DNA of 64,000 nt, taken from the NCBI RefSeq assembly GCF_002286985.1, contig NZ_NSKC01000003.1:248001-312000 (forward strand). Direction: 5' to 3'. Under the pieces are notes generated by a model. That model did not search any database. It was given only the letters and a program-made list of their open reading frames with translations, and was not told where the DNA came from. Both the position numbers and the translations under genes were made by a program. This document shows positions 1 through 64,000 of the stretch, in pieces (position 1 is the first letter of the stretch; the number at the start of each line of letters is the position of its first letter). This stretch comes from Halorubrum salipaludis. Lineage in GTDB: Archaea > Halobacteriota > Halobacteria > Halobacteriales > Haloferacaceae.

Positions 1-76
1 CGGTGAACGCGACGGCGATCATGGCGCCGATCGGTTCGAGGTCGGCCGGCGTGAAGTCGCGGTCGGAGCCGCTCAT
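1..76 (-). CDS. 5' end of a truncated unknown gene
   Basis: An ATG on the minus strand at 76-74 opens a frame that runs without a stop to the window edge. It encodes 25 residues beginning MSGSDRDFTPADLEPIGAM and turning hydrophobic (IAVAFT), which may be the start of a membrane segment. It is divergent from the arginase gene, with about 100 bp between the two starts. Too little is present to name a family. Confidence 0.45.
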   Translation of the reverse strand, partial: MSGSDRDFTPADLEPIGAMIAVAFT

Positions 77-176
77 ACCCGACGTTGGAGCGCGGGCGTG
101 AAAACCATGTGCGATCGCGTCGCGGCCGCGGCGAGGACCCCCACCATTCAAGCGTCGCCGGAGCGCTTGCTCGGAC

Positions 177-1082
177 ATGACCACCGTCAGGATCATCGGC
201 GCGCCGACCGACTACGGGGCGAACCGACGCGGCGTGGACATGGGACCGTCGGCGATCCGCTACGCGGGGCTGGCCGACCAGCTCGCGGGCGCGGGCGTCG
301 AGACGGTCGACGCGGGGGACCTCGCGGTTCCCCGGGCGGAGGAGCGCGACCCGGACGCGGAGGCGCCGCGCGACGGGAAGGCGAAGTTCCTCCGCGAGAC
401 GGCCGACGTCTGCCGCCGGCTCGCGGACAAGGTCGGCGGGACGCTCGCGGAGGGTGACGTGCCGCTCGCGCTCGGCGGCGACCACTCGATCGCCATCGGC
501 TCGCTCGTCGGGTCCGCGCGCGACGCGGAGATCGGCGCGGTGTGGTTCGACGCCCACGCCGACCTCAACACCCCCGCGACGACGCCCTCTGGGAACGTCC
601 ACGGGATGCCCCTCGCGGCCGCGCTCGGCCTCGGCGAGTTCGCCGGCTCGGACTGGGCGAACGCCCCCGGGCTCGACCCGGAAAACGTCGCGCTCGTCGG
701 GCTGCGATCCGTCGACGACGCGGAGGTCGATGTGATCCGCGACCACGGGTTCGCCGCCTACACGATGTCCGACATCGACGAGCGCGGGATCACGGACGTG
801 GCGGAGGAGGCGATGGCCGAGGCGGCGGCGGGCGTCGACGGCGTCCACGTCAGTCTCGACCTGGACTGGCTCGATCCCAAGGAGGCGCCCGGCGTCGGGA
901 CGCCGGTCAGGGGCGGCGCCACCTACCGGGAGGCCCACAGCGCGATGGAGGTCGTCGCCGAGAGCGACTCGGTCCGGTCGATGGAGCTCGTCGAGGTGAA
1001 CCCGACCCTCGACCAGCACAACGAGACCGCGGAGCTCGCGACGGAGCTGGCCGCGAGCGCGTTCGGCAAACGGGTGCTCTGA
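177..1082 (+). CDS. rocF: Arginase (ureohydrolase family)
   Basis: This 301-aa protein is a manganese-dependent ureohydrolase that should hydrolyse L-arginine to ornithine and urea in the cytoplasm. Metal-ligand motifs are visible: GGDHS (His103), DAHAD (Asp125, His127, Asp129) and SLDLDWLDP (Asp228, Asp230). The segment NTPATTPSGNVHGMP (131-145) is the substrate loop typical of arginases rather than agmatinases, and GVGTPVRGG after the last metal motif also fits arginase. Length matches the family (about 300 aa). The start ATG at 177 gives an N-terminus MTTVRIIGAPTDYG that aligns with the first strand of the fold. It stands alone, convergent with the small zinc-binding protein downstream (14 bp apart). 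An agmatinase role is less likely but not excluded. Confidence 0.9.
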   Translation: MTTVRIIGAPTDYGANRRGVDMGPSAIRYAGLADQLAGAGVETVDAGDLAVPRAEERDPDAEAPRDGKAKFLRETADVCRRLADKVGGTLAEGDVPLALGGDHSIAIGSLVGSARDAEIGAVWFDAHADLNTPATTPSGNVHGMPLAAALGLGEFAGSDWANAPGLDPENVALVGLRSVDDAEVDVIRDHGFAAYTMSDIDERGITDVAEEAMAEAAAGVDGVHVSLDLDWLDPKEAPGVGTPVRGGATYREAHSAMEVVAESDSVRSMELVEVNPTLDQHNETAELATELAASAFGKRVL

Positions 1083-1096
1083 ACCCCGGCAGTGAC

Positions 1097-1393
1097 TCAG
1101 GGACTCCGGTCCAGCTGATCGACGACCGTCTGGAGGTCCGCCTCGCGTTCGATCTCCCGTTTGATCTCCTCGCGGCGGCGGACCGCCGCGGAGTCGGCGT
1201 CGTACGCGCGCACGAACTCGGCGCGGGTGTGCTCGTCGAACGCGTGCCGGATCGCGAAGTAGCCGTCCGGAACGATCGTGCCGCACACCTTGCACTCGTG
1301 GCGCTGGTGGCCGTTCGTCTGATGGACGATGGCCGACTCCACGTCGTCGAAGGCGGCGTCGCAGCCGTCGATTCCGCACGTCCAACGGGGCAT
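1097..1393 (-). CDS. Small C2H2-like zinc-binding protein (haloarchaeal conserved)
   Basis: The 98-aa product starts at MPRWTCGIDGCDAAF and carries a Cys-X4-Cys plus His pattern (C6, C11, and His in VHQTNGHQRH), then a second CxxC pair (CKVCG) followed by HAFDEH. This looks like two zinc knuckles of the small haloarchaeal zinc-finger families (DUF7565-like, from memory). The C-terminal third is charged and probably helical. Start at 1393 was chosen because the zinc motif begins immediately and the longer upstream frame is low-complexity arginine-rich. Function unknown; nucleic-acid or protein binding is an inference. Confidence 0.75.
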   Translation of the reverse strand: MPRWTCGIDGCDAAFDDVESAIVHQTNGHQRHECKVCGTIVPDGYFAIRHAFDEHTRAEFVRAYDADSAAVRRREEIKREIEREADLQTVVDQLDRSP

Positions 1394-1578
1394 GTCATCC
1401 AGTCCCCGCCGCGGGGGATTAACGGTTTCCCCCGGCGACCGCCGCTCGGGTCCCGTCGTTCTCCCCCGATTTCCGTCGCAACCGCCTCCGGGTCCCCGCA
1501 CCCGCGTGTAGGTGACGGTACCGGACCGTCTCGCCGTCGAACGATACGCCTTTGCTCGGCGACGAAGAACGCCCACCC

Positions 1579-2370
1579 GTGACTGGATCGAGAACGCGCG
1601 TCGACGCCCACGTGAAGGTGCTCGACGACGACGTCGTGGCCCTCGCGAAGGAACGGGGGATCGACGCGCTCGTGTACGCCCCGCACTTCACCCGCCTGCC
1701 GACGATCCGACAGCGCGCGGCCCGGTACTCCGACGACGACCTGACCGTGATCCCCGCGCGAGAGGTGTTCACGGGCGACTGGGGGAACCGGCGGCACATC
1801 CTCGTTCTCGGCCTGGACGAGCCGGTCCCCGACTACATCACGTTCGAGGCGGCGATGGCCGAGGCCGACCGGCAGGATGCGGCCGTGCTCGCGCCCCACC
1901 CGAGCTTCGCGACTATCTCGCTCACCCGGCCGGAGATCGACGCCCACGGCGCGCGGATCGACGCGATCGAGATCTACAACACGAAGCTCCTCCCCCACCA
2001 GAACGCCCGGACGCGGCGGATCGCCGAGGCCACCGACCAGCCGGGGTTCGGCTCGTCGTACGCCCACCTCCCCGGCACCGTCGGCGAGGCGTGGACGGAG
2101 TTCGACGGCGACCTCGACGGCGTCGACGAGGTCGTCGAGGCCTTCCGCGAGGCGCGGCCACGCACCGTGGTCCACCGCGGCGGCGCCGGCCACCAGCTCC
2201 GCGGGCTCGTGGAGTTCGTCCACCTCGCGTACGAGAACACGTGGGAGAAACTCGACCGGCAGTTCCTCTCGGGCGACGAGCCGACCCTCCCGAGCAACGT
2301 CGCCTACGAGGGGCGGTTCAACGACGTGAGCGTCTACTCCGGGACGCTCTCCGACTACCGGCCGAACTAG
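1579..2370 (+). CDS. PHP-domain metal-dependent phosphoesterase-like protein
   Basis: A GTG start at 1579 gives a 263-aa protein. The N-terminus RVDAHVKVLDDDVVALAKERGIDALVYAPHFT has the PHP arrangement (D-x-H near the start, then a second His), followed by IPAREVFT with the glutamate ligand, APHPSF with a further His, and IEIYNT near the third metal site; the C-terminal part is the PHP-associated region. PHP proteins hydrolyse phosphoesters using a two- or three-metal centre; the natural substrate here cannot be told. HVK replaces the more usual HxH, so one metal ligand may differ. It is transcribed alone, divergent from the zinc protein. Confidence 0.8.
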   Translation: MTGSRTRVDAHVKVLDDDVVALAKERGIDALVYAPHFTRLPTIRQRAARYSDDDLTVIPAREVFTGDWGNRRHILVLGLDEPVPDYITFEAAMAEADRQDAAVLAPHPSFATISLTRPEIDAHGARIDAIEIYNTKLLPHQNARTRRIAEATDQPGFGSSYAHLPGTVGEAWTEFDGDLDGVDEVVEAFREARPRTVVHRGGAGHQLRGLVEFVHLAYENTWEKLDRQFLSGDEPTLPSNVAYEGRFNDVSVYSGTLSDYRPN

Positions 2371-2449
2371 GTCCTCCGCAGGCGGTCGACTGGGTCTCCC
2401 CAGACGACGGCTCGGTCCCCCTCAGATCCCGAAGGCCGACCAGCCCCCT

Positions 2450-2953
2450 TCAGATTCCGATCCCGGCGGCCGCCTCCGAGGCGATCGCGGAGACGTCCAG
2501 GTCCAGGGTCACGACGTAGGTGTGGATCGCCCAGAAGACCGCGAGCTCCACCGCGGTGACGATCACGGTGACCAGGTCCGCGTACTTGCTGCTCGTCGTC
2601 ACGCCGGTCGGCATCCCGTACTCGGTGTCCGACAGCGGGTGGAACAGCGCGATCCCGCGGCGGCTCCCGACCACGTCGAGAACGTAGTGAGTCAACACCC
2701 CGATCCAGACGTACTGGAGGTTCCCGAACACGATCGGGTACGCGAGGAAGATTCCGAGCACCGGGAGGCTGTGGAGCGTCTTCCGGTGGCGGCCGAAGGC
2801 GGTGTCGACGTCGGGGAACAGTGCTCCCAACACGATCGGGACGGTGATCTCGGCGACGGTCCGCGCGGTGGCCATGCCGAGGTTCGGCTCGATGACGAAG
2901 CCGAGCCCGAGCGCGAGCAGCAAGGCGTTGAGAACGTGACCCCGTTTGTTCAT
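2450..2953 (-). CDS. YdjM/LexA-regulated-type membrane-bound hydrolase-like protein
   Basis: The 167-aa membrane protein starts at MNKRGHVLNALLLALGLGF. It has the family hallmarks of the membrane-bound metal-dependent hydrolase group (YdjM, DUF457): an N-terminal His, then GALFPDVDTAFGRHRKTLHSLPVLG with the D-x-D and H-R-x-x-x-H-S motif, and THYVLDVVGSRRG. About four membrane segments are visible. The start at 2953 was preferred over longer in-frame options because the initial helix and the conserved His lie right after it. The gene is divergent from the aminotransferase. The biochemical activity of this family is poorly established. Confidence 0.8.
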   Translation of the reverse strand: MNKRGHVLNALLLALGLGFVIEPNLGMATARTVAEITVPIVLGALFPDVDTAFGRHRKTLHSLPVLGIFLAYPIVFGNLQYVWIGVLTHYVLDVVGSRRGIALFHPLSDTEYGMPTGVTTSSKYADLVTVIVTAVELAVFWAIHTYVVTLDLDVSAIASEAAAGIGI

Positions 2954-3074
2954 ACCTCCGGGTGGCCGGGGGCGTAGGTGAAACCACCGGATCGGTGCGG
3001 TCGGAGACGGTTCTGCGGACCGCACGCGGACGGCCAGCCGAAAGAGACAGGGAACCCGACGCCGAGCCACCGAT

Positions 3075-4196
3075 ATGGAGTACGAGGAGCCGAAGTTCTT
3101 CCACGTGATGCAGTACGCGGTCGGGGCCGACGGCGACGTCATCGACATGGTGAGCGGCAACCCCGACTGGGAGCCGCCGGCCGCGCTGCGGGAGGCGCTC
3201 CGCGACTACGCCGACCTCCCCCCGGACGACTTCCAGTACCCGCCGAGCGAGGGGTTACTGGAGCTCCGCGAGGCGATCGCCGAACGTCGGAACGTCGACC
3301 CCGACCGCGTCGTCGTCACGAACGGGACGGGCGAGGCGAACTACCTCGCGATGGCGCGCGCGTTCGAGCGCGGCGCGGGCGACGAGGCGCTCCTCACCGA
3401 TCCCGTCTACCCGTACTACCCCGGCAAGACGGACCTGCTCGGCGGCGAGTCGACCCTCGTCCCGACCGAGCGCGACGGCGGCCTCGACGTCGACGCGATC
3501 CGCGAGGCCGCGAGCGAGGACACCGCTCTCATCGTGCTGAACACGCCGAACAACCCAACGGGGGCAATATACGATCTCGACGCGATCCGCGAGGTCGTCG
3601 CGATTGCCGAGGCGGTCGACGCCCTCGTGATGGTCGACGAGGTGTACGATCACTTCGATCTGACCGGCGGGTTCGAGTCTGCGCTGACGCTCGACTCGGA
3701 CCGGGTGATCGTCACCAGCGGCTTCTCGAAGTCGATGGCGATCACCGGGTTCCGGGTCGGGTACGGCGTCTTCCCCGAGGCGCACGTCGGCGACGCCAAG
3801 ACGCGGCACATGCTCGTGAACGTCGCCGGGGCGCGCCCCTCGCAGTACGCCGTCCACCACGCGCTCGCGGAGACGCCCCCCGACTACTACGCCGAGGCGC
3901 GCGAGCTGCTCGCCGAGCGGGTCGACGCCTTCACCGACGCGCTCGACGCGGCGGGCGCGGAGTACACCCGTCCCGAGGGCGCGTTCTACGTGCTCGCGCG
4001 CTTCGACGGGTTCCCCGGCACGATGGCGAACGTCAAGCGTCTGATCGACGAGGCCGGCGTCGCCGGGATGCCGGGCGAGGCGTTCGGCACCGCCCGCGAC
4101 GAGTGGATCCGGTTCGCCCTCGTGACGCCGCGGACCGTCGAGGCCGCGGAGCGCCTCGCCGACTACTTCGCGGACGGCGCCCCCGAGTCGCGATGA
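3075..4196 (+). CDS. PLP-dependent aminotransferase, class I/II
   Basis: The 373-aa enzyme is a fold-type I aminotransferase acting in the cytosol on an unidentified amino acid/2-oxoacid pair. Visible motifs: NTPNNPTG (156-163), the cofactor Asp in VMVDEVYDHF (Asp188), the Schiff-base lysine in SGFSKSMAITGFRVGY (Lys219) and the phosphate-binding Arg of that same stretch (Arg227). The N-terminus has SGNPDWEPP, matching the family's G-x-P start. Its stop overlaps the ATG of the thioesterase gene by 4 nt (ATGA), so the two are translationally coupled. Aspartate or aromatic aminotransferase are both possible; substrate not resolved. Confidence 0.85.
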   Translation: MEYEEPKFFHVMQYAVGADGDVIDMVSGNPDWEPPAALREALRDYADLPPDDFQYPPSEGLLELREAIAERRNVDPDRVVVTNGTGEANYLAMARAFERGAGDEALLTDPVYPYYPGKTDLLGGESTLVPTERDGGLDVDAIREAASEDTALIVLNTPNNPTGAIYDLDAIREVVAIAEAVDALVMVDEVYDHFDLTGGFESALTLDSDRVIVTSGFSKSMAITGFRVGYGVFPEAHVGDAKTRHMLVNVAGARPSQYAVHHALAETPPDYYAEARELLAERVDAFTDALDAAGAEYTRPEGAFYVLARFDGFPGTMANVKRLIDEAGVAGMPGEAFGTARDEWIRFALVTPRTVEAAERLADYFADGAPESR

Positions 4197-4660
4197 GCGA
4201 TGACGACGGACGCGGCGGGGACGACATCCTCGACTACTTCAACCGGAGCCCGTACCGCGACTTACTCGACATCGAGGTGACCGAGGCCGCCGACGGGCGC
4301 GCCGCGGGTCGACTGCGATTTAGTGAAAAGCACTCCTCGAACCGCCGGCGGGCGATCGCGCAGGGCGGCGTCGCCTTCTCGTTGGCCGACAGCGTCGCCG
4401 GCGCGGCCGCGACCGCGCTGGTCGGGTTCCCGACGCCGACGATCGACTTCCGGATCGACTACCTCGCGCCCGCGACCGACGACCTCGTCGCGACCGCCGA
4501 GGTCGTCCGCGAGGGCGGCGAGACCGCCGTCGTCGACGTGGAAGTCGTTCAGCCGGCGGGCGACGACGCCGACGACCGGAACGTCGCCGTCGGCAGGGGC
4601 GTGTACAAGACGAGCGACCTCCCGGACGACGCGCCGTGGGACCTCGATCAGGGGGACTGA
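4193..4660 (+). CDS. PaaI-like hotdog thioesterase
   Basis: The 155-aa product has a single hotdog fold: FNRSPYRDLLDIEV at the start, AIAQGGVAFSLADSVAGAAA as the central hotdog helix and TIDFRIDYLAPATDDLVATAEV as the following strands. These proteins hydrolyse acyl-CoA or aryl-CoA thioesters. The usual HGG before the helix reads QGG here, so a residue near the active site differs from the family consensus. The gene overlaps the aminotransferase by 4 nt, suggesting a shared catabolic pathway (an amino acid converted to a 2-oxoacid, then a CoA ester), which is an inference. Confidence 0.8.
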   Translation: MSDDDGRGGDDILDYFNRSPYRDLLDIEVTEAADGRAAGRLRFSEKHSSNRRRAIAQGGVAFSLADSVAGAAATALVGFPTPTIDFRIDYLAPATDDLVATAEVVREGGETAVVDVEVVQPAGDDADDRNVAVGRGVYKTSDLPDDAPWDLDQGD

Positions 4661-4666
4661 CGAACT

Positions 4667-4912
4667 GCGGTCGGCGCGCGCCTCCGAGTGGCCGACAGGC
4701 CACGAGGAGCGCGTGCGAGGGACGCGGCGACCGTAGGGAGCCGCGAGGCTGGGGAGGCGTGAGGCTGCGGTTGCGGTCCGGGCGGGACCCAAAGGGGCAG
4801 CCGCGAGGGCGAAGGCGGCCGCAGTAAGCACCGCAGCGAGTGAGCGAAGCGAACGAGCGAGGCGCGCAGCAAGGCCTCCGAGCCGTCGTGGCTGGGGCTT
4901 TGGAGATGTTCG
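4667..4912 (+). repeat. Dispersed structured element, copy 1
   Basis: This 300-bp gap holds no gene. It carries conserved blocks in the order: an edge near 4667 (GCGGTCGGCGCGCGCC), hairpin P1 GTGGCC/GGCCAC (4688-4693/4698-4703), the block GTGCGAGGGA (4713-4722), hairpin P2 CGCGGC/GCCGCG (4723-4728/4740-4745), block A starting GAGGCTGGGGAGGCGTGAGG (4745-4777), block B with CAAAGGGGCAGCCG (4790-4803), hairpin P3 (4798-4806/4886-4894) and block C GGCTGGGGCTTTGGAGATG (4890-4908). The same blocks occur near 42.1 kb and, reversed, near 61.3 kb. No TATA-like box is obvious upstream of this copy. Confidence 0.75.
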
Positions 4913-4969
4913 TCCTCTATCCACCGAGCTTTATGTCCAAGAATCCGTTTAAACCGTCTTAAATAGCGT

Positions 4970-5614
4970 CTAGCCGAAGTTCTCGACCTTCGCGGCGTCG
5001 GCGTCACCGCCGGCGGCCTCGACGGCGGCCTCCGCGTCCGCCACCAGATCGGCGAACCCGTACACGAAGACGGTCTCGCCCTCGGAGCCCGTCAGCGCCT
5101 CGGCGACCGCCCCGTCCAGCCCCTCGTCCGCGTCGAGGAGGTGGATAGCGGCCCCGCGCTCCTTTAGCCGATCGAGCCGGTCCGCGTGCGACACGTCGTC
5201 GTCGCGGTAGACGACCGCGGCCTCGGCGCCGTCGTCGAGCGCGCGCTCCGCGATGGCGACCGCCGGGCCGACGCCGGGGCCGCCCGCGATCACGACCGCG
5301 CGCGGCTCGCCGTCGTAGTGCTGGTCGCCGAACGGCCCGGAGAGGGTCATCTCCGTGCCCGCCTCGGCGTCGGCGAGGAACGCAGAGAACTCGCCGCCCT
5401 CCTCGGGGTCGATGCCGACCGTCACCTCGAACGTGTCGCCGACCGTCGGCGACGAGAGGGTGTAGAAGCGCGCGACCGACTCGCCGTCGATCTCGGTGCC
5501 GAGCTTCACGAACTGCCCGGGCTCGGCGGCGAACCCGTCGGGCGCCTCGAACCGGAGGGCGTACGTATCGCGGCCGACCGTCTCGACCGAACTGACCGTC
5601 GCTGTCGTGTCCAT
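4970..5614 (-). CDS. FAD/NAD(P)-binding flavin oxidoreductase (ferredoxin reductase-like)
   Basis: The 214-aa protein is a compact ferredoxin-NADP reductase-type module. An N-terminal FAD-binding barrel has the RFYTLSSPT motif (R-x-Y-T/S) and a C-terminal nucleotide-binding domain has AGGPGVGPAVAIAERAL and ends in VENFG. It should move electrons between a reduced pyridine nucleotide and a protein or small acceptor; there is no fused Fe-S domain, so a separate ferredoxin partner is likely. The start MDTTATVSSVET at 5614 matches the first strand of the barrel; longer upstream frame is not protein-like. It is divergent from korA, a ferredoxin-reducing enzyme, so a functional link through ferredoxin is possible but inferred. 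Confidence 0.8.
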   Translation of the reverse strand: MDTTATVSSVETVGRDTYALRFEAPDGFAAEPGQFVKLGTEIDGESVARFYTLSSPTVGDTFEVTVGIDPEEGGEFSAFLADAEAGTEMTLSGPFGDQHYDGEPRAVVIAGGPGVGPAVAIAERALDDGAEAAVVYRDDDVSHADRLDRLKERGAAIHLLDADEGLDGAVAEALTGSEGETVFVYGFADLVADAEAAVEAAGGDADAAKVENFG

Positions 5615-5970
5615 GGCACCGTTCCGACCGGGAGACACAAACGTGTTCCCGTCGGCGTCGGTGCTGCCCGTGTCGAAACCCTCGGGGCCGAGCGGACCGT
5701 CGGACCGAACGGCGCCGCGTTCCTCGCGTTCGGGCACGGACCGCCTCCGGGGCGTGGCCACCGGCGGTTCGACGACCGTCGAAACAACCAACGACGATGC
5801 GGGTCGATCGTGAGAGATCTGCAAAACGTTCGTCCACCATACGAGATATATAGAGATATACGGCCGCTATTAATGACAATATTCGCGAAGAATATCACGT
5901 ATGTTTAGAAATGGGTCGATAGCTCCTTCCAGAAGTCTTTTGATGAGTCCGGCGAAAGCCCCCTCATAGC
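5615..5970. promoter_or_regulatory. Divergent regulatory region between flavin reductase and korA
   Basis: No gene is seen in these 356 bp. The half next to korA is strikingly AT-rich: GAGATATATAGAGATATAC (about 5843-5861) and a perfect interrupted palindrome ATATTC-gcgaa-GAATAT at 5879-5895, a plausible operator. CTTTTGATG near 5937 sits about 30 nt before the korA ATG and could be its TATA box, giving a leaderless or nearly leaderless transcript. Which regulator binds the palindrome is unknown. Confidence 0.5.
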
Positions 5971-7728
5971 ATGGCTGCGGACTTCAACTGGGCCGTCGGC
6001 GGAGAGGCCGGCGACGGCATCGACTCGACCGGGAAGATCTTTGCGCAAGCGCTCTCTCGGGCGGGTCGACACGTGTTCACGTCGAAGGACTTCGCCTCGC
6101 GGATCCGAGGCGGCTACACCGCCTATAAGGTGCGAACCTCCGTCGACAAGGTACAGAGCGTCGTGGATCGGCTGGACGTGCTCATCGCGTTGACCCCCCG
6201 GACCATCGAGGAGAACCTCGAGGAGCTCCACGAGGGGTCGGTGATCATCTACGACGGCGAGCGGACCACGATGCAGGACGTGGAGATCCCCGACGAGATG
6301 ATCGGGATCGACGTCCCGCTCAAGCGGCTCGCCGAGGAGGCCGGCGGGGCGATCATGCGGAACGTCGTCGCGCTGGGGGCGGCCTGCGAGGTCGCCGAGT
6401 TCCCCATCGAGAACCTCGACTCCGCGCTGGAGAAGCGCTTCTCGGACAAGGGCCAGAAGCTCGTCGACAACAACAAGGAGGCCGCCCGCGCGGGGCGGTC
6501 GTACGTCGCCGAGGAGTACGACCACGAGTTCGACTACGACTTGGAGACCACCGACGAGGACTACGTCCTCCTCAACGGCGACGAGGCCATCGGGATGGGC
6601 GCAATCGCGGCCGGCTGCCGCTTCTACGCCGGCTACCCGATCACGCCCGCGACCGACGTGATGACGTACCTCACCGGCCGGATCGAGCGCTACGGCGGCC
6701 ACGTCGTGCAGGCGGAAGACGAGCTGTCCGCGATCAACATGGCGCTCGGCGCCGCCCGCGGGGGGGCGCGGTCGATGACCGCCACGTCCGGGCCCGGGAT
6801 CGACCTGATGACCGAGACGTTCGGACTCATCGCGACCTCGGAGACCCCGCTGGTCATCTGTAACGTGATGCGCTCCGGTCCCTCGACCGGGATGCCGACG
6901 AAACAGGAGCAGGGCGACTTAAACCAGATGCTGTACGGCGGCCACGGCGAGGTCCCCCGGTTCGTGCTCGCGCCGACGACGATCGACGAGTGCTTCTGGA
7001 AGACGGTCGAGGCGTTCAACCTCGCCGAGAAGTACCAGCTCCCGGTCTACCTCACCGCCGACCTCTCGATGGCGGTCACCGAGCAGACGTTCTCGCCGGA
7101 CACCTTCGACATGGACGAGGTGGAGGTCGACCGCGGAAACGTCGTCGACGAGACGACGATCGACGACCACCTGAGCGAGTCGGGCGGCTTCCAGCCCCAC
7201 GAGATCACCGACGACGGGATCTCGCCGCGGGCGTTCCCCGGCACCGCCGACGGCGCGCACATGTCCACGGGCCTCGAACATGACGAGCAGGGGCGCCGGA
7301 CCGAGGACACGGAGATGCGCGTCGAGCAGGTCGACAAGCGCAACCGGAAGGTCGAGACGGCCCGCGAGCGCGAGGACTGGAGCCCGCGCGAGTTCGGCGA
7401 CGAGGACGCCGACACGCTCGTCGTCACGTGGGGGTCGAACGAGGGCGCGCTCGCCGAGGCGGTCGAGTTCCTCGCGGACGACGGCCTCGACGTGCGGGTG
7501 CTCTCGGTCCCGTACATCTTCCCGCGGCCGGATCTGTCCGAAGACGTCGAGGCGGCGGACAACGTCATCGTCGTGGAGTGCAACGAGCAGGGGCAGTTCG
7601 CGGACCTGGTCGAACACGACGTGCTCGAACGGGTCGACCGGATTAACAAGTACAACGGCGTGCGGTTCAAGGCGGACGAACTCGCAGACGACATCAAGGC
7701 GACCCTCGCGGAGGGGGTGGAGGCGTAA
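5971..7728 (+). CDS. korA: 2-oxoacid:ferredoxin oxidoreductase, fused gamma-alpha subunit (2-oxoglutarate type)
   Basis: The 585-aa subunit joins the gamma domain (about 1-190; NWAVGGEAGDGIDSTGKIF and FASRIRGGYTAYKVR) to the alpha domain (from about 205; GCRFYAGYPITPATDVM, then TSGPGIDLMTE and MRSGPSTGMPTKQEQGD). With KorB it oxidatively decarboxylates a 2-oxoacid to acyl-CoA while reducing ferredoxin, replacing the NAD-linked dehydrogenase in the haloarchaeal citric acid cycle. Length is close to what I recall for halobacterial KorA (about 587 aa), whereas the second pair in this window has the PorA length, so 2-oxoglutarate is the likely substrate. korB follows after 3 nt. Substrate assignment rests on length and paralogue comparison only. 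Confidence 0.85.
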   Translation: MAADFNWAVGGEAGDGIDSTGKIFAQALSRAGRHVFTSKDFASRIRGGYTAYKVRTSVDKVQSVVDRLDVLIALTPRTIEENLEELHEGSVIIYDGERTTMQDVEIPDEMIGIDVPLKRLAEEAGGAIMRNVVALGAACEVAEFPIENLDSALEKRFSDKGQKLVDNNKEAARAGRSYVAEEYDHEFDYDLETTDEDYVLLNGDEAIGMGAIAAGCRFYAGYPITPATDVMTYLTGRIERYGGHVVQAEDELSAINMALGAARGGARSMTATSGPGIDLMTETFGLIATSETPLVICNVMRSGPSTGMPTKQEQGDLNQMLYGGHGEVPRFVLAPTTIDECFWKTVEAFNLAEKYQLPVYLTADLSMAVTEQTFSPDTFDMDEVEVDRGNVVDETTIDDHLSESGGFQPHEITDDGISPRAFPGTADGAHMSTGLEHDEQGRRTEDTEMRVEQVDKRNRKVETAREREDWSPREFGDEDADTLVVTWGSNEGALAEAVEFLADDGLDVRVLSVPYIFPRPDLSEDVEAADNVIVVECNEQGQFADLVEHDVLERVDRINKYNGVRFKADELADDIKATLAEGVEA

Positions 7729-7731
7729 CCA

Positions 7732-8595
7732 ATGAGCTCAGACATTCGATTCACCGACTTCAAGTCCGACAAGCAGCCGACGTGGTGCCCGGGATGCGGC
7801 GACTTCGGGACCATGAACGGGATGATGAAGGCCCTCGCGGAGACGGGCAACGACCCCGATAACACCTTCGTCGTCGCCGGCATCGGCTGTTCCGGGAAGA
7901 TCGGCACGTACATGCACAGCTACGCGCTCCACGGCGTTCACGGACGCGCGCTCCCGGTCGGGACCGGCGTCAAGATGGCCCGGCCCGACATCGAAGTGAT
8001 GGTCGCCGGCGGCGACGGCGACGGTTACTCCATCGGCGCGGGCCACTTCGTCCACGCCGTCCGGCGGAACGTCGACATGACGTACGTCGTGATGGACAAC
8101 CGCATCTACGGGCTGACGAAGGGGCAGGCCTCGCCGACCTCGCGCGAGGACTTCGAGACCTCGACGAGCCCCGAGGGCCCCAAACAGCCCCCGGTCAACC
8201 CGCACGCGCTCGCGCTCGCCTCGGGCGCGACCTTCATCGCGCAGTCGTTCTCCTCGGACGCGCTCCGCCATCAGGAGATCATCCAGAAGGCGGTCGAACA
8301 CGACGGGTTCGGCTTCGTGAACGTCTACTCGCCGTGCGTGACGTTCAACGACGTGGACACGTACGACTACTTCCGCGACTCGCTGGTCGACCTGAAGGAG
8401 ACGGACCACGACCCCAGCGACAAGGCGGCCGCCAAAGACGTCATCTTCGACGACGAGACGGAACACCAGGGGATCATCTACCAAGACGAGGAGTCGGTGC
8501 CGTACCACGAGAAGCACGGCGTCGACGAGGACATGTCCGTCATCCCGGACGGCGCGCCCGAGGGCGCGACGGACCTCGTCCGCGAGTTCTACTGA
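7732..8595 (+). CDS. korB: 2-oxoacid:ferredoxin oxidoreductase beta subunit (2-oxoglutarate type)
   Basis: The 287-aa beta subunit binds thiamine diphosphate and the Fe-S cluster. WCPGCGDFGTMNG at about 17-29 supplies Cys ligands, GIGCSGKIG a further Cys, and GGDGDGYSIGAGHF followed by MDNRIYGLTKGQ is the TPP/Mg2+ motif. A Cys in VYSPCVTFND completes the conserved set. It starts 3 nt after korA stops, preceded by the purine-rich GGGGTGGAGGCG, which may serve as a ribosome-binding site. It forms the heterodimer with KorA. The paralogue at 52463-53401 shares all these motifs. Confidence 0.87.
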   Translation: MSSDIRFTDFKSDKQPTWCPGCGDFGTMNGMMKALAETGNDPDNTFVVAGIGCSGKIGTYMHSYALHGVHGRALPVGTGVKMARPDIEVMVAGGDGDGYSIGAGHFVHAVRRNVDMTYVVMDNRIYGLTKGQASPTSREDFETSTSPEGPKQPPVNPHALALASGATFIAQSFSSDALRHQEIIQKAVEHDGFGFVNVYSPCVTFNDVDTYDYFRDSLVDLKETDHDPSDKAAAKDVIFDDETEHQGIIYQDEESVPYHEKHGVDEDMSVIPDGAPEGATDLVREFY

Positions 8596-8787
8596 GCCGT
8601 CGGCGGGCACGCGGACGATTCCGCTCCCGCGCTCCGACTGCGGCCGCTGCTCTCGACGGCCGGAAGCGCGATCGGCGGCGCAATTCCGTCCTCACCGAAT
8701 CGCCAAAATCCGGCGGTCAAGCCGGCTCACAGCTGTTTGCGACCGGTTTCAGCAAACCTAATTACGTGGGTCCGTTTTCACGGGTAT

Positions 8788-10023
8788 ATGGTTGATCGCT
8801 ACGACGTCGTGATCGCGGGTGCCGGACCGGCGGGCGCCCAGTGCGCTCGCGACCTGGCGACGCGAGGCTACGACGTCGTCGTTCTCGAAACGGAGCCGGA
8901 AGCCGAGTTCCCCCGCCAGAGCAACAAGTCGACCGCCGGGACGTTCCCGTCGATGATGTCCTCCTTCGGGATCCCCGACGACGTGGTGATGTCGTACACC
9001 GACGACGTGGTGTTGGAGTCGCCCAACAGCCACTACAAGAGCTACCAGCCCGGCGCGGTGCTGGAGTTCGCCGAGTTCAAGCGGTTCCTCGTGGCGGACG
9101 GCCGAGAGAACGGCGCCGAGTACCGGTTCGACTCGCGCGTCTCCCGGCCGATCCTGAACGACGACGGCGTCATCGAGGGCGTCCGGTACAACGGCGACGA
9201 GGAGGTGTACGCCGAGGTGGTCGTCGACGCCACGGGGCCCGCGGCGCCGATCGCGAGCGCGCTCGACGTGGTCGACCTCGAACGCGAGAACCAGGCGATC
9301 GGCATCGAGTACGAGATGGAGGGCGTCGAGATGAACCACCCGGAGTACGCCGACCTGCGTCGCGCGATGATGCTCCGGCTCGACCACGACATCGCGCCCG
9401 GCGGCTACTCGTGGATCTTCGCCACCGGCGAGGACACCGCGAAGGTCGGGATCTGCTACATCCAGAACGACCGTCACCGCGAGTTCGCACAGGAGGGCCA
9501 GACCGTCGACGGCTACCTCGACGCGTGGGTCGACCGCGACCCGCGGTTCGCCGACGCCGAGAAGCTCGACGGGAAGGTCCACCGCGGCTCCGCCCACATC
9601 CAGATGCCCGACGAGATGCACACCGACCGGTTCCTCGCGATCGGCGACACGGTCCCCTCCATCGACCCGCTGTGGGGCGAGGGGATCCACAAGGGGATGA
9701 AGTCGGCCCGCGCCGCCGCGGCCACCGTCGACCGATGTCTCACCGACTCTGAGCGGCGCCTCGACGCCGAAAGCCTCGCGGTCTACGAGCGGCTCTGGCA
9801 CCGCGACGTGGCCCCGCGGATGAAGGCCCGGCTGATGCTCACGCGGCTGTTGTACCTCGCGCCGAACGAGCGGTACGACCGGTTCATGCGCGACCTCCGG
9901 CAGGCAGAGGAGAACACGCTGGAGAAGGCGAATCAGGGGGACAAGGCCGCGATGGCGAAGCTGCTCCACCTCTCCGACATCCCGCTGTTGGCGAAGTTCG
10001 CGCGCGAGCGGTTGGGATCGTAG
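8788..10023 (+). CDS. Geranylgeranyl reductase family flavoprotein
   Basis: The 411-aa protein opens with an FAD dinucleotide-binding motif, DVVIAGAGPAGAQCARDLA, and has a second FAD motif FLAIGDTVPSIDPLWGEGIHKGMKSA near 285-310. This is the layout of the archaeal geranylgeranyl reductase family, which saturates isoprenoid chains of archaeal membrane lipids. A role in lipid, menaquinone or carotenoid side-chain reduction is possible; the family has several paralogues per haloarchaeal genome. The ATG at 8788 was chosen because MVDRYDVVIAG begins directly at the first beta strand; the longer upstream frame adds nothing conserved. It is monocistronic. Confidence 0.8.
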   Translation: MVDRYDVVIAGAGPAGAQCARDLATRGYDVVVLETEPEAEFPRQSNKSTAGTFPSMMSSFGIPDDVVMSYTDDVVLESPNSHYKSYQPGAVLEFAEFKRFLVADGRENGAEYRFDSRVSRPILNDDGVIEGVRYNGDEEVYAEVVVDATGPAAPIASALDVVDLERENQAIGIEYEMEGVEMNHPEYADLRRAMMLRLDHDIAPGGYSWIFATGEDTAKVGICYIQNDRHREFAQEGQTVDGYLDAWVDRDPRFADAEKLDGKVHRGSAHIQMPDEMHTDRFLAIGDTVPSIDPLWGEGIHKGMKSARAAAATVDRCLTDSERRLDAESLAVYERLWHRDVAPRMKARLMLTRLLYLAPNERYDRFMRDLRQAEENTLEKANQGDKAAMAKLLHLSDIPLLAKFARERLGS

Positions 10024-10138
10024 GGCCACCCCCAGCGACGACGGCAGACACCCGTCTCGGCGGTCGATACGGGCGGGAATCGCAACGGGAAGGCGGGGAT
10101 CTCTCGGGGATACCCTTTTCCGGTCTCGAACGGGATCG

Positions 10139-10321
10139 GTGAACGTGTCTCGACTCGGTCGAGCGCTCGTCTCGGTCCCGATCGGGTTCGTCGTCGGGTT
10201 CCTGTTCGCTCCGGATCCGACGGGCCTCCTTCCGATCGCCGTCGGAGCGGTGCTGTCAGCCGTGTTGACTCCGGTCGTCTACGTCGGAATCGGGAAAGCG
10301 AGCGCTGCTGAATCGGCGTGA
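10139..10321 (+). CDS. Small two-helix membrane protein
   Basis: A GTG start at 10139 (a second GTG lies 6 nt later) gives 60 residues with two hydrophobic stretches, VSVPIGFVVGFLFAP and PIAVGAVLSAVLTPVVYVGI, separated by a DPTG turn. TACCCTTTTCC about 25 nt upstream may be the promoter. No family recognised; many haloarchaeal genomes carry such short membrane proteins. It stands between the flavoprotein and the acyl-CoA dehydrogenase genes. Confidence 0.5.
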   Translation: MNVSRLGRALVSVPIGFVVGFLFAPDPTGLLPIAVGAVLSAVLTPVVYVGIGKASAAESA

Positions 10322-10503
10322 CAACTCTCGCGGACGCAGTTCTCGTCTATCGGCGGATCCGGCGGTTGCTGGGTCCTGTGAGGGGAATTCGACGACGCCG
10401 GCCGTGGGAGGAAAGCGGCGTTCGCATCGCCTTCGGGCCGCGCTCCCGAGCGCTTTCCCCGCCCTCCAGAACTGTTTAGTCCGCCGGTTTCGGAGTATCT
10501 GTC

Positions 10504-11679
10504 ATGCTCGATTACGTGGGATTGGAGGCGGACCTGAGCGAGGAGGAGCGACTTATCCGCGACACGGCCCGGGAGTTCGTCGACGAGCGGGTGCGGCCCG
10601 ACATCGGCGATCACTTCCAGGCGGGGACGTTCCCGACGGGGCTGATCGAGGAGATGGGCGAGATGGGGTTTTACGCGCCGAACCTCGACGGGTACGGGCT
10701 CCCGAACGTCTCCGAGACGGCGTACGGAATCCTGATGCAGGAGCTGGAGGCGTGCGACTCGGGGCTCCGGTCGATGGCGAGCGTGCAGGGCGCCTTGGTG
10801 ATGTACCCGATCCACGCCTACGGCAGCGACGACCAGAAGGAGCGGTGGCTCCCGGCGCTCGGCGAGGGCGAGGCGATCGGCTGTTTCGGGCTGACGGAGC
10901 CCGACCACGGGTCGAACCCCGCCGGGATGGAGACGCGGGCCGAGCGGGACGGCGACGAGTACGTCCTCCACGGGTCGAAGACCTGGATCACGAACGCGCC
11001 GATCGCCGACGTAGCGGTGGTCTGGGCGCGCGACGAGTCGGACGGTGACGACGCCGACGACGCTCCCGTCCGCGGGTTCCTCGTCGAGACGGACCGCGAC
11101 GGTATCACCACGAACGAGATCGACGATAAGCTCTCGCTGCGCGCGTCGATCACCGGCGAGATCAGCCTGCAGGGCGTGCGCGTCCCCGAGTCGAACGTCC
11201 TGCCGGGCGTGTCCGGGATGAAGGGACCGCTCTCGTGTCTCACGCAGGCCCGCTTCGGGATCGCGTGGGGCGCGGTGGGTGCGGCGCGGGACTGCTTCGA
11301 GCAGGCGCGCGAGTACGCGCTCGACCGCGACCAGTTCGGCGGCCCGATCGCCCGGTTCCAGCTCCAACAGGAGAAGCTCGCGGAGATGGCCACCCAGATC
11401 ACCACCGCCCAGCTCCTCGCGTACCGGCTCGCGGAGCTGAAGGAGCGCGGCGACCTCACCCCGCAACACGTCTCGATGGCGAAGCGGAACAACGTCCGCA
11501 CGGCGCGCGACCAGTCGCGGATCGCCCGCGAGATGCTCGGTGGCAACGGGATCACCACCGACTACTCGCCGATGCGCCACATGGCGAACATGGAGACGGT
11601 GTACACCTACGAGGGGACCCACGACATCCACACGCTCGTGCTCGGTGAGGACCTGACGGGGATCGCGGCCTACGAGTGA
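10504..11679 (+). CDS. Acyl-CoA dehydrogenase, glutaryl-CoA dehydrogenase-like
   Basis: The 391-aa flavoenzyme has the acyl-CoA dehydrogenase fold: helical N-domain, CFGLTEPDHGSNPAGMETRA (FAD/substrate motif) and KTWITNAPIADVAVVWA, a middle beta domain, and the C-terminal catalytic base in TYEGTHDIHTLVLG (the Glu). GLPNVSETAYGILMQELEACDSGLRSM resembles the glutaryl-CoA dehydrogenase subgroup, which couples dehydrogenation with decarboxylation to crotonyl-CoA. The decarboxylation cannot be confirmed from sequence alone. Electrons would pass to electron-transfer flavoprotein. The start ATG at 10504 follows a TTTAGT-type TATA signal about 25-30 nt upstream. It is not in an obvious operon. Confidence 0.82.
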   Translation: MLDYVGLEADLSEEERLIRDTAREFVDERVRPDIGDHFQAGTFPTGLIEEMGEMGFYAPNLDGYGLPNVSETAYGILMQELEACDSGLRSMASVQGALVMYPIHAYGSDDQKERWLPALGEGEAIGCFGLTEPDHGSNPAGMETRAERDGDEYVLHGSKTWITNAPIADVAVVWARDESDGDDADDAPVRGFLVETDRDGITTNEIDDKLSLRASITGEISLQGVRVPESNVLPGVSGMKGPLSCLTQARFGIAWGAVGAARDCFEQAREYALDRDQFGGPIARFQLQQEKLAEMATQITTAQLLAYRLAELKERGDLTPQHVSMAKRNNVRTARDQSRIAREMLGGNGITTDYSPMRHMANMETVYTYEGTHDIHTLVLGEDLTGIAAYE

Positions 11680-11778
11680 CGGGGCTGAGCCGACGGCCGA
11701 CGGCGGTTAGATGCCGTCGAGACCCGCCGGTTTAATGCGACGTGGCCCGTCCGTCGGTAGCAAGAGCCGTGATACACG

Positions 11779-12939
11779 ATGGATGACGTGGAACTGTCCG
11801 AGGGCGACGCCCTGCGCCGGATGTACCGGATCACCGCGGCACAGGAGCGATCGTTCGAGGACAAGCTCCCGGACCTCCTCGATCTGGGCTGTGTGTACCT
11901 CGGCGTGGAGACCGGCTTCCTCACCGAGATCGACGACGACACCCAGATGATCGTGGCCGCGAGCGGCGATCACGAACTGCTTCAGCCGGGACGGAGCTGC
12001 CCGCTGTCGAAGGCGTACTGCAGGAAGACAGTCGACGTGGAGGGGGCGTTGACCGTCCAGCACGCGCGCGTCGAGGGGTGGGAGGGAGACGCCGCCTACG
12101 AGGAGTTCGGCCTGGAGACGTACATCGGCGCGAAGGTCGTCGTCGACCGCGAGGTGTACGGAACCTTCTGTTTCGCGGACACCGAGGCGCGCGATCGGCC
12201 CTTCTCCGAGGACGAGGAGACGTTCGTGGAGCTGATGGCCCAGTGGGTGAGCTACGAGATCTTCCAGAAGCGGGCCACCGAACGGATACAGCAACAGCGC
12301 GACCAGTTAGAGGAGTTCACCCGCGTCGTCTCCCACGACATCCGGAACCCGCTCGGCATCGTCGACGGGTACCTCGATCTGGCGGAACGGACCGGCGACC
12401 CCGAGCACTTCGAGCGGTGTCGCGACGCGATCGACCGGATGGAGGCGCTGATCGACGACCTGCTGTTTCTCACCCGCGAGGGACAAACGATCGGTGGCCG
12501 CGAGGAGATCCGGATCGACGAGCTCGCCCGCGAGTGCTGGTCGTTCGTGAACGCGGAGGACGGAACGCTCGAGATCGACACCGACCGCGTCGTGATGGGC
12601 GACTGGAGCCGCCTCCAGCAGGTGTTCGAGAACCTGTTCCGAAACGCGCTCGAGCACGGCGGCGAGGACGTGACGATCCGCGTCGGCGACCTCGATGGCG
12701 GCGACGGCGTCTACGTCGAAGACGACGGCACGGGGATCCCCGAGGCCGAGCGCGAGCAGGTGTTCGTCGACGGGTTCACCACCGGCGAGTCAGGCACCGG
12801 GCTCGGGCTGACGATCATCCGGCAGGTCGTCGAGGCCCACGGCTGGACAGTGTCCGTGACCGAGGGCGGCGCGGGGGGCGCTCGCTTCGAGATCCGCGGG
12901 ATGGAGTTCGTCGAGCCGGGGACGGACGGCGGCGAGTAG
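11779..12939 (+). CDS. GAF-domain sensor histidine kinase
   Basis: The 386-aa protein has a GAF domain (about 15-165; GCVYLGVETGFLTEIDDDTQ and YIGAKVVVDREVYGTFCFAD), a HisKA helix pair with the phosphoacceptor His in RVVSHDIRNPLGIVDG, and a HATPase domain with the N box (QQVFENLFRNALEHGG), G1 box (VEDDGTGIP) and G2 box (GESGTGLGLTIIRQ). No membrane segment or receiver domain is present, so it is a soluble kinase sensing a small ligand, redox or light cue through GAF. No response regulator lies nearby; haloarchaeal kinases are often orphans. Signal unknown. Confidence 0.9.
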   Translation: MDDVELSEGDALRRMYRITAAQERSFEDKLPDLLDLGCVYLGVETGFLTEIDDDTQMIVAASGDHELLQPGRSCPLSKAYCRKTVDVEGALTVQHARVEGWEGDAAYEEFGLETYIGAKVVVDREVYGTFCFADTEARDRPFSEDEETFVELMAQWVSYEIFQKRATERIQQQRDQLEEFTRVVSHDIRNPLGIVDGYLDLAERTGDPEHFERCRDAIDRMEALIDDLLFLTREGQTIGGREEIRIDELARECWSFVNAEDGTLEIDTDRVVMGDWSRLQQVFENLFRNALEHGGEDVTIRVGDLDGGDGVYVEDDGTGIPEAEREQVFVDGFTTGESGTGLGLTIIRQVVEAHGWTVSVTEGGAGGARFEIRGMEFVEPGTDGGE

Positions 12940-12998
12940 CCGGGCATATCGGCTGCGTCGGGACGGTATTTAAACGGCCGTGAGCGACGGCGACGATC

Positions 12999-13118
12999 GC
13001 TTATAAGGAACGAGGCGGTGGCGTCGTCGAATTTTGACCGACTGCCAGAGGCGCGGAGCGCCTCGCTGTCGCCGGCTGCTCCGCTGCCGGCCGTCACCGG
13101 GTGGGGCTTTGGCGGTGT
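12999..13118 (+). repeat. Dispersed structured element, copy 4 (degenerate)
   Basis: CTTATAAGGAACGAGGCGGTGGCG at 13000-13023 matches the 5' edge of copy 3 (CTTATAAAGAACGATGTGGTCGGCG) including the TATA-like box, and GTGGGGCTTTGGCGGTGT at 13101-13118 matches block C. The interior is unlike the other copies but still contains two perfect short hairpins (GAGGCG/CGCCTC and GCCGG/CCGGC). It lies in the gap between the histidine kinase and the SRPBCC gene. It may be a decayed copy or a shorter subtype. Confidence 0.5.
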
Positions 13119-13207
13119 ACTCCGTCGATCGCTCGGAGCCGTTGGAACCACGAACTCCCCCGTCCGGTCGGCGGACCGCTTATTAGGCGCCGGCCGAACC
13201 TCCCCGT

Positions 13208-13747
13208 GTGGACGAACTCGTCGTGAGCACGGAGGTGTACGCCGATCCCGAGGACGTGTACGCGTTCCTGCTCGACTTCCCGCGGTACGCGAACTACTCG
13301 GAGTACCTCCGAGAGGTACGGACGCTCGACGGAGACGGGGGACCGGGAACCCGCTACGCGTTGCGGTTCGCGTGGTGGAAGATCACCTACACGGCCCACT
13401 CGCGCGTCACCGGCGTCGAGCCGCCCGAGCGCATCGACTGGGAGATCACGAAGGACATCGACGCCGGCGGGTGTTGGCGAGTGACGCCGCCGGAGACGGA
13501 GGGAGAGTCCGACGAGCGGCCCGACGACCCGTGCGAGGTCGCGCTCGAAGTCGAGTTCGACCCCGGCTCGGCCAGCTCCGACGCGCTCGATCTCCCGACG
13601 CTCGTCTCGTTCGACTGGGTGTTAAAGAAGGCGATCCCCCTGATCAGAGGCGAGGCCGAGCGCGTCGTCGAGCGCGCCGTGCGCGACTTGGAGGGGTCGA
13701 CCCGCGACGTCGACCTCGACGTGTACGTCGATTCCGCGCGGATCTGA
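13208..13747 (+). CDS. SRPBCC (START/polyketide cyclase-like) family protein
   Basis: This 179-aa protein, from a GTG start, has the pattern of the SRPBCC helix-grip fold: STEVYADPEDVYAFLLDFPRYANYSEYL at the N-terminus, then WWKITYTAHSRVTGVEPPERIDWEIT as central strands and a long C-terminal helix (RGEAERVVERAVRDLEG). Such proteins bind hydrophobic ligands in a deep pocket and act in coenzyme Q-type binding, cyclisation or transport. No catalytic motif is evident. TTATTAGGC about 25 nt upstream is a likely TATA box. It precedes the tRNA-Ala gene. Confidence 0.75.
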   Translation: MDELVVSTEVYADPEDVYAFLLDFPRYANYSEYLREVRTLDGDGGPGTRYALRFAWWKITYTAHSRVTGVEPPERIDWEITKDIDAGGCWRVTPPETEGESDERPDDPCEVALEVEFDPGSASSDALDLPTLVSFDWVLKKAIPLIRGEAERVVERAVRDLEGSTRDVDLDVYVDSARI

Positions 13748-13791
13748 GCGCGTGTGGGAGTCGGTGTCGGCGGTGTCCCCGAGTCGAAGGC

Positions 13792-13800
13792 CTTAATATA
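13792..13800 (+). promoter_or_regulatory. TATA box of tRNA-Ala
   Basis: CTTAATATA ends about 30 nt before the mature tRNA 5' end, the spacing expected of an archaeal TBP site in front of a tRNA gene with a very short leader. Confidence 0.7.
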
Positions 13801-13829
13801 TCCAGCGGGGAACGAATGAATGCGTACGA

Positions 13830-13901
13830 GGGCTCGTAGATCAGTGGTAGATCATCCCCCTGGCACGGGGAAGGCCCGGGGTTCAAATCCCCGCGAGTCC
13901 A
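13830..13901 (+). tRNA. tRNA-Ala (anticodon GGC)
   Basis: A full cloverleaf can be folded: acceptor GGGCTCG pairing with CGAGTCC, D stem GATC/GATC with loop AGTGGTA, anticodon stem TCCCC/GGGGA with loop CTGGCAC (anticodon GGC, reading GCC/GCU alanine codons), and T stem CGGGG/CCCCG around TTCAAAT. Position 3-70 is the G-U wobble that is the universal alanine identity element. The CCA end is not encoded. Its 3' end is partly repeated downstream at 14011-14032 and 14107-14119, marking it as an integration target. Confidence 0.97.
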
Positions 13902-13906
13902 TAATT

Positions 13907-13938
13907 TTGCGCCGCGAGCAATAACGCGAGCGGCGCAA
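13907..13938 (+). terminator. Hairpin just after tRNA-Ala
   Basis: A perfect 9-bp inverted repeat TTGCGCCGC (13907-13915) and GCGGCGCAA (13930-13938) lies 5 bp past the tRNA 3' end, next to a T-run (TTTT at 13905-13908). It could aid termination or processing of the tRNA transcript, or be part of the integrated sequence. Function inferred. Confidence 0.35.
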
Positions 13939-14010
13939 TTCTGCAACGAGCGGGGTTTGAACCCTACCAGTCGCGCGCAGCGAACGAAGTGAGCGAGCAC
14001 GTCTGGTTCT

Positions 14011-14032
14011 GGTTCAAATCCCCGCGAGTCCA
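14011..14032 (+). repeat. att-like direct repeat of the tRNA-Ala 3' end
   Basis: These 22 bp are identical to the last 22 bp of the tRNA gene (13880-13901), covering the T arm and acceptor 3' strand (TTCAAAT...GCGAGTCCA). Such duplications arise when a tyrosine integrase inserts an element into a tRNA gene. A third shorter copy (13 bp, CCCCGCGAGTCCA) is at 14107-14119, so at least two integration or excision events may be recorded here. Confidence 0.8.
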
Positions 14033-14222
14033 CTTCTTCACTCGCTTCGCTCGTTCAGTCGTTTCCTCGCGTGGTCCCACTCGCTCACTCCGTTCGCTCG
14101 CGGGACCCCCGCGAGTCCACTCGAATTTCTCTGTCGTAACGGCGTCTTCTAAACCGGAGTAGCGGCCTTCTCTACATCGGAAACAACAGAATCGTGTTTC
14201 TAGATTAACCTCTCCGGGTGTC

Positions 14223-14451
14223 GTAACTATCCCACGCGACGATCTCGAGAAGGACGACGTTCTGGAGGACGGCGACCTCCCAGACGAACAGCACTCAACG
14301 TTGAGCGGATGGGGCGGCGGACCTACGTCGTCCGCATTCCCGAGGGGGGGGCGATCTCCCAGAACTGGCCCAGTCCGAGCTCGTCGAGCGGCTCGCCGCG
14401 AAGCGAGCTCTCGATCTGAATGCGGGGCGGAGTGTTCCGCAGGCGGACTGA
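14223..14451 (+). pseudogene. Decayed short gene with two frameshifts
   Basis: Three adjacent stretches in three successive frames read like one acidic protein: VTIPRDDLEKDDVLEDGDLP from 14223, then MGRRTYVVRIPEGG from the ATG at 14309, then DLPELAQSELVERLAAKRAL and on to a TGA ending at 14451. The second switch falls at an eight-G run near 14343-14350, a typical slippage site. The family is not recognised; the middle piece suggests a small DNA-binding or antitoxin-like fold but that is a guess. It could also be two unrelated fragments. Confidence 0.35.
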
Positions 14452-14570
14452 ACTCGTTCGGCGAATAGAGACATTAAACCCAAAGATACGTCTGATCTGG
14501 TTGATCTGGGGATTTTCGTGCCGGTCCGATCGGGTGCCTTTTTAGGTGATAGCGCCCTAGCGGAGTATGT

Positions 14571-14618
14571 AGGAAAGCCGGTCTCTCCACCCGTAGGCAG
14601 GGTCTGGTCGGCTTTCCT
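14571..14618 (+). other. Hairpin H1 with conserved loop, upstream of 46-aa gene
   Basis: A perfect 10-bp stem AGGAAAGCCG (14571-14580) and CGGCTTTCCT (14609-14618) encloses a 28-nt loop containing TCTCCACCCGTAGGCA (14584-14599). The same 16 nt form the start of the loop of hairpin H2 at 14798-14813. CTTTTTAGG near 14538 could be a TATA box that would start transcription close to the left arm, placing H1 at the very 5' end of the message for the 46-aa gene. Function unknown. Confidence 0.6.
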
Positions 14619-14633
14619 GCGGAAGCCCGTTCG

Positions 14634-14774
14634 ATGAGTGACGACCACGACCAGTCGGATTCCGATTCCGACAGCGACGAAGAGGAACCAACCCGTCTCG
14701 ACCGGCTTCGCGAGCTAAAGCTAACCTTGGAGGCGATCAGGATAGCCGCGAAGCTCGTCGAGATGTTGAAGTAG
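14634..14774 (+). CDS. 46-aa acidic/helical small protein
   Basis: ATG at 14634 starts a short frame ending in TAG at 14774. The N-terminal half is a run of Asp, Ser and Glu (DHDQSDSDSDSDEEE) and the rest is a predicted amphipathic helix (TRLDRLRELKLTLEAIRIAAK and on to LVEMLK). The bias of third positions and the composition look like a haloarchaeal protein. It lies between hairpins H1 and H2, with the stop codon inside a further small hairpin (AGTGG/CCACT, 14773-14788). No family recognised; a small adaptor or regulator of the element is a guess. Confidence 0.5.
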   Translation: MSDDHDQSDSDSDSDEEEPTRLDRLRELKLTLEAIRIAAKLVEMLK

Positions 14775-14791
14775 TGGAGTACGCCACTTAG

Positions 14792-14830
14792 CCGGCGTCT
14801 CCACCCGTAGGCAACTGAGAGTACCGCCGG
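14792..14830 (+). other. Hairpin H2 with the same loop sequence as H1
   Basis: Arms CCGGCG (14792-14797) and CGCCGG (14825-14830) enclose a loop beginning with TCTCCACCCGTAGGCA (14798-14813), identical to the loop motif of H1 although the stem sequence is entirely different. A weaker third hairpin follows at 14868-14896 (CCGACC/GGTCGG) with a loop starting TCTCTAC. The rest of the 14775-14971 gap shows no gene. Confidence 0.55.
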
Positions 14831-14971
14831 TATCGTATTAAACGATTTGGCTTGTATCTGTAGGTATCCGACCTCTCTACTACCACCACTGGTCGGCAGA
14901 CGAACTAGGAACCATCCACGCGTATCTGACCAAAGAACTTAGACAGTTAGTGTTCCAATTGTCACCTGTCG

Positions 14972-15709
14972 ATGTCCCACTCCGAAATTGAACAACACCC
15001 CATCCGTCATAGCCTCGGGCTTTCACGAGACTTGGCAGTGGGGACAGTCAAAACGTTCATCGACGCCCTGTTCGGAGTGTGGTTTCTGTACCTCGGTATC
15101 AATCTTGCTGAGTCGTTTATCCGCGTAGATATCGGCTCTCTACTGATAGATTTAGTAGTCACTCCCGAATTTTTCTACTTTGTACTCATCAGCGTGGTCA
15201 TCTGGCGGGTTATGGTCGAAACAATAGAGCAGTCGGATAGTGACCAGACAGACGATCAGGAAGACTTAGATGAGATTATAGACAAATTCGGTTCATCGAA
15301 GAAGTTGGATAAGATCTATCGCGGAGCCATGTTCATGGTCATGAACGATCTGTACAAGGGAGTGGCCTGTGGTTCCGGAGCTTCCTTAGCCATTCTGTTG
15401 ACCGGCGATATCCCAACGGGGCTCGCTGTATTGCCTGTGGTACTTATCCCAGCAGTGGAAGTTGCTCTTGTAAAATCAGGTAGGCAAGGCCCGATGTTCG
15501 TTATAGCGTACTTGACGCTACTTCCACTGATATTTCCGATTTTCTTTACAGCACTGGTGGTCTATAGTATCCGGAGGACACCGGATGCGATGTTCAAAGC
15601 TTGGGAGATCGTTTTGGCACCATTTACTGCGATCCTTCAGTACCCTTACAGAGAGCGCTCAACTCTTGATACGCTTGGAAATCTACTTAATCGGCGTCGC
15701 CTTGGCTGA
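14972..15709 (+). CDS. Unknown polytopic membrane protein of the island
   Basis: The 245-aa product has about five hydrophobic segments: FIDALFGVWFLYLGINLAE, FFYFVLISVVIWRVMV, ASLAILLTGDIPTGLAVL with LPVVLIPAVEVALV, and FVIAYLTLLPLIFPIFFTAL. A charged cytoplasmic loop (SDSDQTDDQEDLDEIIDKFG) lies between the second and third. Codon use is much more AT-tolerant than that of neighbouring core genes. No family recognised. Its 3' end overlaps the convergent 82-aa gene by 23 bp. Confidence 0.6.
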   Translation: MSHSEIEQHPIRHSLGLSRDLAVGTVKTFIDALFGVWFLYLGINLAESFIRVDIGSLLIDLVVTPEFFYFVLISVVIWRVMVETIEQSDSDQTDDQEDLDEIIDKFGSSKKLDKIYRGAMFMVMNDLYKGVACGSGASLAILLTGDIPTGLAVLPVVLIPAVEVALVKSGRQGPMFVIAYLTLLPLIFPIFFTALVVYSIRRTPDAMFKAWEIVLAPFTAILQYPYRERSTLDTLGNLLNRRRLG

Positions 15710-15935
15710 GTCTCGGCTGAAAATAAAACTTCCAATAAAACGCGGATATCGCCCCCGTTATCGTCAACCACGCGGGAACGAGAACTGGATATATTGTTGC
15801 TATATTCAATTGTAGTAGCCAGCCGATTGCACCAAGTACTACACAAAACAGAGTCGCTACAGCCACTCCAATTGAGATCGCCTTCGCCCCCTCCCGGCTC
15901 AATTTGATAAAATCGGGCGATCCCTCCGAGCTCAT
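15687..15935 (-). CDS. Small two-helix membrane protein of the island
   Basis: The 82-aa protein starts MSSEGSPDFIKLSREGAKA and has two membrane helices (SIGVAVATLFCVVLGAIGWLL and IYPVLVPAWLTITGAISAFYW) with a short C-terminal tail. GATAATGTA about 27 nt upstream on the minus strand is a plausible TATA box for a leaderless gene. The last 23 bp overlap the convergent gene. No family recognised; holin-like size and topology are noted but not claimed as function. Confidence 0.5.
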   Translation of the reverse strand: MSSEGSPDFIKLSREGAKAISIGVAVATLFCVVLGAIGWLLQLNIATIYPVLVPAWLTITGAISAFYWKFYFQPRLSQGDAD

Positions 15936-16064
15936 TATCTTCTGACAGTCAAAGGAGATACATTATCTTGTCGGCCAAGAATCTGGCTGCTACCCACAAT
16001 CCGACCCCTCTGAATAGTAGGCCGTTTTGTCTTCGTATTTGTACAGAATCGTGAAATCGAAGTT

Positions 16065-16211
16065 CTAGTCGCACATCGACATTCCTGAGTTTCCAAATAC
16101 GTCACAGGCTATCTCGGTCATATTCATCTCCAATCCCTCCACAATCAGGACTAACAACAGTATAAACACGATTCCCGCGGCTAGAACACCATACTGTATG
16201 ACATTTGTCAT
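16065..16211 (-). CDS. 48-aa single-helix membrane protein
   Basis: An ATG at 16211 opens a 48-codon frame ending in TAG at 16065. The product has one membrane helix near its start (YGVLAAGIVFILLLVLIVEG) followed by a short polar tail with two Cys (EIACDVFG... and a final MCD). On its strand TTTTTTAATA lies about 27 nt before the ATG, the classic position of an archaeal TATA box for a leaderless gene. It is divergent from the 36-aa gene at 16318. No family recognised. Confidence 0.5.
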   Translation of the reverse strand: MTNVIQYGVLAAGIVFILLLVLIVEGLEMNMTEIACDVFGNSGMSMCD

Positions 16212-16317
16212 ACCCTGTGTTCGAATTTCGCTATTAAAAAACCTGCTCGCTCCTTACCGGAAACACGAAATCCCAACGAACACAAATGTTATTTTATACC
16301 CTTTCTATCGGCAGAAT

Positions 16318-16428
16318 ATGATACAGGCTCTCGGTCCTCTTGGAATATTGGGTGCCATCGTAATTCTAATCGCAGTCTTCGTATTCACGTTCCTTCTGCG
16401 CGAGGCGGGTATTATGCCCGGCAGTTAG
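16318..16428 (+). CDS. 36-aa single-helix membrane protein
   Basis: ATG at 16318 begins MIQALGPLGILGAIVILIAV, continues with a hydrophobic VFTFLLREAG and ends after 36 residues. TTTTATACC lies about 25 nt upstream, as for a leaderless transcript. The longer in-frame extension upstream is less protein-like. It overlaps the 3' end of the integrase remnant by 4 bp on the opposite strand. Function unknown. Confidence 0.45.
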   Translation: MIQALGPLGILGAIVILIAVFVFTFLLREAGIMPGS

Positions 16429-16990
16429 AGCCAATCGACCTTCTCACGCCCCCGGCGCTGCGCTGCTGACGAGTACGTCCCGTTGTAGTGATCGAGGAAC
16501 GTCTCCAGGTCTTCCCAGCCGCCCCAGTCGAGGACGAGCGGCGGGTCCACCTCCGCGTTCGCGAGGGAGGTCGCCCACGTCCGGCGGAGGTCGTGCGTGC
16601 TGAGGTAGAGCCAGCCCCGATCGTCTTCCTGGTCGGCGAGCTCCTCGCGGGCACTCTGGAGCCAGCGCCGGAGCGACCGGGTCGACGAGATCGACAGCAC
16701 CGGCTCGTCAGCTGACTCTTCGCGGACGTCGCCGATCGTCTGGATGCGTGTCGCGAGGTCGTTCTGGATCGGCGTCTCGCGGAACTTGTCGCCCTTCCCC
16801 TCCCAGACGCGGACCACCCAGACGGCGTCCGTCTCGACCACGTCCACAGCAACTTCAACGGGCCCGGCGTGGTCATCCTCGATGAGGTCGACCAGCTGCG
16901 CGAGACCCAGCTGCTCTACGATTTCCACCAGTTTCGCGGGCTCTCGTGGATCGGCATCGCGAACGACGGGACTTCTGAACGAAGCGACAA
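16425..16990 (-). pseudogene. Tyrosine recombinase (integrase) C-terminal remnant
   Basis: The minus strand encodes the catalytic C-terminus of a phage-integrase-family protein: VVRVWEGKGDKFRETPI, then STHDLRRTWATSLANAEVDPP with the His/Arg box, DWGGWEDLETFLDHYNGTYS with the Trp and the nucleophilic Tyr, and a basic tail. The N-terminal DNA-binding region is missing and the helix carrying the first catalytic Arg is not recognisable, so the gene is 5'-truncated or decayed. The readable segment fades at about 16990, only 20 bp from the stop codon of the lactate permease gene. It marks the right edge of the tRNA-Ala island. Confidence 0.75.
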
Positions 16991-17008
16991 ATCCTCCCTC
17001 GCCCGCTC

Positions 17009-18790
17009 TCAGAATACCGTCGGGAACACCGCGTACACGAACGCCACCGTTAGCGCGCCGCCGACGGCGAGGTAGTACGCCACGGGGATCAGGTTCAGCC
17101 GGATGACCCGGCCGGCCTTTCCGACGAGGCCGACCGTCGCGAGCGCGGCGATCACGTTGTGGATCGCGATCGTGTTCCCGATCGACGCGCCGATCGTCTG
17201 TGCGCCGACGAGCAGCTGGGTCGAGAGGCCGAGCTCCTGTGCGATCTCGAACTGGAACGCCGCGAAGGTCACGTTGCTCACGGTGATCGATCCGGCGATG
17301 AACGCCCCGAGAGTCCCGACGACGGGCGCGAAGAAGGGGTACGTCGCGCCGAGCGTCGAGGCGGTCGCGTCCGCGAGCACAACGATCATGCTCCCGTCGG
17401 CGGCCGCACCGGGGTGGGCGGCGGTCTGGAGCATCACCTCGACCATCGCGATGACGAACACTAAGGCGATCGCCGGCGAGACGATCTTCCCGGCGGCCTC
17501 CCGCCACGCGTCGGTCACGTCGCCGGCCTCCATTCGGAAGAGCGGCACCGCGAGCAGCGCGCTGACGAGCAGCCACGTCCCGGGGACGTACGCCCAGCCG
17601 ATCGCGCCGCCGATCGTGGTCCCGAACAGCTCCTCGACCGCGATCGTCATTCCGGGACCGCTCTGGAGGAACGACGCGATCGGGTCGATCACCCGCGTCC
17701 CGATCAACAGCACGACGAGCGCCAGATACGGCGACCACGCGCGGAGCAGGGAGATGGACGGCTCGCCGGTGTCCGCGCGGGCCCCGCCGCCGACCGTCGG
17801 GGTCTCGTCGCCCCCCGCGACCGTCTCGGCGCCGATGTCCGCCTCCGCGGCGTCGCTGCCTGGTTCGATACTGCCGACCCAGTGGGAGGGCCACTCCTCG
17901 CGCGGCGGGAACGTCCACTCCTCCGCCGGGAGGAGATACCCCGCGTTCAGCGTCACGACGACGACGGCGCCGCCGACCATCGCCGCGATGAGCGACGGGA
18001 GCTCCGGGCCGACCAGCCACGCCGCGGCGACGTACGGGACCGCGAACGTGACGCCGGCGAACAGACAGAGCGGCGCGACCTCCCAGACCGGCGCCAACGA
18101 CCTATTCTCCGGGTCGGTCGCGCCGAAGAAGTAAACGACCATCCCCACCGCGAAAAGCGGCATGAGCGTGCCCAAGAGCCCGTTGAAGACGGCCGCCCAC
18201 CCGCCGGCGCTCGCGGAGTACGCGCCGACGGAGTCGAAGCCGCCGCCCACGATCGCTTCCGAGACCGCGTCGAGCGGCTGCTCGAACCCGACGATGATCG
18301 GCGTGCCGACCGCGCCGAACACGGTCGCGACGGCGTGGCCGACGAGCGCCGCGACGACGGCCGCGAACGCGGGGAACCCGAGCGCGAGCAGCAGCGGCGC
18401 GACCACCGCCGCGGGCGTGCCGAACCCGGCGACGCCCTCGATGAACGTCGCGAGGAAGAACCCCAGCAGAACGACCTGGACGCGTCGGTCGTCGCTGATC
18501 GACGCGAAACCGGCGTTGATCCGATCGACCGCCCCGGAGTTCATCAGCGTGTACAGGAGGACCAACGCGCCGAAGACGATCCAGAGGATCTCGATCGCGG
18601 CCATGGCGCCGTTCGCAGACGCGGCGAGGATCCACTCGACGGGCATGTCCCATGCGAGGAACGCGACCGCGGCGGCGGCCAGCCACGCGACCGGCATGGC
18701 GCGTGAGGCGGACCACAACAGGCCGACGAGCAGCACGGCGACGACCAACAGCGGAACCAGCGCCAGCGGCGCGCTCGCCGGGAGCGTCAC
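17009..18790 (-). CDS. lctP: L-lactate permease (LctP family)
   Basis: The 593-aa transporter begins from a GTG start and has about 13 membrane segments. Family signatures include [19 protein letters not shown] (the highly conserved EG-x-AGFG-P motif), [14 protein letters not shown], and near the C-terminus [19 protein letters not shown] with [23 protein letters not shown]. LctP proteins import lactate or glycolate with protons or sodium. A hydrophilic, low-complexity insertion around 295-345 ([20 protein letters not shown]) is an acidic haloarchaeal loop. It is monocistronic and abuts the integrase remnant. Transport of lactate rather than another monocarboxylate is inferred from the family. 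Confidence 0.88.
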
Positions 18791-19040
18791 CGGCGACCAC
18801 CTCCGCGGCCGCGATGCCGCGGCCGTCCGACGGGTCCGCGGATCGACCGGTCACGGGGCGCGACGGAGGTCCGAATCGGCTGCGAGCGGTGCCGTTCGGA
18901 GGGGCCACACAGCGACGGTGACGTGATGTCGACGGGCATCGTCTGTGTCGGGAACTGCGGCGCGTATAAACGATCGTCACGGTTCCCGCCCTGTCGGATT
19001 CCGTAGACCGCGGGGAATTAAAGCGAGTGCATCCGGGGAA

Positions 19041-19721
19041 TTACTCCTCGGCCGCGTTCGGCCCCGACCCCTGAACCCGCCGCGCGACGAGGGCGAAGAG
19101 CCCCAGCCCGATCAGGTAGAGCCGCCAGCCGCTGTTGGCGATCGGGAACCGCCGGTCCACCGGCTCGTCGGTGACGAGATCCGGATCTCGCGGCTCGACG
19201 GGGTTGTTGACGTGCACGGTCTCGGTCGAGCCCGTGGTTCCGGCGTCGACGCTCCGCGCGCCCGTCTCCGGGTCGACCCGCACGTCGACGAACGTCTGCA
19301 CGAAGCCGTCGGCCGTCGAGAACAGGACCTCTCCCTCGAGCGCGAGGAACTGGTCCCGGAGCGGCCAGAGGAGGTTCACCCCGTCCAGGTGGGTCCAGTC
19401 GAGCGCGACGTGCGCGAAGACGTGGACGAAGATCGCCACCCACGCGACCGCGATCCACCGGCCGGAGAGGCGATCGCGGACCAGCGATCGGTCCCGGACG
19501 CGGGTGTCGTAGTACAGAAGCAGCGCGCCGACCGCGGGGACCACGAGGTTGTGGCCGACCGTCCGGTGGGCGCCGGGCATGACCGGCCCGAGGAAGCTGT
19601 CGACCTCCGGGAGCACCAGCACGACGAGCAGGGCCGCGAGCGCCCGGCGGTCGTAGTACTCCCCGAGCAGCGCGGCCGCGAGCAACAGCGCGAACCCGGC
19701 GTGGACGACGGTCGAGGGCAC
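19041..19721 (-). CDS. YdjM-like membrane protein, tandem paralogue B
   Basis: The 226-aa protein starts at a GTG that overlaps the stop codon of the upstream gene by one base (TAGTG). It resembles the membrane-bound metal-dependent hydrolase group: VVLVLPEVDSFLGPVMPGAHRTVGHNLVV contains the D/E-x-D and H-R-x-x-x-H pattern and FVHVFAHVALDWTHLDGVNLLWPL a second His/Asp cluster. A periplasm-like acidic region (VRVDPETGARSVDAGTTGSTE) precedes a final membrane helix ending in a basic, then acidic tail. Its sister gene shares the same layout, so this is a tandem duplication. Substrate unknown. Confidence 0.72.
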   Translation of the reverse strand: MPSTVVHAGFALLLAAALLGEYYDRRALAALLVVLVLPEVDSFLGPVMPGAHRTVGHNLVVPAVGALLLYYDTRVRDRSLVRDRLSGRWIAVAWVAIFVHVFAHVALDWTHLDGVNLLWPLRDQFLALEGEVLFSTADGFVQTFVDVRVDPETGARSVDAGTTGSTETVHVNNPVEPRDPDLVTDEPVDRRFPIANSGWRLYLIGLGLFALVARRVQGSGPNAAEE

Positions 19722-20404
19722 TACTCGGCCACCTCCGCACCGTCGTCGTCCAGCGACCGGGACCGCCGCCGGAACCGGACCGCGAGCGTCGCGAGCGCGG
19801 CCGCGACCACGACAAGCTGCCACCCGCTCCGGACGAGCGACAGCTCGCGGTCGGCCCCGAGACCGAGACCCGGCCGCCCGTCGGGGTTCACGAACGTCGG
19901 GATCGCGTGCGATCCGGTCGTCCCCGGGCTCGAAAGCGGGAGGAGCCCGGGCCCGTCCGCGGCGAGCGCGACGAACGTCTGGACGACCCCCTCCCGCGTC
20001 GAGAACACGAGCCGGCCGTCGATCCGGTAATAGGCGTCGTGGACCGGGTACAGCAGGTTCGCGCCATCGGAGCCGAACAGGTCCGTTCCGATCCCGGCGA
20101 CGAGGAACGCCGCGAGCGCGACCCACGCGACCCGCACGCCGCGCCACCCGAACCGGGCGCGGATCCGGGACTCGCCGCCCGCGGCGGTGTCCCAGTAGAG
20201 CGCGCCCGCCGCGAACGCCGGGATCCAGAGCGCGTGGAAGAGGGCGTTCGTCGCGCCGGGAACGACGAGGCTCGCGACCGCGTCGAGGTCGGGGGCGACC
20301 GCGGCGACGACGACGATCGCGACCGCGCGCCGGTCGAACGCGGCGCCGAGCAGGGCCGCCGCCAGCAGCGCGCCGACCGCGGCGGCGACGAGCGTCGGAG
20401 CCAT
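19721..20404 (-). CDS. YdjM-like membrane protein, tandem paralogue A
   Basis: The 227-aa product mirrors its downstream neighbour: an N-terminal helix, AAVAPDLDAVASLVVPGATNALFHALWIPA, FGSDGANLLYPVHDAYYRIDGRLVFSTREGVVQTFV, an extracellular-looking loop and a C-terminal helix with basic residues. Here the H-R-x-x-x-H motif reads NALFHALW, so one of the two His residues kept by paralogue B is lost and this copy may have lost or changed metal binding. The phrase GxxLFSTxxGxVQTFV is shared by both. The pair is co-transcribed with overlap. Confidence 0.7.
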   Translation of the reverse strand: MAPTLVAAAVGALLAAALLGAAFDRRAVAIVVVAAVAPDLDAVASLVVPGATNALFHALWIPAFAAGALYWDTAAGGESRIRARFGWRGVRVAWVALAAFLVAGIGTDLFGSDGANLLYPVHDAYYRIDGRLVFSTREGVVQTFVALAADGPGLLPLSSPGTTGSHAIPTFVNPDGRPGLGLGADRELSLVRSGWQLVVVAAALATLAVRFRRRSRSLDDDGAEVAE

Positions 20405-20467
20405 ACCGCCTCTGACGGTCGCACGAGAATAAGCGCTCCGGGGACGGAACCGCTTGCCTCCGGCAGA

Positions 20468-21259
20468 TTAGGCGCCGCGTTCGTCCCGCACGGAGTCGTC
20501 GTTCGGGTCCGGCTCGACCGCGTCGGCCGGGACGAACTCGTCGGACCCGGGCGGCAGCGTCTCGTCGTCGGGTGCCGATTCCTCGACGGACGCTGATGTC
20601 TCGCTAGACGCTTCCTCGTCCGCGGTCGGCTCGCCGAGCAGCGCGGTCGCCATCTGCCGGCAGACGTACGCGACGAGGTTCGTGACGTGGAGCGCCACGA
20701 GCACGCTGACGACACCGATCGCGGTCGCGAGCAGCGCCTCGGGGAGCGTGTCGATCGCCCACGTCACCGGTTCCCCGTTGGACTCGCCGAAGGTGGCCAC
20801 GTACGGGTACCGCAACGGGGCGAGTACCAGGGAGAGCCCGTTCACGAGCGCGACCAGCAGGAGGAACGCGAGGACGGTGACGAAGAACTTCAGCGAGAGG
20901 AAGCCGACGCCCCGCCACGTCGACGCCGCGTCGACGTACTTCCTGACGCCCGCGACCGCGCCGTCCGTGTCGTCGGGTACGTCGTCGTACCGGTCGAGAT
21001 CTGTCCCCAACAGCCGGTTGGCGAGCCAGCGCTCGAAGCCGGCGGCGATCCGGGCGCCGATCAGCGTCGCCAGGAGTATGACGAGCCCGACGAGCACGAC
21101 CGAGAGGACGAGTCCGAACGTGATCCCGAACGAAGACAGTGTCCAGTAGACGAACCCGAGCGGGATCGCGAGCAGGAGATACAACAGGTGTCTGTACGTT
21201 CGGCCGTCGACGAGGACGCCGACGACCGGGAGGGCGGAGGGTGAACGGAGGGAGACCAT
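20468..21259 (-). CDS. Membrane protein with stand-alone 'putative sensor' domain
   Basis: The 263-aa protein has four to five helices. DGRTYRHLLYLLLAIPLGFVYWTL followed by GLVLSVVLVGLVILLATLIGARIAAGFERWLANRLLG is the pattern of the putative sensor domain (PF13796 type) that in bacteria sits before histidine kinases; here no kinase is attached. A second pair of helices (FFVTVLAFLLLVALVNG and ALLATAIGVVSVLVALHV) and a long acidic, disordered C-terminal tail complete it. It lies 63 bp upstream of the tandem membrane-protein pair in the same orientation. Function unknown. Confidence 0.65.
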   Translation of the reverse strand: MVSLRSPSALPVVGVLVDGRTYRHLLYLLLAIPLGFVYWTLSSFGITFGLVLSVVLVGLVILLATLIGARIAAGFERWLANRLLGTDLDRYDDVPDDTDGAVAGVRKYVDAASTWRGVGFLSLKFFVTVLAFLLLVALVNGLSLVLAPLRYPYVATFGESNGEPVTWAIDTLPEALLATAIGVVSVLVALHVTNLVAYVCRQMATALLGEPTADEEASSETSASVEESAPDDETLPPGSDEFVPADAVEPDPNDDSVRDERGA

Positions 21260-21355
21260 GCGCGGTCGACACGTTTCTCTCCGCCGACATAAATCGATCG
21301 CAATCGGCGGGTCGCGAGGGGGTCGAACGGACCGTCTCGACCCCGTTCCGCCGAT

Positions 21356-21670
21356 CTACCCGACGAAGAAGTCGATCGCGTCGCCGGTCGACTGTCCCTT
21401 GTACAGCTCGGAGTAGCCGCAGTTCGCGCACGAGACCACGACGAAACGCCGGTTTTGTACGTCGAACAGCTTGGTGAGACCGGTGCCGCTGGTGGCGATC
21501 TCGTCCGTCTCCGTCTCCTCGCCGCCGCACTTCGGGCAGCCGTCGCGGTCGCCGGCGGCGAGCCCCGCGGACTCGGGGTCGACGCGGTCGTCGGCGGATC
21601 CGTCCCACTCGTCGGTCGGTTCGTCGCCGAAGACGGAGTACTCCGTCTCGTCGTCGTTCTCGGAGGGCAT
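21356..21670 (-). CDS. Zinc-ribbon protein (DUF2082-like)
   Basis: The 104-aa protein has an acidic N-terminal half and a C-terminal zinc ribbon with CPKCGG and CANCGYSELYK. The segment TGTGLTKLFDVQNRRFVVVSC between them matches the nucleic-acid-binding zinc-ribbon family DUF2082, where the ribbon is followed by ELYK. A role in nucleic-acid binding is a family-level inference. The ATG at 21670 was chosen over a GTG three codons upstream. It is monocistronic, facing the same way as purB. Confidence 0.72.
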   Translation of the reverse strand: MPSENDDETEYSVFGDEPTDEWDGSADDRVDPESAGLAAGDRDGCPKCGGEETETDEIATSGTGLTKLFDVQNRRFVVVSCANCGYSELYKGQSTGDAIDFFVG

Positions 21671-21733
21671 CGGTCCCACCTGCTCCCGCGACGACTAAAC
21701 CTCTTGTGGCGGTCCGCGAGCTCCCGCGCGGCC

Positions 21734-23227
21734 CTACTCGTCGATCTCGTCGACCAGCTCGTCGGCGACACCGGTGTAACCGGCCGGGGTCAGCGCCTTC
21801 AGCTCCTCGCGAACGCCCGCGTCGACGTCGAGGTCGTCGAAGAGGTCGCGGAAGTCGTCGAGGGTGACGCGCTTCCCCCGCGTCAGGTCCTTCACGCGCT
21901 CGTAGGCGTCGGTGTCGCCCTCGCGGCGGAGGATCGTCTGGACGGCCTCGCCGATCACCTCCGGGGTGTCCGCCAGCTCCTCGCGCATGACGGTCTCGTT
22001 CGGGACGACCGTGTCGAGGCCGTCGCCCGCCTTCGAGTAGCCGATGAGGCAGTGCGCGAGGGCGGCGCCGACGTTGCGCTTGACCGTCGAGTCTGAGAGG
22101 TCGCGCTGGAGCCGCGAGGTCGTCACGTAGTCCGCGAGGAAGGTGAGATCGGCGTTCGCCTTCGAGAGGTTCCCCTCGCTGTTCTCGAAGTCGATCGGGT
22201 TCACCTTGTGCGGCATCGTCGAGGAGCCGGTCTCGCCCTCGACGGTCCGCTGGCCGAGGTAGCGGTCGGAGACGTACAGCCACGCGTCGAGGTCCAGATC
22301 GAGGAGGACGTTGTTGACGCCGCGGAGCGCGTCGAACAGCGCCGCCAGGTCGTCGCAGGGGTTCACCTGCGTCGCGAGCGGCGTGTGTTCCAGATCGAGC
22401 CCGCGAACGAACGACTCGGCGAAGGCGGGCCAGTCGACTTCGGGGTACGCCGCGTCGTGGGCGGCGTACGTGCCCGAGGCGCCCGCGAGCTTGCCCGAGA
22501 GGTCGCCGTTCGCGACGACGACCCGCCCGAGCGCGCGGCCGAGACGAGAGGCGTACACGGCCATCTCCTTGCCGAACGTCGTCGGCGTCGCGGGCTGACC
22601 GTGCGTGCGCGCCAGCATCGGCGTGTCGCGGTGCTCCCGCGCGAGGCCGGCGAGCGCGTCGCGGACCTCGCGGATCGCGGGCACGACGACCTCGCTCACG
22701 GCCGCCTTCACCAGCAGCCGGTGCGCGAGGTTGTTCACGTCCTCGCTCGTGAGGCCGAAGTGGATCCACGGGTACAGCGTCTCGCTGTCGGAAATCGGTC
22801 CCGATCCCTCCAGCCCGTCCAGCCGAAGCCGCAGGAAGTACTCGACCGCCTTCACGTCGTGGTTGGTTGCGCTGTACCCCTCAGCGCCCTCGACCTCCAG
22901 CGCCTTGATCAGGCGGGCGTCCTCGGCCGAAAAGTCCTCGTAAACCGCGCGGAGCGCCGCCTCAGCCTCCTCGTCGAGCGCGATCGGGGTCGCGTCGAGC
23001 GCGGCCAGTTCGATCAGGTACTCGACCTCGACGCGGGTCCGTGCGCGCATGAGCGCGGCCTCGCTCGCGTACGGGGACAGCGGCGCGGTCCGCGAGGCGT
23101 ACCGACCGTCCAGCGGGGACACCGCCGCGAGGGGGTCCGAGCGCGACAGTCCCGCGATGGCGTCGTCGCCCGGCGCGTCGCCGCCAGTCGATTCGGAGTC
23201 GCCCGCCGGTTCGGAGTCGTCGGTCAT
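21734..23227 (-). CDS. purB: Adenylosuccinate lyase
   Basis: The 497-aa enzyme catalyses two fumarate-releasing steps of purine synthesis (SAICAR to AICAR, adenylosuccinate to AMP). The fumarase/aspartase superfamily signature GSSTMPHKVNPIDFEN is present, with the conserved His region ARTHGQPATPTTFGKEMA and LTSEDVNNLAH. An extra N-terminal acidic stretch of about 28 residues (MTDDSEPAGDSESTGGDA) precedes the usual start LAAVSPLDGRY. The start ATG at 23227 gives this form; an internal start would remove the tail. It is divergent from purN-purH across 168 bp, so both likely share regulation. Confidence 0.92.
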   Translation of the reverse strand: MTDDSEPAGDSESTGGDAPGDDAIAGLSRSDPLAAVSPLDGRYASRTAPLSPYASEAALMRARTRVEVEYLIELAALDATPIALDEEAEAALRAVYEDFSAEDARLIKALEVEGAEGYSATNHDVKAVEYFLRLRLDGLEGSGPISDSETLYPWIHFGLTSEDVNNLAHRLLVKAAVSEVVVPAIREVRDALAGLAREHRDTPMLARTHGQPATPTTFGKEMAVYASRLGRALGRVVVANGDLSGKLAGASGTYAAHDAAYPEVDWPAFAESFVRGLDLEHTPLATQVNPCDDLAALFDALRGVNNVLLDLDLDAWLYVSDRYLGQRTVEGETGSSTMPHKVNPIDFENSEGNLSKANADLTFLADYVTTSRLQRDLSDSTVKRNVGAALAHCLIGYSKAGDGLDTVVPNETVMREELADTPEVIGEAVQTILRREGDTDAYERVKDLTRGKRVTLDDFRDLFDDLDVDAGVREELKALTPAGYTGVADELVDEIDE

Positions 23228-23395
23228 GTCCGCGACTGCCGCCGGAGCCAGCAAAAGCGTGTCGATGGGGAGTCGCACGGACGTGGATCCGTTCTCGTTC
23301 TCTGTCGGCCTCTCGACCAAAATGTATCCGCGAACGTGAACACACTCCGGCGGCGGACCGCAATCGATATACGCGATCGGTCGGTCCCCTCGTGT
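23228..23395. promoter_or_regulatory. Bidirectional promoter region purB / purN-purH
   Basis: These 168 bp separate two divergent purine-biosynthesis genes. On the plus strand CGATATACGC (about 23365-23374) lies 25-30 nt before the purN-purH ATG at 23396, fitting an archaeal TATA box for a leaderless gene. A clear TATA box for purB was not identified. No obvious palindromic operator was seen. Confidence 0.45.
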
Positions 23396-25000
23396 ATGAA
23401 GATCGCCGGACTCGCGAGCAACCGGGGACGGAACCTCAGACACATCGCCGACGCCGCGCCGGGCGGCGCGGAGCTGTCGGTCGTCCTGACGAACCGCGAG
23501 CAGGCGCCCGTGCTGGAGGCCGCCACGGAGCGGCGGGTGCCCACCGAGGTCGTCGAGCGCGAGGCGGGGGAGTCGCGCGCGTCGCACGAGCGCCGAATCC
23601 TGGACCGGCTGGCGGGGTACGACTTCGATCTGGTCTGTCTGGACGGGTACATGCGCGTCCTCACCGAGGAGTTCCTCGACGCGGCGCCCACCACGCTGAA
23701 CGTCCACCCCTCCCTGCTGCCCGCGTTCCCGGGCACGGACGCCCACGAGCAGGTGCTCGACGCCGGCGTCCGGACCACCGGCTGCACGGTCCACGTCGTC
23801 ACCGAGGAGGTCGACGCCGGCCCGATCGTGACACAGGAGCCGGTGCCGGTCTACGAGGGCGACGACGCCGACGCGCTGAAAGACCGGGTGCTTCGCGACG
23901 CCGAGTTCACGGCGTACCCGCGCGCGGTGCGGTGGTTCGCCGAGGACCGCGTGACGGTCGAGCGCGACGCCGACGGGGCGCCCGAGAACGTGACCGTCGA
24001 GGGCGACACCGGGGGCGACTTCCCCGAAAGACGGTTCGTCTCCGAGGAGCGCGCCGACACGCTGCGGTACGGCGAGAACCCGCATCAGGACGCCGCGCTC
24101 TACGTCGACGACGGCTGCGAGGAGGCGAGCGTCGTCGACGCGCCACAGCTGAACCCCGGCGCGAAGGGGATGGGGTACAACAACTACAACGACGCCGACG
24201 CCGCCCTCGACCTGGTCAAGGAGTTCGACGAGCCCGCCGCCGCCGTGATCAAACACACGAACCCGGCCGGCTGTGCGACCAGCGACACGCTCGCGGACGC
24301 GTACGACCGCGCGCTCCGCACCGACGCGAAGTCGGCGTTCGGCGGCATCGTCGCCCTGAACCGCGAGTGCGACGCCGACACCGCCGACGCCATCGTCGAC
24401 TCGTTCAAGGAGGTCGTCGTCGCCCCGGGCTACACCGACAGCGCGCTCGACGTGCTCCGAGAGAAGAAGAACCTCCGCGTGCTCGACGTGGGGCCTCTCG
24501 GCGAGGGCGAGGAGCGGTTCTCCGAGCGGTTCACGGAGAAACCGATCGTCGGGGGACGGCTGGTCCAGGAGCGGGACCGCCAGTCACCGACCGCCGCCGA
24601 ACTCGACGTGGTCACCGAGCGCGAGCCCACCGACGAGCAGCTCGAGACGATGACCTTCGCGTGGAAGACGCTCAAACACGTGAAGTCGAACGGGATCCTG
24701 TTCGCGACCGGCACCGAGACGGTCGGCGTCGGCATGGGACAGGTGTCGCGCGTCGACGCCGTCACGCTCGCGGCGATGAAGGCGGAGAAGGACGCGGACG
24801 GGAAATCGGCCGAGGGGGCGGTGATGGCCTCGGACGCGTTCTTCCCGTTCCCGGACGCGATCGAGGAGGCGGCCGAGGCCGGGATCGAGGCCGTGATCCA
24901 GCCCGGCGGCTCCGTCAACGACGAGGACGTGATCGCCGCGGCCGACGACCACGACATGGCGATGGCCTTCACCGGCTCGCGCTGCTTCCGGCACGACTGA
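23396..25000 (+). CDS. purH: PurN-PurH fusion: GAR formyltransferase / AICAR formyltransferase
   Basis: The 534-aa protein joins two purine enzymes. Residues 1 to about 190 are a phosphoribosylglycinamide formyltransferase (MKIAGLASNRGRNLRHI; catalytic Asn and His in TLNVHPSLLPAFPG; Asp in TEEVDAGPIVTQEP). Residues from about 215 are the AICAR formyltransferase half of PurH (LRYGENPHQDAALY, AAVIKHTNPAGCATS with Lys/His, FTGSRCFRHD at the end). The IMP cyclohydrolase domain of bacterial PurH is absent; archaea commonly use PurO for that step. Such a fusion is known in haloarchaea. It is divergent from purB. Confidence 0.92.
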   Translation: MKIAGLASNRGRNLRHIADAAPGGAELSVVLTNREQAPVLEAATERRVPTEVVEREAGESRASHERRILDRLAGYDFDLVCLDGYMRVLTEEFLDAAPTTLNVHPSLLPAFPGTDAHEQVLDAGVRTTGCTVHVVTEEVDAGPIVTQEPVPVYEGDDADALKDRVLRDAEFTAYPRAVRWFAEDRVTVERDADGAPENVTVEGDTGGDFPERRFVSEERADTLRYGENPHQDAALYVDDGCEEASVVDAPQLNPGAKGMGYNNYNDADAALDLVKEFDEPAAAVIKHTNPAGCATSDTLADAYDRALRTDAKSAFGGIVALNRECDADTADAIVDSFKEVVVAPGYTDSALDVLREKKNLRVLDVGPLGEGEERFSERFTEKPIVGGRLVQERDRQSPTAAELDVVTEREPTDEQLETMTFAWKTLKHVKSNGILFATGTETVGVGMGQVSRVDAVTLAAMKAEKDADGKSAEGAVMASDAFFPFPDAIEEAAEAGIEAVIQPGGSVNDEDVIAAADDHDMAMAFTGSRCFRHD

Positions 25001-25075
25001 GCCGGCGACCGCTCGGGACCCGGAACGGCCCGCCGAAGCCGTCGGATACATGGGCGTCGCCGCGCTCGTTGGCCC

Positions 25076-27157
25076 ATGGCTGCCGACGACCGCAACGCCT
25101 TCGAAGTGTACCGCGACCGGGTCGATCGGCCCCTCCTGCGGCTGTTCCGCGAGTACGGTGCCCCCGAGGCGCACTGGCTCGTGATCGGGATGGCCGCGAA
25201 CGTCGTCGCCCGGATCGCGGGGCTGGTCCCCCCGGTCGTGCTCGGCGTCGCCATCGACGCCGTGTTCACCGGTACCGGCCCGTACACCCTCCCGATCGTA
25301 CCGGACGCGTGGCTCCCGACCGCCGAGCCCGCGCAGTTCCGGCTCTCCGTCGCGCTCATCGTCGGGTCGTTCCTCGTGACGGGGGTGTTCACGTACGTCT
25401 ACGGCATCGCCGCGAACAACTTCGCCCACCGCGTGATGCACTCGGTCCGGACCGACTCCTTCGATCAGATGCAGCGGCTCGACATGACCTTCTTCGACGA
25501 CAAACAGACCGGCGAGGTGATGAGCGTCCTCAACAACGACGCCTCGAACCTGGAGGTCTTCTTGGACAACGCGCTCCAGAACTCCGCGCGGCTCGGCGTG
25601 ATGGTCGTCGGTATCGCGGGCGTCCTCCTCTACTACAACTACGAACTGGCGGTCGTCACCCTCTCGGCCATCCCGCTGATGATCCTCTTTACGCTGTGGT
25701 TCATGCGCGCGGTCGAGCCGCGGTACGTCGCCCAGCGCTCCGTCGTCGGCGACCTCAACACGGCCCTCGAAAACGCCCTCTCGGGCGTCGAGCTCGTGAA
25801 GACCTCCAACACCGAGGCCCACGAGAGCGACCGCGTCGAGACCGCCTCGAAGCAGTACTTCGAGCGCACGATGTCGATCCTCCGGCTCAACTTCGTCTAC
25901 CGGCCGGGCATGGAGCTGTTCGCCGGCCTCGCGTTCGCCGCCACCTTCGCGGTCGGCGGCTACTGGCTCTCGGCCGGCCCGCCGGGCCCCTTCTCGACGA
26001 CGCTCACGGTGGGGACGTTCGTCACGTTCGTCCTGTTGACCCAGCAGTTCGTCGCCCCGCTCGCGGAGGTGTCGAACATCATCGACCAGTACGAGAACGC
26101 GAAGGCCTCCTGCGAGCGCGTCTTCGGCCTCCGAGATATCCCGATCCGGATCACCGACGCCGACGACGCGACCGACCTCGGGGCAGACGGCTCCGTTTCG
26201 GGCGCGGTCGAGTACGACGACGTCTCGTTCGCCTACGCCGAGAACGCCCTCGTCGACCCCGAAGACGCCGACGAGGAAGTGATTCGGAACGTCTCATTCG
26301 AGGCCGCCCCCGGCGACACCGTCGCGCTCGTGGGGCCGACCGGCGCCGGGAAGTCCACCCTCCTCAAGCTCCTGCTTCGCCTGTACGACGTGACTGACGG
26401 CGCGGTCCGGGTCGACGGCCACGATGTGCGAGACCTCACCGTCGAGAGCCTCCGGTCGAACGTGGGGTACGTCGCGCAGGACACCACCCTGTTCGACGGC
26501 ACCATCGCCGAGAACATCCGGTACGGTCGGTTCACGGGGAGCGGCGTCAGCGGAGCCGAGAGCGGCGACGCGGCCGGGAGCGGCGCGGCCGAGCGCGACG
26601 CGACCGGAAGCGGCGCGGCCGAGCGCGACGCGGTCCGCGAGCGCGTGATCGAGGCCGCGAAGGCGGCCGAGGCCCACGAGTTCATCGACTCGCTGCCGAA
26701 CGGCTACGACACCCGGATCGGCGAGGAGGGGGTGAAGCTCTCCGGCGGCCAGCGCCAGCGCGTCGCCATCGCGCGGGTCGTCCTCCAGGACCCCGCGATC
26801 TTGATCCTCGACGAGGCGACCTCCGCGGTCGACACCGAGACGGAGATGCTCATCCAGCGCTCGCTCGACGAGCTCGCGGCCGACCGCACCACCTTCGTCA
26901 TCGCGCACCGCCTCTCGACGGTGACCGACGCGGACCTGACGCTCGTGCTGGAGGACGGCGAGGTCGTCGAGCGCGGCACCCACGACGGGCTCCTCGACGC
27001 GGACGGCCTCTACGCGAAGCTCTGGGGCGTGCAGGCCGGCGAGATCGACGAGCTCCCCGACGAGTTCGTCGAGCGCGCCCGCGAGCGGCACGTCGACCGC
27101 GCGGTCGAGCGGGCGATAGCGGAGGGGACCGTCGAGAGCGAGACGCTCGACGACTGA
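25076..27157 (+). CDS. ABC exporter, fused permease-ATPase
   Basis: The 693-aa half-transporter has an N-terminal six-helix ABC exporter domain (about 35-360) and a C-terminal ATPase (about 385-650) with Walker A GPTGAGKST, Q loop VAQDTTLF, signature LSGGQRQR, Walker B ILILDEATSA and switch His IAHRLST. It would work as a homodimer exporting lipids, drugs or peptides. Unusual: between the Q loop and the helical subdomain, residues about 488-522 form an insertion with a duplicated GSGAAERDA unit. It is preceded by 75 bp from purN-purH and convergent with gltB. Substrate unknown. Confidence 0.88.
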   Translation: MAADDRNAFEVYRDRVDRPLLRLFREYGAPEAHWLVIGMAANVVARIAGLVPPVVLGVAIDAVFTGTGPYTLPIVPDAWLPTAEPAQFRLSVALIVGSFLVTGVFTYVYGIAANNFAHRVMHSVRTDSFDQMQRLDMTFFDDKQTGEVMSVLNNDASNLEVFLDNALQNSARLGVMVVGIAGVLLYYNYELAVVTLSAIPLMILFTLWFMRAVEPRYVAQRSVVGDLNTALENALSGVELVKTSNTEAHESDRVETASKQYFERTMSILRLNFVYRPGMELFAGLAFAATFAVGGYWLSAGPPGPFSTTLTVGTFVTFVLLTQQFVAPLAEVSNIIDQYENAKASCERVFGLRDIPIRITDADDATDLGADGSVSGAVEYDDVSFAYAENALVDPEDADEEVIRNVSFEAAPGDTVALVGPTGAGKSTLLKLLLRLYDVTDGAVRVDGHDVRDLTVESLRSNVGYVAQDTTLFDGTIAENIRYGRFTGSGVSGAESGDAAGSGAAERDATGSGAAERDAVRERVIEAAKAAEAHEFIDSLPNGYDTRIGEEGVKLSGGQRQRVAIARVVLQDPAILILDEATSAVDTETEMLIQRSLDELAADRTTFVIAHRLSTVTDADLTLVLEDGEVVERGTHDGLLDADGLYAKLWGVQAGEIDELPDEFVERARERHVDRAVERAIAEGTVESETLDD

Positions 27158-27193
27158 GACGCGAAGGCGGAACGGACTGCGGCCGACGCCGAC

Positions 27194-30100
27194 TCAGTCG
27201 TCGCTCGACGCCTGGCCCGTCGCGTCCGACTCGGCGCCGGGAACGGCGGCGGCGGGTTCCGGCGGCTCCTCGCGCACGTCGGCGCCCTTGCCCTCGGCGA
27301 TGACCTCGGCGTAGGCGTCGGGGAAGACGCGCACGAAGTCGTCGAGCGCGGCCGTCCAGTCGTCGAGCAGCTCGGCCGCCCGGTCGCTGTTCGTGTAGGC
27401 GTGGTGGTTCTCGACGAGCCGGCGGAGCATGCGCTCGTCGGACTCGTCTAAGGTCTCCGAGACCGACACCATCCCGCGGTTCACGCGGTCGTCGAACCGG
27501 TCGTCGGGGTCGTACACGTACGCGACGCCGCCGGACATCCCGGCCGCGAAGTTCCGGCCGGTGTCGCCGAGCACGGCGACGACGCCGCCGGTCATGTACT
27601 CGCAGCCGTGGTCGCCCACGCCCTCGACGACCGCCCTCACGCCGGAGTTGCGGACGCCGAACCGCTCGCCGGCGACGCCGTTGACGTACACCTCGCCGCT
27701 CGTCGCGCCGTACAGCCCGACGTTGCCCGCGACGACGTTCTCGGCGGGGTCGTAGCCGGCCTCCTCGGGCGTGTCGATCACGATCCGGCCGCCGGAGAGC
27801 CCCTTGCCGAGGTAGTCGTTGGCGGCGCCGGACAGCTCCATGGTGATCCCGGACGCGAGGAACGCGCCGAAGCTCTGGCCCGCGTAGCCGTCGAACCGGC
27901 AGGTGACGGTGTCGTCCGGGAGCCCGTCGCCGCCGTGCTCGGAGACGACCCGGTTCGAGAGGGTCGCGCCGATCGCGCGGTCGACGTTCTCCACGTCGCG
28001 GGTGAGCGCGACGGGTGCGCCGTCCTCGATGGCCGGGCTCGCCTCCTCGATGAGGTCCCAGTCGAGCAGCTCGTCGATGCCGGAGTGCTCCTGCTCGCGG
28101 GTCTTCGTCCGGGCGTCGCCCGCGGGCTCGGCGATGACCGCCGACAGGTCGAGGTGTTTCGCCTTCTCGTGGTCGGTCTCGCGCTGGGAGAGGAGCTCGG
28201 GCCGGCCGATGAACTCCTCGACCTCGGTGTAGCCGAGCTCGGCCATGATCTCGCGGAGCTCCTGCGCGATGAACGTCATGTAGTTGATGACGTGGTCCGG
28301 CTGGCCGGGGAAGCGCTGGCGGAGGTCCTCGCGCTGGGTGGCGACGCCGACCGGGCAGGTGTTCTCGTGGCACTGCCGGGCCATCACGCAGCCCGAGGTG
28401 ACGAGCGAGGCGGTGCCGAACACGTACTCCTCGGCGCCGAGCGCGGCGGCGACCGCCACGTCGCGGCCGGTCTTCAGGCCGCCGTCCGCGGTGACGCGGA
28501 TGCGGTCCCGGAGGCCGGTCGCGCGGAGCATCTGGTTCGCCTCGGCGAGCCCGAGCTCCCACGGGAGCCCCGCGTTCTTGATCGACGTCTTCGGCGACGC
28601 GCCGGTCCCCCCGTCGTGGCCGGAGACGTGGACCACGTCGGCGTTCGCCTTCGCGACGCCGGCCGCGATGGTGCCGATCCCCGCCTCGGAGACCAGCTTC
28701 ACGTTGATGTCGGCCTCGGGGCTCGCTGCCTTCAGGTCGAAGATCAGCTGTTTGAGGTCCTCGATCGAGTAGATGTCGTGTTGCGGCGGCGGCGAGATGA
28801 GTCCGACGCCCGGGGTGGAACACCGGACGTGCGCGATCATCTCGTTGACCTTCTTGCCGGGGAGGTGGCCGCCCTCGCCGGGCTTCGACCCCTGCGCCAT
28901 CTTGATCTGGAGCTCGTCCGCGCTCGCGAGGTACTCGGAGGTGACGCCGAACCGACCCGAGGCGACCTGCTTGACGTTACACTCCTTCTCGGTGTCGAAG
29001 CGCTCCGGGGGCTCGCCGCCCTCGCCGGTGTTCGACTTCGCGCCCAGCCGGTTCATCGCGATCGCGTTGTTCTCGTGGGCCTCCGGCGAGATGCTCCCGA
29101 GGCTCATCGCGGCCGTCGAGAAGCGCTCCACGATCGACTCGACGGACTCGACCTCCTCGACCGGGACGGGGTCACGGTCGGACTCGAACTCGAGGAGGCC
29201 GCGCAGCGTCTGTAGCTCCTCGGACTGGTCGTTCACGAGCTCCGCGAACTCCCGGTACTGCTCGTAGTCGCCCCCGCGGACCGCCTGCTGGAGCGTCCCG
29301 ACCGTCTGGGGGTTCCAGCCGTGTTTGATCCCCGACGACCGGTGCTCGTACTCGCCCGTGGTCTCCAGTTCGGGGTCGGCGCCGAAGGCCATCGCGTGGC
29401 GCGTCCGGAGGTCGTCTTCGATCTCGCCGATCCCGATCCCCTCGGTGCGGATCTCGGTGCCCTCGAAGTACTCGCCGACGAAGTCGGAGTCGAGCCCGAC
29501 GGCCTCGAAGATCTGGGCGCCCTGATACGACTCCATCGTCGAGATCCCCATCTTCGCCATCGTCTTGAGGAGGCCGTCCTCCAGCGCGTGCCGGTAGGCG
29601 GCGAGCGCCTCGTCCTCGTCGGCGCCGTCGGGACCGGCGACTACGTCGGCGATGGAGGCGTACGCGAGGTACGGGTCGACCGCGTCGGCGCCGTACCCGA
29701 CCAGCGTCGCGATGTGGTGGACCTCGTGCGGCTCGCCGGACTCGACGACGATCCCCGCGCGGTTCCGCAGTCCGTTCCGGACGAGGTGGTGATGGACCGC
29801 GCCGGTCGCGAGCAGGCTCGGCACCGCGAGCCGGTCCGGCCCGACCGCCCGGTCGGAGAGGATCACGGCGTCGGCGCCGTCCTCGATGGCGGTCGCGGAC
29901 TCCTCGCGGATCCGAGTCACGGCGTCGACGAGCGAGTCGTCGCGGTCGTACGTCGCGTCGACGGTCACGGAGCTGAACGACGCCGCGTCCGGACCGTCGT
30001 CGTCTCCCGGCGTCCGTTCGCCCGGGCCCGGGAGCTCGCGCAGCGTGACCGTCTCCGCGTCGGTGAAGATCGGGGTCTCGGAAACGATCTGCTCGGCGTG

Positions 30101-31885
30101 TTCGGGGGTCTCGTCCAGCAGGTTCCGCTGATTCCCAATCCGGGTCTCCAGCGAGGTGACGAGCTCCTCGCGGATGTAGTCGATCGGCGGGTTCGACACC
30201 TGCGCGAACAGCTGCTTGAAGTAAGTGAACAGCGGGCGGTCGACGTCGGCGAGCACCGACAGCGGGGTGTCGTCGCCCATCGAGCCGACCGGGTCCTTCC
30301 CCTCCTTCGCCATCGGCTCGACGAGGTGGTTCAGGGCGTCGGTGGTGTAGCCGAACGCGGCCTGGTGGGCGCGCACGGTCGGCTCCGTCTCGTCGTCGTC
30401 TCCCTCGGCTTCGTCGTCATCCGACCCGATCCCCGCGGCGATCGCGTCCTCGTCGACGATGTCGTCGAGGTCGACCTGGCGCTCGCCGACCCACTCGCCG
30501 TACTTCTCGTCGGTGAGGCTCTCGAACACCTCGTCGTCGGGGACGATCCGCCCCTCCTCCGGGTCGGCGACGAAGATCTCGCCGGGCTGGAGCCGGCCGC
30601 GGCGCGTCACGTCCGCCGGCTCGGTGGGGAGCGCGCCGACCTCGCTGCCGACGATCAGCCGGTTGTCCTCGGTGACCTCGTACCGGCACGGGCGGAGCCC
30701 GTTGCGGTCTAAGACGCCGGCGACGCGGTCGCCGTCGAAGCCGATGACGAGGGCGGGGCCGTCCCACGGCTCCACGAGGGAGGCGTGGTAGTCGTAGAAG
30801 TCCGCGCGGGCCTGATCCATCAGGTCGTCGTCGCGGAACGCCTCCGGGATCAGCATCCGGAGGGTGTGCGGGAGGTCGCGGCCCGCCTGCAGGAGGAGCT
30901 CGACCGCGTTGTCGACGCTCGCGGTGTCGGACTGGTTCGGGTCGTCGATCACCGGCTTGATCGTGTCGAGCTCCGCGCCGAACGCCGGGTGATCGAGGTC
31001 GTTCTCGCGGGCGCGCATCCAGTTGACGTTCCCGCGGATCGTGTTGAACTCGCCGTTGTGGACGACGTTGCGGTACGGGTGCGCGAGGTGCCACGCGCCC
31101 AGCGTGTTCGTTGAGAAGCGCGCGTGGACTAAGGCGACGTGGCTCGCGAAGCGCTCGTCGGTCAGGTCGGTGTAGTAGCCGTCGAGCTGCGAGCCCTTCA
31201 GGAGGCCCTTATACACGACGCGCTGGCGGTCGAGCGAGCAGACGTAGAACCGCCCCGCCCCGTCGACCTCGGACACCGCGTTCTCGATCTCGCGGCGCGC
31301 GGCGTACAGCGCGCGGTCGAAGCCGAGGATCTCCGGGTCGGCGTCGTCGGGACGCGTCTCCTCGCTGGTGAACCGCTCGGCGAGCCCGGCCCCCTCGACC
31401 GGCGCGGCGAACAGCTGGGCGACCTCCGGCTCGGAGTCGAGCGCGGTCGCGCCCAGGTCCGCGTTGTCCGTCGGGACGGAGCGCCACTCTAAGACCTCCA
31501 GCCCGTACACCGAGAACACCTCCGCGATGACGTCGTGGATCTCGGCCTGGACGCTCGGTTCGGTCGGCATGAACACGGACCCGACCGCGTACTCCTCGGG
31601 GAGGTCGGCGTCGACGACCTCGCGGAAGAAGTCGTCCGGGCGCGCGACCATGATGCCGGCCCCGTCACCCGTGTCTTCCTCTGCGCCCGTCGTCCCGCGG
31701 TGCTCGAGGTTCTCCAGCAGCTCGACGGCGTCCGTGACCGTCTCGTGGCTCGGATCGCCGTCGAGGTCGACGATCCCGCCGATTCCGCAGTTCGAACGCT
31801 CGTCCGTTACCTCCGCAAGCCCCCCACCGTGGCCCGAGAGATCCCGCTCCGATACCCCCCGGGTGTTACTACGTGGCTCGGTCAT
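27194..31885 (-). CDS. gltB: Glutamate synthase, large (GltB-type) subunit
   Basis: The 1563-aa protein makes glutamate from glutamine and 2-oxoglutarate. In order: a 32-residue propeptide ending before Cys in NCGIGGIVDL (the N-terminal nucleophile of the class II glutamine amidotransferase), a central domain, the FMN/2-oxoglutarate synthase barrel (LGAKSNTGEGGEPPERF; KMAQGSKPGEGGHLPG; VSGHDGGTGASP), the 3Fe-4S cysteines CVMARQCHENTCPVG, and a C-terminal GXGXG-type beta helix (NDYLGKGLSGGRIVI). No small NADPH subunit is encoded nearby, so ferredoxin may be the donor, as an inference. The ATG at 31885 with TTTAAG about 27 nt upstream fits a leaderless gene. Confidence 0.93.
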   Translation of the reverse strand: MTEPRSNTRGVSERDLSGHGGGLAEVTDERSNCGIGGIVDLDGDPSHETVTDAVELLENLEHRGTTGAEEDTGDGAGIMVARPDDFFREVVDADLPEEYAVGSVFMPTEPSVQAEIHDVIAEVFSVYGLEVLEWRSVPTDNADLGATALDSEPEVAQLFAAPVEGAGLAERFTSEETRPDDADPEILGFDRALYAARREIENAVSEVDGAGRFYVCSLDRQRVVYKGLLKGSQLDGYYTDLTDERFASHVALVHARFSTNTLGAWHLAHPYRNVVHNGEFNTIRGNVNWMRARENDLDHPAFGAELDTIKPVIDDPNQSDTASVDNAVELLLQAGRDLPHTLRMLIPEAFRDDDLMDQARADFYDYHASLVEPWDGPALVIGFDGDRVAGVLDRNGLRPCRYEVTEDNRLIVGSEVGALPTEPADVTRRGRLQPGEIFVADPEEGRIVPDDEVFESLTDEKYGEWVGERQVDLDDIVDEDAIAAGIGSDDDEAEGDDDETEPTVRAHQAAFGYTTDALNHLVEPMAKEGKDPVGSMGDDTPLSVLADVDRPLFTYFKQLFAQVSNPPIDYIREELVTSLETRIGNQRNLLDETPEHAEQIVSETPIFTDAETVTLRELPGPGERTPGDDDGPDAASFSSVTVDATYDRDDSLVDAVTRIREESATAIEDGADAVILSDRAVGPDRLAVPSLLATGAVHHHLVRNGLRNRAGIVVESGEPHEVHHIATLVGYGADAVDPYLAYASIADVVAGPDGADEDEALAAYRHALEDGLLKTMAKMGISTMESYQGAQIFEAVGLDSDFVGEYFEGTEIRTEGIGIGEIEDDLRTRHAMAFGADPELETTGEYEHRSSGIKHGWNPQTVGTLQQAVRGGDYEQYREFAELVNDQSEELQTLRGLLEFESDRDPVPVEEVESVESIVERFSTAAMSLGSISPEAHENNAIAMNRLGAKSNTGEGGEPPERFDTEKECNVKQVASGRFGVTSEYLASADELQIKMAQGSKPGEGGHLPGKKVNEMIAHVRCSTPGVGLISPPPQHDIYSIEDLKQLIFDLKAASPEADINVKLVSEAGIGTIAAGVAKANADVVHVSGHDGGTGASPKTSIKNAGLPWELGLAEANQMLRATGLRDRIRVTADGGLKTGRDVAVAAALGAEEYVFGTASLVTSGCVMARQCHENTCPVGVATQREDLRQRFPGQPDHVINYMTFIAQELREIMAELGYTEVEEFIGRPELLSQRETDHEKAKHLDLSAVIAEPAGDARTKTREQEHSGIDELLDWDLIEEASPAIEDGAPVALTRDVENVDRAIGATLSNRVVSEHGGDGLPDDTVTCRFDGYAGQSFGAFLASGITMELSGAANDYLGKGLSGGRIVIDTPEEAGYDPAENVVAGNVGLYGATSGEVYVNGVAGERFGVRNSGVRAVVEGVGDHGCEYMTGGVVAVLGDTGRNFAAGMSGGVAYVYDPDDRFDDRVNRGMVSVSETLDESDERMLRRLVENHHAYTNSDRAAELLDDWTAALDDFVRVFPDAYAEVIAEGKGADVREEPPEPAAAVPGAESDATGQASSDD

Positions 31886-32351
31886 GGTACACACTCGTGA
31901 TCCGTCACTTAAAGGTATGACCCTGATAGGGGTAGGATCCATCGTACACACATTAGGGAATATAAGGTAATTATTCATCAGGGGTGTGTTCTAATGACGT
32001 AACTACTGTTCGATCAGAAGATACCCACTGGTGAGTAAATAACGCGGTTGTAATTTAGGATATCCGAGACGGAACGGGTCGAATTCGGAGCGTAATTTGG
32101 CAATCGTCAAGCCGCTACTCTAACGAGGATCGAGAGAGACCGCGGCGGGTGGCGTCGGAACCCGAAGCGAGGGGGAGGGATCGGAACTCGAAGCGAAGCG
32201 GGCGGGGACATCCGCGCGCGAGCGAGTACTTAGCCGACGCGATCGAAGTAGACGACGCGACCGAAGCCGGTGCGGGAACACGTCTCGGGAATACGTATTG
32301 GTCCGGCCGAGCGGGCGATTCCGAACCGCGATTCGCATCTCCGAACCGCAA
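31886..32351. other. Gene-free region with gltB promoter
   Basis: No convincing gene lies in these 466 bp. Next to gltB, on the minus strand, CCTTTAAGTG (about 31905-31914) is its likely TATA element. Then 31950-32110 is notably AT-rich, with GGGAATATAAGG and several short A/T tracts, which could be a control region or a site of past insertion. The part 32110-32350 is GC-rich and shows nothing recognisable. Confidence 0.4.
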
Positions 32352-32519
32352 TCACTCGCTCAGCGGGGTGAACGTCCCGTTGATGTCCCACTCGTGGATG
32401 CAGTAGACGTTCCCGGGTTCGTCGTCGATCTGCCAGCCGTCGGCGTCGTCGTCCCACCGTTCCTTGCGGCCGCACAGCTCGCACTCGCGCTCCCGTGGCG
32501 GGGTGATGGTGACGCTCAT
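32352..32519 (-). CDS. 55-aa haloarchaeal zinc-binding small protein (HEWDINGTF type)
   Basis: ATG at 32519 opens a 55-codon frame. The product begins MSVTITPPRERECELCGRKERW, with a CxxC pair, and ends CIHEWDINGTFTPLSE with a further Cys-x-His, giving a likely zinc-binding set. The HEWDINGT sequence is, from memory, a strongly conserved tail of a tiny haloarchaeal protein found in most genomes. It has no known function. The start is followed closely by the conserved region and preceded by AATTA about 6-10 nt upstream. Confidence 0.75.
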   Translation of the reverse strand: MSVTITPPRERECELCGRKERWDDDADGWQIDDEPGNVYCIHEWDINGTFTPLSE

Positions 32520-32589
32520 ACCGTCAATTAACGCGGGGCCAGCAAAAGGATACCGCCGTCGCCGCGGTGCGACTCCGATCGACCGCGGA

Positions 32590-35500
32590 TCAGCGTTCCC
32601 GTCGCCACCGAGCCATCGCCAGAACAGCCACCGCGACGGCCGTCAGCGAGTGTAGCAGGCCGAACCCGGGGACGTCTTCCGCGGTCGTTCGGATCGGCGC
32701 GTTCTCGTAGGTCGGCGTCGCTCGCTCCGCGTCGCCCGCCCGTGTCCCGTCCGCCTCATCGCCCGCCTCACCGCTCGCGGGCGATCCCCCGTCGTTTCGG
32801 GCGCCCGTCTCGTCGTCCGACCACGCGTCGGGCTCGGTCGCTCCCGCTCTCTCGGGGCCTCCGGTGTCCCCGACCGGAGTTCGCCCAGACACGGCGATCG
32901 GAGCGCCCGGATGCGGCGTCCGGCGCTCGGCGCTCGGACGGAACCCGACCCCGCCCCCAACCCCGGCGGCGGGATCGATCCGGTCGCCGCCCCCGCCGGG
33001 TCTCCCGGCCTCGCCCGCGTCCGGTCCGCCCGGTCCTCGGTCCCCGGCGGGCCCGGTCGGAGCCGTGCCTCCCGCCGACCCTCCGGCGCCGCCCGTTCCT
33101 CCGCTTCCGCCGGCTCCGGTCCCGCCGTCCGCGGGGTCACCGGGGGCGATCCGCTCGCGGTCGTCGCCCGCCGGACCGCCCGGGCTTCGCCCGTCGAACG
33201 TCACTGTCGAGGTCGCCCGGTGACCGTCCGGCGGGTCTGACGCGGCCTCGCGGAGGCGGTCGTCCGTGACGCGGAACTCAGCCGTGAACTCCTCGCCCGG
33301 CTCCGGTTCGCCGTCGGTGGGGAGCGCGTCCTTTCCGTCGGCGACCACGTAGAGCCCCGACTCGTCGACGTGCACTGCCGAGTCACGCGGGAGTCCGGCC
33401 GTCGAGTCGCTCGCGGTCGCCGCCTCGTCACTCGCGGTCGATCGGACGCCGAACTCGAGCCCGTCGAGTCGGCCGAGGTCGTCGCCCGTCTCGAGCCCGG
33501 CGCTCCGCGCCGCGGTCAGTCCGGTCAGGCCGGAGGCGTTCGCCGCGTAGACGACGGTGTCGTTCGCGGCGACGCTCTGCGATCGCGAGAGGGTATCACC
33601 CTCGATGGCGTCCCGTACCGCCGTCGCGTTGGCGAGATCCGAGCGGTCCGCTTCCGTCCCCGTGTAGGTGGTGAGCCCGTTCGTCGAGCGCCGCTTGACC
33701 GTCACCGTCGCGTTATCGCTCGTCGCGGCGATACCGTGTTCCGACCGGACCGAAAGCTCGTAGGTGCCCGGCGGGAGCGTCCCGTTTTCCCCCGGTGCGG
33801 TGACGGATTCGATCGACGACCCCGAACCGGCCACAGAGAAGCTCTCGTTCAGCGACCCGTTCGACGCCGCGTACGTGTTGAAGTTGAGCGTTGTCTCTCC
33901 CTCTGTCGGTGTCGCGAGTTCGATGGTGGCTATCGTAGTGTTAGTGTTCGTCTCTTCGATGTGAACAAAAGAGGAATTGTACGTAGATCCAATTTTAACA
34001 GGAGCAGTTTGTCCTGAAAAAACAGGCTCATTTGATGTGGGAACACTCGACACGAGTTCTTTGTCTTTTAGAACAGATACTGACACATTCCTCCGTTCAT
34101 TAGTATTTATATTAGTAAACTCTATACTGTATTCTCCCTCTTCTGAAACGTCAATACTTCTGTTAGTCGGCTTTGAACTCTCAAGGACAAATTGCTCTCT
34201 TTTTGACTCTGGATCCCGCTGTATTTTAGCAGCGATGTGTCTGGATGACTGAGCAGATCCAAACTGTGTTTGTATGTTGTTTTTAACAGATGTAGTGGGA
34301 ACCTTTGGTGATAATGATGTATTCTTAATGGAAATTTGTGTTTGGTTGATATTTGATTCTGATTGAATAATGTACTCACCTTCCGAAATCATAGATGTGT
34401 TAACAATTCTAAGGTTTTTATATTCGTATATGGGATCTTGGTGCACAGTTTGATTTTTTGAAACCGATGATATTGTTGCAGATGTACTTGAATTCAGTCC
34501 AACATATGAGCCCTGTATTGCAGAAATTTTTGTCTTATTTTCAATAAGGTGGGTAATCCGGCGAGGTTTGAATTTTGCTTTAGAATATGTACTATTGTAT
34601 GATTTTGATTCAATATTATTAATCGAAACTTCCTTTATATATGGGGGTCTTTGACTGTGCTCTGTCGTATTTAATAACAGATCAATCTGGTTTTTGTTGA
34701 TCCTGTACTGACCCTTATCTTCACCAATTTCGACAGTTAATTCTGGCTGATCAAAAAATTTCACAGAGATGTTTCCTTCTTTTGAACTTATATTTGTATT
34801 AACTGGTATTGATAGAGTTGAGTACGAATTGTCTTGTTCCAAATAATGTGTTGGCTTTTGAACCACTTCTATTTTAACTGGAAATTGAGCGGAGTTTCTA
34901 TCTACTGCGTATATGATGTCTATCTTTGGTTCTGTTTTTCCGGGGTGAATTGTTGCTGCAAGCTCAGTTTCACCACTTATATTGTTAGTATCTATTTTGA
35001 TCTCTTTCTGATTACCTTGTGCAGTTCCAATTTTTTGAACCAATTCTCCTTCTTCAGAACTTTTCCAGATGATAATATGGTCTGTTTTATTTACCAGATC
35101 TACCGATCCAAGAGATATCGTATTATTTTCATGATTGTAGGTCTTGTTCTGGAATGAAACCCTGCTAGACGAAACTATGGTGAAATCTACGTATCTCTCA
35201 CCACCTTCATCTTCTATAAGATATTCAATATTTCTATCAGAAATAGAAAGATCTCTATGATATTTACTTATATTTCTTGTAGTTATATTTGAAATTTTTA
35301 TATCAAATCCAGACCCATCTGGTACTGATTCATCAACAATAATGGTTGCATTATCCTTATTTGGATGTTTGATATACACATCTGAATTAGTTACATCCTC
35401 CCGATCTGAAACTGTGTATGACGAGTTCGCCTTATCAAGCTCAGCTCCTGCATTTACAAGATCTCCTACTCGTATTTTGATGTCGCCATTCACCCCTCGT

Positions 35501-35685
35501 GTCTGAATATCATATATCGTTTGATTTTCATTTTCTCCTATGTTGATATTATCTGCCCCACCAATACTCCAAACTGTTCCATTTACAGACACTACCCCAA
35601 TCCCGACCCCAATAACGGAGAACACACACAACGAGAGCGCGAGGGTACAGATCACCACACACCGAATTGTTGATCTCCGAGCCAT
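32590..35685 (-). CDS. Large PGF-CTERM surface protein with AT-rich N-terminal half
   Basis: This 1031-aa protein is secreted and anchored: a signal peptide (STIRCVVICTLALSLCVFSV) at the start, many N-glycosylation sequons (NxS/T) in the ectodomain, a Gly/Pro/Asp-rich stalk (about 830-990) and a C-terminal PGFGLLHSLTAVAVAVLA helix with RWRRER, the PGF-CTERM signal cut by archaeosortase A. The N-terminal about 575 residues (DNA 33.95-35.68 kb) are AT-rich with Asn, Ile and Lys codons; the rest is GC-rich. The gene is thus a mosaic. The ATG at 35685 puts the signal peptide directly at the start. Adhesion, S-layer-associated or receptor roles are possible; not determined. Confidence 0.8.
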   Translation of the reverse strand: MARRSTIRCVVICTLALSLCVFSVIGVGIGVVSVNGTVWSIGGADNINIGENENQTIYDIQTRGVNGDIKIRVGDLVNAGAELDKANSSYTVSDREDVTNSDVYIKHPNKDNATIIVDESVPDGSGFDIKISNITTRNISKYHRDLSISDRNIEYLIEDEGGERYVDFTIVSSSRVSFQNKTYNHENNTISLGSVDLVNKTDHIIIWKSSEEGELVQKIGTAQGNQKEIKIDTNNISGETELAATIHPGKTEPKIDIIYAVDRNSAQFPVKIEVVQKPTHYLEQDNSYSTLSIPVNTNISSKEGNISVKFFDQPELTVEIGEDKGQYRINKNQIDLLLNTTEHSQRPPYIKEVSINNIESKSYNSTYSKAKFKPRRITHLIENKTKISAIQGSYVGLNSSTSATISSVSKNQTVHQDPIYEYKNLRIVNTSMISEGEYIIQSESNINQTQISIKNTSLSPKVPTTSVKNNIQTQFGSAQSSRHIAAKIQRDPESKREQFVLESSKPTNRSIDVSEEGEYSIEFTNINTNERRNVSVSVLKDKELVSSVPTSNEPVFSGQTAPVKIGSTYNSSFVHIEETNTNTTIATIELATPTEGETTLNFNTYAASNGSLNESFSVAGSGSSIESVTAPGENGTLPPGTYELSVRSEHGIAATSDNATVTVKRRSTNGLTTYTGTEADRSDLANATAVRDAIEGDTLSRSQSVAANDTVVYAANASGLTGLTAARSAGLETGDDLGRLDGLEFGVRSTASDEAATASDSTAGLPRDSAVHVDESGLYVVADGKDALPTDGEPEPGEEFTAEFRVTDDRLREAASDPPDGHRATSTVTFDGRSPGGPAGDDRERIAPGDPADGGTGAGGSGGTGGAGGSAGGTAPTGPAGDRGPGGPDAGEAGRPGGGGDRIDPAAGVGGGVGFRPSAERRTPHPGAPIAVSGRTPVGDTGGPERAGATEPDAWSDDETGARNDGGSPASGEAGDEADGTRAGDAERATPTYENAPIRTTAEDVPGFGLLHSLTAVAVAVLAMARWRRER

Positions 35686-35951
35686 TATCGTGTCCGCGCT
35701 GGCGAGCGCTACGGCTATCGGACTCCCAGACCGCAGGTCGAGACGACGCGAGTCCGGACCGCACTCTCGCAACGCGAGGTGTTCGCATTCGGGTCGATCA
35801 CTTATAAATGGGTTGCGGACTCCGAAGCTTCCGTCCGCGGAAATGTTTTGGACGAAAGGAGCGACATCGTGCGGTTATGGCCGCTGGTCTCGGCGCGGAT
35901 CACGGTCTCAGCGAGCGAGATCTGGCTTAAAACGGAGTCCGCAGAACCCGG

Positions 35952-36626
35952 CTAGTGTTCGACCTGTTCCATCAGGGAGAAGAGCGACTCGGAGGCGTCG
36001 ACGGCGGTGGGATGGACGCCGACGAGCGCGATCACGTCCTCCTCGTGTTGGACCGTTCCGACGTACAGGTACACCGGAACGTCTTCGACCTCACCGCTCT
36101 GGCCGTCGCCGGCGTCGACCTCCGCGTCGACGGTCGTTTCGAGGATCGAGATCTCCACCTCCTCACCGAGGATGGTTCGGGTCTCGGACCCGCGGTCCTC
36201 GATGTCGCTCGCTTCAATGTCGGTGCCGTCGCCGCCGATCCCCTGCTGGTCGACCTGCTCTAACAGCCGTCGGATCAGCTCCGTGTCGTCCGCGCGGACG
36301 AGCGGGTTGACCGACTGCCCGCCGACCGACGCGTCCGGCGTGCTCGCCACGAACAGCGCCGATCCGTTGTCGGCGTTCTCGTACCCGGCGGCCCAGGTCG
36401 TCGCGGACACCTGCGCGTTCACGCCGGCAACGTCGAACTCCTGTTCGAGGGTGAACGACTCCGGGTCCTCTCCCTCGTATCCTGCTTCGGACGCCGCCGA
36501 GGACGGAACGCTGGCCGGTTCCGCGTCGAACTCGTAGCTGCCGTTCTCGCCGCCGGCGCCGGCGCACCCGGCGACCGCGACGGACCCCGATGCGGCGATC
36601 GCCGCGAGCAGTCCGCGTCTGTGCAT
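35952..36626 (-). CDS. Tat-type lipoprotein (DUF6517-like)
   Basis: The 224-aa protein starts MHRRGLLAAIAASGSVAVAGC, a twin-Arg signal with a lipobox (AGC), so it should be exported folded and lipid-anchored to the outer face of the membrane. The mature part is acidic and contains NPLVRADDTELIRRLLEQV and ILGEEVEISILETTVDAEV; from memory it belongs to a haloarchaeal family of unknown function, DUF6517. The start at 36626 places the RR pair at positions 3-4. It lies between the surface protein and a membrane protein, no operon evident. Confidence 0.7.
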   Translation of the reverse strand: MHRRGLLAAIAASGSVAVAGCAGAGGENGSYEFDAEPASVPSSAASEAGYEGEDPESFTLEQEFDVAGVNAQVSATTWAAGYENADNGSALFVASTPDASVGGQSVNPLVRADDTELIRRLLEQVDQQGIGGDGTDIEASDIEDRGSETRTILGEEVEISILETTVDAEVDAGDGQSGEVEDVPVYLYVGTVQHEEDVIALVGVHPTAVDASESLFSLMEQVEH

Positions 36627-36820
36627 ACCGATAGGTACGCCCGCTGGAACGGTTAAGCGTATCGCCGTGGACACGGCGATCTGATAATCTCGCGATACGG
36701 GGCCGTTCTGCCGGCGCTAGCGGCTTCGGAAGCCGGTCGATCTCGGGGGCGTCGCGTCGCGGTCGGGCGGGGGAGTCGAAGGCACAAAGTTCACGGTGTG
36801 TCGCGCGCGAGGTGAGCCAA

Positions 36821-37588
36821 ATGGAACGCCGAGGACAAATCGGACTGGTGGAAGCGCTCCTCCTTGACGTCGTCCGTCTCCACGAGACGTGGATGGAGGT
36901 CGTCTTCCCCAGGCAGCTCGATCCGAGCGCGGTGTTGGGGAAGTGGAAGCCGGAGACCACCGTCCAGACGGTCGGGTACTACCTCTGGGCGGTCCTCGGA
37001 GCCCCGCTCGTGGCGGTGGCGTACCCCCTCCTGCTCGTCGGGTTCGCCACCCGGTACTACGCGGCGAAGCTCGACTCGGCGGTCACGCGGTTCGGCGTGC
37101 TCGGCGCGGTGATCGTCGCCACGGTCGTCTGGGGGTCGCTCACCCTCCTCGCGCACTTCCAACTGCCGACGGAGGTGATGCTCGGGATCGGCGGCGCCAG
37201 CGTCGTCGCCGTCGTCGCCGCCGGGCTCGCCGCCGGATTCTCGAAGCTCGGCGGTCGGTTCGTCAGCGTCGTCCTCGCGTACCCGTTCGCGATGACGGCG
37301 ATCTTCCTGCCGCCGGTCGTCGCCGCGCTGCTGACGCCCTCGATCTCGAACGTGGTCCTCGACCCGAGCTACGAGCTCGCGCGCTGGATCCTCGACACGT
37401 TCCTCGCCGTCGGCGGGATCAACGAGACGCTCCGCGGCGCCTTCGACCTGGAGACGTTCGGGCAGCAGTGGGGCGTCACGGGCCTCGGCTACGTGCTGAT
37501 GTGGATCGGCATCTCTGTCCCGCTCGGCTGGTTCCTCGGCCTGCTCGTCGCGCTGGCGAACCTGATCCGTCCGCAGCCGGACGGCTGA
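36821..37588 (+). CDS. Five- to six-helix membrane protein of unknown function
   Basis: The 255-aa product has an N-terminal amphipathic part (IGLVEALLLDVVRLHETWMEVVFPR) and about five membrane segments (GYYLWAVLGAPLVAVAYPLLL, FGVLGAVIVATVVWGSL, IGGASVVAVVAAGLAAGF, SVVLAYPFAMTAIFLPPVVAALL, LMWIGISVPLGWFLGLLVAL). AGGTGAG at 36810-36816 fits a ribosome-binding site for the ATG at 36821, so that start was preferred to the GTG at 36812. No family recognised. Confidence 0.65.
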   Translation: MERRGQIGLVEALLLDVVRLHETWMEVVFPRQLDPSAVLGKWKPETTVQTVGYYLWAVLGAPLVAVAYPLLLVGFATRYYAAKLDSAVTRFGVLGAVIVATVVWGSLTLLAHFQLPTEVMLGIGGASVVAVVAAGLAAGFSKLGGRFVSVVLAYPFAMTAIFLPPVVAALLTPSISNVVLDPSYELARWILDTFLAVGGINETLRGAFDLETFGQQWGVTGLGYVLMWIGISVPLGWFLGLLVALANLIRPQPDG

Positions 37589-37655
37589 CGCGCTGACCGT
37601 CTCCTGTCGCCGTCACTCCTCCCGCGTCCGCCGACCCTTCCTCCCGCGTCCGCCG

Positions 37656-38225
37656 TCACTCCTCCCGGTCGAACCGCTCGCTCGCGGCCTCGAACGCGGA
37701 CTCAGACTGCTCCTTGCTCCGCCGGCTCTCCCGCGCCGCGACCGCCTCGGGATCGGGACTGGCGTCGTCGTCGATCCGGGCGAACGACTTGTGGACCTTC
37801 GTGTGACACCAGCGACACAGCGCGACGGTGATCTCGTGAGGGCCGGCGCCGTCGGTGTCGGGTGAGGGAGATTCGGCGTCGTCGGTGTCGAGCGAGGAGG
37901 ACTCGGCGTCGCCGTACGAGAGGTGATGTTCCTCCACCAGCGGCCGGGCGTCGTCGTGAGCCAGTCTGACCTCCGACAGCCCGCACCGGTAGCACTCTCT
38001 CCCGTCGGTCGTCGACCGGTAGTGCGGGCACGCCCGCCACTTGCCGTCGGCGCCGACGTGGCAGGCGTAGCCGTCTCGGCGTCGGTCGGCGGCGAACTCC
38101 GGATCGTCACCGGCCCGCGTCAGCGCGAAGCGACAGCGACCGTCGTCGGTGAGGTGGTCGCAGACGCCGGCGACCGCGTACGGGTCGTCGACGCCGACCG
38201 GCGTTCCGTCCGGCGTGCGTTCCAT
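37656..38225 (-). CDS. HNH-like zinc-binding protein
   Basis: The 189-aa protein has an N-terminal Cys-rich region (CDHLTDDGRC, YACHVGADGKWRACPHY) and a C-terminal HNH-type core: ECYRCGLSEVRLAHDDARPL, LVEEHHLSYG, then ITVALCRWCHTKVHKSFARI. That is CxxC, HH and CxxCH...H in order, the metal pattern of HNH nucleases. A low-complexity acidic spacer (SSLDTDDAESPSPDTDG) sits between the HH and the last CxxC. It starts 11 bp after the phosphodiesterase-like gene stops, so the two are probably co-transcribed. Nuclease activity is a family inference. Confidence 0.7.
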   Translation of the reverse strand: MERTPDGTPVGVDDPYAVAGVCDHLTDDGRCRFALTRAGDDPEFAADRRRDGYACHVGADGKWRACPHYRSTTDGRECYRCGLSEVRLAHDDARPLVEEHHLSYGDAESSSLDTDDAESPSPDTDGAGPHEITVALCRWCHTKVHKSFARIDDDASPDPEAVAARESRRSKEQSESAFEAASERFDREE

Positions 38226-38236
38226 GATCGGCGCCC

Positions 38237-39586
38237 TCAGACGAGGCTCGCGCCGTCGAGGTCGGTCCGGCCGTAGTCAACGTCGAGCAGGCGCAGGATG
38301 GTCGGGGCGACGTCGAGCAGGTCCGCGTCCTCGACCTTCGCGTCCGGGTGATCGACGAACAGGGCGGCATCCTCGAAGGTGTGCATCCCGGTCCGGGGGC
38401 CGTCCGGATCGAACACCGCGTCGTGCGGGCGGAACCCGGACTTGAGGTCGAACCCCTCGTTCGGGATCACCACGAGGTCGGGCGCGATGGCGTCGTGGTC
38501 GCCGCGGAACACCGTCTCGCGCTCGACGACGCGCTTCGCGACCGGGTTCCCGTCCGGTCCCTCCCACGCCTCGAGGTCGGCTCGGAGCTCCTCGCGGACC
38601 GCCTCGTACTCCGACTCGGGGACGACGCCGTCGGGCTCGCGGCCCTCCACGTTGAGGTAGAAGCGACCGGGAACGAGCGAGTACGCGCGGGCGCCGTCGG
38701 CGATGTCCGACAGCGAGCCGTGGTCGTCGCCGTCCTCGTACGAGAGCCACCCCTCGCGTTCGAGCCACTCGTTGCAGTACACGTCGTACCGGAGCCGCTC
38801 GAACCCGTGGGTGGAGCCGACGACGAGCCGCACGTCGTTCGGGAGCGCCGTCCGGATCGCGCCGATGTGTTCGTCGAGGGCGGCGTAGAACTCCAGTACC
38901 TCCTCGCGGTACCGGCCTCCCTCCGCGTAGTCGCCCCACAGGAAGTGGTTGATCCGGTCCGGGGTGGAGAACACGCCGAGGAACAGGTCCCAGTCGTCCT
39001 TCTCGACGTAGCGGGAGAACGCCGCCGCGCGGGCGTCGAGGGTCTCGCGGGCCTGTTCGATGAACTCCGTCTTGTCCTCGCGGTGGCCGAGCTTCGCGTT
39101 GACGGACAGCCTGTAGTCGCTCTCGGTGAGGTACTCCCGGAGCTCCTCCGGGTGTGACGCCTTGTCGACGTCGGGAGAGAGGTAACCCGAGACCATGCGC
39201 TGGACCGTCCGCTGGGGCGGGAACGTGACGGGGACGTTCATCACGGTCGCGTCGAGGCCGGCGTCGGTCGCGCGGTCCCAGACCCGCGTCGCCTGCACGT
39301 CTCGACCCATGGGGACGTAGGTGTCATACGAGCCGACCTCGCGGTCTTGAAAGCCGTACACCCCGGTCTCGCCGGGGTTCACGCCGCTCGTGAGCACCGG
39401 CCAGCACGCGCTCGATTCCGGCGGCACGGCGCTGTCGATCGGTCCCCCGTCGCCCTCGTCGGCGATCGCCGACAGCGTCGGAAACGCGTCCGGGTTGTCG
39501 GCGACGAGGCGGTGGGGGAGCCCGTCGATCCCGATGAACGCCACGCGGGGCGTGTCGTTCCCTCGCAGCCGGTCGAAGAGGCCCAT
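38237..39586 (-). CDS. Alkaline phosphatase superfamily protein (type I phosphodiesterase/nucleotide pyrophosphatase-like)
   Basis: The 449-aa protein begins MGLFDRLRGNDTPRVAFIGIDGLPHRL. VAFIGIDG holds the first metal Asp and PPESSACWPVLTSGVNPGETGVYGFQ the nucleophile region (Ser/Thr) of the phosphodiesterase family; FSTPDRINHFLWGDY and VVGSTHGFERL supply later Asp and His ligands. Such enzymes hydrolyse phosphodiesters or nucleotides, or transfer phospho groups to glycans. No signal peptide is evident, so it appears cytoplasmic. The HNH-like gene follows after 11 bp. Confidence 0.82.
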   Translation of the reverse strand: MGLFDRLRGNDTPRVAFIGIDGLPHRLVADNPDAFPTLSAIADEGDGGPIDSAVPPESSACWPVLTSGVNPGETGVYGFQDREVGSYDTYVPMGRDVQATRVWDRATDAGLDATVMNVPVTFPPQRTVQRMVSGYLSPDVDKASHPEELREYLTESDYRLSVNAKLGHREDKTEFIEQARETLDARAAAFSRYVEKDDWDLFLGVFSTPDRINHFLWGDYAEGGRYREEVLEFYAALDEHIGAIRTALPNDVRLVVGSTHGFERLRYDVYCNEWLEREGWLSYEDGDDHGSLSDIADGARAYSLVPGRFYLNVEGREPDGVVPESEYEAVREELRADLEAWEGPDGNPVAKRVVERETVFRGDHDAIAPDLVVIPNEGFDLKSGFRPHDAVFDPDGPRTGMHTFEDAALFVDHPDAKVEDADLLDVAPTILRLLDVDYGRTDLDGASLV

Positions 39587-39701
39587 AGGGGTACATCCGC
39601 CGTGGAGGGCAAAAGGGTTCACATCGCTCTCCGGCCGCGCCGCGTCCGGACGCCGCGCCCCCTCTCGGGACCCTTTTGAGGGCGGCCCGTCACGGTGGCG
39701 C

Positions 39702-40631
39702 ATGGAGACGCGACGCACGCTTCTCGTCGACGCGTTCGCGGACGAGCCGCTGGCCGGGAACGTCGCCGGCGTCGTGCCGGACGCCGCGGGACTGAGCGAC
39801 GACCAGATGGGCCGGATCGCCGCGGAGATCGGCGCCTCCGAGACCGCGTTCCTGTCCGACGCCGAGGGTGCTGACGACCGGCTCCGATACTTCACGCCCT
39901 CGACCGAGGTCGACCTCTGTGGCCACGCCACGATCGCGACGTACAGCGCCCTGTTCGCCGAGGGCGCGATCGACGCCGGCGACCGGACCCTCCGGACGAA
40001 CGTCGGCGACCTCGAGGTCACGGTCGACGACGACGGGACCGTCTGGATGCGGCAGAACCCGCCGACGGTGGACGTGGTAGATCCCGACGGCGACGGGGGA
40101 GCCGACCTCGACGCCGACCGCCTCGGCGACGCGCTCGGGATCGACCCGGCCGCCCTGCGCGACGTGGGCGCCGATCTCCCGGTCGCGGTCGCCTCCACGG
40201 GCCTCCCGTGGCTCGTCGTCCCCGTGAACTTCCTCGAACGCCTCGGCGAGGCCGAGCCCGACGCGGCCGCGATCGAGGCGATCTCCGAGGCGTACGACGC
40301 GGCCGGCGTGTACGCGTTCACGTTCGACGCGCTCGACGCCGACTCGACGCTCCACGGGCGGGCGTTCGCCCCGGCGGTCGGCGTGCCCGAGGACCCCGTC
40401 ACCGGGACCGCGAGCGGCGCGGTCGGCGCCTACCTCCGCGAGGTCGGCGCGTTCGACGGCGACTTCCCCGACGAGCTGCGCTTCGAGCAGGGCCACTTCG
40501 TCGACCGGCCCGGCCACGTGCGCGTCCGGGTCGACGGCGATTCGGTTCGCGTCGGCGGGAAGGCGGTCGTCTCTATGGACGGCGAGCTGCGTGTGCCGGC
40601 GGACGACGACGACGAGATCATCGAGGCGTAG
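39702..40631 (+). CDS. PhzF family epimerase/isomerase-like protein
   Basis: The 309-aa protein matches the PhzF family (diaminopimelate-epimerase fold): LLVDAFADEPLAGNVAGVV at the start with the N-x-x-GNP-like region, ASETAFL with the catalytic Glu, RYFTPSTEVDLCGHATIATY, and EDPVTGTASGAVGAYL near the C-terminus. Family members isomerise or epimerise small acids; PhzF itself acts in phenazine synthesis, but most homologues have unknown substrates. The ATG at 39702 directly starts the fold. It is divergent from the phosphodiesterase gene. Confidence 0.85.
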   Translation: METRRTLLVDAFADEPLAGNVAGVVPDAAGLSDDQMGRIAAEIGASETAFLSDAEGADDRLRYFTPSTEVDLCGHATIATYSALFAEGAIDAGDRTLRTNVGDLEVTVDDDGTVWMRQNPPTVDVVDPDGDGGADLDADRLGDALGIDPAALRDVGADLPVAVASTGLPWLVVPVNFLERLGEAEPDAAAIEAISEAYDAAGVYAFTFDALDADSTLHGRAFAPAVGVPEDPVTGTASGAVGAYLREVGAFDGDFPDELRFEQGHFVDRPGHVRVRVDGDSVRVGGKAVVSMDGELRVPADDDDEIIEA

Positions 40632-40728
40632 CGCTTGCATCGGCGGACCGTGGGCGATGCGGCTCGCTTTCCGGGGACGGCGTTTCCGCGGGCCGAACTC
40701 TTAGGAGTCCGCGAGCCGTATCGTGGCC

Positions 40729-40923
40729 ATGGAGTTCGACCTTCCACGTGCGGCCGGCATCGTCGCGCTCGTCATCGCCCTCGGGACCGCCGGGGTCGCC
40801 TTCGGCTCGCCGATGGCGCTTTCGACGACGCTGATGATGGTCCTCCCCTCGATGGTCGTCTTCGGCGCCATCGCGTTCGTCGTCGGGATGAAACACGGCG
40901 AGTTCCGCGCGACGCACGCCTGA
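40729..40923 (+). CDS. Small two-helix membrane protein (conserved in haloarchaea)
   Basis: The 64-aa protein (MEFDLPRAAGIVALVIALGT onward) has two membrane helices joined by FGSPMALSTTLMM and ends GMKHGEFRATHA. From memory it resembles a short haloarchaeal family (DUF7333). A GTG six nt upstream is an alternative start. Function unknown; it lies between PhzF and a cation antiporter gene. Confidence 0.65.
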   Translation: MEFDLPRAAGIVALVIALGTAGVAFGSPMALSTTLMMVLPSMVVFGAIAFVVGMKHGEFRATHA

Positions 40924-41053
40924 GTCGCAGGCGTCCCGCTCCTCGTCGCGCCCGCTCCCCGACGCGTCCCGTTTCTCGACGCGTCCCGCTCCCCGCATCA
41001 GCGGCGCTCCGGAACCACGACGCTTTTTAAAATGCCGACGACAACCCGGACCC

Positions 41054-42004
41054 GTGCTACTCGGGTCGCCGCTCACGGAACTCCTGTTGCTCGCCGGCGG
41101 CGCCGCCCTCCTGTACGCCGGCGCCGAGCTGCTCGTCAAGGGCGCCGGCGACCTCGCGCTCGCGGTCGGGCTGAAGGCGTCGACGGTCGGCGTCACCGTC
41201 GTCGCGTTCGCGACCACCGCCCCGGAGCTGTTCGTCTCCCTGCTGGGCGCGATCACGGTGTCGACCGACACCGGACTGGGCGCGATCGTCGGCTCCAACA
41301 TCGCCAACATCGGGCTCGTGCTGGGCGTCTCCGCGCTGATCCGCCCGCTCGACATCTCGCGGACGGTGTTCGAGCGCCACGTCCCGTTCATGGTGCTCGC
41401 CGCGCTGCTCCTCGTCGGGCTCGGCTGGGACGGTCGGATCGGCGCGGTCGACGGCGTCCTCTTGCTCGTCGCCCTCGTCGCGTTCACCGCGGTCGTCCTG
41501 CGGCGGGTCCAGCAGACGCAGTCCGGGATCTCCGACGCCGAACGCGCGGAGATGCCCGACGCGCGAGCCCGCGACGCGGCCGCGGTCCTCGGCGGGCTCG
41601 TCGCCCTCGTGCTCGGGTCGCGCTGGCTCGTTGAGGGCGGCCAGTCGCTGCTGTCGGCCGCGGGCTTCTCCGACATCTTCATCGGGCTCACGGTGCTGGC
41701 GCTGGGGACCTCGCTGCCGGAGCTGGCCGCCAGCGTCGTCGCCGCGGTCCGCGGCGAGGCCGAGTTCAGCGTGGGCAACGTCGTGGGGTCGAACATCTAC
41801 AACATCCTCGCGGTCATCGGCGTCGTCGCCGTCATCACCCCGATCAGCGTGAGCCCCGGCGTGCGCGGCTTCGAGTTCCCTGCGCTGCTCGCGTTCACCG
41901 CGCTGCTTGTCGGCCTGATGTACCGCGGCGAGCGCATCTCGCGGGTCGACGGCGGCGTCCTCGTCGCCGGCTACGTCGCGTTCATCTACCTGCTGCTGCC
42001 GTGA
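41054..42004 (+). CDS. Sodium/calcium exchanger family antiporter (CaCA)
   Basis: The 316-aa protein from a GTG start has about ten membrane helices and the two inverted alpha repeats of the CaCA family: VVAFATTAPELFVSLLGA with GLGAIVGSNIANIGLVLG, and VLALGTSLPELAASVVAA with SVGNVVGSNIYNILAVIG. The two Glu residues in (S/T)xPEL bind the cation. A cytoplasmic loop of moderate length (RRVQQTQSGISDAERAEMPD) separates the halves. It exports Ca2+ or another cation in exchange for Na+; ion specificity is inferred from the family. Confidence 0.92.
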   Translation: MLLGSPLTELLLLAGGAALLYAGAELLVKGAGDLALAVGLKASTVGVTVVAFATTAPELFVSLLGAITVSTDTGLGAIVGSNIANIGLVLGVSALIRPLDISRTVFERHVPFMVLAALLLVGLGWDGRIGAVDGVLLLVALVAFTAVVLRRVQQTQSGISDAERAEMPDARARDAAAVLGGLVALVLGSRWLVEGGQSLLSAAGFSDIFIGLTVLALGTSLPELAASVVAAVRGEAEFSVGNVVGSNIYNILAVIGVVAVITPISVSPGVRGFEFPALLAFTALLVGLMYRGERISRVDGGVLVAGYVAFIYLLLP

Positions 42005-42047
42005 GATCGGCGAATACGTCGGGTAGACGGCGATCGAAGACAACTGT

Positions 42048-42242
42048 CATTTATAAATGCGAGATGGACCATCGGCGGTGGCGCGCGCCGGTGAGCGCCC
42101 GTTCGGGCGCGAACCCCGACGTGCGAGGGAGTCGGTGGTCCGGAGCGGAGCGAAGGACCACCGACGAGGCTGGGGAGGTGTGAGGCTGCGGTTGCGGTGT
42201 GGGGCGGGACTCAAAGGGGCGGCCGGGGCTTTGGAGGCGTTC
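42048..42242 (+). repeat. Dispersed structured element, copy 2
   Basis: No gene lies in the 355-bp gap. CATTTATAAATG, a perfect 12-bp palindrome at 42048-42059, contains a TATA box; the element follows: GGTGGCGCGCGCC (42077-42089), hairpin P1 GCGCCC/GGGCGC (42095-42100/42105-42110), GTGCGAGGGA (42121-42130), hairpin P2 GTCGGTGGTCC/GGACCACCGAC (42131-42141/42155-42165), block A (42165-42198), block B CAAAGGGGCGGCC and block C CGGGGCTTTGGAGGCGTTC (42224-42242). P3 is collapsed to a short GGCC here. The P1 and P2 stems differ in sequence from copies 1 and 3 but all pair perfectly. Confidence 0.8.
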
Positions 42243-42360
42243 ACCACCGAACCAGCATCGCCCACTTATAAGCGATCGACCGGACAGACAGGCGAAACCG
42301 CCGCTGCTCCGTCGACCTCGTATCGACGCCTATTCGGTCGCCCGACCCCGACCGCGATCC

Positions 42361-43734
42361 GTGATAGCGATCGTCGTCAGCCGGGCCGACAGCGCCTCGG
42401 AACACATCGGCGAGCAGCTGCTCGATGTCGGCGACTGGGACCTCCGCGAGGACCCGAGCCGCCCCGACGCCGACGGGGGCGGGACGTACTACCGGACCGA
42501 CGGGTTCGAGCTGCGGGAGTTCGACGAGCTCCACATCGAGCTGGAGGACCCGGTCGCCGCCTTCGACTGCGACCCCGAGTTCCTCGCGTTCGTCTCCCGG
42601 CACTCCGGCGAGACGGGGGAACTGCTGACCGCCCACGTCACCGGGAACTTCGGCCCCGCGCCGTACGGCGGCGAGCCGGAGACGCTGGCGCGAGCCGCGC
42701 CGGGCGCCGAAAAGCGCGTCGTCGAGGCGCTCGCCGCGTACGCCCCCGAGGGGTACGAGGTGGGGATCGAGTGCACGCACCACGGCCCGACCGCGACCGC
42801 CGTCCCGTCGCTGTTCGTCGAACTCGGCTCGGACGAGCCCCAGTGGACCGACTCGGAGGCGGCCCGGGCGGTCGCGCGGGCGGTGCTCGACCTCCGGGGG
42901 ACCGGCGCGGACCTGATCGACGAGGGGGGCGAAGCCGGCGATACCCGCCCCCGCCACGTCGTCGGCTTCGGCGGCGGCCACTACGCCCCGCGGTTCACCC
43001 GGATCGTCCGCGAGACCGAGTGGGCCGTGGGTCATATCGGCGCCGACTGGGCGCTCGGGGAGATGGGCGCGCCCGACGCGAACTCGGACGTGATCGAACA
43101 GGCGTTCGCGCGGAGCCGCGCGGACTTGGCCGTGATCGAGGGCGACAGGCCCGACCTCGCGGCGACGGTCGAGGAGCTCGGCCACCGCGTCGTGAGCGAG
43201 ACGTGGGTGCGCGAGGTCGGCGATCGGCCCCTGCCGCTGGTCGAGCGGCTGGAAGGGGAGATCGCGACGGTCGACGAGGGGCTCCGATTCGGCGAGGTCG
43301 CCCCCGCGTCCCCCGACACGATCCGCGTCCGACCGCTGCCGGGCGAACTGCTCTCGCGGGCGCAGGGCGTGGACGCGGACGCGGCCCGCGCGGCCGTGGA
43401 AGCGAACGCCGTCGCCTTCGACACCGAGCAGGCCGGGACGCGGGCGACGGGGCGGGCCGCCTTCGCCGCCGGCGGGGGGTCGCCCGGGTACGACGACCTC
43501 GTCGCGGAGCTGGCGGCGGTGTTGGAGCGCGGCTACGACGCAGTCGAGGTCGCCGACGGCGCCGTGATCGCCCGCGAGACCGCGTTCGATCCGGGGCTCG
43601 CCGCCGAGCGCGGCGTCCCGGAGGGCCCGGCGTTCGGGCGCCTCGCGAACGGCGAGTCGGTCGACGTCGACGGCGAGACGGTCGCGCCAGAAGACGTGTC
43701 GCGGGCGCGGAGAGAGCGGTTCCCGATCGAGTGA
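42361..43734 (+). CDS. dtdA: D-aminoacyl-tRNA deacylase, archaeal type
   Basis: The 457-aa protein from a GTG start matches the archaeal/plant deacylase DtdA (GEK1 type), which frees tRNA from D-amino acids. Features: IAIVVSRADSASEHIGEQL at the start, ECTHHGPTATAVPSLFVELGS and VVGFGGGHYAPRFTRI, both conserved blocks with His residues likely binding zinc, and a C-terminal part that is variable and acidic. It precedes ftsZ1, a neighbourhood also seen in other haloarchaea as I recall. The start was set at the first residues of the conserved strand because the upstream frame is the repeat element. Confidence 0.88.
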   Translation: MIAIVVSRADSASEHIGEQLLDVGDWDLREDPSRPDADGGGTYYRTDGFELREFDELHIELEDPVAAFDCDPEFLAFVSRHSGETGELLTAHVTGNFGPAPYGGEPETLARAAPGAEKRVVEALAAYAPEGYEVGIECTHHGPTATAVPSLFVELGSDEPQWTDSEAARAVARAVLDLRGTGADLIDEGGEAGDTRPRHVVGFGGGHYAPRFTRIVRETEWAVGHIGADWALGEMGAPDANSDVIEQAFARSRADLAVIEGDRPDLAATVEELGHRVVSETWVREVGDRPLPLVERLEGEIATVDEGLRFGEVAPASPDTIRVRPLPGELLSRAQGVDADAARAAVEANAVAFDTEQAGTRATGRAAFAAGGGSPGYDDLVAELAAVLERGYDAVEVADGAVIARETAFDPGLAAERGVPEGPAFGRLANGESVDVDGETVAPEDVSRARRERFPIE

Positions 43735-43830
43735 CGATTCGGAGGGAGGGGCCTCGCGGATCGGCGGCCCCGTCATTCGTTTTCGAACAGTGATACGCGG
43801 GTTTCGTCGGCTCTGGAGTCCGTCTCCGGC

Positions 43831-43868
43831 CGTCTGACTCGCGTCAGACGATCGGGCAAAAATAAATA
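43831..43868 (+). promoter_or_regulatory. Palindrome and TATA box before ftsZ1
   Basis: CGTCTGAC (43831-43838) and GTCAGACG (43843-43850) form a perfect 8-bp inverted repeat with a 4-nt spacer. It sits directly upstream of AAAATAAATAC (about 43859-43869), the likely TATA box 25-30 nt before the ftsZ1 ATG at 43895. The position is that of an activator or repressor site next to the promoter. The factor is unknown. Confidence 0.5.
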
Positions 43869-43894
43869 CGTCCGGGTCGCAACCACACCATATA

Positions 43895-45049
43895 ATGGAC
43901 TCTATCGTAGAGGACGCCATCGACGAAGCCGAGGAATCCCCGGCGGACGACGCCGGGGAGGCCGGCGCCGGCGCGAACGACGCGGCCGCCGGTGCGCCGC
44001 CACAGACCGGAACGATGACCGACGAGGAGCTGCAGGACGTCCTCCAGGACCTCCAGACCAACATCACGGTCGTCGGCTGCGGGGGCGCCGGCGGCAACAC
44101 GGTCAACCGGATGACCGAGGAGGGGATCCACGGGGCGAAGCTGGTCGCCGCCAACACCGACGTCCAGCACCTCGTCAACATCGAGGCCGACACGAAGATC
44201 CTCATGGGCCAGCAGAAGACGCAGGGCCGCGGCGCCGGTTCCCTCCCACAGGTCGGCGAGGAGGCCGCCATCGAGTCCCAAGAGGAGATCCAGGACGCCA
44301 TCGACGGTTCCGACATGGTGTTCGTCACCGCCGGGCTCGGCGGCGGCACGGGGACCGGGTCGGCGCCGGTCGTCGCGAAGGCCGCCCGCGAGTCGGGCGC
44401 GCTCACCATCGCCATCGTCACGACCCCCTTCACGGCCGAGGGCGAGGTCCGGCGGACGAACGCCGAGGCGGGCTTAGAGCGGCTCCGCGACGTTTCCGAC
44501 ACGGTCATCGTCGTCCCCAACGACCGCCTGCTCGACGCGGTCGGGAAGCTCCCCGTCCGGCAGGCGTTCAAGGTGTCCGACGAGGTGCTGATGCGCTCGG
44601 TGAAGGGGATCACGGAGCTCATCACGATGCCCGGCCTGGTCAACCTCGACTTCGCCGACGTCCGCACCGTCATGGAGAAGGGCGGCGTCGCGATGATCGG
44701 CCTCGGCGAGTCCGACTCCGACTCGAAGGCGCAGGACTCGGTGAAGTCCGCGCTGCGCTCTCCACTGCTCGACGTCGACATCTCCGGCGCCAACTCCGCG
44801 CTGGTGAACGTCACCGGCGGCACCGACATGTCCATCGAGGAGGCCGAGGGCGTCGTCGAGGAGATCTACGACCGGATCGACCCCGACGCCCGGATCATCT
44901 GGGGGACCTCCGTCGACGAGGAGCTCGAAGGCGAGATGCGGACTATGATCGTCGTGACCGGGGTCGAGTCGCCGCAGATCTACGGCCGTAACGGGGAGGC
45001 GCCCGAAGGGAGCTCCCCCGAGATGGAAGACATCGACTACGTGGAGTAA
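43895..45049 (+). CDS. ftsZ1: Cell division protein FtsZ, FtsZ1 type
   Basis: The 384-aa tubulin-superfamily GTPase assembles the division ring. Visible: N-terminal acidic linker (about 1-50), [15 protein letters not shown], the GTP signature [18 protein letters not shown], and the T7 synergy loop with [11 protein letters not shown]. The C-terminal tail ends EMEDIDYVE. Haloarchaea have FtsZ1 and FtsZ2; the ftsZ1-secE-spt5 order here identifies FtsZ1. secE follows after 146 bp, so it may have its own promoter. Start ATG with TATA at about -30 suggests a short leader. Confidence 0.95.
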
Positions 45050-45195
45050 CGCGTCCGGCGCGAACGCCGACCGTTTCTGTCCGTCTCTCGTCGCTTCCGG
45101 TTGTTCTCGTTCGTTTCCGTCCATTCGGCCGCTCTCGGCTGTCCCCGCCTCGCATCAAAAGGTAAAAACCGGATCGACTCGAACTCTCTCGCAAC

Positions 45196-45372
45196 ATGGA
45201 CGTTCCGTACGACCTCAACAGCTACATTCGGGTGCTGAAACTGGCGAGCACGCCGAGCACCGACGAGTTCCTCCAGGTGTCGAAGATCGCTGGCGCCGGA
45301 ATCTTACTCATCGGCTTCATCGGCTTCCTGATGTTCGCGATCATGAGCCTCCTGCCGGGGGTCGGCGCGTAA
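45196..45372 (+). CDS. secE: Preprotein translocase subunit SecE (Sec61 gamma)
   Basis: The 58-aa protein (MDVPYDLNSYIRVLKLASTP) has an amphipathic N-terminal helix (SYIRVLKLASTPSTDEFLQVSKI) and one membrane segment (AGAGILLIGFIGFLMFAIMSL), the layout of archaeal SecE. It clamps SecY in the translocon. Its TAA overlaps the ATG of spt5 (TAATG), so they are translationally coupled, a conserved arrangement in archaea. The TATA-like AAAGGTAAAAACC at about 45157-45170 lies 25-30 nt upstream. Confidence 0.93.
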   Translation: MDVPYDLNSYIRVLKLASTPSTDEFLQVSKIAGAGILLIGFIGFLMFAIMSLLPGVGA

Positions 45373-45824
45373 TGCCGATCTTCTCGGTCAAGACCACCGC
45401 GAGCCAGGAGCGTACCGTCGCCGACATGCTCGCGGAGAAGGAGATGCCGGAGATTCAGGCCGTCATCGCCCCCGACCAGCTGACGAGCTACGTGATGGTC
45501 GAGGCCACCGACGGGAGCGTGTTCGCCCGGATCCTCGACGAGATCCCGCACGCCCGCGGCGTGATTCAGGGGTCGGAGGGGCCGGCGGAGAGCCCCTTCT
45601 CCGAGGTCGAGCACTTCCTCTCGCCGACACCCGACGTGGAGGGGATCGCCGAGGGCGACATCGTCGAGCTGATCGCCGGCCCGTTCAAGGGCGAGAAGGC
45701 CCGCGTCCAGCGCATCGACGAGGGCAAAGACCAGGTGACCGTCGAGCTGTACGAGGCGACCGTTCCGATCCCGGTGACGGTCCGCGGCGACCAGATCCGC
45801 GTGCTCGACTCGGACGAGCGGTAA
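45372..45824 (+). CDS. spt5: Transcription elongation factor Spt5 (NusG)
   Basis: The 150-aa protein has an N-terminal NGN domain (PIFSVKTTASQERTVADMLA; VIQGSEGPAESPFSEVEHFL) and a C-terminal KOW domain (GDIVELIAGPFKGEKARVQRID). With Spt4 it clamps RNA polymerase for processivity. Its ATG overlaps the secE stop codon. Length fits archaeal Spt5. Confidence 0.94.
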   Translation: MPIFSVKTTASQERTVADMLAEKEMPEIQAVIAPDQLTSYVMVEATDGSVFARILDEIPHARGVIQGSEGPAESPFSEVEHFLSPTPDVEGIAEGDIVELIAGPFKGEKARVQRIDEGKDQVTVELYEATVPIPVTVRGDQIRVLDSDER

Positions 45825-45979
45825 GCGACCGATAGCGGTCCGTTTTCGGAAACGCGTTTCCCCGCGCGGAGCGTCGCTTCGAGAATTCGCCGTCGGTGGG
45901 GTTCGCGGCCGCGGTCGGTCGTGCGATCCGATCGTCGGTAACGACAAGGGCTTTATCCGCCGACGACTGACGGTCGGGC

Positions 45980-46942
45980 ATGTTCGGTTCCGGCGTACCG
46001 GCGGCGCTGAGCCTGTTGCCGGACACGTTCACGTTCGCCTGGCTCGTCGCGATCCTCTTCGCCGTCGCGTGGCTGCTCGACAGCCGCGGGCTGGCGGCGG
46101 GCCGGTCGCTCGCGGCCGGGACGTGGGCGCTGTTCGGGCTCTTCTGGCTGACGACGGTGCCGTACTTCGCGTTCGAGCACCAGAGCTACGTCGAGTCGAT
46201 CCTCGCGCTCGTCGGGGTGCCGGCCTGCATGTACGCGGGGTACCTCCTGTACAACGGGCGGGCGTCGCTGTTCACCCTCACGCGGGCGATCGCGATCATG
46301 CTGTTCATCTACCTCCCGTTCGAGACGATTCCCGCGTTCACGCTCGGCGGGGTCGCGTTCCCCGAACCCCGCCGGATCCTGATCGAGGCGGTCGCGACCC
46401 AGACCGGGATGCTCATCGACCTCCTCGGCTACGCGCCGGAGCGGGTGGCGAGCAGCGAGGGGTACAACGCGGCCTACCTGTGGACGCTCGACGACGGCCA
46501 CACCTACCGGATCGACATCGTGCTCGCCTGCACGGGGCTCGGGAGCATGGCGATCTTCGGCGGGCTCGTCGCGGCGGTCGAGGCGCCCCTGCGGCGGAAG
46601 CTCCGCGGGCTCGCGGTGTCGGTCTCGCTCATCTACGTCCTCAACATCCTCCGGACGACGTTCATCTCGGTCGTCTCCGGCAACCAGTACATGCAGTGGC
46701 AGACGGACCTCGTGTTGGCGATGTTCGGTGCGAGTGACCCCTATCGGGTGTCCTTCCTGATCTCCGACCGGATCATGAGCCAGCTGCTCGCGGTCGTGGC
46801 GCTGATCGGGATCACCTTCCTCGTGGTGCGGGAGCTGCCGGAACTCGTGGTCGTCCTCGAAGACGTGCTCTACCTGCTCACCGGCGAAGAGCACGACCTG
46901 ACGGAGGCCCTCGACCTCCCGCGGGAGCCGACGAACCGCTGA
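45980..46942 (+). CDS. artA: Archaeosortase A
   Basis: The 320-aa membrane protein has about eight hydrophobic segments and the exosortase/archaeosortase triad: Cys184 in VLACTGLGSM, Arg225 in LNILRTTFI and Arg264 in FLISDRIMS. The spacing of 41 and 39 residues between these equals that of the Cys173/Arg214/Arg253 triad described for Haloferax volcanii ArtA. ArtA cleaves the PGF-CTERM signal and attaches lipid to surface proteins. A likely substrate is encoded at 32590-35685. GGCTTTATCC about 30 nt upstream is a probable TATA box. Confidence 0.92.
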   Translation: MFGSGVPAALSLLPDTFTFAWLVAILFAVAWLLDSRGLAAGRSLAAGTWALFGLFWLTTVPYFAFEHQSYVESILALVGVPACMYAGYLLYNGRASLFTLTRAIAIMLFIYLPFETIPAFTLGGVAFPEPRRILIEAVATQTGMLIDLLGYAPERVASSEGYNAAYLWTLDDGHTYRIDIVLACTGLGSMAIFGGLVAAVEAPLRRKLRGLAVSVSLIYVLNILRTTFISVVSGNQYMQWQTDLVLAMFGASDPYRVSFLISDRIMSQLLAVVALIGITFLVVRELPELVVVLEDVLYLLTGEEHDLTEALDLPREPTNR

Positions 46943-47077
46943 CGCGGCACGGCTCCGACGGGCCTCTCCGAACTATATATCAATATATAGTAAGCTATAG
47001 ATGCCGCTGTCGAGTGGTTCGGCGTATGGACGCGACGACTCGGTCGGAACGGGAGCTGCGTGGCCGGCGGGGGGTGC

Positions 47078-47122
47078 GGCGACGGTTGGGTCGGCGACGG
47101 TTGGGTCGGCGACGGTTGGGTC
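47078..47122 (+). repeat. Three 15-bp tandem repeats
   Basis: GGCGACGGTTGGGTC is repeated three times without change (47078-47092, 47093-47107, 47108-47122), about 50 bp before the transporter start. The unit length is a multiple of three and one frame would read as Gly-Asp-Gly-Trp-Val, but no gene covers it. It may be a slippage-prone spacer. The rest of the gap 46943-47077 has a TATA-rich patch (ATATATCAATATATAG at about 46975-46990). Confidence 0.7.
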
Positions 47123-47171
47123 GGCGGAGACGACGACGGGGTCGACGACACCGGCGGCGAGGTGAGGCCCC

Positions 47172-48419
47172 GTGTTGAGCGCCGTCGACCCGCTGGTCTA
47201 CCTCGAGACGAACGTCGCGAAGCTCGTCTTGGCGACTGCGCTGGGGATGTTCCTCGGATTGGAGCGGGAGTGGTCACAGAAGTCCGCGGGGATCCGGACG
47301 TTCGCGCTGATCAGCCTCGCGGCGGCCGTCTTCTCCCTGCTCGGCGACGACGGGCTCCTGATCGTCGGCGGCGTGCTGATCGTCGCCAGCGCGGTGCTGC
47401 TCGCCGTCCGGAGCTTCGTCGAGGAGGAGGTCGACGGGCTCTCGCTGACCACGTCGGTGTCGATGCTCGTCACCTACGGGGTCGGCGCGCTCGTCGCCGA
47501 GGAGTTCTTCATCGAGGCGGTGACGGTGGCCGTGCTCTCCTCGCTGCTGCTCGTGTTGAAGCGGGAGCTCCACCAGTTCGCGTGGGGGCTCTCCCGGGAG
47601 GAGGTCCGCAGCGCGGTGGAGTTCACGATCCTCGCGTTCGTCGTCTTCCCGCTGCTCCCGGCGGAGACCGTCGACCCCTGGGGCGCGGTCCAGCCCCGGC
47701 TCATCTGGTCGCTGGTCGTCGCGGTCAGCGCCATCGGCTTCGTCAACTACGTCCTGGTGAAGCGGTATCAGGGGCGCGGCTACGCGGTCACCGGCTTCTT
47801 CGGCGGGCTCGTGAACTCCACCGCGGTCGTCGCCGAGATGGCGAAACGCGCGAAGGGGCGGGCGGACCTGCTCGACATCGCGGTGGGCTCGATCCTGCTG
47901 GCGAACGCCGCGATGGCCCTCCGGAACGCCGCGGTCGTCGCCGCCTTCGTCCCCGAGGCCGCCCTGATAGTGGGCGCGCCGCTGGGCGCGATCACGGTCG
48001 CCGGCGTCGCGATCGCGGTGTGGCGAAGCGACTGGCGGGCGACGGTGGAGGCGGATCTCACGTCGCCGTTCAGCCTCCGGAACGCCCTGACGTTCGGGGC
48101 GCTGTTCCTCGTCGTCCTGCTCGTCTCGGCGGGCGCCGAGCGGGCGTTCGGCGCCGGCGGGTTCGTCGCCACCTCGTTCCTCGCGGGGCTAGTCTCCTCG
48201 GGCACGGCGACGACCACGGCCGTCTCGCTCCTCGGAACCGGTCAGATCGCGGTCGACACCGCGGTCGCGGGGGTCGTCGCGGGGACGGTCGCGAGCGTCC
48301 TCGTCAAGACGGCGTTCGCGGCGGGCATCGCGCGGGAGCTGGTCCGTCCGGTCCTGTTCTGGAACCTCGCGCTGATCGCGGTCGGGATCGCGGTCGGCGC
48401 ACCGCTGCTCTTCCTATGA
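47172..48419 (+). CDS. MgtC/SapB-type and DUF4010 membrane protein
   Basis: The 415-aa polytopic protein has an N-terminal MgtC-like part (VLATALGMFLGLEREWS; GIRTFALISLAAAVFSLLGD) and a longer C-terminal DUF4010-type part (AVTGFFGGLVNSTAVVAEMAKRAK; ATSFLAGLVSSGTATTTAVSLLG). About eleven helices. MgtC-family proteins influence magnesium handling and membrane potential; for this longer version the role is unknown. GTG start at 47172, preceded by GGTGAG at 47161-47166, a possible ribosome-binding site. Confidence 0.8.
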   Translation: MLSAVDPLVYLETNVAKLVLATALGMFLGLEREWSQKSAGIRTFALISLAAAVFSLLGDDGLLIVGGVLIVASAVLLAVRSFVEEEVDGLSLTTSVSMLVTYGVGALVAEEFFIEAVTVAVLSSLLLVLKRELHQFAWGLSREEVRSAVEFTILAFVVFPLLPAETVDPWGAVQPRLIWSLVVAVSAIGFVNYVLVKRYQGRGYAVTGFFGGLVNSTAVVAEMAKRAKGRADLLDIAVGSILLANAAMALRNAAVVAAFVPEAALIVGAPLGAITVAGVAIAVWRSDWRATVEADLTSPFSLRNALTFGALFLVVLLVSAGAERAFGAGGFVATSFLAGLVSSGTATTTAVSLLGTGQIAVDTAVAGVVAGTVASVLVKTAFAAGIARELVRPVLFWNLALIAVGIAVGAPLLFL

Positions 48420-48451
48420 CCGCCGCGTGAGGGTGGGCCGTCTCGGCCCGC

Positions 48452-48826
48452 TCACGACAGGTGTTCGGCCACGTCGGTCGACGAGACCATCCCCACGTAG
48501 TCGTCGTCGACGACGGGGAGGTGTTTCACGCCGTACATCGTCATCATCGCGGCGACCTCCTCCATCATGAGGTCCGGGGTCACGGTCTCGACGTCTTCGG
48601 TCATCACGTCGCGAACGACCGTCTCGCCGAGGTCGCGGCCCTCTGCGACGGCGCCGACGATGTCGCTTTGGGTGACGATACAGCCGCCGCCGGTGGTCAC
48701 GACGAGCGCGCTGATGTCGCCGTCGCTCATGCGACGCGCCGCCTGCCTGAGCGGTTCGTCGGCCCCGATCGTTTCCAGCGGCGTCGACATGACTTCGCTG
48801 ACGCGCGTCCGGTCGTCCAGATCCAT
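48452..48826 (-). CDS. Two-CBS-domain protein
   Basis: The 124-aa protein consists of a CBS pair: VSEVMSTPLETIGADEPLRQAARRMSDGDISALVV and VRDVMTEDVETVTPDLMMEEVAAMMTMYGVKHLPVVDDD. CBS pairs bind adenosyl ligands and act as energy or nucleotide sensors. It stands alone, next to a related CBS gene 114 bp upstream. Target unknown. Confidence 0.85.
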   Translation of the reverse strand: MDLDDRTRVSEVMSTPLETIGADEPLRQAARRMSDGDISALVVTTGGGCIVTQSDIVGAVAEGRDLGETVVRDVMTEDVETVTPDLMMEEVAAMMTMYGVKHLPVVDDDYVGMVSSTDVAEHLS

Positions 48827-48940
48827 ACTCTGCTGTGTGTTACCACACCAGATGACTCTTCCGGCTGGTGCAACGCGACGGTGGTGTCGTCACCGGGCGT
48901 CGCGGCGGCGACCGCGTCCCCCGCGCCGCCGACGGGTCGC

Positions 48941-49327
48941 CTACCGCTTCCCCGAGAGGAACGCGGTGAGGTCGGTCGTCGACACCATCCCGATCAGCTC
49001 TCCCTCCCCGTCCACGACGGGCAGGTGGGTGTAGCCGTGTACGGTCGGTTCGGCGAGTTCCTCGACCGTGTCGTCGGGCTCGACCGTCACCACGTCGGTC
49101 GTCATGAACGCCTCGACCGCCGTCTCGTCTTCGGGATCGTTCTCCCGGACGAGCGAGACGAAGTCGGTCGCGGTGATCAACCCCTTCAGTCGTCGACTCC
49201 CGTCGACGACGAGGATCGAGTTCTTCCCGGTTTCGAGCATCCGTCGGGCGGCCGTCGCGGCCGAGGCGCCCGATTCGATGGTGAGCAGATCGGTCGACAT
49301 GAGCCGCTCGACGGCGAGGTCAGACAT
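48941..49327 (-). CDS. Two-CBS-domain protein (paralogue)
   Basis: The 128-aa protein has two CBS repeats: AVERLMSTDLLTIESGASAATAARRMLETGKNSILVV with TDFVSLV, and VEAFMTTDVVTVEPDDTVEELAEPTVHGYTHLPVVDGEGE with TTDLTAFL. The organisation equals that of its neighbour, a likely tandem duplication with divergence. Its 5' flank is the 22-bp minisatellite at 49391-49555, so that array may lie in or near its promoter. Confidence 0.85.
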   Translation of the reverse strand: MSDLAVERLMSTDLLTIESGASAATAARRMLETGKNSILVVDGSRRLKGLITATDFVSLVRENDPEDETAVEAFMTTDVVTVEPDDTVEELAEPTVHGYTHLPVVDGEGELIGMVSTTDLTAFLSGKR

Positions 49328-49390
49328 GTGGCGTGATAACGCGGCCCGGGGTCATCAAACGTGGGGTCGTCACCCGTCCCGTCGCCCCTT

Positions 49391-49555
49391 CGTCACCGCT
49401 CCGTCGCCCCTTCGTCACCGCTCCGTCGCCCCTTCGTCACCGCTCCGTCGTCCCTTCGTCACCGCTCCGTCGTCCCTTCGTCACCGCTCCGTCGTCCCTT
49501 CGTCACCGCTCCGTCGTCCCTTCGTCACCGCTCCGTCGTCCCTTCGTCGCCACCG
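49391..49555. repeat. 22-bp minisatellite, seven full copies
   Basis: The unit CGTCACCGCTCCGTCGTCCC plus TT is repeated at exact 22-bp intervals starting at 49391, 49413, 49435, 49457, 49479, 49501 and 49523, with a partial copy at 49545 and a diverged one before 49391. The first two copies read CGCCCC where the later ones read CGTCCC. As 22 is not a multiple of three the array is not coding. It fills the gap between dph5 and the CBS gene. Confidence 0.9.
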
Positions 49556-49570
49556 GCCCCCGCGGCTCGC

Positions 49571-50368
49571 TCACTCCTCGACGAGGTCCGCCGGCGCGCC
49601 CGCCAGCCCGGCCAGCGCGTCGGCCTCGACGTGGTGGAGGTCGCCGGGGATCACGAGCAGGTGCAGTGGGTCGCCGAACTCGCGGTCCGCGAGCGCGCTC
49701 AGGCGGTCGGCGGCGACGACCGAATCGGGCGACCCCGCGCGGGCGACGACGACGGCGAGCGCGTCCTCCCACCCGTCGGCGAGCAGGCCGGCGGCGACGT
49801 CCGCGGTCATGTACTCCTCGTGGTCCGGGTCGGGCCCGGTCGGGCCGGTGCCGACTTTGATGTCGAGGTAGACGACGGTGTGGAGCCCGCGCTCGCGGTT
49901 CGCCTCGATCGTGTCGATCACGCTCCCCGGCACGTCGTCGCCGCCGTGGGCGTACGGGAACGGGAGCGTCGTCGCCTTGCCGAACCGGTAGTTCTGGAGC
50001 CCGGTGAGGCTCGACGCGGCCGACTGGGCGGTGACGCCGTGGATCACGCGGGTGTCGATCCCGCGGTCCTCGGCGCGCAGCCGCAGGTCCGTGTGGGTCG
50101 TCGAGATCATCGTGTCGCCGGCGGTGAGGAACGCGACGTGGCCCTCTTCGGCCGCCGCGAGGATCGCTTCGGGGTCCCGCTCGACGCCCCCGCGCGACCG
50201 GACCTCGATCGCCGCGTCGTGGTACGCCTCGAGGTCGTCGACGGTGGCGCCGACCAGCTTGCTGGTGTAGAACTCCGCGAACACCCGGTCCGCGGAGCGG
50301 AGCGCCTCGCGCCCCTCGACGGTGATCGACCGCTCGTCGTAGAGGCCGAGACCGATGAACGTGAGCAT
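49571..50368 (-). CDS. dph5: Diphthine synthase
   Basis: The 265-aa methyltransferase adds methyl groups to the diphthamide precursor on elongation factor 2. It starts MLTFIGLGLYDERSITVEG, with the SAM-binding GLGLYD and later GHVAFLTAGDTMISTTHTDL and VYLDIKVGTG, all typical of the tetrapyrrole-methylase-fold Dph5. The C-terminal part includes VIPGDLHHVE. Start at 50368 gives the family length; the upstream frame is not conserved-looking. It is divergent from porA. Confidence 0.92.
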   Translation of the reverse strand: MLTFIGLGLYDERSITVEGREALRSADRVFAEFYTSKLVGATVDDLEAYHDAAIEVRSRGGVERDPEAILAAAEEGHVAFLTAGDTMISTTHTDLRLRAEDRGIDTRVIHGVTAQSAASSLTGLQNYRFGKATTLPFPYAHGGDDVPGSVIDTIEANRERGLHTVVYLDIKVGTGPTGPDPDHEEYMTADVAAGLLADGWEDALAVVVARAGSPDSVVAADRLSALADREFGDPLHLLVIPGDLHHVEADALAGLAGAPADLVEE

Positions 50369-50563
50369 ACGACCCGTCGGGCGGGCGGCGAGTAAAAGGG
50401 CGCGGAACGGCGCCGCACACTCGGGGACCACGACTGAACCGGGCGTCGGCGACGGCCGATCCTCAAGGTCCTTCATGATCATATCTTGTGATTCCATAGC
50501 AAGCCCTAAGAGGTAACCACCACAACGTCGACCTACGAGGCCCTCACGGGCTCACATACCACT

Positions 50564-52459
50564 ATGACTGACGACGAACTCATCTGGCGGATATCGGGGG
50601 GATCCGGTGACGGGATCGCTTCGACCAGCCAGAACTTCGCGAAGGCCTTGATGCGATCGGGGCTCAACGTCTTCACGCATCGCCACTACCCGTCGCGGAT
50701 CCGCGGCGGTCACACGTACACCGAGGTCCGCGCGTCGGCGGACCCGGTGAACTCCCGCGGAGACGGGTACAACTTCCTGCTCGCGCTCGGCGACTCGTTC
50801 GCCCGCAACCCGCAGGAGGAGGCCGTCTACGGGAACGAGGAGATCAAACCCCTCTCGGAGAACTTAGACGAGCTCCGCGAGGGCGGGGTCATCGTGTACG
50901 ACGAGGGACTCCTCGACGCCTCCGAAATCCCGAACTTCGAGGAGCGCGCCGAGGAGAACGACTGGCACGTATACCCCCTCGACCTCCGCGGGCTCGCCCG
51001 CGATCAGGGTCGCGAGGTCATGCGGAACACCGCCGGCGTCGGCGCGACCTGCGCGCTGACCGGGATGGACCTCGACCACGTCCAGGACCTCATGCGCGAC
51101 GCGATGCCGGAGAAGATCCTCGAGCCGAACCTCGAGATCCTCCAGATCGCGTACGACCAGGTCCGCGAGGAGTACGACGTGGACGCCCCGGACGTGTCGG
51201 TGCCGACCGGCGAGCACGACGAGACGCAGCTGCTCATGTCCGGCTCGGACGCCATCTCCTACGGCGCCATCGACGAGGGCTGCCGGTTCATCGCGGGCTA
51301 CCCGATGACGCCGTGGACCGAGGTGTTCACCATCATGACGAAGAACCTGCCGAAGCTCGGCGGGATCTCCGAGCAGGTCGAAGACGAGATCGCCGCGGCC
51401 GCGCTCGCGGTCGGGGCCTCCCACGCCGGCGTGAAGGCCATGTCCGGCTCCTCCGGCGGCGGGTTCGCGCTGATGTCGGAGCCGCTCGGGCTCGCGGAGA
51501 TGACGGAGACGCCCGTCGTCCTCGTCGAGGCCATGCGCGCCGGCCCGTCCACCGGGATGCCGACGAAGCCGGAGCAGTCCGACCTCGAACACGTCCTGTA
51601 CACCTCGCAGGGCGACTCCCAGCGCGTCGTCTTAGCGCCCGGGACCGTCGAGGAGGCGTACGAGCAGTCGCGGATCGCCTTCCGGCTGGCCTACGAGTAC
51701 CAGATCCCGTCGATCCTCCTGTACGACCAGAAGCTCGGCGGCGAGATGACGAACGTCCCCAAGAGCCACTTCGACCGCGAGCCGAACCCGACGCTCGGGA
51801 AGACGCTCTCGGAGGACGCGCTGGCCGACGAGCCGCACTCGGCCGACGGGAAGTTCCACCGCTTCCAGCACGACGTCGAGGACGGCGTCTCCCCGCGGTC
51901 GGTCCCCGGCCAGAAGGGCGGTCGCTTCCTCGCGACCGGCAACGAGCACGACCCCACCGGGCACATCGCCGAGTCGCCCGACAACCGCGTCGCGCAGATC
52001 GACCGACGCACTGAGAAGCTCGAGGCGATCCGCGCCGATCTCGACACGGTCGACACCGGCTCGTACGCCGGCCCCGACGACGCTCAGTACGGCATCCTCA
52101 CGTTCGGCAGCCAGCAGGGCACCGTCGAGGAGGCCGTCGGCCGGCTCAACGACGCCGGCGTCTCGGTGAAGTCGTACGGCGTCTCCGACATGCTCCCGTT
52201 CCCGACCGAGCAGGTCGCCGAGTTCGTCGAGAGCGTCGACGAGGTGCTCGTCGTCGAGATGACCGCCTCCGGACAGTTCCGCGGGCTCGTCCAGAAGAAC
52301 CTCGGCCGCTACGGCGAGAAGCTGTCGAGCCTGCTGAAGTACAACGGGAACCCGTTCGAGCCGGCGGAGATCGTCGACGGGTTCGAGACCGCGATCATCG
52401 AGGGCGACGGCGACGCGTCCGGCCATCAGACCACCTTCGTCCCAGCCGCAGGTGACTAA
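50564..52459 (+). CDS. porA: Pyruvate:ferredoxin oxidoreductase, fused gamma-alpha subunit
   Basis: The 631-aa subunit joins the gamma domain (WRISGGSGDGIASTSQNFAKA; YPSRIRGGHTYTEVRAS) to the alpha domain (GCRFIAGYPMTPWTEVFTIM; SSGGGFALMSEPLGLAE; MRAGPSTGMPTKPEQSD). With PorB it converts pyruvate and CoA to acetyl-CoA and CO2 with reduced ferredoxin. The lengths 631 and 312 aa are those I recall for the Halobacterium pyruvate enzyme. In contrast to KorA, the GYP motif is followed by MTPW rather than ITPA. An Lrp regulator follows porB. Confidence 0.87.
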   Translation: MTDDELIWRISGGSGDGIASTSQNFAKALMRSGLNVFTHRHYPSRIRGGHTYTEVRASADPVNSRGDGYNFLLALGDSFARNPQEEAVYGNEEIKPLSENLDELREGGVIVYDEGLLDASEIPNFEERAEENDWHVYPLDLRGLARDQGREVMRNTAGVGATCALTGMDLDHVQDLMRDAMPEKILEPNLEILQIAYDQVREEYDVDAPDVSVPTGEHDETQLLMSGSDAISYGAIDEGCRFIAGYPMTPWTEVFTIMTKNLPKLGGISEQVEDEIAAAALAVGASHAGVKAMSGSSGGGFALMSEPLGLAEMTETPVVLVEAMRAGPSTGMPTKPEQSDLEHVLYTSQGDSQRVVLAPGTVEEAYEQSRIAFRLAYEYQIPSILLYDQKLGGEMTNVPKSHFDREPNPTLGKTLSEDALADEPHSADGKFHRFQHDVEDGVSPRSVPGQKGGRFLATGNEHDPTGHIAESPDNRVAQIDRRTEKLEAIRADLDTVDTGSYAGPDDAQYGILTFGSQQGTVEEAVGRLNDAGVSVKSYGVSDMLPFPTEQVAEFVESVDEVLVVEMTASGQFRGLVQKNLGRYGEKLSSLLKYNGNPFEPAEIVDGFETAIIEGDGDASGHQTTFVPAAGD

Positions 52460-52462
52460 CTC

Positions 52463-53401
52463 ATGAGCACGTTTTCAGCAATCGGAGAGGAGCGAGAGAT
52501 CGACCGCGACGAGTACACGCCCGGCGTCGAGCCCCAGCCGACCTGGTGTCCCGGCTGCGGTGACTTCAGCGTCCTGAAGGCGCTCAAGCAGGCGCTCCCC
52601 GAGGTCGGCCGCACGCCCGAGGAGACGCTCCTGTGTACCGGGATCGGCTGTTCCGGCAAGCTGAACAGCTACCTCGACACGTACGGGTTCCACACGATCC
52701 ACGGGCGCTCGCTGCCCGTGGCCCGCGCCGCGAAGCTCGCGAACCCCGATCTGGAAGTGATCGCCGCCGGCGGCGACGGCGACGGCTACGGGATCGGCGG
52801 GAACCACTTCATCCACACGGCCCGGGAGAACCACGACATGACGTACATCGTCTTCAACAACGAGATCTTCGGGCTCACGAAGGGGCAGACCTCCCCCACC
52901 AGCCCGAAGGGTCACAAGTCGAAGACGCAGCCGTCCGGTAGCGCCAAGGAGCCGATCAAGCCGCTCTCGATGTCGCTCAACGCCGGCGCCTCGTACGTCG
53001 CCCGGACCGCCGCGGTCAACCCGAACCAGGCCAAGGAGATCCTCATCGAGGCGATCGAGCACGACGGCTTCGCGCACGTCGACTTCCTCACCCAGTGTCC
53101 GACCTGGAACAAGGACGCGCGCCAGTACGTCCCCTACATCGACGTCAACGAGTCCGACGACTACGACTTCGACAAGACGGACCGCGTCGAGGCCCAGGAG
53201 ATGATGCGGACGACCGAGGAGTCGCTCTACGAGGGCGAGGTCCTCACCGGCCGCTTCTACGTCGATGAGGACCGCCCGTCCTACGGCGAGGAGAAGCGCG
53301 CGATCGGCGAGATGCCCGAGGAGCCGCTGGCCGAGCGCTACTGGGACGACGACTACGAGTGGGAGCGCTCCCACGACATGTTCCTCGACAAGCACGCCTG
53401 A
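52463..53401 (+). CDS. porB: Pyruvate:ferredoxin oxidoreductase beta subunit
   Basis: The 312-aa beta subunit has the cluster ligands in PTWCPGCGDFSVLKALK and CTGIGCSGKLN, and the thiamine-diphosphate motif GGDGDGYGIGGNHFIH followed by FNNEIFGLTKGQTSP. A conserved Cys occurs in FLTQCPTWNK. It starts 3 nt after porA ends. It is longer than KorB at the C-terminus, which carries an acidic tail. Confidence 0.88.
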   Translation: MSTFSAIGEEREIDRDEYTPGVEPQPTWCPGCGDFSVLKALKQALPEVGRTPEETLLCTGIGCSGKLNSYLDTYGFHTIHGRSLPVARAAKLANPDLEVIAAGGDGDGYGIGGNHFIHTARENHDMTYIVFNNEIFGLTKGQTSPTSPKGHKSKTQPSGSAKEPIKPLSMSLNAGASYVARTAAVNPNQAKEILIEAIEHDGFAHVDFLTQCPTWNKDARQYVPYIDVNESDDYDFDKTDRVEAQEMMRTTEESLYEGEVLTGRFYVDEDRPSYGEEKRAIGEMPEEPLAERYWDDDYEWERSHDMFLDKHA

Positions 53402-53506
53402 GGCCGCCTACCCGGGATCCCTGACCGATCCCGACGCGATTCGCCGTCCGTTCGTCTCGTTTTTCGGTTCGCAAGGTATTTTTTCCGTGGAGACAAAGTG
53501 GTGGTC

Positions 53507-53935
53507 ATGAGTACGGTATCGACGGAAGAACGGATCCTGTCGGTGTTAGAGGAGGACGCGCAGGCCTCCTGTGCGGAGATCGCCGACCGGGCCGACGTCT
53601 CGAAGCCGACGGTGCGGAAGTACATCGACCGACTGGAGGAGAAGGGCGTGATCGTCGGCTACTCCGCGGAGATCGACCCGAAGAAGCTCTCCTCGCAGTC
53701 GATCGCGATGGTCGGGATGGACGTCGACTCCGGGAAGTACGTGGGCGCGACCCGGAAGCTGAAGGAGCTCGACGAAGTGCAGGCGCTGTACACCTCCTCC
53801 GGCGACCACATGCTGATGGCCGAGGTCCGCGCCGGCGACGGCGACGAGCTCGGCGACGTCATCTCCGAGAAGCTGCTGGCGATCGACGGCGTCACCGCGG
53901 CGCACCCCTCCTTCCTCCAGGAACGACTGAAGTAA
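53507..53935 (+). CDS. Lrp/AsnC family transcription regulator (LrpA1-like)
   Basis: The 142-aa protein has an N-terminal winged helix (LSVLEEDAQASCAEIADRADVSKPTVRKYIDRLEEKGVI) and a C-terminal effector-binding domain (AMVGMDVDSGKYVGATRKLKELDEVQALY). It lies 105 bp downstream of porB in the same direction. In Halobacterium salinarum an Lrp gene (LrpA1) adjoins porAB, and controls aspartate transaminase and other genes, as I recall; this is the probable orthologue. GGTATTTTTTCC about 30 nt upstream is a TATA-like box, so it can be expressed separately. Ligand and targets here are inferred. Confidence 0.85.
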   Translation: MSTVSTEERILSVLEEDAQASCAEIADRADVSKPTVRKYIDRLEEKGVIVGYSAEIDPKKLSSQSIAMVGMDVDSGKYVGATRKLKELDEVQALYTSSGDHMLMAEVRAGDGDELGDVISEKLLAIDGVTAAHPSFLQERLK

Positions 53936-53968
53936 GCCGGACCGGTCCTCGGAGCGGACTGGCCCTTT

Positions 53969-54463
53969 CTACCGGTAGGCGAGCGCGATGAGCACCCCCG
54001 CAACCGCCGCCGCGCCCAGCGCCGCGCCGGCGATCTCGGATTCGGTCGCCCCGAGCAGGATCCCCGCGAGCGGGAGACAGAGCAGCGTCCCGGTCCACAT
54101 CGCCGCGCCGCCGAGCCGCCGCGCCCGCTCGCGACTCACGTCCGGCGTCGTCAGGAGTTCGCGTCGGTCGCGGTAGCGGACGAGCCAGCCGAGCGCCGTC
54201 GTCCCGACCGCGGCGACGCCGAACGCTCCGGCCGCGACGAGTCGCTCGGGGACCTCGAACGCGATCGCCGCGGCGAGCGCGAGCAGGAACGCCCCGGTTC
54301 CCCCGAGAACGACGGCGTTCGCCCGCGCGCCTGCGTCGTCGCGGTCGTCGACCCCGTAGAGCCTGCGGAGCCGACTCCCGGCCGGGAGGCTCGCGAGGGC
54401 GACGATCACGAGCGTGCCGCCGAGCGCGACGAGGAGGGCCGTCCCGATGTCAGCGCCGGTCAT
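53969..54463 (-). CDS. Membrane protein, DUF3784-like
   Basis: The 164-aa product has about four hydrophobic segments (IGTALLVALGGTLVIVALA, AVVLGGTGAFLLALAAAIAF, RLVAAGAFGVAAVGTTALGW and the C-terminal AGAALGAAAVAGVLIALAY). The Arg/Asp-rich segment YRDRRELLTTPDVSRERARRLGG between helices three and four is cytoplasmic. The family label is uncertain. It is convergent with the lrp gene. Confidence 0.6.
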   Translation of the reverse strand: MTGADIGTALLVALGGTLVIVALASLPAGSRLRRLYGVDDRDDAGARANAVVLGGTGAFLLALAAAIAFEVPERLVAAGAFGVAAVGTTALGWLVRYRDRRELLTTPDVSRERARRLGGAAMWTGTLLCLPLAGILLGATESEIAGAALGAAAVAGVLIALAYR

Positions 54464-54514
54464 GGACGGCGGTTCGGCCGGCGACCACTTCAGTCCGACC
54501 CGTCCGCGGCGCGG

Positions 54515-55024
54515 TCACCGGAGCGCCTCTACGTCGGCGACGACGATCGACTCGTCGCCGGCCGGGCCGCGACGGGTGCCGCGGTGCGAGAACCCGTGCG
54601 CGCTGAAGAACTCGGTGGCGCCCGGGCTGTCGGCGGGGACGGTCGCGCGAAGGGTCCCGACGCCGTAGTCCGCCACCGACGACGCGACGCGCGCGAGCAG
54701 CTCGTTCGCGACGCCCTCGCCCGCGTGGTTCGGGTGGACCCACAGCGCGAGCAGTTCGGCCTCGCGACCCCCGTCCGCGCCGGGGGCACCCGACCCCTCC
54801 GCGGCGTCGTCGGCGTCGGGATGGGCGATGGCGACGCCGATCGGTCCGTCCTCCCCTTCCATCAGGAACGACCACTCGGCCTCCGCGGCGGCCTCGCGGA
54901 CGCCGGCGGCGGACACGTCGAGCAGGGGAGCTCCGATGTCGTCGAAGACGGTCGCCTCGCGGGCTCGCGAGACCGCCGTTCGCAGCGCCTCTGCGTCGTC
55001 GGGCCGGGCCGCCCGGACATGCAT
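54515..55024 (-). CDS. GNAT family N-acetyltransferase
   Basis: The 169-aa protein has the GNAT pattern: MHVRAARPDDAEALRTAVSRARE at the start, acidic loop, ELLALWVHPNHAGEGVANELLARVASSV with the acetyl-CoA-binding Q/R-x-x-G-x-G/A-like motif (HAGEGVA) and ATVPADSPGATEFFSAHGFSHRG at the C-terminus. It would acetylate an amine or protein N-terminus, substrate unknown. A disordered, acidic insertion (HPDADDAAEGSGAPGADGGRE) sits before the CoA site. Confidence 0.83.
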   Translation of the reverse strand: MHVRAARPDDAEALRTAVSRAREATVFDDIGAPLLDVSAAGVREAAAEAEWSFLMEGEDGPIGVAIAHPDADDAAEGSGAPGADGGREAELLALWVHPNHAGEGVANELLARVASSVADYGVGTLRATVPADSPGATEFFSAHGFSHRGTRRGPAGDESIVVADVEALR

Positions 55025-55194
55025 GTACGACCGTGGGTAAAGAAGTCACCTATAGGTTTCGGGTCGGCAACGTTTCACAGGGGACCGAAGGAGAAAATCG
55101 AGAAAACGATCAGTTACACGGGGATTAAGCGTCTGACGCGCCCCCGTTCACACGAATCGACTCGTGTTCGTCCGGGACGATCCCGATCGAGTCG

Positions 55195-58100
55195 TCACGC
55201 GACCGGTTCGATCCCGATCGTGACCGCGACGCCCTCGACCTCCCACTCCTCGACGAGGCCGCCGTCCGCGTCCGCGGCGTCGCTCGGGTCGTCGAGCCAC
55301 GCGTCGGCGCGCACCTCGCCGGCGATCAGGTCGGCGTGCTCGTCGACGAACCCGGCGATCCGGTCGTCGTCGACCGCGACGCCGACGCGGATCCGGGCCT
55401 CAACGTCCAGGTCGAGTTCCTTGCGCATCTCCTGGACCCGCCGGATCACGTCGCGGGCGTACCCCTCGGCCTCGATCTCGGGCGTCAGGGAGGTGTCGAC
55501 GTAGACGGATCCGCCGTCGAAGTCGGCGCCGGAGACATGCTCCGGCGGCTCCGCGACGTACTCGACCATCTCCTCGTCGAGGTCGACGGGCTCGCCGTCG
55601 ACGGTCACCTCGCCGCCCTCGACCGCGGCGCGGGTCGCGCCCTGCACCGCCTCCATCACCTTCTGGGCGTCGGCGCCGAAGGCGGGACCGATCGCCGCCA
55701 TCTGCGGCTCGGCGGTCTCGACGAGCTCGTCGAAGGCGTCGGTGACGGTCACCTCGCGGGCGTTGACGCGCTCGGCGATCAGCTCCGAGAGTCGCTCGAC
55801 CGCGGCCGTGACGTCCTCGTCGTCGCTCTCGACGACCACGCGCGGCACGGGCCAGCGGAGCTTGCGGCCGGCCTGCTGGCGCGCGTTCGCGGCGGCCTCC
55901 TCCACGTCGCGGAGGACGGCCACGTCGCGTTCGAGCTCGGGGTCGCGGAGCCCGTCGTCGGGCTCGGGGTAGGCGAGCTGATGGACCGTCGTCGCCTCGC
56001 CGTCGAGCGTCTGGTACATGCGCTCGGTCATGTACGGCGCGATCGGCGCGAGCAGCCGCGTCACCTCGTCGAGGACGGTCGCGAGCGTCGCGTAGGCGCC
56101 CCGCTTCGAGGCGGAGTCGGCCTCCTCCCACATGCGGTCCCGGACCGCCTTCACGTAGAAGCGCGACACGTCCTGCGTGACGAACTCGACGACGGCGTTG
56201 ACGGCGTCGCTGACCCGGTAGTCGGCCCACGCCTCGGTGACTTCGGCCTCCACGGACTGGAGCCGCGAGAGCACCCACTCGTCGACGAGTTCGAGCTCGC
56301 CGTCCGAGAGGTCGGCCGCGGCGGGGTCGTAGCCGTCGAGCTCCATGTACTCCAGCGGGAAGCGGAACACGTTCCAGAGGATGTTGAGCTTCCCCTGGAT
56401 CTCCCCGAGCCCCTCCCACTCGAACGAGAGGTCGACGCCCTGCTGGTCGTGGCTGAGGAGGTAGGTGCGGAGCGGGTCGCGGCCGGCGCGCTCGATCGCC
56501 TCCTCCGGCGTGACGATGTTGCCGACGGACTTGGACATCTTGCGACCGTCCTCGTCGTTTGCGAACCCGTGCATGAGGACCTCCTCGTAGGGGATCTCGC
56601 CGACCGCGGCGGTGCCCATGCCGAGCTGCGACCAGAACCAGCCGCGGGTCTGGTCGTGCGCCTCGACGATGAGGTCGGCGGGCCACAGCTCGTCGTGGGC
56701 CGCCTCGTCGCTCGGGTAGCCGAGCGTGCCCCACGTGGCGACCGAGGAGTCGAGCCACACGTCGAACACGTCCTCGACGCGGCGGTAGGTGGTCCCGTCC
56801 TCGACGATCGTGAGGTCGTCGACGGCGGGCCGATGGAGGTCGATCGACTCGGGGTCGACGTCCTCTTCGACGCGCTCGGCGAGCTCCTCGCGGGTGCCGA
56901 TCACGATCATGTCGTCGTCGAGGTTCCCGGACTCCGCGTCCTCCGGCACCCAAATCGGGATCGGGACGCCCCAGTAGCGCTGGCGGGAGACGTTCCAGTC
57001 GGGCGCGTCCTCGATGAAGTCGCGGAAGCGGTTGTCGCGGGCCCACTGCGGGTGCCACTCCGAGTCCTCCATGTTGTCGAGGAGGTCCGCTTTCACGTCC
57101 GTGATCGAGATGAACCACTGGTCGGTGACCAGCTGGATGATCCCGGTGTCACAGCGCCAGCAGTGGCCGTAGCTGTGGTTCACCGTGCCATGCGCGAGCA
57201 TCTGGCCGTCGGCGACGAGGTCGTCGATGATCTCGTCGTTGGCGTCGCGCACGAACTGGCCCGCGTACTCGCCGGCCGCCTCGGTGAACTCGCCGTTCGG
57301 GCCGACGGGACAGCGGATCTCGAGCCCGAGCTCGGTGCCGCGGTGGAAGTCCTCCTCCCCGTGGCCCGGCGCGGAGTGGACGAGTCCGGTGCGATCGGCC
57401 TCCACGTAGTCGGCGGCGTACACCTGCCCGGCGCCCTCGAAGTCCGGGTACTCGGCGACGTGATCGGCGAGCGGGTGGTCGTACGCCCAGCCGACGAGCT
57501 CCTCGCCCGTCAGCTCGGCCTCGACCTCGTACTCCTCGTAGCGGCCCTCGGTGAGGACGTCCTCGACGCACTCTTCGGCGACGTAGAGCACCTCCTCCTC
57601 GCCGCCCTTCTCGGCGCGGACCGCGTTGTAGGTGAGCTCCTCGTCGACGGCGACGAAGGTGTTCGCGGGGATCGTCCACGGCGTCGTCGTCCAGATGACG
57701 AGGCTCCCCTCGCGGTCGGCGAGCGGGAACTTCACGTAGATGGAGGGGTCCTCGACGTCCTCGTACTCGACCTCGTTGTTGGCGAGCCCGGTCTCGCAGC
57801 GCGGGCACTGCGAGATGGAGCGTTTCCCCTGCTCGACGAGCCCGTTGTCGGCGACCTCGGAGAACGCCCACCACGCGGCCTCCATGTACTCCGGCGAGAT
57901 GGTCTCGTAGGGGTCGTCCCAGTCCATCCACGCCCCGATCGACTTGAAGTCCTCGTCCATCGCCGCCCGGTTCTCGAGGGCGAACTCCTTGCACTTCTCG
58001 ATGAACGACTCCATCCCGTACTCCTCGATGTCGCGCTTGTTCTCGAAGCCGAGCTCCTCCTCGACTTTCACCTCGATCGGGAGTCCGTGCATGTCGTAGC

Positions 58101-58347
58101 CGGGGCGGTCGGTGACGCGGTGGCCGGTCATCCGCTTGTGGCGGATGATCGCGTCCTTCAGCGTCTTGTTCCACGCCGTGCCGAGATGCATCTGTCCGGA
58201 GGTGTACGGCGGCCCGTCGACGAAGAAGAAGGGCGGGTCGTCGGCGTGCGCCTCCTTCGCCGCCTCGTAGGCGTCCGTCTCGTCCCAGTACTCGTCGACC
58301 CCGGACTCCACGTCCGCGGGCGTGTACTGGTCGTCGATCTCGTCCAT
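55195..58347 (-). CDS. ileS: Isoleucyl-tRNA synthetase
   Basis: The 1050-aa class I synthetase charges tRNA-Ile. Visible in order: the HIGH-type motif PYTSGQMHLGTAWNK near residue 50, an editing domain (CP1, about 190-400; WTTTPWTIPANTFVAV), KMSKS in GRKMSKSVGNIV near 605, the anticodon-binding domain and an acidic C-terminal domain with EMRKELDLDVEARIRV. The length is the longer archaeal/eukaryotic kind. It is divergent from the aldo/keto reductase gene. Start ATG at 58347 fits the conserved N-terminal MDEIDDQYTPADVESGV. Confidence 0.95.
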   Translation of the reverse strand: MDEIDDQYTPADVESGVDEYWDETDAYEAAKEAHADDPPFFFVDGPPYTSGQMHLGTAWNKTLKDAIIRHKRMTGHRVTDRPGYDMHGLPIEVKVEEELGFENKRDIEEYGMESFIEKCKEFALENRAAMDEDFKSIGAWMDWDDPYETISPEYMEAAWWAFSEVADNGLVEQGKRSISQCPRCETGLANNEVEYEDVEDPSIYVKFPLADREGSLVIWTTTPWTIPANTFVAVDEELTYNAVRAEKGGEEEVLYVAEECVEDVLTEGRYEEYEVEAELTGEELVGWAYDHPLADHVAEYPDFEGAGQVYAADYVEADRTGLVHSAPGHGEEDFHRGTELGLEIRCPVGPNGEFTEAAGEYAGQFVRDANDEIIDDLVADGQMLAHGTVNHSYGHCWRCDTGIIQLVTDQWFISITDVKADLLDNMEDSEWHPQWARDNRFRDFIEDAPDWNVSRQRYWGVPIPIWVPEDAESGNLDDDMIVIGTREELAERVEEDVDPESIDLHRPAVDDLTIVEDGTTYRRVEDVFDVWLDSSVATWGTLGYPSDEAAHDELWPADLIVEAHDQTRGWFWSQLGMGTAAVGEIPYEEVLMHGFANDEDGRKMSKSVGNIVTPEEAIERAGRDPLRTYLLSHDQQGVDLSFEWEGLGEIQGKLNILWNVFRFPLEYMELDGYDPAAADLSDGELELVDEWVLSRLQSVEAEVTEAWADYRVSDAVNAVVEFVTQDVSRFYVKAVRDRMWEEADSASKRGAYATLATVLDEVTRLLAPIAPYMTERMYQTLDGEATTVHQLAYPEPDDGLRDPELERDVAVLRDVEEAAANARQQAGRKLRWPVPRVVVESDDEDVTAAVERLSELIAERVNAREVTVTDAFDELVETAEPQMAAIGPAFGADAQKVMEAVQGATRAAVEGGEVTVDGEPVDLDEEMVEYVAEPPEHVSGADFDGGSVYVDTSLTPEIEAEGYARDVIRRVQEMRKELDLDVEARIRVGVAVDDDRIAGFVDEHADLIAGEVRADAWLDDPSDAADADGGLVEEWEVEGVAVTIGIEPVA

Positions 58348-58492
58348 ACGGATCGGTTTCGGCGCGGATATTTGAATACGGCGGAGTTACGTGGGTGTGT
58401 GGCACGGATTGGCGGGGGCGGACGCGATCCGACCTCCCGCGTCGCTCGCCGCTGCCGCCACGGTTTATAAATCGCGGGCGAGACGTGTGACC

Positions 58493-59518
58493 ATGGAATA
58501 CCGACGGCTCGGTAACACGGGACTCAGCGTCTCCGAGCTCTGCTTCGGGACGTGGCGCTTCGGGCGGGAGACGAACGGCGTCGTCGAGACGGGCCGCGAG
58601 GAGGCACACGAGCTGCTCGACGCCGCCGCGGACCACGGGATCAACTTCATCGACACCGCCAACGTGTACGGGACGCCGCACGGGACGAGCGAGGAGTACA
58701 TCGGCGAGTGGCTCGCGGAGCGCGACCGCGAGGACTACGTGATCGCCTCGAAGGTGTACTTCCCGTTCGACGGGCGCGGCGAGCCCGGCCCCAACGACTC
58801 CGGACTGGGGCGAAAACACGTTCGCGCGCAGGTCGAGGGGACGCTCGACCGGCTCGACACCGACTACCTCGACGTGTACTACATCCACCGCTGGGACGAG
58901 GAGACGCCCATCGAGGAGACGATGCGCGTCCTCGACGAGCTCGTCTCGGAGGGGAAGGTGCACTACCTCGGCGCGTCGACGATGGCGGCGTGGCAGCTGA
59001 CGAAGGCGCTGTGGACCGCCGACGTCAACGACTACGCCTCCTTCGACGTGGTCCAGCCGCTCCACCACGCCGGCTACTACGAGGACGTGAAGGAGTACCT
59101 CGACGTGTGCGCCGACCAGAACCTGGCGGTCTGTCCGTACTCCCCGCTCGCGGGCGGGTTCCTCACGGGCAAGTACGAGCGCGCGGATCCCGACGACCCC
59201 GAGCGGGTGATCGCGCCGGACGGCTCGCGGGCAAGCTTCGACGACCGGTTCGAGCGCTTCTACCTCTCCGAGCGCGGCTGGAAGGTGCTCGACGCGGTCC
59301 GGGAGGTCGCCGACGAACTCGACGCGACGCCCGCGCAGGTCGCGCTGGCGTGGCTCACCGAGTGGGACGAGTTCGCCTGCGTCCCCATCGTCGGCGCGCG
59401 GACGACCGACCAGCTCGCGGAGAACGTGGCGGCGACCGACCTCGACCTCTCCGACGAACAGTGGGATCGGATCATGGACGCGCGGTACGACTCGGACGGG
59501 AACCTCTGGGGACACTGA
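58493..59518 (+). CDS. Aldo/keto reductase
   Basis: The 341-aa NADPH-dependent reductase has the family's start (MEYRRLGNTGLSVSELCFGTW), the catalytic Asp/Tyr in FIDTANVYG, the catalytic Lys in IASKVYFPF, the His in YYIHRWD and the cofactor site near PIVGARTTDQL. It likely reduces aldehydes or ketones. GGTTTATAAATC at 58463-58474 lies about 25 nt before the ATG at 58493, a strong leaderless promoter. Substrate unknown. Confidence 0.88.
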   Translation: MEYRRLGNTGLSVSELCFGTWRFGRETNGVVETGREEAHELLDAAADHGINFIDTANVYGTPHGTSEEYIGEWLAERDREDYVIASKVYFPFDGRGEPGPNDSGLGRKHVRAQVEGTLDRLDTDYLDVYYIHRWDEETPIEETMRVLDELVSEGKVHYLGASTMAAWQLTKALWTADVNDYASFDVVQPLHHAGYYEDVKEYLDVCADQNLAVCPYSPLAGGFLTGKYERADPDDPERVIAPDGSRASFDDRFERFYLSERGWKVLDAVREVADELDATPAQVALAWLTEWDEFACVPIVGARTTDQLAENVAATDLDLSDEQWDRIMDARYDSDGNLWGH

Positions 59519-59551
59519 GCGCGAGAAGCGAGACCGCCCGAACTTTCCGCT

Positions 59552-60010
59552 CTACTCGTCGAAGTCGGGCAGGTCGTCGGGCGCGTCGAACTCCGCCTCC
59601 CAGTCGATGTACTCCTCTTTCAGCGTCTCGCAGACGATCTGCCCGAGCTCCGTGAGCCCCGCGTTGATCGCGGAGACCGTGCCCCACGAGTCCAGGTCCG
59701 GGTGGAGGTCGCGTTCCTTCCAGTCCTCGGGGAGCCCGGGCGCGTGGTAGCCGACGCGGTCGGCGAAGTCGTCCCAGAAGAAGTCGAATCGGGAGACTAA
59801 CTCGAGGTCGAGGGCGATCCGCCAGTCCGCCTCGTCCATGTCGCTGCCGGCGGCCCACTCGGCGAACGCCTCCTCCCACGCGCCCTCGCGGAGGAACGCC
59901 TCCAGCTCGTCGCGGCGGTACTCCCCGCCCGCGACCTCCGCGTCCTCGTACTCGTTGGGGTCGACGGCGGCGAGTTCTGGCGGCTCCGGCGGGTCGACGT
60001 CGAGGGTCAT
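59552..60010 (-). CDS. Acidic hypothetical protein
   Basis: The 152-aa protein is highly acidic. It has a regular helical middle (YRRDELEAFLREGAWEEAFAEWAA; DEADWRIALDLELVSRFDFFWDDFADRVG) and ends with IVCETLKEEYIDWEAEFDAPD. No transmembrane segment or known motif. It appears to be one of the conserved haloarchaeal families of unknown function, based on composition only. It is convergent with the aldo/keto reductase gene. Confidence 0.65.
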   Translation of the reverse strand: MTLDVDPPEPPELAAVDPNEYEDAEVAGGEYRRDELEAFLREGAWEEAFAEWAAGSDMDEADWRIALDLELVSRFDFFWDDFADRVGYHAPGLPEDWKERDLHPDLDSWGTVSAINAGLTELGQIVCETLKEEYIDWEAEFDAPDDLPDFDE

Positions 60011-60167
60011 GTGTCACCCTCCGCGCCGGCGGCCCAAAACGCTACGGGAGCGCGTCGCCTCGGGGGTGCATCGCCTCGGGAGCGCGTCGCCCCGGAAGCC
60101 ACCAGTCTCGGGGAGACCGCCGCCCCGATCCGGTCCTTTTACCGCCGTCCCCCGCCGACGCACGGCC

Positions 60168-60581
60168 ATGGAGCTCCGCGACATCTCGCGTCGGGCGGGG
60201 ATCGCCGCCGGCGTCGTCACCGTGCTCGCGCTCGCAGCGCCGTACGCCGTCGTGTCGGGCGGCGAGTACGCGACCCAGCTCGCCGGGTACTACGCCTCCG
60301 GCCCCCTGGGCGCCGCCGGGGTCGCCCTGTTCGCGCTGCTCGGCGTGGTCGTCATCGCCTCCGTCGAGCGCGGCAACCTCGACCCGGGGACGCTCGCGGG
60401 CGTCGCGGTGATGCTCGGCGTCGCGACGACGCTGAGCGCGGCGCTGTGGGCGACGGCGATCGAACCCACCACGATGTTCGCCGACCACCGCTGGCTGGAG
60501 TGGCACGCCCGCGCCGTGGTGGCGCTGTCGGTTCCGCTGCCGGCGTCCGCCGCGGTGTACGCCCGAGAGCTGTTGGCGTAG
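60168..60581 (+). CDS. Four-helix membrane protein, haloarchaeal
   Basis: The 137-aa protein has four helices: IAAGVVTVLALAAPYAVV, GPLGAAGVALFALLGVVVIAS, LAGVAVMLGVATTLSAALWAT and AVVALSVPLPASAAVYA, with IEPTTMFADHRWLEWHARA between helices three and four. This pattern recalls the haloarchaeal DUF7548-type proteins, from memory. Function unknown. It ends 70 bp before the SRP RNA. Confidence 0.65.
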   Translation: MELRDISRRAGIAAGVVTVLALAAPYAVVSGGEYATQLAGYYASGPLGAAGVALFALLGVVVIASVERGNLDPGTLAGVAVMLGVATTLSAALWATAIEPTTMFADHRWLEWHARAVVALSVPLPASAAVYARELLA

Positions 60582-60621
60582 CGGCGGGACCGGATCGCGG
60601 CCGACATCCGCCGAACGAAAG

Positions 60622-60630
60622 GCCCTTAAG
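60622..60630 (+). promoter_or_regulatory. Promoter of the SRP RNA
   Basis: CCCTTAAGG lies 25-30 nt before the estimated 5' end of the SRP RNA, the position of an archaeal TATA box; the preceding GAAAGG could be the BRE. A clear start site cannot be read from sequence. Confidence 0.5.
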
Positions 60631-60652
60631 GTGGTGCCGTGTACCTCGAAGT

Positions 60653-60962
60653 GGACTAGGTCGGGCGGTTAGGCCCCGCTCGTCACCCGTGAGGTAGTCT
60701 TTAGCGGGGACCGAACAGCGGGCGCGTCCGGTCTGACCGGCGCGGGCCCCGAGAGCCAACGTGGAAGCCTCGTCCGCCGGGGACAGCGGTCCGTGGCGCC
60801 CGCTCGCAGGAGCGGTCCGTCGCGGTTCGTCGGCGACACCGGGTCAGGCGCGGAAGCGAGCAGCCCACCGCCGGACGCCCGTCGCTCGTCGGGTCGCGGG
60901 GTGGAGAAGGCAACCGGGATACCCCGCGCCGGAACGCCGGGCTACCCCGCCTGTCCGCCATT
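60653..60962 (+). ncRNA. ffs: Signal recognition particle 7S RNA
   Basis: Domain IV, the SRP54-binding hairpin, is recognisable: GTCAGGCGCGGAAGCGAGCA at 60843-60862, the archaeal form of the universal GGAA/AGCAG motif. The ends pair as helix 1: GGTCGGGCGG (60659-60668) with CCGCCTGTCC (60947-60956), and the Alu-like 5' part has TTAGGCCCCGCTCGTCACCC. The overall length, about 305 nt, is that of archaeal 7S RNA. It sits beside no coding frame of interest. 5' and 3' ends are estimated. Confidence 0.93.
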
Positions 60963-61146
60963 CATACCCGTTTTACCGCTCTGTCAACCCCCTGAGCAGA
61001 TGCTGCCTTCCGATCCCGTGCAGTCACTACAGGCACGGTGGCGATAGATCGCGGGAGTAGGTGAATCATTGCGGTGGGTCGGTTGTTTATAAGTCGGATT
61101 GTGGTGTCGCTAGCGGCTGTTTATCCGTGATCGACGTGTCTGTGGT

Positions 61147-61477
61147 GAAGACCTGCAAAGCCCCAGCCGCTCGGTTATAAACGGCTGCTGTCGGATTAAC
61201 GGCGAAGACCTGCAAAGCCCCAGCCGTGAGACAGCCAGACACTCGCTGTGCTCCTCACTCGTTCGCTCCGCTCACTCGTTGCGGTGCTTGCGTCGTCTCT
61301 GGCTGTCTCACGGCTGCCCCTTTGAGTCCTCCCCGACAGCACCGCACCCGCACCTCACGCCTCCCCAGCCTCGTCGCTGGCGGCTACCGCCGCCAGCGAC
61401 TCCCTCGCGTGTGCTGTCTCGCGGTCGCCGAGGACGACCGCTCGCAGGCACGCGCCGACCACATCGTTCTTTATAAG
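61147..61477 (-). repeat. Dispersed structured element, copy 3, with an extra solo block C
   Basis: The minus strand holds the fullest copy. From its 5' side: TATA-like TTATAAAG (61470-61477), GGTCGGCGCGTGCC (about 61447-61460), hairpin P1 GCGGTCG/CGACCGC (61435-61441 and 61421-61427), GCGAGGGA (61401-61408), hairpin P2 with 12-bp arms GTCGCTGGCGGC/GCCGCCAGCGAC (61389-61400/61373-61384), block A (61341-61372), block B (61311-61329), hairpin P3 with 19-bp perfect arms (61298-61316/61221-61239) and block C (61204-61226). A second block C stands alone at 61147-61169. No gene lies in 60966-61647. Confidence 0.85.
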
Positions 61478-61647
61478 TGCTCGTCGCTGCCCCTCACCGT
61501 GATTTAAATACTATCTTGCCATCGCCGATCTGCAATACTCACTCCCGGTATCCATCAAGAGGAATTTCCGTCGACCGGTGTTTCGAACTAAAAGGTCGCT
61601 GAATAGTTGTTCTGAGGCCGATAGCGATCGAGCCGTTCAGGCCGATT

Positions 61648-62949
61648 TTACCGGTCCGAGGTGTCGGGTCCGTCGGTCTCGCGGACCGCGTCGAGCAGCT
61701 CGTCGTCGCCGAACCGGTCGCCGTCGCCGCCGATGCGCGCGACCCGGTCGCTGGCCGCCAGCACCGCCGCGTTCGCTTCCGTCTCGCCGCCGGTCGCTGT
61801 TCTCGGTTCCACCCGTCCGACCTCCCCGACCGCGACCGTCACGTCGGCCTCCCGCGCGAGCGCAACCGCCTCCGCCCGGCGCTCGTCGGGGACCGCTGCG
61901 AACGGGGGCGCCGTCACGGCCGTCGCGTCCGCGTCGGCGGCGACGCCCGCGACCGCGTCGCCCTCGGGGACGACGCCGACGGAGACGGCGTGGCCCGCGG
62001 CGGCCACCCGCGCGACGGCCCGTCCCGCCGGTCGCCCTCGCCCGACGACGTGGACGCGGCGCGGGTCGGTCTCGTCGTCTGGCTCTGCTCCGTTGTTCGC
62101 CTCGCCCCCGTCGGTCGCGTCGAACGCGGTGACCGTCGGCGTCCCCGTCGCCGGGCTCTCGCCGACGAACGCCTCGGCGTCGAACGCGTCCCGGAGCGCG
62201 TCCGCCGTCAGCACCTCCGCAGGGGGGCCGGCGGCCCGGACGCCGCCGTCCGCGAGGACGACGATCTCGTCGCAGTACCGCGCGGCCACGTCAAGGTCGT
62301 GGATCGCCGCGAGCGCGGCCCGCCCGTCGTCGACGAGGTCCCTGACGAGTTCGAGGGTCCGGACCGCGTGGTTCACGTCGAGGCTCGCCGTCGGCTCGTC
62401 GAGCAGCAGCGACGGGGTCGCCTGCGCCAGCGCTCGCGCCAGCAGGACGCGCTGGCGCTCGCCGCCGGAGACCTCCGTGATCGCCCGGTCGGCGAAGCGC
62501 GCGACCCCGGCTGCGTCCATGGCCTCTCGGACCGCGCGCTCGTCGTCGGGCCCGTGGCCGTCGAACCGACCGAGGTGCGGCGTCCGGCCCATCTCGACGA
62601 CCTGCCGCACCCGGAAGTCGAACGCGAGGCTCGTCTCCTGCGGGACGCTGGCGACCCGTCGGCCCGCCTCGCGCGCGGACAGCGAGTCGGCGTCGTCGCC
62701 GTCGAGCCGGACCGCCCCGGCGTCGGGCGAGAGCGTTCCCTTGATCGCCCGGAGGACGGTCGTCTTCCCCGCGCCGTTGGGGCCGACGAGCCCCACGAGC
62801 GAGCCGCGCTCGACCCGGAGGTCGACCCCCGAGACGACCGGGACGTCGCCGAAGGAGACCACGAGGTCGCGGACCTCGATCGGGGGGGTTTCGGGGTCGT
62901 CGGCGTCGGGGGACTCCGGGCTTCCGACGACGGGCGATCCGGCGGTCAC
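61648..62949 (-). CDS. btuD: Vitamin B12 ABC transporter ATPase
   Basis: The 433-aa protein has an ABC ATPase domain (about 25-260): Walker A GLVGPNGAGKTTV, signature VSGGERQRVLLARAL, Walker B LLLDEPTASLD, switch His AIHDLDVA. It is followed by a C-terminal extension (about 270-433) not typical of bacterial BtuD, with VHVVGRGRPAGRAVARVAAAGHAVSVGVVPEG. Halobacterium has a studied BtuCDF system whose ATPase is likewise longer than the bacterial one, from memory. The GTG start overlaps the btuC stop (GTGA). Haem or iron-siderophore import is the alternative. Confidence 0.82.
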   Translation of the reverse strand: MTAGSPVVGSPESPDADDPETPPIEVRDLVVSFGDVPVVSGVDLRVERGSLVGLVGPNGAGKTTVLRAIKGTLSPDAGAVRLDGDDADSLSAREAGRRVASVPQETSLAFDFRVRQVVEMGRTPHLGRFDGHGPDDERAVREAMDAAGVARFADRAITEVSGGERQRVLLARALAQATPSLLLDEPTASLDVNHAVRTLELVRDLVDDGRAALAAIHDLDVAARYCDEIVVLADGGVRAAGPPAEVLTADALRDAFDAEAFVGESPATGTPTVTAFDATDGGEANNGAEPDDETDPRRVHVVGRGRPAGRAVARVAAAGHAVSVGVVPEGDAVAGVAADADATAVTAPPFAAVPDERRAEAVALAREADVTVAVGEVGRVEPRTATGGETEANAAVLAASDRVARIGGDGDRFGDDELLDAVRETDGPDTSDR

Positions 62950-64000
62950 AGCTCGTCCACCTCCCGGGTCACGAGCAGGTAGACGAAGAAGGGCGCGCCG
63001 ACGGCGGCGGTGACGACCCCCACGGGGAGCTCCGTGCTCCCGGCCCGCGCAAGCGTGTCGGCGGCGACGAGGAACGACCCGCCGGCGAGCGCGGCGCTCG
63101 GGAGGAGGACGCGGTGGTCGGGTCCGACGACCAGCCGGAGCATGTGCGGGACGATCAGGCCGACGAAGCCGATGATCCCCGCGAAGGCGACGCCCGCGGC
63201 CGTGATCAGCGCCGAGGCGGCCAACAGGATCCGCTTCGTACGCTCGACCGCGATACCGAGCCCCTGAGCCTCCTCCTCGCCGAGCAGCATGACGTTGAGG
63301 TCGCGCGCGTACACCAGGAGGACGCCGAACAGCGGCGGGACCACGACCGCGGTGACCGCCACGTCGCTCCACGCGGCCCCCGACAGGTGGCCCATCAGCC
63401 ACGCGACGATCCGGCGGAGCGACTCGCCGGCCTGGAGCTGGAGGTACGAGATGACCGCGCCGAGGAACGTCTGGACGGCGACGCCGGCCAGCAGCAGGGT
63501 CGCGACCGGCGTCCGCCCGTGTCGGGTCGCGATGGCGTACACGCCGAAGGCGGCGGCGAGCGATCCGACGAACGCGAAGAGGCTGACGCCCGCGCCGTAC
63601 GAGATCCCAACGTCGACGGCGCCGACGAGGGGGAGCGTCAGCGTCGCCGACAGCGCGACGGGGAAGACGATGAACGCGACCGCGCCGACGGCCGCGCCCG
63701 AGGAGACGCCGATGATCGAGGGGTCCGCCATCGGGTTGCGGAAGAACCCCTGCATCACCGTGCCGGCGGCCGCGAGCGCGAACCCCACGAGCGCGGCCAT
63801 GAGGATCCGCGGGAGCCGAACGCCGACGACGATCTGCTGGTGCACGCGATCGACGGGGAACGCGAACGGGGACCGGTACGCGAGGTCGACGCCGGGCAGC
63901 GTGAGCGGCCCGACCCCCTGCGAGGTCGTCTCGATCCCGGCCGGGACGACCAGCGCGTTCAACACCGCCTTCACCACCTCCGCGGGCGGGATGCGGACGG
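62946..64000 (-). CDS. btuC: Vitamin B12 ABC transporter permease (5' end outside window)
   Basis: The FecCD/BtuC-type permease extends to the window edge without a stop, so its N-terminus is cut off; 351 codons are present. Family features: LPRILMAALVGFALAAAGTVMQG, NPMADPSIIGVSSGAAVGA, and near the C-terminus GIIGFVGLIVPHMLRLVVGPDHR, with PVGVVTAAVGAPFFVYLL. Eight to nine helices are present. It pairs with BtuD by a 4-nt overlap. A binding protein (btuF) should lie beyond the window. Confidence 0.85.
   Translation of the reverse strand, partial: VRIPPAEVVKAVLNALVVPAGIETTSQGVGPLTLPGVDLAYRSPFAFPVDRVHQQIVVGVRLPRILMAALVGFALAAAGTVMQGFFRNPMADPSIIGVSSGAAVGAVAFIVFPVALSATLTLPLVGAVDVGISYGAGVSLFAFVGSLAAAFGVYAIATRHGRTPVATLLLAGVAVQTFLGAVISYLQLQAGESLRRIVAWLMGHLSGAAWSDVAVTAVVVPPLFGVLLVYARDLNVMLLGEEEAQGLGIAVERTKRILLAASALITAAGVAFAGIIGFVGLIVPHMLRLVVGPDHRVLLPSAALAGGSFLVAADTLARAGSTELPVGVVTAAVGAPFFVYLLVTREVDEL

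Follow-up and report, generated by a model that had tools for sequence, protein, structure and literature searches.

Two-class trans-species polymorphism is a classic sign of long-term balancing selection, familiar from mating types, the MHC and malaria antigens, and no prokaryotic example of it was found in the literature that we searched. Several described systems come close to the locus reported here. The homeoalleles and homeocassettes of Halorubrum ezzemoulense are divergent variants that exclude one another at a single genome position and are exchanged via conserved neighbours, with both variants persisting (PMC11078007). The dimorphic merozoite surface proteins of Plasmodium falciparum come in exactly two highly diverged, long-kept classes (PMC10919680), and in the cell-wall island GI1 of Haloquadratum walsbyi surface glycoproteins are diversified via homologous recombination, which has been attributed to virus pressure (PMC4535781). 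The haloarchaeal S-layer glycoproteins (DUF7827; HVO_2072 family) share with the gene described below a signal peptide, a predicted beta-rich ectodomain, a related C-terminal domain and a PGF-CTERM anchor.

We analysed a window of 64,000 nucleotides of Halorubrum salipaludis DNA (contig NZ_NSKC01000003.1, positions 248,001 to 312,000), in which a reading frame of 1031 residues (ATG at 35685, stop at 32590) encodes a surface protein whose ectodomain occurs in the genus in two classes, A and B. The gene, its parts and its conserved neighbours are laid out as follows.

32590..35685, minus strand: whole gene, an S-layer-related, PGF-CTERM-anchored surface protein, class A allele
35596..35685, minus strand: signal peptide codons, assigned from sequence, common to A and B alleles within one clade; the left edge of the cassette falls inside them, at a median of nt 76 from the gene start
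33931..35609, minus strand: class A ectodomain cassette, the exchanged segment, AT-rich
33214..33930, minus strand: conserved C-terminal domain, GC-rich, a relative of the S-layer glycoproteins (DUF7827, below the cut-off); bounds the cassette on the right
32701..33195, limits approximate, minus strand: variable stalk, rich in Gly, Pro and Ala, likewise assigned from sequence
32593..32685, minus strand: PGF-CTERM tail with archaeosortase signal, membrane segment and basic end
27194..31978, minus strand: glutamate synthase, gltB-type, conserved neighbour and species marker
35952..36674, minus strand: DUF6517 lipoprotein-like gene, conserved neighbour on the side opposite gltB

The locus differs from each of the described systems. 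Homeocassettes, in the part of the report available, are multi-gene islands within one species, whereas A and B make up part of a single gene, between conserved ends that stay in frame, and are found genus-wide; none of the homeocassette functions described there is that of the A/B gene (PMC11078007). The P. falciparum proteins belong to a eukaryotic parasite, are under antibody selection and are unrelated by descent, whereas the A/B classes span some 50 species, and GI1 covers tens of kb of changing gene content in one species, where the A/B locus is a segment of a single gene that takes two states over a genus. The S-layer glycoproteins are separate paralogues, other DUF7827 S-layer-like genes being present in most of these Halorubrum genomes. 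The window protein stays below the DUF7827 cut-off of 27, scoring 15.3 bits as a whole and 21.1 bits with the C-terminal domain alone. The true S-layer paralogues have no sharp GC step; three of them (L084, L086 and L088) show a milder, gradual dip in the N-terminal part, with GC3 rising from 0.56–0.6 to 0.83–0.88. The PGF-CTERM model (TIGR04126) gives 19.4 bits for the window copy, under the cut-off of 24.5, and 28.7–35.7 bits for all four orthologue tails tested.

We searched 52 Halorubrum genomes, one per species, and found a match to the C-terminal half in 49 of them, an additional copy being detected by profile in G041. The gene is absent beside gltB in G005, and G020, with gltB at a contig end, was left out of the judgement of presence. 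In most loci the order AlkP-HNH-TMP-DUF6517-gene-gltB is retained, and most of the remaining ones keep gltB as a neighbour, so that we are dealing with a single orthologous locus throughout the genus. The exception is G041, where a class-A-like copy that carries an additional insert (L141:5694-13376) adjoins an S-layer glycoprotein gene, away from gltB, hinting at an origin of this copy through duplication of the S-layer gene.

The full-length ectodomains fall into two clusters, A (n = 18, including the window copy) and B (n = 20), with one B-like outlier, L080. Counting the outlier as B, the ratio is 18:21, near 1:1 (binomial p 0.75). Further genes that are incomplete, broken or displaced belong to class A in G039, G021 and G041 and to class B in G014, G051, G003 and G044, bringing the totals to 21 A and 25 B (L080 in B). 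In the Halorubrum genomes there was no third class, and none of them combined a full A with a full B cassette, so that A and B are divergent variants that exclude one another at a single locus, as homeoalleles do. The cassette is ~ 1.67 kb long and of similar length in both classes (~ 553 residues), and yet the two DNAs cannot be aligned and only one weak cross match was found in 360 A/B pairs of ectodomains. A profile comparison gave a weak match (37% probability) confined to the last 148 columns, which also match S-layer-like proteins; from these sequences, an ancient common origin of A and B is likely. Pfam gave only scattered weak matches to either ectodomain, no convincing relative of the A, B or C-terminal domain was found among solved structures, and AlphaFold models, built on a shallow alignment of only 2–3 sequences, had mean pLDDT values of 33 and 31.

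The exchange can be seen in two sister species, one carrying class B (L066) and the other class A (L067). Their flanks are ~ 95% identical, and identity falls to the random level of ~ 40% between gene nt ~ 45–60 and ~ 1725. Over 91 A/B pairs the homology ends at nt 76 (median) and resumes 10 nt before the start of the C-terminal domain. The sequence-only reading had proposed that the ectodomain was swapped while the anchor was kept, and had predicted that homologues would join conserved C-termini to different N-termini; the alignments bear out both, the signal peptide and the C-terminal domain being retained along with the anchor.

The gene also changes composition abruptly. In the window copy, GC3 is ~ 0.25 over residues ~ 41–570 and ~ 0.88 from ~ 600 onward, and the maximum likelihood change point lies near codon 574 (GC3 0.27 to 0.86), which upholds the switch within one frame noted earlier. 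GC at fourfold-degenerate sites is 0.23 in the ectodomain and 0.87 beyond it, so the step is an effect at the level of DNA, and amino-acid bias is excluded as its sole cause. The AT-rich tract is internal to the gene. The earlier placing of signal peptide and PGF-CTERM tail in opposite halves thus needs qualifying: the PGF-CTERM motif is genuine, but the codons of the signal peptide have an in-between composition (GC3 ~ 0.5–0.6) and do not sit squarely in the AT-rich part. The contig has a mean GC of 0.70 over the 452 kb examined, and at only two stretches does 1-kb GC drop under 0.50; the ectodomain is the lowest (0.324), the other reaching 0.462. This second stretch lies at 14649–16592 of the window (GC 0.50; the only other one in the 452 kb) and holds open reading frames without a Pfam match.

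A composition so extreme for its contig, in a class of genes that is often exchanged among haloarchaea (PMC4535781), could point to a recent import in which an AT-rich ectodomain, derived from a virus or plasmid of low GC or from a distant microbe, displaced the native one. As the mark of a replacement the step had also been taken in the sequence-only reading, which named what would speak against it, the same internal step in complete orthologues from many species. The same step is present in 39 of 39 full-length Halorubrum copies of both classes, GC3 rising from 0.22–0.39 to 0.74–0.92. We placed the junction by the C-terminal domain profile and located the GC change point independently of it; the two lie within 20 codons of each other in all 39 copies (median + 4 codons), so that the edge of composition is the edge of homology throughout. 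Fourfold GC over the 39 copies is 0.30 ± 0.05 in the ectodomain and averages 0.85 in the C-terminal domain. Ectodomain composition tracks the host clade (F 7.4, p 0.0007) but shows no dependence on class (p 0.92), which indicates that the AT-richness is old and resident, and the within-class trees track the species clades. Full-length cassettes are confined to Halorubrum among 392 genomes of the order, and no relative was found in viral contigs or in phage and plasmid records. We therefore consider a recent import very improbable, and for the window copy we rule it out on the genus-wide step, the clade-congruent trees and the lack of a donor. Nor does the segment have the traits of a recently acquired genomic island, the gene being genus-wide, its composition that of the host clade and no donor being found. 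An import before the radiation of the genus is possible.

How old the two classes are can be judged from the trees. Mapped onto the gltB tree, the class label must change 11 times, starred branches forcing at least 10 of these changes, against a mean of 12.2 after shuffling; mapped onto the tree of the C-terminal domain, it must change 12 times (shuffled mean ~ 13). Within each class, clades I–IV each form a single clade, the fewest changes possible, and ectodomain distances track gltB distances across each whole class, the correlation not being significant within the small sets of clade IV. Each of the four main clades contains A as well as B, near 1:1. Since every clade holds both classes and each class has clade-specific groups, the A/B split predates those clades, and the allele classes are more ancient than their host species, as in trans-species polymorphism. 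Inside the classes dN/dS is ~ 0.2, so that each class is functionally constrained, and positive diversifying selection within a class is rejected. Read from these sequences, the locus bears the marks of an intragenic trans-species dimorphism, in which lineages would repeatedly switch between two old classes.

Such a pattern might also arise under neutrality, if A and B were drifting homeoalleles that close species inside a clade frequently replace in one another without balancing selection. Free recombination and homeocassettes are on record for haloarchaea (PMC11078007), and the class label does look random on the tree; with one genome per species in the sample, repeated transfer among close species of a clade could yield the same A/B pattern. 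Drift, however, should have dropped one class in some clade during the lifetime of the genus, while both persist at ~ 1:1 in all four, and no third class arose. We regard the neutral account as a serious contender, though not a likely one. Phase or antigenic variation that draws on silent cassettes elsewhere in the genome would explain the cassette-like exchange with conserved ends, but the window genome has a single copy and no class B copy, and neither flanking repeats nor a recombinase gene, the marks of a mobile element, were found at the locus. Silent complete cassettes in the window's own assembly are ruled out by the single copy, and variation of this kind is hardly credible.

On balance, and by a slight degree only, we favour a dimorphic surface locus in which the cassette is swapped via its conserved flanks, both classes are held by balancing selection and the AT-richness is resident. 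The low dN/dS inside the classes, with no sign of diversifying selection, counts against it. Cell fusion or DNA uptake would bring A and B together in one cell, and polyploid cells heterozygous for the two would resolve through their conserved flanks, where homologous recombination or gene conversion would replace one cassette in full by the other, in either direction. In fused Haloferax cells, gene conversion of whole open reading frames has been described, even with a plant gene (PMC8223754). Balancing selection, probably negative-frequency-dependent, would then retain both classes if the outcome of an interaction, in all likelihood virus adsorption, depends on the exposed ectodomain. Viruses come first among the candidate selectors because S-layer-type proteins serve Halorubrum viruses as receptor or fusion trigger (PMC10544981, PMC8875312), and by this analogy a virus or predator cause of the dimorphism is plausible. 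It is much less probable that A and B are two cell-surface compatibility types, analogous to mating-type or self-incompatibility idiomorphs and kept by rare-type advantage; this suggestion draws on the existence of just two states and on what is known of haloarchaeal mating, which proceeds by cell fusion and is affected by surface glycosylation (PMC5496957).

For the low GC of the ectodomain under a dimorphic surface locus, we propose that A and B, being unable to pair, and the within-class alleles, being divergent, would let the segment largely escape recombination-linked GC drive, so that its silent sites would sit near mutational equilibrium. In Halobacterium, mutation alone would give ~ 20% GC (PMC9997560); by our arithmetic, starting from this value, silent sites reach a GC of 0.85 under a scaled GC bias of ~ 3.1 and one of 0.30 under a bias of ~ 0.5. 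Escape from GC drive is the weakest step of the explanation. In Haloferax the direction of conversion is independent of gene GC (PMC8223754), which weakens the GC-drive account, and pairing within a class in roughly half of encounters should count against the escape. The AT-richness might instead be selected in itself, for translation, folding, export or DNA melting, apart from the dimorphism. The constant position and level of the step in both classes would fit this, as would the milder low-GC N-terminal half of the true S-layer paralogues. A single mRNA that changes composition at the homology boundary does not, and silent divergence within classes, ~ 2 times greater in the ectodomain than in the C-terminal domain, fits relaxed constraint better; we think selected composition unlikely.

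Whatever its cause, an abrupt intragenic composition step need not signal recent horizontal transfer. The locus offers a natural experiment on the GC-richness of haloarchaea, a single gene having silent sites of 30% and 85% GC with the switch at the edge of non-homology. The A/B genotype is clean, two-state and readable in any Halorubrum genome, and any bearing it has on virus host range, mating and adhesion is directly testable.

Some alleles are altered. In Halorubrum halophilum the gene is naturally disrupted, a DDE transposase reading frame (PF01609; L006:528-1352) lying inside its class B ectodomain, and in G051 a frame break divides the class B ectodomain into two reading frames (L147:1553-4754), which could be a real pseudogene or an error of the draft assembly. 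Together these sequences suggest a protein that is dispensable, at least on occasion. Two other class B alleles (L046 and L051, in G009 and G031) are missing ~ 135 residues in the N-terminal part of the ectodomain.
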